From: Candidatus Nanohalarchaeota archaeon
GTDB taxonomy: Archaea > EX4484-52 > B79-G9
Assembly (NCBI GenBank): GCA_030634545.1
Contig: DAOWAN010000014.1
Location: 1 to 32,956, forward strand
Direction of reading: 5' to 3'
DNA length: 32,956 nucleotides
Positions 1 through 32,956 of this stretch are shown here, in pieces (positions within the stretch are counted from its first letter, which is position 1; each line of letters begins with the position of its first letter). Position numbers and translations under genes: made by a program. The notes under the pieces are model-generated. The model did no database searches. It was given only the letters and a program-made list of their open reading frames with translations, and was not told the DNA's origin.

Positions 1-1
1 A

Positions 2-192
2 TCTCTACAATTTGGTTACACAAGAGAGAAAACAGCTAGCGGTAGCTATCTAAAAATGTGAGGAATTTGGAGGAAGTTGAGCAAATATGGACCAGTATAT
101 GCCTAATATAAGGAGAAACGGAGCAAAATAGCGAAGAAATAATAGAAAACAGAACAGGTTTGCAAACCAGAAGAGTTATTCAAAGTCCTCAA
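2..192 (+). pseudogene. possible decayed 3' end of a gene (winged-helix-like remnant)
   Basis: No intact reading frame crosses this stretch, but short coding-like pieces appear in successive + strand frames. Frame 2 reads through a TREKTASGSYLK-like segment and stops at 58-60. Pieces containing EEFGG and SKYGPVY follow in the other frames. Joined across frameshifts they loosely resemble the winged-helix tail found at the end of Fic-type and similar regulators (TASxYLKxLEExG...KxGxxxY). This is a weak pattern match by eye. The gene start lies outside the window. It could equally be non-coding sequence. Confidence 0.22.
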
Positions 193-223
193 TAGTTACT
201 GTAAGTATTTGTTTTTTCATTGT

Positions 224-1567
224 CTATGTCTTTTTAATTTTTTTTAGTTTTGCTGCAAGCAGGATTATCGTGAGTAATGCCAGCAGGAAGAGTATTGTTT
301 TTGAGTTAGTGTCTGCGGAGGTGCTTGTAACGGCGCCTGTGGGGGTGTTTGGGGTTTGGGTTTTTGTCGGGATTGTGAATGATTGTTTGTAGAGCATGTT
401 TTCTTTGTCGGTTATTGTTAGTGTGTGTGTGCCGGGGGGCAGCATGGATGTGGACATTGTTGTGTGGAAGCAGTTGTCTGTGTCTTTTCTGATGTCTATT
501 TTCGTCTTGTTGTTGATTGTGATCATGGGGGTTTCTATGTTTTTTTGCAGGCATCCTTTTATTGTGAGTGTGCCTGCTTTTTCATCGTAGACTACTGATG
601 GCTCACCAGTGGTGGGTGGGGTGTCATTGGATTCGTTGCTGTGTGTGTCTTCTACTGTGAATGGGATGTGGCGTTCGATGTGTTTTGCACCGGAGGTGAT
701 GGCTATTTTTGCGATGTGGTCTCCAAGGTCGCTGACCTGGGGGGTTGTTGTGTATATGTATGTTGATTCTTCGCCTGGGGCTATGCCTTGTGCGCTGGTC
801 TGAGGCTGGTCCAGAATGTCCAGGTTTGCGTGTACTTCGCAGGCTTCAGTGCCTGTATTTTTTATTGTGATTGTGATCATGTGCTGTATTCCCGGGTGCA
901 TTATGTCTGGCAGGATTATTGATCTTATCTCGAGTTTTGGGGTTTCTTTTATCTGGATGGTTGTTGTATCTGTCTTTATGTTTGATATTGAGGTGCTTCC
1001 TGAGTAACCGGAGGATGTAGTTTGTCCGTCACTGTTGAGTCTTATGGTTTTTTGTTCGCTTTTGTATATGTGGGTCTCATCTGTGCTGTTTGCGATTGCA
1101 TATGCCTGTATGATATGGGTGCCTACAGAGTAGTCTGTTGTGTTCCATGTTATGTTGTAGGTTATGCTGGCCGGTGTGATTCCATAGCCATAACCGTAAC
1201 CATAGCCGTAGTCTTGTGTGGTATTGTTGTCGTAGCCGTGTCTTTGACCTTCTGTGTATGGGGCGTTTTGTGTTCTGGTTAGTGTGAATGCAGAGCAGGA
1301 TTGTGGTGATGATGTGTTGAGTGTGCCTGCGAGATTGTATCTGCATTCTGTTGAGTTTATGCTGAGCATGATGTCTTTTATGGGGATGCGCTCGCCTGAT
1401 GCAATGTCTATGTCCAGCATGAAGTTGATTTCGCTGCCTTGCGCCGCTGTCTCTGGCAGGCTTGTTATGATGAGTGTTAGTGCCTGCGCTGGTCCTGATA
1501 TTACCAGTATTGCCATTATGAAGAATGTGAGTATGGGAGTTATGTATGGTTTTGTTGTATTTTGCAT
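224..1567 (-). CDS. secreted CARDB-type surface protein with C-terminal PTG/TM anchor
   Basis: A 447-aa protein of unknown specific function, predicted to sit on the outer face of the cell membrane. Residues 1-30 form a signal peptide ending near PAQA. Residues about 118-128 are a low-complexity Tyr-Gly tract. Residues about 215-310 look like a CARDB adhesion module (an LEIRSI... start and a KNTG turn). The chain is Thr/Ser/Asn-rich with many N-glycosylation sequons. The last 39 residues start with PTG (residue 409), then have a roughly 16-residue hydrophobic helix and a Lys-rich tail. The same layout occurs in two other proteins here. The start is the first ATG. TATA-like sequences lie at about 1604-1612 and 1621-1631. 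It is convergent with the remnant to its left. Protein family beyond CARDB is not recognised. Confidence 0.85.
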   Translation of the reverse strand: MQNTTKPYITPILTFFIMAILVISGPAQALTLIITSLPETAAQGSEINFMLDIDIASGERIPIKDIMLSINSTECRYNLAGTLNTSSPQSCSAFTLTRTQNAPYTEGQRHGYDNNTTQDYGYGYGYGYGITPASITYNITWNTTDYSVGTHIIQAYAIANSTDETHIYKSEQKTIRLNSDGQTTSSGYSGSTSISNIKTDTTTIQIKETPKLEIRSIILPDIMHPGIQHMITITIKNTGTEACEVHANLDILDQPQTSAQGIAPGEESTYIYTTTPQVSDLGDHIAKIAITSGAKHIERHIPFTVEDTHSNESNDTPPTTGEPSVVYDEKAGTLTIKGCLQKNIETPMITINNKTKIDIRKDTDNCFHTTMSTSMLPPGTHTLTITDKENMLYKQSFTIPTKTQTPNTPTGAVTSTSADTNSKTILFLLALLTIILLAAKLKKIKKT

Positions 1568-1603
1568 TGTTACACCCGCACGGTTGTTAATTTGATATTA
1601 CTA

Positions 1604-1632
1604 CTTATATTGGATGAAAGCATTATAAAGGT
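1604..1632 (-). promoter_or_regulatory. candidate TATA-box region for the CARDB protein gene
   Basis: On the - strand two TATA-like elements lie 41 and 59 bp upstream of the ATG at 1567 (AATATAAG and TTTATAATG). Either would give a short leader of about 15-33 nt. Which one is used cannot be decided from the sequence. Confidence 0.4.
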
Positions 1633-2026
1633 TTGGGATTTGGGATCAAATTTTGGTGTATTATGAAGAATTTGATAGTACTGATGTCTTCTATTGTTGT
1701 TGTCTGACCTGGATTGATGATGTGAATGGGATGTTTTCAAAGAATGAGGGGTCTTGGACGGAGGTTTGCGGATATGGGTTCTGTGGCAGAAGTAACATCC
1801 TCTTACCAGATTATATTTTTACATATCCGGACAGGATTCTTACCCCTACTTTTTGTAAAAAATAGAAAATCACATGAATATTTAGAGGCAATGTATGAAA
1901 TATGGTGCAGCTAAGAAAAAAACAAATTGGCAATCAGCAATATTATTATCTTGAGCATACAATCAAAGAGAATACTAAAGTGAAAAAAAAGAAAATATAT
2001 TGTAAAAATATTGACGCATTAAAAAT
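1633..2026. other. 394-bp intergenic stretch with no supported gene
   Basis: Two overlapping + strand open frames (1653-1865 and 1726-1914) are short, have no ribosome binding site and show no family motif. I see no strong hairpins or repeats. The left end is the upstream region of the CARDB gene and the right end follows the protease gene. Confidence 0.4.
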
Positions 2027-2488
2027 TTAACTTCCCATAAGTCCGATTACAGCCAAGATATTGTTTGAAAGATGGCATGAAAGGCATCCGCGAAAGCCGT
2101 ACTTGAGATACATCATTCCAAAGATAATACCTGGAACTATCATGATTACTGCCTTTAATATCCCCCAGCCGAATAGCAGATGATAGAGCGCAAAAACAAG
2201 TGAAGAGATTATAAGACCTGTACGCGCATCACCTTTTTTCACAAAATATCCCAACAGAAGTCTGCGGAAGACAAATTCCTCAATCAGCGGACCTATTAGT
2301 CCCACGTAAACTGCTTTAATATGAAGAGGCGCGTCCAGCCACCATGAACCTTTGCCAAATACTAGTGCAATTGTGTCTGGAAATGCTTCAAACATCCATG
2401 TGATGAAGCCAACATTGATATAATAAAGAGCAATGCCTATCAGTGCAGGGATAATAATGCTTTCCAGTGATTTAGGGTTAAAGCGCAT
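2027..2488 (-). CDS. CPBP-family intramembrane metalloprotease (CAAX protease/Abi type)
   Basis: A 153-aa membrane protein with the motifs of the CPBP (Rce1-like, formerly Abi) protease family. Motif 1 is the Glu-Glu pair followed by Arg in PLIEEFVFRR. Motif 2 is the FALYH segment. Motif 3 is HLSNN near the C-terminus. In characterised members these Glu and His residues form the catalytic metal site inside the membrane. About four hydrophobic helices are visible. It is shorter than the usual 200-300 residues, so it is a minimal version or has lost N-terminal helices. The substrate is unknown. Roles in the family range from prenyl-protein processing to peptide maturation. It is divergent from the DUF2339 gene, sharing a 148-bp intergenic region. 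Confidence 0.85.
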   Translation of the reverse strand: MRFNPKSLESIIIPALIGIALYYINVGFITWMFEAFPDTIALVFGKGSWWLDAPLHIKAVYVGLIGPLIEEFVFRRLLLGYFVKKGDARTGLIISSLVFALYHLLFGWGILKAVIMIVPGIIFGMMYLKYGFRGCLSCHLSNNILAVIGLMGS

Positions 2489-2558
2489 AACTGTATTTAC
2501 ATCATTTACCTTTTTGTTTTTATGTATCCTACTTTGGAATCGTGGGATGTGCCGGGTT

Positions 2559-2592
2559 ATGTTCGCTCAGTTATTTCATGTCTGGACTATAG
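2559..2592. repeat. 34-bp dispersed repeat, copy 1
   Basis: Matches 12529-12562 at 30 of 34 positions. A 15-bp core also recurs at 10883-10897 next to a long direct repeat. It lies between the divergent protease and DUF2339 genes, just upstream of the DUF2339 TATA box. Confidence 0.65.
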
Positions 2593-2600
2593 TAACATAA

Positions 2601-2612
2601 GACATATATATT
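2601..2612 (+). promoter_or_regulatory. TATA box for the DUF2339/DUF3999 operon
   Basis: CATATATATTA is centred about 30 bp upstream of the ATG at 2637. Transcription would start at or within a few bases of the start codon, so the first gene of this pair is probably translated from a leaderless or nearly leaderless mRNA. Confidence 0.6.
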
Positions 2613-2636
2613 ACTCGCACATATAGAAATACCTGT

Positions 2637-4355
2637 ATGAGCGACAATTCTATTAAAAAAGAATTATCCGGGATAAAGCGCAGTCTGGATAATATCAATG
2701 ATTACTTAACTGGCATCAATGAACGTCTGGTTGTTCTTGAAGAAAAATCAGGAATTGAAAAGTCGGAGTTATTGCCTGAAAAAGATATTGAAGATGAAAA
2801 AATAGATATCAGAGAGGAAAATCAGCCTGAAAATGGGTCTGAAGAATCCAGGGGTTTGGAGGCAAATATCGGATTAAAATGGTTTGGGAGAATCGGAATC
2901 TTATCTTTGGTTTTAGGTGTCGTGTTTCTCATAAAATATGCATTTGACCAGAATATGATAGGTCATCTTGGAAGAATTATCCTGGGCATTATCTTTGGAT
3001 TGGGTCTGGTTGTGGGTGGAGAGGTTTTTGATACAAGAGAGAAATACAAGCGTTATGCACGAACACTAACCGGCGGCGGTTTTGCAATACTTTATTTTGC
3101 AATTTATGCAGCATATCATTTTGAAACATATAGAGAAGCAATCGGTATGTCCCAGACATTGGATCTGATCCTGCTGAATGCTGTTGTAGTGCTTTCAATC
3201 ATCTTTTCCCTAAGATATAATTCCAAAATTATTCTTACAGAGTCATTTTTCATGGGATATTTAACATTACTTCTAAACCCTGTCAGCTTGTTTACACTAT
3301 ATTACGCACTTGTTTTGACATCGGGTTTGATCATAATAACATCTGTAAAGAAGTGGGTGGATATAAGCATAGGAGGGCTATTTGGGACATATTTTGTATT
3401 TATACTCTGGTATACCTACAACCTGCATGAAGGGTCATTATCTCTTATGTTTCTTTTTGCTTATTTTGCAATTTTTACAGTGAATTCATTTTTCATGCGC
3501 GATAAAGATGCAAAAACCAGTGCGTTTAATCAGAATAAGAGTTTAGTTGTGTCAAACTCTTTATTATTCTACTTTTTATCTTATAGAGTCATGACCCATA
3601 ATTATGAGTCATATATTGGAATATTCACCCTTGCTGTAGCGGGTATGTATCTTGGTCTTTCTTACCTGGCTTCAGAAAAAAATAAAGATTTAATCCACAC
3701 ATTTTTGGGATTATGTGTACTTTACCTGACAATCACAATACCTATTCAGTTTGATGGCATATATGTCACAATTCTTTGGGCAGTTGAGGGGCTGATTCTT
3801 TTGTATGTCGGGTTGAATATTAATGAAAAAACATTAAGAAATTATTCATACAGTGTCGGAATCATAACTCTAGGCAAGACATTATTTGTTGATTCAGCCC
3901 TGCAGGCTTTCAGTTATTCAGATATCATGGGCAGTACAAGATTATTTACATATCTTGTCTCAATTATCGTATTCTATGCTATATCTTTCTTATTAGAGAA
4001 AAACAGAACATCATTATCAAAAGGTGAGTTGTCTTTATCATCAATTTATTTTGTATGTGCATCATTGCTTACTACAGTTATAATTGCTTTAGAGATGGAA
4101 CATTATTGGATATCTATTGGATGGGCTATACAGGCGATGATTTTATCTTTTATCGGGATTAAGTATGTGAATAGCTATATCCGCAAAACAGGTATGGCGA
4201 TATTTTGTCTTGTTATAGTTAAAGTGTTCTTGTTTGATGTTAGTACTCTTAGTACGGGATATCGAACAATATCATTCATTGCCCTTGGCATAATATTACT
4301 TGCAGCATCGTTTATCTATACTAAATATAAAGATCGCCTGGAGGGGATTGTATGA
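2637..4355 (+). CDS. DUF2339 polytopic membrane protein
   Basis: A 572-aa predicted integral membrane protein. Residues 1-45 form an amphipathic coiled coil (GIKRSLDNIND...LVVLEE), followed by an acidic linker to about residue 75. The rest is about 14 or more hydrophobic helices. The region around residues 80-160 has the DUF2339 hallmark: a helix with the sequence LGVVFLIKYA, a GxxGRI loop, and the TLTGGGFAILYFAIYAA segment. Biochemical function of the family is unknown. In bacteria it is typically encoded next to DUF3999, and that arrangement is kept here: its TGA overlaps the next ATG (ATGA at 4352-4355), so the two are translationally coupled. The pairing suggests a membrane partner for the exported downstream protein. 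Confidence 0.9.
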   Translation: MSDNSIKKELSGIKRSLDNINDYLTGINERLVVLEEKSGIEKSELLPEKDIEDEKIDIREENQPENGSEESRGLEANIGLKWFGRIGILSLVLGVVFLIKYAFDQNMIGHLGRIILGIIFGLGLVVGGEVFDTREKYKRYARTLTGGGFAILYFAIYAAYHFETYREAIGMSQTLDLILLNAVVVLSIIFSLRYNSKIILTESFFMGYLTLLLNPVSLFTLYYALVLTSGLIIITSVKKWVDISIGGLFGTYFVFILWYTYNLHEGSLSLMFLFAYFAIFTVNSFFMRDKDAKTSAFNQNKSLVVSNSLLFYFLSYRVMTHNYESYIGIFTLAVAGMYLGLSYLASEKNKDLIHTFLGLCVLYLTITIPIQFDGIYVTILWAVEGLILLYVGLNINEKTLRNYSYSVGIITLGKTLFVDSALQAFSYSDIMGSTRLFTYLVSIIVFYAISFLLEKNRTSLSKGELSLSSIYFVCASLLTTVIIALEMEHYWISIGWAIQAMILSFIGIKYVNSYIRKTGMAIFCLVIVKVFLFDVSTLSTGYRTISFIALGIILLAASFIYTKYKDRLEGIV

Positions 4356-6232
4356 TGTCTAAAAACCACATGATGGTTCCTTTTGGGCTGTTATTTTTGT
4401 TGATGTTTTCAGGGTGTCTGGTTCTTGCTTATGAAACGGAATTATATCCATATTATAAAGATGTCATTTTAGAGGGCGCATCTGATGAGCCAGTATTGCT
4501 TCAACTGGATAATGATGTCTTAAATTCAATGAACCGCGATGGTAGTGATTTGCGCATTACAGAAGATGGAGATGAAGTGCCTTATAAGTTGATACAGACA
4601 GAAGTTGAGGAGCTGGCACATGATGCTCTGATTACCAGTGTTTCTTCTACAAGACTTCCTTTTAGAGGCATTGATTTTAATGTTGATAGTATCATTGATG
4701 GTGATTATTCTACAAGTGAAGATTCTTCGTTTCAGATAGACCATACAATTGATGCTGAATCAGCATGGCTTATTGTTGATTTTGATGAGCCGAAGCTGAC
4801 AGATAATATTAAAATATGGTCTTCAGATATTGAATTTACATGGACGCATATCCTGATTGAAGGCAGTAATGACCTGAATGAATGGATTACAATAAAAAAG
4901 AAAACAGAATATCCTATTAGTGCTGTTCGAACAGTTTCATATCCGCCTTCAGACTTCAGATATTTAAAAGTTACTTTCTGGCATACCCAAAGCTTAAAGA
5001 TAGGTGAAATTGAAATATATGGCGCATCTGCAAGCGAGATGATATTCTATGCAAAGCCATCTAAGAAGTATGTCCTGTATTATGGCAATAAATATGCAGA
5101 TAAGCCAAAGTATGATGTTTCTTCCCTATATACAACAGCTTCAACTCCCGGGGCTACTTTGAGCATCCAGAAAAATAACCCTGCATTCACATCAGATGTA
5201 GATTCTGATGGTGTTATTGATGATAATTGCCCTTTTGTCTCAAACCCGGACCAGCCTGATTCTGATAATGACGGTGTCGGGGACTTTTGTGATAATTGTG
5301 TACATGCGGCTAATGTGAATCAAAAAGATTCTGATAATGATGGTGTGGGGGATGTGTGTGATAATTGTCTCTATAATTATAATCCGGATCAACTGGATAA
5401 GGATATTGATGGCGTGGGTTATGTTTGTGATGATATGGATAATGACGGCATCATAAACAGCAGGGACAATTGTGTTGAGGGGCATAATCCGAATCAGCTG
5501 GATGAGGATAATAATGGTATTGGCGATGTGTGCGAGGATTTTGATGGAGATGGCATTATCTCTTATGAGGATAATTGTCTGAATAAGCCCAATCCGGACC
5601 AGAAAGATAGTGATGATGATAATATTGGTGATGTGTGCGATAATTGTGTTTTGGGATATAACCCGGAGCAGTCAGATATAGATGAAAATGGTGTCGGGGA
5701 TATTTGTGAAGATGATGACGGCGACAGTATCGTAAATTACATGGATAATTGTAAAGATATGGCAAACCCGGACCAGAAAGATGCAGATGGTGATACGTTG
5801 GGTGATGCTTGCGATAATTGCCCGCATATGAAAAATAAAGATCAGGTTGATAAGAACAGGGATGGAATCGGGGATATTTGCGGTGATGCAGATAATGATG
5901 GTATCATTGATTCAAGAGATAATTGTGATCTTTTTTCAAATCCGGACCAGAATGATCAAAACAATAATGGTGTTGGTGATTTATGCGAGGATAATGATAA
6001 TGACGGGGTTTTGAATGGCGAGGATAATTGTCCTGGAAAACGTAATCCTAAAATACGGTTAAATGGGGATTTTGTTCAGCAGGATTCTGATGGCGACGGT
6101 ATCGGTGATGCATGCGATGAAAAGGATGACAGGCTGACTGAGAACAAATCACTGGTCTGGGTGGTTATGGTAGTTATGATTGTAATTATGAGTGGTCTTG
6201 CTTATCGGCTGTATAAGAAGACGTCAAAATGA
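4352..6232 (+). CDS. DUF3999-like surface protein with discoidin-like domain and TSP3 calcium-binding repeats
   Basis: A 626-aa exported protein. It has an N-terminal signal peptide or lipobox-like segment (FLLMFSGCLVLA, residues 14-25). Residues about 28-95 resemble the DUF3999 N-terminus (LQLDNDVLN... and DGDEVPYKL). Residues about 105-230 are a discoidin/F5-F8 type C-like sandwich ending in RYLKVTFW...IGEIEIYG. Residues about 277-600 hold ten thrombospondin type 3 repeats (N-P-D-Q, then Asp-rich D.D.DG.GD.CD loops) that bind calcium. A C-terminal helix (VWVVMVVMIVIMSGLAY) and a Lys-rich tail anchor it. A GGAGG ribosome site lies 7 nt before ATG 4352. Bacterial DUF3999 proteins lack a TSP3 rod, so this is an unusual fusion. 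Its 3' end overlaps the opposite-strand gene by 47 bp. Confidence 0.85.
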   Translation: MMSKNHMMVPFGLLFLLMFSGCLVLAYETELYPYYKDVILEGASDEPVLLQLDNDVLNSMNRDGSDLRITEDGDEVPYKLIQTEVEELAHDALITSVSSTRLPFRGIDFNVDSIIDGDYSTSEDSSFQIDHTIDAESAWLIVDFDEPKLTDNIKIWSSDIEFTWTHILIEGSNDLNEWITIKKKTEYPISAVRTVSYPPSDFRYLKVTFWHTQSLKIGEIEIYGASASEMIFYAKPSKKYVLYYGNKYADKPKYDVSSLYTTASTPGATLSIQKNNPAFTSDVDSDGVIDDNCPFVSNPDQPDSDNDGVGDFCDNCVHAANVNQKDSDNDGVGDVCDNCLYNYNPDQLDKDIDGVGYVCDDMDNDGIINSRDNCVEGHNPNQLDEDNNGIGDVCEDFDGDGIISYEDNCLNKPNPDQKDSDDDNIGDVCDNCVLGYNPEQSDIDENGVGDICEDDDGDSIVNYMDNCKDMANPDQKDADGDTLGDACDNCPHMKNKDQVDKNRDGIGDICGDADNDGIIDSRDNCDLFSNPDQNDQNNNGVGDLCEDNDNDGVLNGEDNCPGKRNPKIRLNGDFVQQDSDGDGIGDACDEKDDRLTENKSLVWVVMVVMIVIMSGLAYRLYKKTSK

Positions 6233-6620
6233 TGATGATTACAAGTGAAAACCATTTCATGAGTGAAGATTTGCGCTCCTTATAAATTGTCTTTTCTGGC
6301 GCGCTATCCGAGACCTTATTGTTAAGGTAATTATGTACTTCAAGCACTTTGGATGATATTATCCTGCCGACATAATCTCCATCTCCTTTGAAAAAATGAT
6401 TGTCTTCCACATCTTCTGCTTTAACTTCAACAATCGCATAGCCATTATGTATGTACCTGAATCTGTCAGGGACATAATCCTCTGGCTCGTTTGGTAGTGT
6501 TTTAGCCCACCATTGTGATCGTTCAAGTGAGTCGCTAAAATGATGTATTTCTGCTACCTCATCAGGAATGCTGCCATCGAAGTTTAATGACACTACTCTA
6601 TAACCCTCTCTATCATTCAT
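6186..6620 (-). CDS. hypothetical protein, 144 aa
   Basis: I do not recognise this family. The first 110 residues are mixed charged/aromatic and look like a real soluble alpha/beta protein (SLNFDGSIPDEVAEIHHF near the start, Trp-Trp at about 37-38). The last roughly 25 residues become hydrophobic (WFSLVIIIILTSS). That part is read antisense to the transmembrane helix of the convergent TSP3 protein over 47 bp, so the tail could be an accident of overlap rather than a true anchor. A TATA-like box at 6644-6654 lies about 29 bp upstream of the ATG, giving a leaderless transcript. Confidence 0.6.
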   Translation of the reverse strand: MNDREGYRVVSLNFDGSIPDEVAEIHHFSDSLERSQWWAKTLPNEPEDYVPDRFRYIHNGYAIVEVKAEDVEDNHFFKGDGDYVGRIISSKVLEVHNYLNNKVSDSAPEKTIYKERKSSLMKWFSLVIIIILTSSYTADKQDHS

Positions 6621-6643
6621 AGATTACTTATTCGTAATAACAC

Positions 6644-6654
6644 TTATTTAAATC
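6644..6654 (-). promoter_or_regulatory. TATA box for the 144-aa gene
   Basis: ATTTAAATAAG on the - strand is centred about 29 bp from the ATG at 6620. This is the spacing expected for a leaderless archaeal transcript. Confidence 0.5.
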
Positions 6655-6689
6655 TTTCGATGCATCTCAACAGGCAGATATTGACATAA

Positions 6690-6896
6690 TAGGAAGACGG
6701 AACTCGCCGTCGTTGTGGGAACTCAAATTTTATTGAACTTAACGTTCGGGATTTTGTCGAGTCGCTGAAAGCGATTCGGACGGAGCCGCAGGCGTAGTGT
6801 CAAAATCATTTGTTAAGTCCCCTTCACCAACTGAACCGAAAGGTCGTAGCCTCGAAGAGGCGGAGAAGTCGTTGACGTAGGGCGCCGTAAGAAATA
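6690..6896. ncRNA. candidate structured RNA (GC-rich, nested stems)
   Basis: A GC-rich island in AT-rich DNA with nested complementary segments and no gene. The visible stems are as follows. GACGG/CCGTC pairs at 6696-6711. ACTTAAC at 6737-6743 pairs with GTTAAGT at 6812-6818. Inside it, GATTTTG at 6750-6756 pairs with CAAAATC at 6801-6807. Inside that is an 8-bp hairpin with a GAA loop (6759-6777) and a small GCC/GGC stem (6785-6793). A further GCCTC-GAA-GAGGC hairpin lies at 6849-6861. The two GAA-loop hairpins are followed by similar sequence ending in CGTAG, as if the unit were duplicated. Strand is undetermined. A decayed repetitive element is the alternative. Confidence 0.4.
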
Positions 6897-6906
6897 AGAG
6901 GCATAT

Positions 6907-7362
6907 TTAAGATAGATTTCTGATATCTTCGGCATACTTAGAACTTAGTTCAAATATTTCTTCTTTCATTTCTGGATGTATTGTAATGTATTTTTCAAGA
7001 GTATGCCATACATTTAAAGTATTTGTACCCTTAGGACCAGCAAATTCATTATATGTTGTTTTTCCTTCCATTACACTTGTTGATATATGGTGTGTAGGAG
7101 TCCTTTCACTAAGATTACTCCACGTTCCAGAAATATCATATATATTTCCGGTAATTGGTATGATGTCATATTCTTGTTCTGGATTGTTGTGTTCTATAGT
7201 ACAATCTCCCTTTATTGCAAGCAAAACCAAAGGAGATTCATAAGATCGTAGTATTTTAACTTCTTCAAGCAAATATGAAACTATTTCGGATATTTCTTGA
7301 TCTGGAACATAAATCCTGGTAAGGGCTTCTTCAACTACTATTCCATTATCTATCAATTTCAT
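6907..7362 (-). CDS. hypothetical protein, 151 aa
   Basis: No family recognised. The sequence is a compact soluble protein. A helical segment at about residues 20-40 (ISEIVSYLLEEVKIL) is followed by a beta-rich middle (SPLVLLAIKGDCTIEHN, DIIPITGNIYDI) and a C-terminal helical part (EEIFELSSKYAEDIRNL). There is no signal peptide or membrane helix. A TATA-like box (TTTATAAAG, about 7383-7391) is centred 26 bp upstream of the ATG, so the transcript is probably leaderless and the gene is its own unit. It lies downstream of the gap terminator on the same strand. Confidence 0.65.
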   Translation of the reverse strand: MKLIDNGIVVEEALTRIYVPDQEISEIVSYLLEEVKILRSYESPLVLLAIKGDCTIEHNNPEQEYDIIPITGNIYDISGTWSNLSERTPTHHISTSVMEGKTTYNEFAGPKGTNTLNVWHTLEKYITIHPEMKEEIFELSSKYAEDIRNLS

Positions 7363-7382
7363 ATTTGTAACTCATCATAAAA

Positions 7383-7392
7383 CTTTATAAAT
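7383..7392 (-). promoter_or_regulatory. TATA box for the 151-aa gene
   Basis: TTTATAAAG on the - strand lies 26 bp from the start codon at 7362. Confidence 0.55.
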
Positions 7393-7571
7393 GTTTGTAT
7401 GTTTACTACTACAACGTCATTCTCTTATGGTGTCAGACATTCTCTGGTTTTTCTAATTTATCTTTATTATTGCATTATGAATGCGCCCGTAGTTCGCGAT
7501 TGGACATAACTACAAGTTATGCCCTATCTTTTTCAAAGCAGTCATCACTTCTTACAAGGATTCAAATTCTG

Positions 7572-7602
7572 AAAAGAAAAAAAGGGGTGGCAGCTCACCA
7601 CC
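7572..7602 (-). terminator. hairpin plus T-tract terminator of the gap operon
   Basis: On the - strand a GGTGG/CCACC stem overlaps the gap stop codon. It is followed at once by a T-rich run (complement of AAAAGAAAAAAA at 7572-7583). T-tracts terminate archaeal transcription, and the hairpin adds a bacterial-like element. Confidence 0.6.
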
Positions 7603-8617
7603 ACTTCTTAAGTCCTAATGCATCATCAGTCTTTCTTACTGACTCTTTGGCATCTGTGACTGTGTTCATCATTGCTCTTATGCAGTCTATGTTTTCAGGG
7701 ACAACGTCTGATTCCTGGTGAACTGCCTGTATGTAGAATAGCTCACCGTCAACTACGTTGATGCTCTCGTCCCATACTGCTATCTCGTTTAGGTCGCTGC
7801 GCGTCCTTCCCATGTCGCGCGCAAGTTCCATGACTTCTGCTGTTGATGTGAGTCCTTCGCTTGCTTTTACAAGTATTACGCGCGGCGTGTTTGAAAAAAT
7901 CTCTTTCACATCATCTACACTTGCGTTCTTATTTAGTTCTACGCATACTGTGTGAAGATGCATCAGTGTTGTCGGTACAATTACTGCGCTGGTCATTATC
8001 TTCATGTCAGGAAAAATCGTGTTTACATCAGGTCCGTGATGGCTGGGAACTGTTGGCGGGTTTGGGACTATCGCGTTGACTGGTCCTTTCTTTGAATTTC
8101 CCGGGTCCGGTCCGCGCCTGATTAGTGTGACGCGCGCTTTCTTTACGCCCAGCTTCTTATCAATAGCACTTAGTGTCCTGCACAGGCCTGTGGTGTTGCA
8201 TGACACCACGCGTACAAAGTCTTTGCCGATGCTGTCTGCATAGTTGCCCATGGCATTGAATGATACATCACCGGTTCCTGATTTCTCACCACCCTGGAAA
8301 ATCGCCTTGACGCCGGCAGATTTGTAGATTGGCTTGTTTTGGATACCTACCTTACCTGGTGTACAGTCGATGACAATGTCTGCAAGTTTCAACAGATCAT
8401 CAAGTGTGCCTTCAACTTTTAGGCCTGCGTCTGTAAAGGCAGGCATATTTTCAGCGCAATTTACAAAAAGAGGATAACCCTGCTCAATAGCACGTCTTGC
8501 CTCAAATGTAGGTCTTGTCTTTACTACACCTACAATCTTCATATCATCCTGAAGCGACACAGCGTCTGCCACGCGCTTACCGATTGTCCCGTATCCATTT
8601 ACAGCTACAGCTATCAT
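7595..8617 (-). CDS. gap: type II glyceraldehyde-3-phosphate dehydrogenase (phosphorylating, archaeal)
   Basis: Catalyses the reversible oxidation of glyceraldehyde 3-phosphate with phosphate and NAD(P)+ to 1,3-bisphosphoglycerate in the cytosol. In many archaea it works mainly in gluconeogenesis. The 340-aa length is normal for the archaeal class. The N-terminus has the Rossmann motif [10 protein letters not shown]. The catalytic Cys lies in [12 protein letters not shown] (residue about 140). The RRGPDP and [14 protein letters not shown] segments are typical of the archaeal enzyme. I chose ATG 8617, giving the family-typical [10 protein letters not shown] start. An ATG at 8623 and a GTG at 8626 are in frame just upstream and overlap the AAGGATGTGAT ribosome site. 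It is the last gene of the operon, 46 nt after pgk, the enzyme that uses its product. Confidence 0.96.
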
Positions 8618-8663
8618 ATACATCACATCCTTACATTAGTTTAATTTCAGAATTAACTGGTTA

Positions 8664-9926
8664 CTATTCTGACTTATTAACATGATTATTATATTTTGAC
8701 CTCACTATCAAAGGTGCTCTCTTCTGCGCTGAGTTCACAAGCGCATCAACTGCCGGCAGGCGTTCACCTGCCATAAATAATATATATGCTCCGCCGCCTG
8801 TAGAGACGTGAGCTACTTTATCCAATAGATTCATCTGCTCTGCTGCAAGTGCAAGATGTCCTCCTCCAAGGACTGTGAAGGCTCTGCATTCATGCATTGC
8901 TTTTAGAAGTTCATGTGTGCCTTTTTCGAATCCTTTCTTCTCAAACATGCCCGCTGGACCGTTGCAGACTACAGTTGCTGCCTCTTCAAGAATCCGCGTA
9001 TATCTCCTGATGGTCCGATCTCCAATGTCAAGAATCGGGAAATCTGTAGGCAGAGTAGATACAGGCATCTCAATTCTTTTGCCATTCACACAGATCGCAA
9101 TATCTATTGGCATCTCAATCCTTGACCCGTACCTTGCAAGCAGTCTTTTAGCCCGCGGAATCTCAAGGTCTGCCTTTTTTTTGACAAGAGTATTATATGT
9201 AGTATCACCGACATCTTCACCGCGCGCAACAAGGAACACAAGCCCAACAAGACCTGATGTGATAATCTTGTCGCATGCATCTGCATCCAGCATCTGCTCA
9301 ACAACTTTCATTGTGTCATCAATCTTGCTTCCGCCAGCTGCAAATACAGATGGTCGCTCCGGCGCTTTTGAGACTTTTGATAAAATCTCAAGTTCTTTCT
9401 GCAAGACCCTGCCTGCAAAACTTGGGACTACTTCTGGAAATCCCACCAGAGATACATGGCTCCTGTGTGCTGCAGCAAAAGCATCATTGACATAGTAATC
9501 TATCAGAGGTGCAAGTTCGCGCACCATGTGCGCTTCGTGCTGGTTCTCTTTTCGCGCAGTTTCCTCTGCATTAAAACGCACATTTTCTAGAAGTATGATG
9601 TCCCCGTCACAAAGCTTTTTTATGCTGTTCTTTGCATGGGTCCCGAAAAGGTCATCTACATATACAACATTTTTTTGGACATGCTTAGATAGTGCCTCTG
9701 CATGCTTATCAAGTCGTATAAGATCTGAATCTCCGGCTCTTCCCTGGTGCGCCATAACAACAACTTTTGCACCGCGCTCTGCAAGCTCCCTGATTGTTTC
9801 AGAATGGCGCCGTATCCGGATATTATCAATAATCTCATTATTTTCATCCATCGGCGAATTAAGATCTGTCCTTACAAGAACGGTCTTTCCGCGAACATCA
9901 AAATCATCCATTTTCAGGAATTGCAT
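8664..9926 (-). CDS. pgk: phosphoglycerate kinase
   Basis: Transfers phosphate between 1,3-bisphosphoglycerate and ADP (3-phosphoglycerate and ATP) in lower glycolysis and gluconeogenesis. Its 420 aa match archaeal PGKs. Visible motifs are the N-terminal RTDLNSPM substrate loop, AHQGR, the HRSHVSLVGF segment, GGSKIDDTMKV in the hinge and C-terminal half, GPAGMFE, and the nucleotide-site glycines in VLGGGH and STGGGA. The frame stays open further upstream, but the extra residues are antisense-like and run into the nucleotidyltransferase gene. ATG 9926 has AAGGAG 10 nt upstream. ATG 9911 (MDDFDV) is the alternative and overlaps the upstream stop by 8 nt. Either way the gene overlaps the nucleotidyltransferase and is probably translationally coupled to it. 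Confidence 0.95.
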   Translation of the reverse strand: MQFLKMDDFDVRGKTVLVRTDLNSPMDENNEIIDNIRIRRHSETIRELAERGAKVVVMAHQGRAGDSDLIRLDKHAEALSKHVQKNVVYVDDLFGTHAKNSIKKLCDGDIILLENVRFNAEETARKENQHEAHMVRELAPLIDYYVNDAFAAAHRSHVSLVGFPEVVPSFAGRVLQKELEILSKVSKAPERPSVFAAGGSKIDDTMKVVEQMLDADACDKIITSGLVGLVFLVARGEDVGDTTYNTLVKKKADLEIPRAKRLLARYGSRIEMPIDIAICVNGKRIEMPVSTLPTDFPILDIGDRTIRRYTRILEEAATVVCNGPAGMFEKKGFEKGTHELLKAMHECRAFTVLGGGHLALAAEQMNLLDKVAHVSTGGGAYILFMAGERLPAVDALVNSAQKRAPLIVRSKYNNHVNKSE

Positions 9927-10767
9927 TAACATCCCACTCCTTAATTGCTTTTTCATATATTTCGGGGGTATCCAGATGGAACCATTTACCGTCATATACG
10001 TAACCTGCAAGTTTACCTGCTTTTGCAAGCTCCTCAAAGACGCTCTCAATCATAATCTTATTGTCAACAACTGTCGGGACATTGTCCAGAAGTTCCGGCT
10101 CAAGCATAAAGACCCCTGCATTTATCAGGTTGCTTGGCGCTTCACCGGGCTGTGGCTTTTCAATGAATCCTGTAATCTTTTCACCTTTAAGCTTAGCTAC
10201 ACCATAAGAGGTTGTGTCTGATGTGGTTGTAAGAGCCATTGTAGCCAGGACCCTGTTGCTCCTGTGTGTCGCAAGCATATCATGAATATCCACTCTTGAG
10301 AGCACGTCCCCGTATAAAAGAAGAAATGTGTCATTTACCATGCCTTTTGCAGATTTCAGGAAACCTGCGGTGCCGTGGGGCTTATCTTCGATGATATATC
10401 GTATGTTTACGCCGATTGCCCGTCCTTTCCCGAAATAGGATATGATTTTCTCATGCTTATAATCAACAACAAGAATTATGTCTGTAATACCCTCGGCTTT
10501 CAGGTGCCTGACGATATATTCAAGAACCGGCTTGTCAGAAACAGTCATCAATGGCTTTGGAACTTCGTAAGTGATGGGCTTCATCTTCTGCCCTTCGCCC
10601 CCGCAAAGAATTACAGCCTGCGTTATCGCCTGCTCATTGAGGGTTTTCATAAGGATTTTCTCAATTGCATGCGAACGGTTTTTGACATTGTAGCCATCCA
10701 CCATGCGGTCTATCCTTATGACCAGTTCTTCGTCCAGAGTTATTGAAATACGATGTTTGCCTGCCAT
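9904..10767 (-). CDS. ribbon-helix-helix domain fused to a sugar-phosphate nucleotidyltransferase
   Basis: A 287-aa two-domain protein. Residues 1-46 are a CopG/Arc-type ribbon-helix-helix: a beta strand (RISITLDEEL), a helix, then NRSHAIEKIL. From about residue 50 there is a nucleotidyltransferase of the glucose-1-phosphate type. Its signature ILCGGEGQKMKPITYEVPKPLM keeps the Gly-rich loop, but the usual Thr-Arg-Leu is Gln-Lys-Met. Other motifs are LLLYGDVL (metal-binding Asp), GxxEKP and the NAGVFMLEP segment. Family members make NDP-sugars from NTP and a sugar 1-phosphate. There is no left-handed helix domain at the C-terminus. It is first in an operon with pgk and gap. A perfect palindrome at its predicted transcription start suggests the DNA-binding half could regulate the operon. 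The substrate cannot be told from sequence. Confidence 0.88.
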   Translation of the reverse strand: MAGKHRISITLDEELVIRIDRMVDGYNVKNRSHAIEKILMKTLNEQAITQAVILCGGEGQKMKPITYEVPKPLMTVSDKPVLEYIVRHLKAEGITDIILVVDYKHEKIISYFGKGRAIGVNIRYIIEDKPHGTAGFLKSAKGMVNDTFLLLYGDVLSRVDIHDMLATHRSNRVLATMALTTTSDTTSYGVAKLKGEKITGFIEKPQPGEAPSNLINAGVFMLEPELLDNVPTVVDNKIMIESVFEELAKAGKLAGYVYDGKWFHLDTPEIYEKAIKEWDVNAIPENG

Positions 10768-10817
10768 GGAAACACAGATACCTTTTAGTATATTATTGTT
10801 TTTCTCTCATGTTCGCG

Positions 10818-10836
10818 GGTAATACTTTGTATTACC
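10818..10836. promoter_or_regulatory. perfect palindrome at the operon start: candidate operator
   Basis: GGTAATAC-TTT-GTATTACC has 8-bp perfect arms. It lies about 20 bp downstream of the TATA box, on the expected transcription start, and 51 bp before the start codon. Ribbon-helix-helix repressors bind such inverted repeats as dimers of dimers, and the first gene encodes such a domain. Autoregulation is therefore an inference. Confidence 0.55.
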
Positions 10837-10853
10837 TATTATACTGCGGATAT

Positions 10854-10863
10854 GTTTATATAC
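10854..10863 (-). promoter_or_regulatory. TATA box of the nucleotidyltransferase-pgk-gap operon
   Basis: GTATATAAAC on the - strand. A start about 25 bp downstream falls near 10832 and gives a leader of about 65 nt. Confidence 0.65.
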
Positions 10864-10877
10864 TTATGGTTGATGTT

Positions 10878-10897
10878 GGTGCTGTTTGCTCATTTAT
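10878..10897. repeat. attachment-like 20-bp direct repeat, left copy
   Basis: Matches 12525-12544 at 19 of 20 positions, with a 15-bp identical core TGTTTGCTCATTTAT. With its partner it brackets the 312-aa gene and its long repeats. Confidence 0.6.
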
Positions 10898-11035
10898 AAT
10901 CACAATTTGTATTCAGTATAATGATTTTCCAACAATCAGATGATATGAAATTCGACTTACTTTTTGTACATACAGTATCTTTAGTGTTTGAAAAATTAAT
11001 AGTGTAATGACTCAAACAAGTCATGAAACAACACA
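10891..11035. repeat. 145-bp direct repeat, copy 1
   Basis: Matches 12163-12307 in the same orientation with nine mismatches (about 94% identity). Near its right end is a small stem, ATGACT-CAAACA-AGTCAT; copy 2 keeps only the inner 4 bp. The peptide read antisense through both copies shows as many replacing as silent changes, so it is probably non-coding. Confidence 0.9.
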
Positions 11036-11087
11036 ATGTTTGAACACGACCAAGCTATCTGCTTTTAAAACACAAACCGAAAGAGAT

Positions 11088-11099
11088 ATAAAGTATAAC
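11088..11099 (+). promoter_or_regulatory. TATA box for the 312-aa gene
   Basis: GATATAAAGTATAA lies about 60 bp upstream of ATG 11155. The predicted leader of about 35 nt carries the GAGGAG ribosome site. Confidence 0.5.
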
Positions 11100-11154
11100 T
11101 TCTACTAAGTAGCAATATACAGCCCAATAATACTTGTGTTTAGAGGAGATATTT

Positions 11155-12093
11155 ATGTTAGTCAAAACCATGACCAGAATTAAGAAACCCTATGAAACAG
11201 AAATAGAGAATATACTCGCCAGAGGACTCAGAAAACTCCCCGAGCAAAAAACAGGAAAGGTGCTATACATAATTCATCCGGAAAGCAATACTTATGACGG
11301 AGATCCTTCAGAGGCTGCAAAAGAGGGTGTAAATAAATATGTCAACCAAGCAGCAGATCAAAACGATATAGCAAGGCTTGTTTATCCGTTATCTGTCGGC
11401 GTGTATATCGATCCTCAAATAGTTACCGATATCCGCGGTGGAGATAATGAGTCTACATGGGTAGATTTTGGTGATTTGGAAGGCGTTGATGAAGTAACAC
11501 TTGTCGGAGGGAATTTAAGAAAATGCTTAGGTATAACTTATAATAACATTGTATCTGAGCTCATGCATTATTCTGAACTTACAGAGGTAGAAAATCCAGA
11601 ACTAAATGTTGTACTTCCTCTTGAAAGCATATACACAGAATATGGATGTACTGCAGAAAAAGAATTTTTAGCAGGAATTTCTTCTTTGGGCAACGAAAAA
11701 GACTCTATTATCACTTTGTTGAGCGGGATAAATCCCGAAAGGAATCATCACGATAAAACTCTTTTAGAGTATGGTTTTATTAATCCCCATACAAACCAGA
11801 CGATAAATTTGTATGAAAATGGTAAACTGAGTCACACTTTTTGCGGGGATGAAATAGATTCTTTGACAATTGATGATGAACCGGAACTCACAGAACCCGG
11901 CACGATTAGAATAGAGTGCTGTCTACCCCCTCTCGGTCTTCCGAAAACCATGATCAATTTAAATGTTTTGTACGATGAATCCAAGAAATACAGTGAACCT
12001 GTTGACACTAAATTGGCAGAGATAGTAATGGATAGATGGAAACGGATAAACGAACCCGTACAACAAAAAGAGCATCACGTTGTTTACATATAA
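11155..12093 (+). CDS. hypothetical protein, 312 aa, in a repeat-flanked cassette
   Basis: I do not recognise the family. The protein is soluble, acidic, and has no signal peptide or membrane helix. Recognisable secondary structure includes a strand-turn (KVLYIIHPES) at about residues 30-40, a helical stretch (EAAKEGVNKYVNQAADQ), a second strand (VDEVTLVGGNLRKCLGITYNNIVSEL) suggestive of an alpha/beta nucleotide- or substrate-binding fold, and a C-terminal beta-rich part with several Cys (FCGDE, IECCLPPLG). The start at ATG 11155 is set by AGAGGAGAT 6 nt upstream; an in-frame ATG at 11134 lacks one. The gene lies alone between two 145-bp direct repeats, on the opposite strand to its neighbours, suggesting acquisition as a unit. 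Function unknown. Confidence 0.75.
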   Translation: MLVKTMTRIKKPYETEIENILARGLRKLPEQKTGKVLYIIHPESNTYDGDPSEAAKEGVNKYVNQAADQNDIARLVYPLSVGVYIDPQIVTDIRGGDNESTWVDFGDLEGVDEVTLVGGNLRKCLGITYNNIVSELMHYSELTEVENPELNVVLPLESIYTEYGCTAEKEFLAGISSLGNEKDSIITLLSGINPERNHHDKTLLEYGFINPHTNQTINLYENGKLSHTFCGDEIDSLTIDDEPELTEPGTIRIECCLPPLGLPKTMINLNVLYDESKKYSEPVDTKLAEIVMDRWKRINEPVQQKEHHVVYI

Positions 12094-12162
12094 AGAACTA
12101 ACCCCCAGTGGTTATGTTTCAAATAAAAAAACGTGGAACTGATGTGTGATTGCCAAGGCATC

Positions 12163-12307
12163 CATTTATCATCACAATTTGTATTCAGCATAACGATTTC
12201 CCAACAATCAGAGGATATGAAATTCGACTTACTTTTTGTACAGACCGTATCTTTAGTGTTTGAAAAATTAATGGTGTAACGACTCAAACAAGTCATGAAA
12301 CAACACA
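12163..12307. repeat. 145-bp direct repeat, copy 2
   Basis: Same orientation as 10891-11035 and offset by 1272 bp. It lies 70 bp after the stop of the 312-aa gene. Confidence 0.9.
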
Positions 12308-12352
12308 TCAGGCATTACGCTTTTGACGGCTATTGTAACAATATATAGCGAA

Positions 12353-12494
12353 GGCACTAATAAATTGAGTGAAGTGCCTCCCCATATCCTTAAAATTGCC
12401 ATGCAATTTTAGGATTGCGGAATTGCGACCCAATTCCTAATTTCGCAATATAGGAAATCGGAACGATTTGCGAAATCCAGAAAATCGAAGATTT
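12353..12494. repeat. cluster of five consecutive hairpins
   Basis: Five perfect or near-perfect inverted repeats follow one another. GGCACT/AGTGCC is at 12353-12378. TAAAATTGC-CAT-GCAATTTTA is at 12391-12411. GGAATTG/CAATTCC is at 12419-12437. ATTTCGC/GCGAAAT is at 12440-12476 and encloses AAATCG-GAA-CGATTT at 12455-12469. AAATC-GAA-GATTT is at 12482-12494. The GAA loops recall those at 6759-6777 and 6849-6861. It could be a structured RNA, the end of a mobile element, or a REP-like cluster. Confidence 0.6.
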
Positions 12495-12524
12495 ACCCGG
12501 ATAGATCAAGGCAACTTGGTTTTA

Positions 12525-12562
12525 GGTGATGTTTGCTCATTTATTTCATGCCTTGACTATAG
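12525..12562. repeat. attachment-like direct repeat, right copy, and 34-bp dispersed repeat copy 2
   Basis: Positions 12525-12544 match 10878-10897 (19 of 20). Positions 12529-12562 match 2559-2592 (30 of 34). It ends 15 bp from the stop codon of the macroglobulin gene. Confidence 0.6.
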
Positions 12563-12576
12563 ATGTATTTCTTATT

Positions 12577-15500
12577 TTACTGAGTTACTTCTATTTCAAC
12601 TGGTTGTACTTCATCTCTCAAATCAGGGTTGTAATAATCATATACTGTAGATTTTGTAGTTTTAGCCTTTATCGGATACTTTGCCTTCAAGCCATATTCA
12701 AGATTAATTCCCTCGTGGTCAAGGTACCGGATGTAAATTATGATCTGTCTTCCTGTTACATCATATTTCTCTATGGTTCCTTTTTCCACTTCTTTTTGCA
12801 ATTCGCCTGAAATTACAGAGAAACCTGGAGGGATCCCTACATCTATTATGGCATTGTTAACAAATCCTTCTCCATGATAGACTGCATTGACTTTCGCTGT
12901 CACTATATCATTAACTCTCAATTCTGTCTTGTCATAGTCAAGATCAATGGTAATCAAATCCTTTGATGGTAACGTGATGCCATCCCAGTCAATATAGTAT
13001 ACGCCCACCATCTGATAAAATAAGTTACCTTCGCCCTGCATTGTAATTTTTATTGGTGTATCTCCTTTTTTAGCATATTGTTTGAGTTCAACCAGCTGCA
13101 GGACATCACTATTATCTTCATTGATTATTATTGTTTCAACCAATTCATCATCTACAAATATCTGTATGCTGGCATCTGCTACTTCACTATTTCCTGTTAA
13201 AGCATTAATCATGGATTTTAAAGACAATATTGTGGCAAAGGTTGACCCCCATGAACCATGACTATCCTTTTGGTTAACAATATATGTCAATATCTTATTT
13301 ACATCGGCACCACCATATCCTGCTTCTATATAAGCAAGGGCAGCCAATGAGGTTGTTTCCACATCCTTCATAGTTCCCTGTCCACCCATGACTGTTTTAG
13401 GATTGGTGTCTGTCCTGCCAGAAGATTCCCAATACATTGTTTTTGCATCCCTGACAGCCCGGGCATCCAATTCCTGTAGTACAGGCAAGCTCTTCTTGTT
13501 GTTGTAATTTGCAAGTGCATTCCCGCATAGGGCAAGAGTATAGCTATCCTCGTTCTCCAGGTCAATATTTTCTTCAATGTATTCAGCTGTTTTCTGTAGA
13601 TCATCATAACCTGTGTATGCAAGGCTCCATGCAACAAAGCAAGTTGATGTCATCTTATTTGATTGGACCTGTAAACCGGAAGTATGAAGTCTGCCTTCAG
13701 GTTCAAAACTTCCGTCTCCGTTCATCTGGGAAACAATATATTCCTGTGTTCTATCAACGATGTTATCATCAATCTCATACACATTTGCCATGTCATTGAA
13801 TTCCATCAATCCATAAGCAGAGAGCATCAGATTGGCTTCTTCCGGTGGTCCAAACCAAGTCCATCCTCCTTTTGTGTCTGATTCAAAGCTCATAAGCCTC
13901 TGATAGCCTGTGCTGATATATTGTTCTGATCTAAACTGAATTTCAGGGTTAATCTGGTTGGTTCTCTTCATATAATCAAGGATAAGAAGGTTAGGATAGG
14001 TTATTGAGGATGTCTGTTCAAAGCATCCGTGAGGCATCCTAAGCATTGAATCTAATCCCTCGACAAGCTGGCTAAAGATGCCGGGGTAGATTTTAACAAA
14101 TAATCTTTCACTGTCATCAATTGCTTCAAGCGGTACATTAATTGTTTTTTCAACACTGCCTTCTAATCTATCGCTGTGCGAAACCCTGAACTCTTTTCCA
14201 TCCGGAACTATCTCAATAATTCTTGATATTGCATCACTCTTTTTGCTTCCATGGGCATAGACTGTCAATTTATGATTGCCTAATTTTTTTGCCTTTATCC
14301 TAAAATACACAACATCAATATCATTTGCACCTATGTCGTGTGTCTTTGTAGATTCATCAAGCAATTCAAACCAGGGTTCTTCCTGTAGCTGTAATCTTAC
14401 TGATTGTTGCGTCTCTAAATAATTAAATACAGAGATAGGAATACTTACTTCGTCTTCCTGAGTCAAGCTTATCGGCAGGTCGATGTCAACAAAGAAATCC
14501 TGAAAAACAATCATCTGGGCATTATCTGAACCAAGGTCTCCATCAAGTGAATTTGCCAGGGCAGTTATTCTCCAGGAGGTAATTGAATCTGCCATCTTAA
14601 GATTTAGTGTAGCTTTGCCACTATCATCAGTGATAATCTGCGGGTTTGAATACAATGTTTCAGGGAAGAATTGTCTTACTCTTAGAGTTTTATCATCCCG
14701 GGATTCATCTGCTGCGAATTCTATTTCTCCTTTCATTGCTTTATCAGTCATAGCCATCCGGTCTAAGTCTCTAGCATCCCATGCCATGCCTCCCTCCAGA
14801 ACATCACCTGCACCAAATGTCGCAAGATTACCTGCAAATAAGAACGCGCTTCCAAACAACGGCAGTAAAAGTAACAGAAGAGCAATCAACAATGATGGAA
14901 CCGCAAGCTTGTTCTTCAATCTTAAAAAATCTACGGCGTATATTCCATAAATTATCGGAATAACCAGTGCAGCTATACTTACCCAAAGCATATTCTTCAT
15001 GTTTTCACTATATTCTCCCAGAAATGTAAACGCAGGAAATACGATAATATAGAGCAATAATAGCAGAGTAATCCAAAGTAGATTCGTGTCATTATTTTTT
15101 GCGTATCTTATCAACACAACTAATGAATATATTATTGCCATTAAAATTAAAATTGGGACTGCCAGCATAATCAGGTCATCATACAGGTAGAAAACTTCCA
15201 TCAAGGGCGTTAACATCAATGCCAACAGTATTGGGATAAGCATGGTTGAGATAAAGAATGTTTTGAAATCATCTTTTTTTCCTGATCGTACGGACAACTT
15301 AATAGCTGATATTAAAGCAATAATCAATATCACCAATTCAATGCCGTATATTGCGTCCATTAATCCATATCCTACGCTGTGTACAACCACGTCAAATATC
15401 CAAAATAGAATACCTATCAATATGACTGTTCCAAGTAATAACAGAATAGATAATCCTAAATCCTTTAACAGTTTCTTCTTTTGATTCCTGCGCCCATAAA

Positions 15501-17775
15501 CTGCCAATGCCAGAATTGAAATAGGTATTAAGATTAGAAGCAGTTGTGTGAATTTGAAGAGAGAGCTAAAGTAGTCCTCTTTTTTTCTTTCAATCTCCTG
15601 TTCTTTCTCAACTCTTGATGATGCTTTTAATGAAAACCTGTCTTCTCCAACTGCAGCTGCCATAAGAATATTTCCTGCCTGTGCCCGGACATGCTCATCT
15701 ACCATAGGGTTTGGTTTGTAAATCAATTCCGGCAATGTTATCCCATATATCATGTATCGTGGTTTCATTAATTCCTGTTCAAGTTCAAAGTATAATCTTT
15801 CAAAGCCGGACTCTTTTTCTTGTAGCGCAAATACTGATTCATCTACAATGTTCACTCCAATTGCAGCCGGGATAGCAACATTGTTTTTTGTGGTGTGAAA
15901 TGTTATCTGTGCTTCTTCTCCAGGCAAGTATGTGTCTTTTCCTGTTTTTATATCCAATTCAATGTCCTTTCTCTGATTTACAAAAATTGATCTGGTATCT
16001 CTAACAATATCTGAATTTCTTAATATCCTGTATGTATGCAACTCAAGGGTTCCTGCCATAGATTCATCTAAATCAAGTTCCAGTGCTGCTCTTCCATCTG
16101 TGACATCCAATGCTTTTGTGAGAATTGTCTGTTTATTCTTTATTACGTCAAGATATATTGTTCCCATGCTGCCTGTATAAAATGCATCAAGATAGACTGT
16201 ATCACCAACATCAAAAATGGATTTGTCAACCCGTAATAACACGCTTTCTGTGCGATACCTGTCTTCTGAGTATCTTTGATTTCTCCTGTATTCTTCCTCT
16301 GTCCGGGGGTTCTTAACATAGTCCCTTGGAAACTGAATGCTTGCACTTCCCGTATTACCTTTATTGTCTTGTGCATCTGCCTGCATCTCTACGAAAAAAT
16401 CATCCGGAGTTATCTTAAATTCCCCGAGACCATAGCTGTTTGTCTGGATCTGTTCTCCTTTTATTGTTACTGTAGATGGTGCTGGTTTTCCATCTGGATA
16501 TGTTGTTATTACATAAACAATATTTTCAAGACCTTTTTCAAGCTCTCCGCTTTCCGGAATCAACTCGATCTCAATCGGCTCTTTGGCTATCGGAACAGAA
16601 GACGTTATCTGTTCTTCGTGCCCGGTCTGGTCTGTGACTGAAATATTAAAGAATATCAGTCCTGAGCCTTTTTCAAGCGGCAATCCAATGAAATGAGATG
16701 GCAGATCAAATTCAAATCGATATATGCCGCTTGAGTCAGTTGTGCCATACAGGTTTCCAATCTCTTCCATGTTTACTTCATAAGTATAAATTTTTACATC
16801 TACATCTGCGTCATTTGTTGGTTTACCAAAGAAATAATCAGCATCAACTGTTCCTATGAGCTTTTGGTCAGGAAGATAATATGATTTGTCTGTATCAAAA
16901 CCCACTTTGAATTTGGGCAAGACATATTTTTTCACTTCAACTTTCTTCTCTGCAGAATAATCCCCTATTGATGCCCTGATAGTATACCGACCGTAGTTAA
17001 TTTCATTAGCCAGAGTAAAATCTGTTCCTACAATACCATATTCTGAGCTTGATATCTTCTTTTTGAATACCTTGTTACCTTTGGAGTCTTCAACTTCTAC
17101 TGTCACTTCTTTATCTTGCGCGGGTGTAGAATCAGAACATTGGATAGAAAGTGAGCGAATGTGAATGGTCTGCCCCGGTTGATACAGGGGCTTGTCTGTG
17201 GTCAGTAATATCTTATAGGTTCTTTCTATCTTAATTGGTTTTATTATTTCATCCCTGCCATATTTTGAGTCAGTGGTTATGATGAGTTCGTATTCACCTT
17301 CCAGATCTTCCGGGATCTTAAATTTAATGTCGGGAGAGCCTTGCTCATCTGTCTTCCCCTCAAAAAGAAGAACCTCCTGCATTGTGTCTTTGTCTCTGGC
17401 AATTATAGTAACTGCCGCTCCGGTGATTGGTTCAGAGTTCTTATGATTAAGTGTTACAATCCTTAATCCTGCTTCTGAACCTGGCGTAAAATCATTTTGA
17501 CCAAACACAAGCGTGTTCTGGTTATCCATATAATTCTCAAGATTCAGCATGTAGAATGAATAACCAACTAAAATCAGTATCATGATAGGGAGGGCAATAA
17601 ATATCGCTTTTTTGCTGATGAAGGGTATGCCTGGTTTTCCTCCTGAATGGTTCAGTGCCTCTTCAATATCCTTTTTTTCATAATCTTTTCTGCTAAGATA
17701 TAGCCTTAATTGCTGTTCAGAATAGCCCTGGGCTCTTTTACTTTTGATCCAATCGAGTAATTCTTTGTTGATCAT
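12577..17775 (-). CDS. membrane-bound alpha-2-macroglobulin with intact thioester and inserted transmembrane domain
   Basis: A 1732-aa member of the alpha-2-macroglobulin superfamily. Related proteins trap proteases or bind surfaces covalently. Residues 1-48 are a cytosolic helical domain, and about 53-76 a membrane helix. Macroglobulin domains follow: TDKPLYQPGQ at about 189, YVLPKF at about 282, and the bait-region-domain mark VDESVFAL at about 645. Residues about 738-982 hold eight transmembrane helices with Lys/Arg-rich loops on alternate sides. The core A2M domain starts near 1034 (RQFFPETLYSNPQ, DSITSW, FFVDIDLP). The thioester site is HGCFEQTSS with Cys1251 and Gln1254. A helical thioester domain and a C-terminal receptor-like domain complete it. 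A TATA box 28 bp from ATG indicates a leaderless transcript. The inserted membrane block is highly unusual for the family. Confidence 0.95.
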   Translation of the reverse strand: MINKELLDWIKSKRAQGYSEQQLRLYLSRKDYEKKDIEEALNHSGGKPGIPFISKKAIFIALPIMILILVGYSFYMLNLENYMDNQNTLVFGQNDFTPGSEAGLRIVTLNHKNSEPITGAAVTIIARDKDTMQEVLLFEGKTDEQGSPDIKFKIPEDLEGEYELIITTDSKYGRDEIIKPIKIERTYKILLTTDKPLYQPGQTIHIRSLSIQCSDSTPAQDKEVTVEVEDSKGNKVFKKKISSSEYGIVGTDFTLANEINYGRYTIRASIGDYSAEKKVEVKKYVLPKFKVGFDTDKSYYLPDQKLIGTVDADYFFGKPTNDADVDVKIYTYEVNMEEIGNLYGTTDSSGIYRFEFDLPSHFIGLPLEKGSGLIFFNISVTDQTGHEEQITSSVPIAKEPIEIELIPESGELEKGLENIVYVITTYPDGKPAPSTVTIKGEQIQTNSYGLGEFKITPDDFFVEMQADAQDNKGNTGSASIQFPRDYVKNPRTEEEYRRNQRYSEDRYRTESVLLRVDKSIFDVGDTVYLDAFYTGSMGTIYLDVIKNKQTILTKALDVTDGRAALELDLDESMAGTLELHTYRILRNSDIVRDTRSIFVNQRKDIELDIKTGKDTYLPGEEAQITFHTTKNNVAIPAAIGVNIVDESVFALQEKESGFERLYFELEQELMKPRYMIYGITLPELIYKPNPMVDEHVRAQAGNILMAAAVGEDRFSLKASSRVEKEQEIERKKEDYFSSLFKFTQLLLILIPISILALAVYGRRNQKKKLLKDLGLSILLLLGTVILIGILFWIFDVVVHSVGYGLMDAIYGIELVILIIALISAIKLSVRSGKKDDFKTFFISTMLIPILLALMLTPLMEVFYLYDDLIMLAVPILILMAIIYSLVVLIRYAKNNDTNLLWITLLLLLYIIVFPAFTFLGEYSENMKNMLWVSIAALVIPIIYGIYAVDFLRLKNKLAVPSLLIALLLLLLPLFGSAFLFAGNLATFGAGDVLEGGMAWDARDLDRMAMTDKAMKGEIEFAADESRDDKTLRVRQFFPETLYSNPQIITDDSGKATLNLKMADSITSWRITALANSLDGDLGSDNAQMIVFQDFFVDIDLPISLTQEDEVSIPISVFNYLETQQSVRLQLQEEPWFELLDESTKTHDIGANDIDVVYFRIKAKKLGNHKLTVYAHGSKKSDAISRIIEIVPDGKEFRVSHSDRLEGSVEKTINVPLEAIDDSERLFVKIYPGIFSQLVEGLDSMLRMPHGCFEQTSSITYPNLLILDYMKRTNQINPEIQFRSEQYISTGYQRLMSFESDTKGGWTWFGPPEEANLMLSAYGLMEFNDMANVYEIDDNIVDRTQEYIVSQMNGDGSFEPEGRLHTSGLQVQSNKMTSTCFVAWSLAYTGYDDLQKTAEYIEENIDLENEDSYTLALCGNALANYNNKKSLPVLQELDARAVRDAKTMYWESSGRTDTNPKTVMGGQGTMKDVETTSLAALAYIEAGYGGADVNKILTYIVNQKDSHGSWGSTFATILSLKSMINALTGNSEVADASIQIFVDDELVETIIINEDNSDVLQLVELKQYAKKGDTPIKITMQGEGNLFYQMVGVYYIDWDGITLPSKDLITIDLDYDKTELRVNDIVTAKVNAVYHGEGFVNNAIIDVGIPPGFSVISGELQKEVEKGTIEKYDVTGRQIIIYIRYLDHEGINLEYGLKAKYPIKAKTTKSTVYDYYNPDLRDEVQPVEIEVTQ

Positions 17776-17798
17776 CGATAAATAAATTGATTGCTCTG

Positions 17799-17806
17799 TA
17801 TATAAA
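17799..17806 (-). promoter_or_regulatory. TATA box of the macroglobulin gene
   Basis: TTTATATA on the - strand is centred 28 bp upstream of the ATG. This predicts a leaderless mRNA and transcription separate from the upstream 835-aa gene. Confidence 0.65.
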
Positions 17807-17847
17807 TATGCTGGGTCGTATTGGATTCTCTCTTTTGCATTTTGTTT

Positions 17848-20355
17848 CTAAATATGGATCTTATCTTTCTTCTTAGAATGGAATAAAATTGCAATCAGCA
17901 GGATACTTCCAAGAAGCGCAGCTGCAAGGCGTGAGGTCATGTGGAAGCCTGAAACGTTTCCTGTGGGTGTCTTTTCTGTACTGTCAGGGGTTTTTGCATC
18001 CTGCACGTCATCCTCTGAGGGCGCATCATCATCTACAAATGCATAGCGCTCATCAACGTGTGTGGTCTCTGTGTCTTCTGAAATATCATCTTCACGGGCA
18101 TCATTATCAGGTTCATCTTCGGTATCATCTAGCGCGCCATTACCGGAAGTGCTGTACGAGGTGGTCGTGGAGCCGCCTGTCTCTTCAGGAATACTATCTT
18201 CATCATCTTCCACGCCCCTGAAATTCAGTGTCTTCTGCAATACATAGGAATTATCATCCTGGTCTCTTATCTCAAGGATGATTTCATGGTCTCCTGCATA
18301 CCTGGGGGTAATCTCAAATGAGTACATCTCAAAAGATGAAGATTCAAGTTCGTCAAATACAATAACGTCACTGGAGACAATATCTATGCCGGGACTATCT
18401 ATGGTAATTATCAGACCGCGCGAAGATTCTGTTCCGCTGTTAAATGCTGCGCCAATCAATTCATAAGTTTCCCCAACATCCATGTTTTTTGGAATATTCA
18501 GGTCAAGGGAAAGAACCGGTGAAGAATGATTTATGATTTCTGTTGTGCTGAAAGATGTATCCCAGGTCATTTCACTGCCTGCTGAGCCTTCTGAATAAAC
18601 TGAAAATGTCCTTGTGCCAAGCAGTTCATCCGGTGTGTCTGCCAGTGCCTGTACAGAATACACTATGCTTGCATCAAATGAATTGCCTTCAAGTGTATCA
18701 AGCATCTTTAAGGGCGCATCTGTTGTCACAAACCCGCCAGCTTGCGGCAGCGCAAGACCGACTGTGATACCTGTGACATCATCATCATAGCTGTTTATCA
18801 AAAGCGCAATTACATGGAATGTATTATTTCGCGGTACTATTGCCGGCAAAAGCAGCTGGCAATCGTATGAATCATTGTCCGGTGAAGGTACAACTGTGAT
18901 CATCCCGTTTTTTACATCTCCATCATGGATTGAATCTATGGAAGAGAGCGTACTGACATTAAGTTCATAATCTCCTGGGGCACTCATGAATTGATAAGTA
19001 TTATCTTTATGGGTTGCCGGGTCAACCAGGATTGCGTCTGTGCCAATGAAAAGTCCGTTCATAGTATACACTCCAGTCACAATATCATACATAGGTCCAT
19101 TGTTCATAACTCTTGTATTTACATCAATGTTTCTGCCTTCCATAGCATATCGCGGCATATCTGCAAACAAAAGAGAAATATCTGCATCTGTGTGTCCGCG
19201 ATACACTGTATTATGAAAGCCTGGTGTTGTATGGCTGATACTTGTATCCCAGTTAGCATAATAATTAGTCAGGACATAGGGGTCAATCCTTTCAAGGGAT
19301 GATCCCTCACCAAGAGAATCAATTACTGATGAGGTGTCCCGGTCACTCCCGTAAGTGCTCTTGTAAGTAAAAGAATCAATCATATTGTCATCGGCATCAA
19401 AAAGCGTGATGGTTCCGCCGGTGTTTGAAAGTCCGCCAAGAATTGATTCTCCTGCATTAAAATACGTGGCATTTTCGGGGATGCCAATAGAACTATCATC
19501 ACTCATGACAACTGCAAAAAAACCAGGTGCAAGCAGGGTATATTCTCCAGCAATAACATATACAGCACCCCAGCTGCTTTTTATGTACCACCCATCCATA
19601 TCAATCTCTTCATCATAAGGATTATAGAATTCTATGAATTCTAAATTAACATCATCACCTGGCGGGTAAAACATGACCTCATTAATGATGAGATTTGGGT
19701 ATACCTGAAATACACTTGTCTCAATGAGATGATTATAGGCAGCATAAGCCATGTATTCGCCGGTCTGCATAGAATGCGCTATCCTGAAACCATCAGCGAA
19801 TTCACCTTGTGAATCTGTGAGCGCTTCTGAGACATAGACTATGTTTCCGTCTTTGTCTTTTACTGTTATTGCGACGCGCCCATCCTCATAAACTGCGCCG
19901 TTGATTACAAGCGTACCTTCAATCTCTACTTTTTCGCCTTTGATATATTTCTCTTTGCCGGTATCAATTGTAAGTGTGTCAAAAACACTTTCAATCTCAA
20001 AGGTGTCTGTATTAGATGCTTCCTTACAGCTTACAGATATTGTATAGGTGCCGGATTCTATTGAAAGCGGCGCTACAAAAGAAGTGCTGTATAGACCGGA
20101 CTGGCTTGTCCTTACCTGATCTGCAATTATTTTGTTTGAGCTTCCAGGCCCGGTAACTTCTATGCCAATATCTGTATTTGCCGCATTTTCACACAAGCTT
20201 TCGATGGAACCGTAGATGTATATCCTGTCTGTTGGAATGTATGCGGGCTTATCTGTATATACAGATATTGAACAGCCAGTGCCTTCTGTAAAAGACAAGG
20301 CTGAAAGTAAGCAGATGCAAAACATAGCTGCAATTAGCAATATTCTATTTTTCAT
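17848..20355 (-). CDS. lamin-tail-domain surface protein with macroglobulin-like N-terminal domains and PTG/TM anchor
   Basis: An 835-aa exported protein. Residues 1-24 are a signal peptide. Two beta-sandwich domains follow (about 27-125 and 126-222). The first begins SVYTDKPAYIPTDRIYI, closely resembling the MG2 start of the neighbouring macroglobulin (TDKPLYQPGQ). Residues about 225-350 are a lamin-tail domain (LIINEVMFYPPGDDVNLEFIEFYNP is the type mark), common in exported bacterial and archaeal proteins. Further Ig-like domains reach about 700. An Asp/Glu/Ser/Thr-rich stalk runs from about 715 to 788. The last 39 residues are PTG, a hydrophobic helix and a Lys-rich tail. The start has GGTG 5 nt upstream. 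It is 19 nt after the 708-type gene (same operon) and directly upstream of the macroglobulin. A functional partnership with it is inferred. Confidence 0.88.
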   Translation of the reverse strand: MKNRILLIAAMFCICLLSALSFTEGTGCSISVYTDKPAYIPTDRIYIYGSIESLCENAANTDIGIEVTGPGSSNKIIADQVRTSQSGLYSTSFVAPLSIESGTYTISVSCKEASNTDTFEIESVFDTLTIDTGKEKYIKGEKVEIEGTLVINGAVYEDGRVAITVKDKDGNIVYVSEALTDSQGEFADGFRIAHSMQTGEYMAYAAYNHLIETSVFQVYPNLIINEVMFYPPGDDVNLEFIEFYNPYDEEIDMDGWYIKSSWGAVYVIAGEYTLLAPGFFAVVMSDDSSIGIPENATYFNAGESILGGLSNTGGTITLFDADDNMIDSFTYKSTYGSDRDTSSVIDSLGEGSSLERIDPYVLTNYYANWDTSISHTTPGFHNTVYRGHTDADISLLFADMPRYAMEGRNIDVNTRVMNNGPMYDIVTGVYTMNGLFIGTDAILVDPATHKDNTYQFMSAPGDYELNVSTLSSIDSIHDGDVKNGMITVVPSPDNDSYDCQLLLPAIVPRNNTFHVIALLINSYDDDVTGITVGLALPQAGGFVTTDAPLKMLDTLEGNSFDASIVYSVQALADTPDELLGTRTFSVYSEGSAGSEMTWDTSFSTTEIINHSSPVLSLDLNIPKNMDVGETYELIGAAFNSGTESSRGLIITIDSPGIDIVSSDVIVFDELESSSFEMYSFEITPRYAGDHEIILEIRDQDDNSYVLQKTLNFRGVEDDEDSIPEETGGSTTTSYSTSGNGALDDTEDEPDNDAREDDISEDTETTHVDERYAFVDDDAPSEDDVQDAKTPDSTEKTPTGNVSGFHMTSRLAAALLGSILLIAILFHSKKKDKIHI

Positions 20356-20374
20356 CTAAACACCACATGCAAAT

Positions 20375-22492
20375 CTATTGTACATTGAAGGTTGTTGTAT
20401 AGGTATCTGAATAAGATTCCCAGTCAACGCCCTGTGAAGGCCAGTGGTTCCAGCTGAATACTTTTACGGTGTATGTACCAGGTGAGGATGTGTCCGGCAG
20501 TGTGAACATTGCACTGAAATCTGATGAGTCACCAGCATATATTGTGCCTGTGATTGACATCATCTGGATTGGGACATCATTATGCATTACCATGATTACC
20601 TGCATGGGAGCTAATGATGCGCTTCCTACATTCTGGTTAGTTGCATTCACATGATACTGCGCCCCGGGTGCTACACTGGATAGAGGGGTACCGTCGCCGT
20701 CAAGTATTTCTACGTTCTGTACTATTATCGGATAATCAACAGGGCATGCAAGGTCTGCGCCATTACAGTCCTGGTCTATCCCGTCGCCGCATGTTTCAGG
20801 AGCGCCGGGGTATATTGATGCATCATCGTCATTGCAGTCAAATTCAGGGTATGTGCAGATTCCGCTTGCAGGATCACCGTAGCCGTCGCCGTCTGTGTCA
20901 ATGCATACGTCACAGTTTTCATCAACCTGCCCGTTGCAGTTGTCATCTATCTGGTTGTCGCATAGTTCCGGTGCACTGTGATGGATTGACGGGTTATATG
21001 GTGCGCAATCTGTTGTGTCCGGGTCACCGTCATTGTCGTTGTCCGGATCACATACATCACCTATGCTGTCATCGTCCATGTCTTCCTGGTTTGCGTTTGG
21101 GGTATTTGGACAGTTGTCTAAACTATCAATTATACCGTCGGCGTCTGTATCAACTGGACCGTCTCCGGTTATGAGGATGCTCTGGTCTACCTGTGTTCCG
21201 TAATATTCATTATTTGCCTGTACGGTTCCTGTAAATGTGTGTGCGCCGGAGATGATTGACATTGCCGTGTATGTGAATGTCCTGTCTTCGACAACTGTGC
21301 CGTAATGTGGGCTTTCATATACCATCCATTTGAGTACTCTTGTATATGAATCGTATTGTCCGCCGCCCTGGTCTGTAAGTGTTACACCTGCAGGGATTGT
21401 ATCTCTTAATATGTAGGATGAGGGCTTGTCACCTTCATCTACATTTACGAATATTTCTGCTGTGAATACCTGGCTTGGGTTTGCAGTTGAAGGAAGTGTT
21501 CTTGTTGCACTGATAGGTCCTACGCATTCAAGGTCTGCTCCGCTGCAGTCTTCATCTATGCCATTGCCGCATATCTCATTTGCATTATGGTTGATTGCAG
21601 GGTTGAAAGGTTCGCAGTCAGCCGTATCCGGGTCATTGTCATTGTCGTCGTCAGCGTCGCATGCATCGCCCTGGATGTCGCCGTCAAAATTTTCCTGACC
21701 GGGATTATATATTGACGGGCAGTTGTCGTATTCATCTTCAATTCCGTCGAGGTCTGAATCTGCTCCGCATTCCAGATCCTGTCCGTCGCAGTTTTCATCA
21801 ATGCCATTGCCGCATATTTCAAGTGCGCCGTGATGGATGGATGAATTGAGTGGCTCGCAGTCAGATGTGTCTGCATCACCGTCATTGTCATCGTCTGTGT
21901 CGCATACATCGCCTGCGCCGTCTTCATCGAAGTCTTCCTGCTCGGGATTTGCCACATACGGGCAGTTATCTACCACATCATATATCCCGTCAAGGTCATA
22001 GTCTGAAGGAGTCTGCGGGTCTTCGAATGTTATTGAGCTTGAGCCTGTTGTATCATAGTCATACTGACCACCTGTCGGTCCTACAACGGTCATGTTGCCG
22101 AACAGGTCATATGCGCCTTCTTCATAATTCTGTATTGTATATGTATAGTTTATGTCATTCACTCCGCCAAAAATGCCGAGTTTAACCCATTTCAATGCGC
22201 GTTTGCCGTTTACCATATCTAGGCTTCCGCCCCCGTAATTATCCGGTGTGATTACAAATTCAGGTGGAAGGTATTCGTATAGTATGTATATTACCGGAAG
22301 ATTAGACTCATCCACGTCCACTTCAAGCGTAATGTCAACATCTTCTCCTGTCTGCGCAGTTTGGGGTGCATGGCGCGCTACACTCATGAGTGCGCTTTGC
22401 GCTGTTGCAATCGCAAAGCAAGAGGTTATCAATAGTAGAGATACAGCCACTGCTGCAAAAATGTTCATGTAATTCATACTTGATTTTTTCAT
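20375..22492 (-). CDS. secreted calcium-binding protein with TSP3 and MopE-type motifs and two copies of a shared beta domain
   Basis: A secreted protein of about 705 aa. An N-terminal hydrophobic signal ([21 protein letters not shown]) is followed by a domain of about 110 residues (39-150) found again at about 327-447 and twice in the 2094-aa adhesin. Between and after the copies are thrombospondin type 3 repeats ([30 protein letters not shown]) and four Cys/Asp motifs of the MopE putative metal-binding type ([14 protein letters not shown] and variants). These should bind calcium or other metal ions. A C-terminal Ig/CARDB-like domain spans about 580-705. There is no membrane anchor. GGAGG precedes three in-frame ATGs. 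I chose 22492, which has 10-nt spacing; 22498 and 22501 are alternatives. Confidence 0.88.
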
Positions 22493-22532
22493 AGTCATCA
22501 TTCCTCCGGGTTAAATATGTCCTGTATTTATT

Positions 22533-22564
22533 TTCATATATTTAAATTATTACTGTTTTATACT
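22533..22564 (-). promoter_or_regulatory. promoter region of the 708/835 operon
   Basis: Two TATA-like elements lie on the - strand: TTTAAATATA near 22535-22545 and GTATAAAAC near 22553-22562. Either gives a short leader containing the GGAGG site. The element is separated from the upstream gene by a strong terminator. Confidence 0.45.
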
Positions 22565-22642
22565 AACACAGATTTACTGCGCATCTAGGGTAAACATGAA
22601 TTGTCTGAAAAATATATACTCTTTTTGTTGATTACAAAGTTC

Positions 22643-22686
22643 GCAAAAATAAAAAAAAAGGTTTGAAGCGCCGAAGCGCTCCAAAG
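22643..22686 (-). terminator. intrinsic-type terminator with a UUCG loop after the Ig-like/EF-hand gene
   Basis: On the - strand a 10-bp stem with one mismatch (TTTGGAGCGC paired across a TTCG loop, 22662-22685) is followed by nine T residues and more T-rich sequence. The C(UUCG)G loop is the most stable RNA tetraloop. The whole looks like a bacterial intrinsic terminator. Confidence 0.8.
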
Positions 22687-22712
22687 TCCTATGCGTAATT
22701 AATTTATTTTAT

Positions 22713-25457
22713 TTACAGCTGCGTTAGCCAAGCCACGATAACCTGTATTAGAGCAGTGTCATCCTGTCCGTATGGATTGTCTACCGGGTGGTATGAATTC
22801 ATCCAAACATTCATGATGTACTCTATTAGTTCGTTATCGGTTATGTACTGGTCGTGGTCCTGATCTGCTGTTGCTTCAGGGGATCCTGCAGCGAACCATA
22901 GACTGTACTCAGGGCACCATGGCCATGTCTTCTCTTCGAGTAAGATGTTTAGTTCATTTAGTTGTACTACATCCTCGCCTGAGCCGACTGTCCATACTTC
23001 AATTGGTGCTATACCCATGTGCTGCTTGTCAAATCCTTTTGACTGGAATGTTGCGTGCGCCTGACCGAATTCGTCAGTTAGGTCGTATATTTTGTATCCG
23101 CCCATTCCGTCGTCAAGTGCGTCTGTGTTCATTGTCTCGAATTTGACAGTAACGCCTGGCATGTGTACTGGCTTACAGTTCTCTAGGTAATACCTTCCAT
23201 AACAGTTAGGGTATGGATCACAAGGCTGCTGAGTAAGTTGACCCTTTTCCGGAAGATAATTTGGCCATTCCTCAAAGTTCTGGTAGCAGTCATACAATGC
23301 AGCTCTTACTACTGTGTGCGAAGTTCCGTCTGCTGTAAGGTATGCAGTGTCAGCCCACACCCAAATTGCGTTAGGGTATGTTCCTTCCTGACCACTTGTA
23401 CAGACTTCAGCGTATGCGTATCCAAGGTCTTCTGAGTTGATTGCGTGCGCCTCGATTATGGTACACTTCTCTTTGTTGTCCGGAGAGTTTCCGGTTGACC
23501 TGAAGATTGCTGTTGCTTTACCTTCACAATCTGTCTCAAGAACAACGTGGTCTACATCCTCTACTAGTGCATGTGGATTGTCTCCTTTGTATTGGACAAC
23601 CATATTGTCTCTTACCCAGAATTCAACCTCAACACCGCATCTCTTTACAGGGTTGCAGTAAGGTTCTCTTTCCTGTGGATATTCCATCTCACATAGCTGT
23701 ATTGTAACGTATGTCTTCTCTTCACCGTCTGCTGAGATCAAATAAGGTTTTGCGTGTGCAGGTAAGTCCTCATCACGACCGGATACTGTGTGGTCTGAGT
23801 AGATGCTGATAGCACTTGGAACAAATCCTTTTGGCTTTACGATTAAAACTTCCGGATGTGCCTCTGCATGAGGTGACTGTGTGTTTACCTCTACAGATGT
23901 CTCTATGTCTTCACCGCCGAACTTGCAGTCTGTTGTGATGAATGTAGCGTGTGCAACACCGTATGCGTTTGTGTATGCCTGTATAACAGAATCTCCGTCA
24001 GAAGGGTCTTTTAGTCCGCTGATATCTTCTGCCTGGAATGTTACGCGTCTACCTTCATATTTTGTTGCAAGACCGCACCTGTCAAGAAGCTGTGCTGTCA
24101 GGGTGACGGTTGATACACCATCGCAGTCAACAAGTGGCATTGTTGCGATTACTTCAACAGCTACAGGCCAGATCTGCTCTGTTCTTAGAGCTACAGCCGT
24201 AGTTGCAGTTTCAACAATTGTTGGTGCACTTCCGATTACGTTTGCAACGCCAAGATTCTCTGCACAACAGCTTGTGAATGGGTCGTAGTCGCTTGCAGAG
24301 CAGTATTTGTATAGTGCAATTCCTTCAGCGTTGGTTGATGCATAAGCAAGTCCGACATCGTTTGGGTCAGGGTATGTTAGTGACGGGTCTGCTATAAGCA
24401 AAGTTGTCTCATCAGATTCGAAAAGAACCTGCCATCCGGATTTCTTTATTATCCTGTAGTCCTGGTCTCTTGTCTGTGCACAGATATGTACGCATGAAAC
24501 CTCGTCTGCCATTATCTGGTCAGCCATGGAACTCATTGCAAGGAATCCTTCTTTGTATGTTGTACCGAACTGGTTGGTTGTCTTTACGAATGTTTCATTC
24601 ATTTCCACATTTGGGTATGTTACGCTTTCGATGTGGATGTTAGCTGTTCCAACGTTTTCAGAGCCAGTGCCTGCTGAGCAGAATTCTGCTGTTGCAACAC
24701 CGAACTCATCTGCTTCAACTAATACAACGCCGGTGTCTATGATTTCATAGTTGTATCCGAATGCGTTTGTTCCAGTCTGTCCTGCTGTACCGCATGTCTT
24801 TACGATAACAGTGTTCATTGACTTGAACCTTACAGTCCCGTTTTTGTGTACAGGGTTGATATATTTGTTCTTTAGCTGTGCGGTTATGTATACATGTGAA
24901 CTTCCGTCAGCAATGATGTCTGCCTGTGCAACCTCTACCTGGTGCGGATCCAAATCAAGTGCTTGTTTTGTAGCTGGGGATAGTTCATCGTATCCTGATT
25001 TTGGGCACATTGTTACATGGAATCTGTCTGCCACGCCTGTCTCTACATGTACGGATACACTTATTTCCTCAAGCTGGATTGACCTGCAGATTACTTCTAC
25101 ATCTCCTTCGTTGTAACCTTCACTGCCAGTTGACTGGTATGTGAATGTCACCTTTCCGAATTCGTCGGTCCATCCTGTTAGGAGTGCTCCGCCGTCTCCG
25201 TTATGTAGTACATCCGGATCCTGTGATTCACAGGTCACTTCAATACCACACATTTTTACGACGTCCTGAAAGCCATCAAGTTCAGCCATTAGCTGTACTG
25301 TGATGTCTGTTGTGGATTCGCCGTCAGCGTCTAATGTTGCCGGTTGTGCTGATGATGCTAAATAGTCCGGAACATACGCCATTGTTTGTGCTGTTAGTCC
25401 TATCATTAGAAATAGTGCTGCGAACAGGACTAAAGCGCTTTTTATTTGCTTACCCAT
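22713..25457 (-). CDS. six-domain Ig-like (intimin/invasin-type) surface protein with C-terminal EF-hand
   Basis: A 914-aa exported protein. The signal peptide is residues 1-28 (LVLFAALFLMIGLTAQTMA). About six Big_1-like Ig domains follow, each of 120-160 residues, with the type pattern ADG.S...T.QL...G..V.F.....D.FG.A...F.S. They contain many Cys, unusual for such domains and suggesting disulphide bonding. Near residue 870 is a canonical EF-hand loop, DQDHDQYITDNE, with ligands at positions 1, 3, 5 and 12, followed by two helices. A dockerin-like role or calcium-dependent assembly is possible. There is no membrane anchor. Start: ATG 25457, with GAGGTGA 5 nt upstream; the upstream in-frame GTG is part of that site. 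It has a long structured leader and its own terminator, as expected for an abundant envelope protein. An S-layer subunit is one possibility. Confidence 0.85.
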   Translation of the reverse strand: MGKQIKSALVLFAALFLMIGLTAQTMAYVPDYLASSAQPATLDADGESTTDITVQLMAELDGFQDVVKMCGIEVTCESQDPDVLHNGDGGALLTGWTDEFGKVTFTYQSTGSEGYNEGDVEVICRSIQLEEISVSVHVETGVADRFHVTMCPKSGYDELSPATKQALDLDPHQVEVAQADIIADGSSHVYITAQLKNKYINPVHKNGTVRFKSMNTVIVKTCGTAGQTGTNAFGYNYEIIDTGVVLVEADEFGVATAEFCSAGTGSENVGTANIHIESVTYPNVEMNETFVKTTNQFGTTYKEGFLAMSSMADQIMADEVSCVHICAQTRDQDYRIIKKSGWQVLFESDETTLLIADPSLTYPDPNDVGLAYASTNAEGIALYKYCSASDYDPFTSCCAENLGVANVIGSAPTIVETATTAVALRTEQIWPVAVEVIATMPLVDCDGVSTVTLTAQLLDRCGLATKYEGRRVTFQAEDISGLKDPSDGDSVIQAYTNAYGVAHATFITTDCKFGGEDIETSVEVNTQSPHAEAHPEVLIVKPKGFVPSAISIYSDHTVSGRDEDLPAHAKPYLISADGEEKTYVTIQLCEMEYPQEREPYCNPVKRCGVEVEFWVRDNMVVQYKGDNPHALVEDVDHVVLETDCEGKATAIFRSTGNSPDNKEKCTIIEAHAINSEDLGYAYAEVCTSGQEGTYPNAIWVWADTAYLTADGTSHTVVRAALYDCYQNFEEWPNYLPEKGQLTQQPCDPYPNCYGRYYLENCKPVHMPGVTVKFETMNTDALDDGMGGYKIYDLTDEFGQAHATFQSKGFDKQHMGIAPIEVWTVGSGEDVVQLNELNILLEEKTWPWCPEYSLWFAAGSPEATADQDHDQYITDNELIEYIMNVWMNSYHPVDNPYGQDDTALIQVIVAWLTQL

Positions 25458-25460
25458 ATA

Positions 25461-25740
25461 TTTCACCTCTTTTTTATTTACTTGTTCTTATTTTTTTATT
25501 TACTGGTTCGCGGGTGAAATCTCTCATCTGATTGGGCTTTTGATTATGATGTATGTGTGTGTTATGCGCATTTGGATGTATGTGCTGCTTGTGCGCATGC
25601 GGGGATTTGTTGCGTTGTGTCTGCCTTTGTGTCCCTGCTTATCTCCCTACCGGGGAAAAGCATATTATAGCCCGTTTGCCTGCCATAGGTCATTTTTGCA
25701 TAATATGGACCAAAAGACAATGGTGAGAGATTTCACCTTT
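25461..25740 (-). promoter_or_regulatory. candidate translational switch in the leader of the Ig-like/EF-hand gene
   Basis: Three segments can pair in two exclusive ways. Segment B (TGAGAGATTTCACC, complement of 25513-25526) can pair over 8 bp with the ribosome site of the gene (GGTGAAAT, 25461-25468). It can instead pair over 14 perfect bp with upstream segment A (GGTGAAATCTCTCA, complement of 25724-25737). A:B pairing would free the ribosome site; B:C pairing would hide it. Segment A can also fold on itself (GGTGA/TCACC). The trigger is unknown. Confidence 0.5.
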
Positions 25741-25830
25741 GTACCCGCTTGAATGCTTCGATGCTGTTTGGTTCCTATGATTGTGCCAACTGCTACATTC
25801 AAACAGATAAACACTACTTCTCAGAAAACC

Positions 25831-25838
25831 TATATAAA
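25831..25838 (-). promoter_or_regulatory. TATA box for the Ig-like/EF-hand gene
   Basis: TTTATATA on the - strand, preceded by GC-containing sequence. Transcription from about 25808 would give a leader of about 350 nt. A second weaker candidate (TATTTAAAC) is at about 25862-25870. Confidence 0.5.
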
Positions 25839-25931
25839 TGCCATCTGTTCCATACAGCGGGTTTAAATAGTCTTCTTGTTCCCACATATTCGTCACGGCA
25901 CAGTGGTTTAAGTCCGCCGTACTTGTTTCAG

Positions 25932-25958
25932 TAATAAATAGCGTGAAACTATTTATTA
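25932..25958. repeat. 10-bp inverted repeat upstream of the promoter
   Basis: Arms TAATAAATAG and CTATTTATTA are perfect and separated by 7 bp. It lies about 95 bp upstream of the TATA box, where an activator or repressor could bind. It could also act as a terminator hairpin. Confidence 0.4.
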
Positions 25959-26006
25959 GGTACAAACAGATGATACTACGCAGAATTAGTGATTCTAAAA
26001 CATTTC

Positions 26007-26186
26007 TGAAAAATCATGAAAATATTGGTTACATGGAGGTATTTTCAAGCTTTTTAATTGTCGGTTAACACATCAGATACAATGAAAAATCATGAAAATA
26101 TTGGTTACATGGAGGTATTTTCAAGCTTTTTAATTGTCGGTTAACACATCAGATACAATGAAAAATCATGAAAATATTGGTTACAT
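26007..26186. repeat. 76-bp tandem repeat, about 2.4 copies
   Basis: Units start at 26007, 26083 and 26159. The two full units are identical and the third breaks off after 28 bp. Each unit contains an 8-bp inverted pair TGAAAATA/TATTTTCA spaced by 15 bp. It lies between the 2094-aa gene and the Ig-like gene, about 550 bp upstream of the latter. Confidence 0.9.
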
Positions 26187-26431
26187 TGAGGGATTTACTG
26201 AAGTGCGAAAACGCACTATTTACGAATCGTTGAAGGGATATTATGCCCTGTTTTTCAAGTCTTTTTATTATCGTATATGTATTCTTGTAGTCCATTTCGA
26301 GCTCTTTTGAGATCATGCGTATGTTCAGATTTCATGTGTGTTTTTTATCATTATCTTCAATATGCCTATTTCACGCACCAGGGTATTTTTACCATGACAT
26401 TATGGTACATAAATAACGGTTTTTACATCAG
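26187..26431. other. rest of the 974-bp intergenic region 25458-26431
   Basis: Holds a short perfect hairpin, AGTGCG-AAAA-CGCACT (26202-26217), and an AGGG/CCCT stem followed by T runs on the + strand near 26235-26265. No convincing gene or ribosome site is seen. Nothing here clearly terminates the 2094-aa gene. Confidence 0.4.
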
Positions 26432-29400
26432 CTACTCAACAACGACCCAGATATCACCCATAATGTCATGATTCTCAAAATCATACCTCAAATAGCCATC
26501 AAACACTTCCAATGGATACGCGTCTGCCCTAAGACGATATGTCACAATCCTGTCCTCAACAACAGTTCCGAAATAAGCAGATTCATAGACCATGAGTTTA
26601 AGGGTGCGCGTGGCTGTTGTATATTGCATGCCGCCAGTATCAATCACACTGAACCCGGCAGGGATTGTCTCGTAAATAATATAGACATTTGGCTTTATTG
26701 ATTCATTCACATCTATATTTAACACAACGTCAAACTCATCGCCGATGCCTGCGCTCGGGGGCAGTACTCTAAACGTCCCTATTGGCGGCGGCGGAAGCCC
26801 GCATGTCCGAACCACATCCGGCGGTCTTTCCTCTGGCTTGCCGCAATTTGCGACATCATAATAGTTCCTGTATTGGAAACCATCAACACACTCGCTCCAT
26901 GTATCATTCAAAACCCAAATCGGTTCACAATAATCTATTGTAAAGTGTACTGTTGCATTCCCTGTATTGCCTGCATAATCTGTTGCATAGACTGTAATAT
27001 TGTGGTCCCCATTCTCAAACGTGATATTATGCGCAATATAGCTGCAATCAGCGCACACAAAAGCAGGAGATGCGCCATCAATTGACTCATTCATCTCTCT
27101 GGCAACCTCACCAGAGTTAGCCATCAGAAACACTGTTTTCATGTCATAAGTTGTATTGACTGGTGAGAATATGGTCACATCAGGAGGAGTTACATCTGCT
27201 ACACCAGATATGCTATCATCCCCAAGCACCTCATGATCAACAGAATCATATACTATGATGCCTTCAAATACGCTTTCATTTACCGTCACATATCTAAGAG
27301 TATACGTCACGATCCTGTCCTCGACGAGAGTCCCATAATAAGCAGACTCAAACACCATCAATTTAAGAGTATTTCCGGATGGCGACATGCCACCTGTATC
27401 GATAATCTCAAAACCTTCGGGGATATGCTCATAAAGGATATATACTCCGGGCTTATTGGACTCATTCACATCAATAGTCAATGTGACATTAAAGACTTCA
27501 CCTATTGTCGCAATATCCGGCAAATCACGGTAGATGCCAACACCCAGTTCGCAGTATCTTTTTACATCCGATGGTTTCGATTGCGTATCATCACAATCAT
27601 TCAAATCATAATACTCGTTATACTGGATAGTGTTTATGCAGGCGCTCCAGGTATGATTCAGAACCCAGTTTGGGGCACATCCGCTGGTTGTCGTCCTGTC
27701 TGTTGAATACCCATACTGGTCGTAAAGCTTGCAGTGAATCGTATAGACAGAGTTATTCGACCAGGAATTTATAAAATTGCATTCTCTTTCTCCAGTACCG
27801 TAAGTGCCATTACAGTAATCATAAGTGTCTTCTGCAGAGCCACACATCAACCTGTATGTGTCCTCTGCATCATTATCTGAAGCTCCTGTTGTGCTGATTT
27901 TGATATGGTCTCCATTCTTGGCATAAGAGTCATTGGCATTTACTGAAGTCAAAGTTGGAACCTGGTTGGCTACTGTGAATGACTGTTCTGTTCCAACTCC
28001 GGAATTGCTTAATATGTCATCTGCATAATATCTCCAATAAACTAAATCATGTGCAGTATAGTTTCCATGAGATACGGTGAAATAATAAGTATTGCCGTTG
28101 TAGGTAGTAACTGTATAATTTGTTGTTCTGTTCCATTCCAATAAGACAGTGCCTAGTCCGCTTCCTGCATCAATTATTGTTGCATTCAACACTACATTCT
28201 CATCTTCATCCGGTGTTTTGTCTTTTACCTGTCCGGATATCGTTGGGGGTGTCTTGTCCACTGCCAGCTGCCCCGGGGAATAACCGGCAGAGGAATCATA
28301 GCCATCTGTTGCATTGCACCAGATGTAATAAAAGCTGTCATTCCATAAAGAAATATCACAGGTTTTAGAGCCGTTATTTGCTGTCCCTGTAAAACAGGTA
28401 TAGGTTTTGTCATAACCTAAATTGTCTGCATCCCCGTAACAGTCTATTGCCAGGGGATCTGTATCTGCATCTGTTGCAGTCCATGTTACTGTAAATGTAG
28501 CTTTTATGCTGTCGTTCGTGCCATCGGGCTCAGTAATTGTTATTGTTGGCACTTTATTTGACACTGTTATGTTCTTCTCTTTCTCGCCGGAATAGTCTGT
28601 GCCGTCATATGCTTTTGCTCTGACCATGATCTGGTCATGGGCATCTGACGTCAGAATCACATAAGTATTATCTGTTGAATATGCCTGGAGTTGTGCTGTG
28701 TCATTGTAGAAACTGTAATGATATGTTATAGGGTCGCCGTCAGCATCCGCAGAGCCGGAGGCGGATGCAGTCAATGTTTCACCAACATGGATGGGGTCTG
28801 TCAGCGCCAGCGCTGCCGGCGTGGCTGGTGCAGTGTTTTGAATTGCTGCTGTGTCTGAGTTGACCCAGCCTGACCAGTCATAGCCATCATAGGCCCGTAT
28901 AGAGCATTTTATCATGTCATTTTTGTCCAGCCCCCCTAAACTTAAATCGAGTGTGTGTGAAGTCTGCCCGGGGATTTCTGTATCGTTATTGTGCCATCTG
29001 TATTCTCTGCCTGTTTCTGAATCTTCTGTGTCATCGTCACTGAATGTTCCGTTTTCGCAGCTTAAAGCATCATCTGTTTTCGGAGTTGTATTGTTGAGTG
29101 CAGGAGCTGTAACTGAGGGGACCTGATTTTTAACTGTGAATGTCCTGAGGGGTCCGCTGCCGAGATTGCCTGGCGAATCATTGGCATGATACTGCCAGGT
29201 GACTATGTCGTGGGCTGTGTAATTACTGCTTTCCAGGGTTATGTGGTATTCAGAGTCTATGCAGGTTGAAACTGTGTAATTTGTTGAATTACTGTTAACA
29301 GTCACTTCAACCCAGACAGTGTCAAGATTGTCGTCAATTACTGTCGCATTAAGCTGTATTGTCTGGTCCTCATTTGGGATGGATGTATTAGTCACTGTTA

Positions 29401-32400
29401 TGGTGGGGGCTGTCTTGTCCAACCGGAGAGTGTTTGCTGCTGTGTTTACAGATTCAAGATTTCCTGCATTGTCTTCTCCCATGTATTTGATAGTGTACTC
29501 ACCGTCAGTTGAAACTGTGAACTGCCAGATTCCTGATGCGTCAACATAACCTGATGCTGTTGTTGGGTCTGTTCCGCCAGTTGTGTAATAAACCTTTGAG
29601 CATCCTGAATCTGTGTCATTGCAGGCCAAGGTGACTGTTATGTCTGATGTATGCCATCCGGAAGGGACATTGTCTGAAGTTGACGGGCTTGTGGTGTCGA
29701 GTTTTGTTATCTGTGATGAGACTGCATAGTTCTTGTTTCCTGCAGTGTCTTTTGTCCTGAAGCAGATGTACTTGTTTTGGTAGGCTGAAACATTTGCTGT
29801 GACTGAAGTTGTGGATGTTCCTGCATCCAGCAAAGCATCCTTTGCGGGACCGCAGGTGTTGTCATCACTGACAATGTATTTTGTTTCTGATATGCCTGAA
29901 GTTGCATCGCCAACAGTAACAGATATTGTGTCGCTGTTTGTCCAGGTTGCTGAAGCGTCATCTGAAATTGAGATTGTCGGGGGTGTCTTGTCCAACCGGA
30001 GAATGTTTGCTGCTGTGTTTACAGATTCAAGATTTCCGGCATTGTCTTCTCCCCGGTATTTGATGGTGTACTCACCGTCAGTTGAAATTGTGAACTGCCA
30101 GATTCCTGATGCGTCAACATAGCCGGATGATGTTGTTGGATCTGTTCCGCCAGTTGTGTAATAAACCTTTGAGCATCCGGAAGCTGTGTCGTTGCAGGCC
30201 AAGGTGACTGTTATGTCTGAGGTATGCCATCCGGAAGGGACATTGTCTGAAGTTGACGGGCTTGTGGTGTCGAGCTTTGTTATCTGTGATGAGACTGCAT
30301 AGTTCTTGTTTCCTGCATTGTCCTTTGTCCTGAAGCAGATGTACTTGTTCTGGTAGGTTGAAACATTGTTTGCTGTAACTGAAGTTCCCGGGGTTCCTGC
30401 ATCCAGCAAAGCATCCTTTGCGGGACCGCAGGTGTTGTCATCACTGACAATGTATTTTGTTTCTGATATGCCTGAAGTTGCATCGTAAACAGTAACAGAT
30501 ATTGTGTCGCTGTTTGTCCAGGTTGCTGAAGCGTCATCTGAAATTGAGATTGATGGAGGTGTCTTGTCCACTGCCAGTTGCCCGGGGGAATAACCGGCAG
30601 AGGAATCATAGCCGTCTGTTGCATTGCACCAGATGTAATAAAAGCTGTCATTCCATAAAGAAATATTACAGGTTCTAGAGCCGTTATTTGCTGTCCCTGT
30701 AAAACAGGTATAGGTTTTGTCATAACCGGAATTGTCTGCATCCCCGTAACAGCCTATTGCCAGAGGATCTGTTTCTGCATCTGTTGCAGTCCATGTAACT
30801 GTAAATGTCGTTTTTGTGCTGTCGTTCGTGCCATCGGGCTCTGTAATTGTTATCGTTGGGGCTGTATTTGACACTGTTATGTTATTTTCTTTTTCACCAG
30901 AATAGGATGTGCCGTCATATGCTTTTGCCCTGATCCGGATTAAGTCATGGGCATCGGATGCCTGGATCAGATATGTATTGTCTGTGGAATATGCCTGAAG
31001 TTGTGCTGTGTCATTGTAGAAACTGTAATGATAAGTTATAGGGTCGCCGTCAGCATCCGCAGAGCCGGAGCAGGATGCCGCCAATGTTTCACCAACATGA
31101 ACAGGGTCTGTCAGCGCCAGTGATGTTGGCGTGGTTGGTGCAGTGTTTTGAATTGTTGCTGTGTCTGAATAGACCCAGCCTGACCAGCCATAGCCATCAT
31201 AGACCCGTATAGAGCATTTAATCATGTCATTTTTGTCCAGCCCCCCTAAACTTAAGTCCAGTGTCTGTGAAGTCTGTCCTGATATTATTGTGTTGTTGTC
31301 GTACCATCTGTATTCTCTGCCTGTTTCTGAATCTTCTGCGTCATCGTCACTGAATGTTCCGTTTTCGCAGCTTAAAGCATCATCTGTTTTTGGAGTTGTA
31401 TTGTTGAGTGCTGGTGCTGTAACTGAGGGGGGGCGATTTTTAACTGTGAATGCCCGGAGGGGTCCGCTGCCTTGATTGCCGGGGGAATCATTGGCATGAT
31501 ACTGCCAGGTGACTGTGTCGTGGGCTGTGTAATTACTGCTTTCCAGGGTTATGTGGTATTCAGAGCCCATACAGGTTGAAATTGTGTAATTTGTTGAATT
31601 ACCGTTAACAGTCACTTCAACCCAGACAGTGTCAAGATTGTCGTCAATTACTGTGGCATTAAGCTGTATTGTCTGATTCTCGTTTGGGATGGATGTGTTG
31701 GTCACTGTTATGGATGGGGGGGTCTTGTCTATCTTTAGTGTTGCTGTGTTTGCAGGTTCCAGATTTCCTGCATTGTCTTCTCCTCTGTATTTGATGGTGT
31801 GATTGCCGTCTGTTGATACTGTGAACTGCCAGCTGTCTGATGCGTCAACATAGTCTGATGATGTTGTCGGATCTGTTCCGTTAGTTGTGTAATAAACCTT
31901 TGAGCATCCGGAAGCTGTGTCGATGCAAGTCAAGGTGACTGTTATGTCTGAGGTATGCCATCCGGGGGGGATGTTGTCTGAGGTTGTTGGTGGGGTGATA
32001 TCGTAAAGGATGTTATTTGAACTATAAAATGAGCCTGTATTGTTGAGAGCATCCATGCAGTCCAGCCTGATGCAATAATAATGTCCATCCGTGGCATTAA
32101 AACCTGCATCGTGAGAAGTTCCCCAGTTACGGTTAACTATATATATTGCGCTGGCATTGCAGGGCGCTTGCGGTGTTGTCCCGACATCAGCATAGGATAC
32201 CTGATAAGGCTGGGTTTTATGCATTCCATACCCGGAATCTGAACATGTTCCAACATCTGCAATGTCAACAGTTGCTGCGGTGTTGTCATAAGTTAATGAA
32301 GCGGGGTTCACGCCTGTTGATATGGTTGGCGGCGTCGTGTCAATCGGCGTTGTAATGTCAACCTGCTTTACAGATGAATCATATATTGTTGTCTGGTCTG

Positions 32401-32716
32401 CCTGAATGTAATCCTGCATGTATGGTGACTTTACCCAGAGGGTGATTGTGCTGCCGTAGTCATAAGGCTCGCCAAGGACTAACAATTGCGGGTCGCCGCC
32501 CATGCCGTAAGAGCCCTCTGTGACCACTGCGACGCTTCCTTTCTGAGTGCTGCCTATTTTTGCAATGATGCCTGTGCCTGCCGGGGCGTGCAAGCTGCTG
32601 ACATTCACAGTGCCGTGCAGTGATGTGGGCATAGTGGGTGCGAATACAGCAGCAGGCATCAATAAGAATAGTAAAGAGAACAGGACAAATACTATTTTGA
32701 AGAAGCTTCTATTCAT
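26432..32716 (-). CDS. giant secreted repeat adhesin with chitobiase-C-like, Ig-like and thrombospondin-1-like modules
   Basis: A 2094-aa exported protein. A signal peptide (residues 1-26) is followed by a carboxypeptidase-regulatory-like domain. Then come three chitobiase/hexosaminidase C-terminal-type modules (near 244-326, 820-905 and 1012-1102; TSDNVPSGWHTSDITVTLAC, DNAGNLE) mixed with PKD/fibronectin-like domains. A block of about 480 residues at 240-722 is repeated at 1010-1492. Near 1675-1718 and 1928-1972 are Cys/Trp modules (WVLN.TWS.C....QY..YYD...C) resembling archaeal thrombospondin-1-like repeats. Each is followed by the domain of about 110 residues also present in the 708-type protein. 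There is no C-terminal membrane helix. ATG 32716 has GGTGAT 4 nt upstream; the in-frame GTG at 32725 is part of that site. It follows the partial gene by 12 nt. It probably acts in adhesion. Confidence 0.9.
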   Translation of the reverse strand: MNRSFFKIVFVLFSLLFLLMPAAVFAPTMPTSLHGTVNVSSLHAPAGTGIIAKIGSTQKGSVAVVTEGSYGMGGDPQLLVLGEPYDYGSTITLWVKSPYMQDYIQADQTTIYDSSVKQVDITTPIDTTPPTISTGVNPASLTYDNTAATVDIADVGTCSDSGYGMHKTQPYQVSYADVGTTPQAPCNASAIYIVNRNWGTSHDAGFNATDGHYYCIRLDCMDALNNTGSFYSSNNILYDITPPTTSDNIPPGWHTSDITVTLTCIDTASGCSKVYYTTNGTDPTTSSDYVDASDSWQFTVSTDGNHTIKYRGEDNAGNLEPANTATLKIDKTPPSITVTNTSIPNENQTIQLNATVIDDNLDTVWVEVTVNGNSTNYTISTCMGSEYHITLESSNYTAHDTVTWQYHANDSPGNQGSGPLRAFTVKNRPPSVTAPALNNTTPKTDDALSCENGTFSDDDAEDSETGREYRWYDNNTIISGQTSQTLDLSLGGLDKNDMIKCSIRVYDGYGWSGWVYSDTATIQNTAPTTPTSLALTDPVHVGETLAASCSGSADADGDPITYHYSFYNDTAQLQAYSTDNTYLIQASDAHDLIRIRAKAYDGTSYSGEKENNITVSNTAPTITITEPDGTNDSTKTTFTVTWTATDAETDPLAIGCYGDADNSGYDKTYTCFTGTANNGSRTCNISLWNDSFYYIWCNATDGYDSSAGYSPGQLAVDKTPPSISISDDASATWTNSDTISVTVYDATSGISETKYIVSDDNTCGPAKDALLDAGTPGTSVTANNVSTYQNKYICFRTKDNAGNKNYAVSSQITKLDTTSPSTSDNVPSGWHTSDITVTLACNDTASGCSKVYYTTGGTDPTTSSGYVDASGIWQFTISTDGEYTIKYRGEDNAGNLESVNTAANILRLDKTPPTISISDDASATWTNSDTISVTVGDATSGISETKYIVSDDNTCGPAKDALLDAGTSTTSVTANVSAYQNKYICFRTKDTAGNKNYAVSSQITKLDTTSPSTSDNVPSGWHTSDITVTLACNDTDSGCSKVYYTTGGTDPTTASGYVDASGIWQFTVSTDGEYTIKYMGEDNAGNLESVNTAANTLRLDKTAPTITVTNTSIPNEDQTIQLNATVIDDNLDTVWVEVTVNSNSTNYTVSTCIDSEYHITLESSNYTAHDIVTWQYHANDSPGNLGSGPLRTFTVKNQVPSVTAPALNNTTPKTDDALSCENGTFSDDDTEDSETGREYRWHNNDTEIPGQTSHTLDLSLGGLDKNDMIKCSIRAYDGYDWSGWVNSDTAAIQNTAPATPAALALTDPIHVGETLTASASGSADADGDPITYHYSFYNDTAQLQAYSTDNTYVILTSDAHDQIMVRAKAYDGTDYSGEKEKNITVSNKVPTITITEPDGTNDSIKATFTVTWTATDADTDPLAIDCYGDADNLGYDKTYTCFTGTANNGSKTCDISLWNDSFYYIWCNATDGYDSSAGYSPGQLAVDKTPPTISGQVKDKTPDEDENVVLNATIIDAGSGLGTVLLEWNRTTNYTVTTYNGNTYYFTVSHGNYTAHDLVYWRYYADDILSNSGVGTEQSFTVANQVPTLTSVNANDSYAKNGDHIKISTTGASDNDAEDTYRLMCGSAEDTYDYCNGTYGTGERECNFINSWSNNSVYTIHCKLYDQYGYSTDRTTTSGCAPNWVLNHTWSACINTIQYNEYYDLNDCDDTQSKPSDVKRYCELGVGIYRDLPDIATIGEVFNVTLTIDVNESNKPGVYILYEHIPEGFEIIDTGGMSPSGNTLKLMVFESAYYGTLVEDRIVTYTLRYVTVNESVFEGIIVYDSVDHEVLGDDSISGVADVTPPDVTIFSPVNTTYDMKTVFLMANSGEVAREMNESIDGASPAFVCADCSYIAHNITFENGDHNITVYATDYAGNTGNATVHFTIDYCEPIWVLNDTWSECVDGFQYRNYYDVANCGKPEERPPDVVRTCGLPPPPIGTFRVLPPSAGIGDEFDVVLNIDVNESIKPNVYIIYETIPAGFSVIDTGGMQYTTATRTLKLMVYESAYFGTVVEDRIVTYRLRADAYPLEVFDGYLRYDFENHDIMGDIWVVVE
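28240..29685 (-). repeat. intragenic super-repeat, downstream copy
   Basis: Near-identical at the DNA level to 30550-31995, offset 2310 bp (770 codons). Both copies stay in frame. Confidence 0.85.
30550..31995 (-). repeat. intragenic super-repeat, upstream copy
   Basis: Partner of 28240-29685. Between the copies a second duplication with a 573-bp period (compare 29421 and 29994) repeats the chitobiase-type module plus its neighbour, so the gene grew by nested duplications. Confidence 0.85.
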
Positions 32717-32728
32717 CAATATCACCTA

Positions 32729-32956
32729 TTATTTAACTTTCCTCAATCTGCCAAACCCATAAATGCCTGCAATCAGCAGTATGAACAATGATGTTAAGAC
32801 TGTCCCGGGCATTGCGCCAACAAGCAAGCCAGTTGGTGCTGCGGCGCTGACACTTTCGGTGCTAATTTCTTCTGTTATTATTTCTGTCCTGACAGGGCAT
32901 TTCTCTCTATCACTGAGTACGAGCCAGCCTGAGGGAACATCACAATCAGAAGGATA
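32729..32956 (-). CDS. C-terminal part of an anchored surface protein (cut by the window edge)
   Basis: The last 75 codons of a gene that starts beyond the window. A Cys-containing stretch (SDCDVPSGWLVLSDREKCP) resembles the end of the thrombospondin-1-like modules in the next gene. A linker of Ser/Thr/Ala/Glu follows. The end is PTG (codons at 32828-32836), a hydrophobic helix of about 16 residues and RLRKVK. This is the same anchor layout as in the CARDB and lamin-tail proteins. Its TAA is 12 nt before the start of the 2094-aa gene, so the two are co-transcribed from a promoter outside the window. Confidence 0.8.
   Translation of the reverse strand, partial: YPSDCDVPSGWLVLSDREKCPVRTEIITEEISTESVSAAAPTGLLVGAMPGTVLTSLFILLIAGIYGFGRLRKVK

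Follow-up and report, generated by a model that had tools for sequence, protein, structure and literature searches.

The Bacillus subtilis repressor CggR is the product of the first gene of its operon. PMC11229326 describes it as repressing the gap-pgk type operon in which it is encoded, through an operator located downstream of the promoter, and as a sensor of sugar phosphates that is tetrameric on DNA, with dimers on the half-operators. PutA combines a ribbon-helix-helix (RHH) DNA-binding domain with a proline catabolic enzyme and is presented in PMC5293562 as an autogenous repressor; enzyme-derived autoregulators are already known from examples such as this one. Among the CC-licensed full texts searched, we found no description of a family in which an RHH domain is joined to a sugar nucleotidyltransferase, and none appears in the passages of PMC6393860 that were consulted.

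In a 32,956-nucleotide stretch of DNA from a Candidatus Nanohalarchaeota archaeon (the window; genome G000), we considered a gene that encodes this combination of domains and that heads an operon containing pgk and gap (Table 1). As judged from sequence, and with a probability of roughly 0.72, we favour the reading that its product is an autoregulatory repressor of the pgk-gap operon whose nucleotidyltransferase-derived half became a ligand sensor.

Table 1. Features of the pgk-gap operon and its promoter region, in window coordinates.
Feature	Position	Strand	Basis
RHH-nucleotidyltransferase fusion gene, 287 aa	9904..10767	-	Pfam domains, AlphaFold2 model, homologues
NikR-like RHH domain, residues 1-46; predicted DNA-contact triad Arg6-Ser8-Thr10	10630..10767	-	RHH_1, NikR profile match, triad versus half-site
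Sugar nucleotidyltransferase domain, residues 50-287; loop Gln60-Lys61-Met62 altered, remaining pocket conserved	9907..10620	-	Pfam, alignment, fold match
Phosphoglycerate kinase gene pgk, second in operon; 23 nt overlap with fusion gene	8664..9926	-	Pfam
Type II glyceraldehyde-3-phosphate dehydrogenase gene gap, third in operon	7595..8626	-	NF003251, TIGR01546
Palindromic candidate operator GGTAATAC-TTT-GTATTACC; two GTATTA half-sites about one helical turn apart	10818..10836	.	Exact match, order-wide conservation
TATA box TATATAAA	10855..10862	-	Centre 31.5 nt upstream of palindrome centre

The original prediction that the first gene joins an RHH domain to a nucleotidyltransferase agrees with Pfam, which matches NTP_transferase (PF00483) at residues 51-267 (E 2e-37) and RHH_1 at residues 6-41 (E 4e-4), the latter with a score barely above the cut-off (20.6 versus 20.5 bits); RHH_1 is matched by 41 of 84 relatives at E 0.01. 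An AlphaFold2 model of the whole protein, made with 84 family members (mean pLDDT 92.2, pTM 0.86), begins with an extended segment followed by helices at residues 13-22 and 31-45. Residues 49-286 superimpose on GDP-mannose pyrophosphorylase beta (GMPPB, 7d72_E; Z 30.3, 2.2 Å over 233 residues) and also match RmlA, MurU and UDP-glucose pyrophosphorylases. When the first 52 residues are taken alone (pLDDT 80.6), they give middling Z scores against ParD (Z 6.6, 50 residues, 1.9 Å) and NikR (Z 5.7, 49-50 residues, 1.8-2.3 Å); the weak Foldseek E-value (0.28) reflects the very small size of the domain. Among solved RHH proteins, NikR comes closest in profile comparisons of sequence, with an E-value of 8.9e-6 for 7 sequences and 1.6e-9 for 84 (1q5v). 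The protein thus has the N-terminal strand, two helices and family sequence match of the NikR/CopG type, and the expectation that the first 46 residues would model as an RHH domain is borne out by the strand-helix-helix unit of the single-chain model, for which NikR and ParD are the nearest solved folds. The same fusion is present in metagenome-assembled genomes labelled Candidatus Nanohalarchaeota, Aenigmatarchaeota, Aenigmarchaeota or simply archaeon, and because full-length homologues occur in many independent genomes it is not an assembly artefact. A type II toxin-antitoxin antitoxin was considered and rejected, as no toxin gene is adjacent (the next genes are pgk and gap) and the C-terminal half is PF00483.

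The downstream genes are pgk and gap, as had been claimed. Twelve genomes of the order carry the fusion, 11 found by search and one (G010) whose pgk contig opens with the last residues of the fusion. The fusion gene lies immediately 5' of pgk in 11 of these 12; in G007 pgk has diverged and a stretch intervenes. Operon-type pgk (E below 1e-100) is found in 11/12 fusion genomes and in 0/22 other genomes of the order. Among the 11 fusion genomes surveyed for gap (all but G010), the gene follows pgk in G000, G001, G006, G007, G009, G015, G020 and G028 and was not found within 1.8 kb after pgk in G025; the sequences of G004 and G008 end within pgk. A search for archaeal fructose-1,6-bisphosphatase (FBPase, PF01950) gave no match in the 12 fusion genomes, and gluconeogenesis as the direction of the operon was dropped on that account. 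The operon may run either as glycolysis or as gluconeogenesis; of the 'glycolytic operon' in the original prediction, the operon stands and the glycolytic direction is one of two possibilities. Elsewhere in the window, beyond a plus-strand gene, the minus strand carries an open reading frame of 1732 aa (12577-17775), which we take to resemble an alpha-2-macroglobulin-type protein.

The perfect palindrome that had been noted at the fusion gene's promoter is present in exact form just downstream of the TATA box, its centre 60 nt before the ATG. With archaeal transcription starting about 25 nt from the TATA box, the start would here fall in the palindrome or at its edge. Within the window this is the sole match at up to 3 mismatches, where shuffles lead one to expect 0.07 (6 of 100 shuffles had at least one). 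In the order as a whole, exact GTAATACNNNGTATTAC occurs at 12 places in 11 of the 34 genomes, and a reversed-pattern control gave 0. Nine of the 12 lie directly upstream of the fusion, one each in G000, G001, G004, G006, G007, G008, G009, G020 and G028, and all nine have the spacer AAA. The exact palindrome is therefore present in 9/12 fusion genomes versus 2/22 others (Fisher p 2e-4), so that the proposed search at the same fusion in relatives was largely positive: G015 has the palindrome with 2 mismatches, the upstream region of G025 lacks it, and that of G010 is cut off by the contig. In ten measured fusion promoters, G015 included, the palindrome is always downstream of TATA, at a distance of 15.5-31.5 nt, as expected for a repressor that would act by blocking.

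A scan of the genome for further palindromes, which had also been proposed, did not reveal a regulon. There is one perfect copy in G000, which points to an essentially single-site, self-regulating switch. A genome-wide regulon was accordingly rejected; a site in G000:C143 that departs from the palindrome at 2 positions proved to be a direct repeat, located at an RNA-like gene that neighbours tmk. Small conserved RNA-like genes are found beside tmk as two in tandem in G000, G002 and G003 and as one at a contig end in G001 (G000:C143 ~19000-19500, designated L002, and loci L068, L069 and L192), and all of them have a TATA box and, close to the predicted start, direct repeats of GTAATAC. An Rfam scan of the window, L002, L068 and L069 gave nothing at E 0.5.

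Promoters of unfused catalytic nucleotidyltransferase genes in the order (20 examined) include strict half-site pairs in G006 and G015, a pair 13 nt apart in G005 and one-mismatch palindromes in G008, G009 and G010, with none in G000; these sites hint at a second set of targets.

In RmlA-type enzymes, the catalytic loop holds the triphosphate, and the GTAG, EKP and NAG motifs line the base and sugar sites. The window protein lacks the GxGTR[LM] loop, and the altered signature noted earlier is confirmed: residues 60-62 are Gln-Lys-Met, compared with Thr-Arg-Leu/Met in intact relatives. Within the pgk clade the loop is Gln-Arg-Met in G001, partly deleted in G015, G020, G025 and G028, and shortened and degenerate in G006. 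Twelve positions elsewhere (E127, P130, G132, T133, G135, G153, D154, E203, K204, P205, A217 and G218) are conserved in 11/11 aligned clade members, and the window protein keeps the Asp after Gly153, the EKP motif and the GTAG motif. Loss of the loop with retention of the GTAG/EKP/NAG pocket suggests binding without turnover. The proposed shift from catalysis to sensing is supported by this clade-wide loss; in the window protein itself the loop alone is altered, Arg61 is merely replaced by Lys, and Asp154, Lys204 and Asp266 are retained, so that nucleotidyltransferase activity is possible. Of the 14 sister-clade members, 9 have His in place of Asp154.

We weighed whether the protein could still be active as a sugar-1-phosphate nucleotidyltransferase and repress its own operon as well, making it a trigger enzyme like PutA. 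Conservation of Asp154, Lys204 and the GTAG positions 132, 133 and 135 throughout the clade would fit such a role, as would the Arg kept by the G001 loop, the fully intact loop of 20/93 relatives, and the phosphomannomutase/phosphoglucomutase genes found near 18/93 fusions, in 12 as the next gene on the same strand. Yet G020 and G028, which share the operator, and G006 have loops so eroded that catalysis is unlikely as a conserved function there. Moreover, residues predicted to contact DNA tend to be decayed where the loop is intact: the canonical triad is found in 8/18 loop-intact versus 62/66 loop-degenerate fusions (p 1e-5, with relatedness left in), and a pair of half-sites at the own promoter in 2/18 versus 28/66. 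We regard the trigger enzyme as unlikely.

The wider family was collected by searching a model of the RHH region (A3) in 394 genomes, of which 133 had a match; 93 fusions were extracted. They span many archaeal families and form one tree, and no relative of the fusion was found in viral contigs. The pgk-operon clade is sister to a clade with five members that have the pair at a neighbouring operon and not at the own promoter. In G050 the same palindrome precedes a gene encoding 252 residues, after which come NUDIX-like and epimerase-like genes; in G111 and G385 the pair precedes a related gene, in G201 it precedes an epimerase, and the fifth member is G131. A site likewise lies before an epimerase in G019, which is more distant.

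Half-site pairs 9-12 nt apart, in either orientation, occur within 110 nt upstream of 22/91 fusions, compared with a mean of 0.15 and a maximum of 2 in 300 shuffles. Outside the clade of the window protein the count is 13/80, with 3, 8, 3 and 1 pairs at spacings of 9, 10, 11 and 12 nt, and otherwise just 17 and 37 within the range 6-40. A pair was also seen in 13 of 524 control upstreams, of which 7, when inspected, proved to have their promoter region in common with a fusion and 6 to be adjacent operons. Counts of k-mers made with no assumptions rank GTAATA, GTAATAC and GTATGA first or close to first in the upstream regions of fusions, and GTAATAC is present in 25/91 fusion upstreams versus 25/524 controls, which include mechanically called open reading frames (p 1.5e-12). 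When all loci were scanned (878 kb, some loci double-counted), all but five of 40 pairs were at the promoter of a fusion or a nearby gene. A pair of either type stands at the own promoter of 30/84 fusions, and 54/84 have no recognisable pair there. A generic search for inverted repeats upstream of all fusions returned mostly AT-rich noise and was superseded by the search for half-site pairs. Two further genes of this kind were observed: a strongly degenerate second paralogue in G000 (G000:C47:9052-9858, L049) with its own operator type, TCTTAC..GTAGGA..GTAGGA, and an RHH-nucleotidyltransferase-like gene (L038 5120-5854) upstream of the fusion-pgk pair in G025, adjoining a tRNA-like stretch.

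NikR contacts DNA through residues 3, 5 and 7. The corresponding strand residues of the fusions, 6, 8 and 10, vary with the half-site: Arg/His-Ser-Thr (Arg-Ser-Thr in G006) with GTATTA, Arg-Thr-Thr (as in G182b) with GTATGA, and Lys-Ser-Thr with GTAGGA/GTAAGA (type B). In a profile alignment of 84 sequences, the aligned triad of E. coli NikR is Arg-Thr-Thr, and PMC7055735 gives the operator of that protein as GTATGA-N16-TCATAC. The mean GTATGA fraction is 0.09 for Ser8 proteins (n=19) and 0.90 for Thr8 proteins (n=10), a difference reached in 0/50000 permutations and, after collapsing to 14 groups, which removes relatedness just partly, in 30/50000. This test used a hand-compiled table that left out G286b (Lys-Ala-Ser), G090 (mixed site types), the Lys-Ser-Thr clade and the GTAAGA/GTAGGA match in G009; exceptions to the code are mixed sites in G119, G092, G112, G203 and G271. 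The covariation is consistent with a contact between residue 8 and base 5 of the half-site.

The correspondence bears on a second alternative, in which some other transcription factor binds the palindrome and the fusion's RHH half merely aids oligomerisation. The same heptamers do occur in the order away from the fusion. The remaining three exact palindromes belong to G017 and G022, in which no fusion was detected, and are GTAATAC palindromes near unrelated genes (L064 in G017; L063 and L065 in G022, both with tandem repeats). The RNA-like genes with direct repeats include those of G002 and G003, two genomes in which the search detected no close relative of the window fusion, so that the half-site may also be read by another factor. 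Nevertheless, half-site letters track the strand residues of the fusion itself across distant families, and the type B operator is nearly confined to the Lys-Ser-Thr clade (8/9 members), occurring outside it at 9-12 nt in G009 alone and at 13 nt in G237. An unrelated reader of the palindrome is therefore quite improbable. That the protein is a plain metabolic enzyme with a vestigial DNA-binding domain beside a chance palindrome has only the general frequency of such enzymes in its favour and, against palindrome conservation and loop loss, is improbable in the extreme.

To consider the ligand, we surveyed the neighbourhoods of the 93 fusions from three genes upstream to four downstream, naming each family from one representative. 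Besides the phosphomannomutase/phosphoglucomutase genes already mentioned (18), the neighbours that recur are NAD-dependent epimerases (28), other nucleotidyltransferases (24), UDP-glucose/GDP-mannose dehydrogenase (14) and cupins (9). Because these neighbourhoods are rich in nucleotide-sugar genes, the family most likely binds a nucleotide sugar or sugar-1-phosphate, and the same would by extension probably apply to the window protein. The idea of a metabolic sensor-repressor in the original prediction is thus strengthened by operator conservation and the match of residues to half-sites, and its ligand is more likely one of these compounds than a triose phosphate.

The fusion, the operator conserved at its own promoter, the correspondence of residues with half-sites, the operon and the loop loss are read directly from the sequences; from these we infer that the RHH domains dimerise and form a tetramer on DNA, that the protein represses and does not activate, what its ligand is and which way the ligand acts. 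Four chains, paired as two NikR-like RHH dimers, would occupy the two GTATTA half-sites from the same face of the DNA, and the bound tetramer, just downstream of the TATA box, would block the pgk-gap operon headed by the fusion gene. The C-terminal half, derived from a sugar-1-phosphate nucleotidyltransferase, would have lost the triphosphate/catalytic loop, kept the remaining pocket and come to serve as the sensor, most likely of a nucleotide sugar or sugar phosphate. Triose-phosphate flux would in this way be tuned to the sugar-nucleotide pool. For the family, we lean slightly towards a widespread archaeal class of nucleotide-sugar sensors, composed of a NikR-like RHH domain and a sugar nucleotidyltransferase, in which a lineage retains catalysis or DNA binding but not both, the residue-to-base code is readable, and one DPANN lineage derived a dedicated pgk-gap autoregulator.

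To our knowledge, little is known of the control of central carbon metabolism in small-genome DPANN archaea. The present analysis names a candidate regulator, operator, target operon and likely ligand class for it. The family also displays a stepwise change from enzyme to sensor in a single gene family, and the strand residues that it naturally pairs with particular half-sites amount to a small RHH recognition code that agrees with the known NikR site.

Among known systems, NikR is the closest solved relative of the RHH domain, and the GTATGA half-site is common to E. coli NikR and the Arg-Thr-Thr members. However, NikR half-sites are N16 apart, whereas those of the fusions are 9-12 nt apart, or one helical turn; NikR has a C-terminal metal-binding domain in the place of the sugar nucleotidyltransferase; and the predicted targets of the fusions are sugar-metabolism genes. 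PutA likewise carries an RHH domain on one chain with a metabolic enzyme and represses its own regulon, but that enzyme is unrelated and active, while the catalytic loop of the fusion is mostly lost; Pfam found neither a proline dehydrogenase nor a P5C dehydrogenase domain in the window protein. The nucleotidyltransferase half shares the fold of GMPPB, RmlA and MurU (GDP-mannose and UDP-/dTDP-glucose pyrophosphorylases) and differs in its replaced GxGTRL loop and in the added N-terminal RHH domain. With CggR, the fusion shares its place at the head of a pgk-gap operon and an operator downstream of the promoter element, as a functional analogue for which we claim no homology: CggR is bacterial, has a winged helix-turn-helix (HTH) and a SorC effector domain, a combination not seen in the window protein, and uses another operator. 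By analogy with these systems, the locus would combine the position and logic of CggR with a NikR-like DNA reader and a sensor derived from a nucleotidyltransferase.
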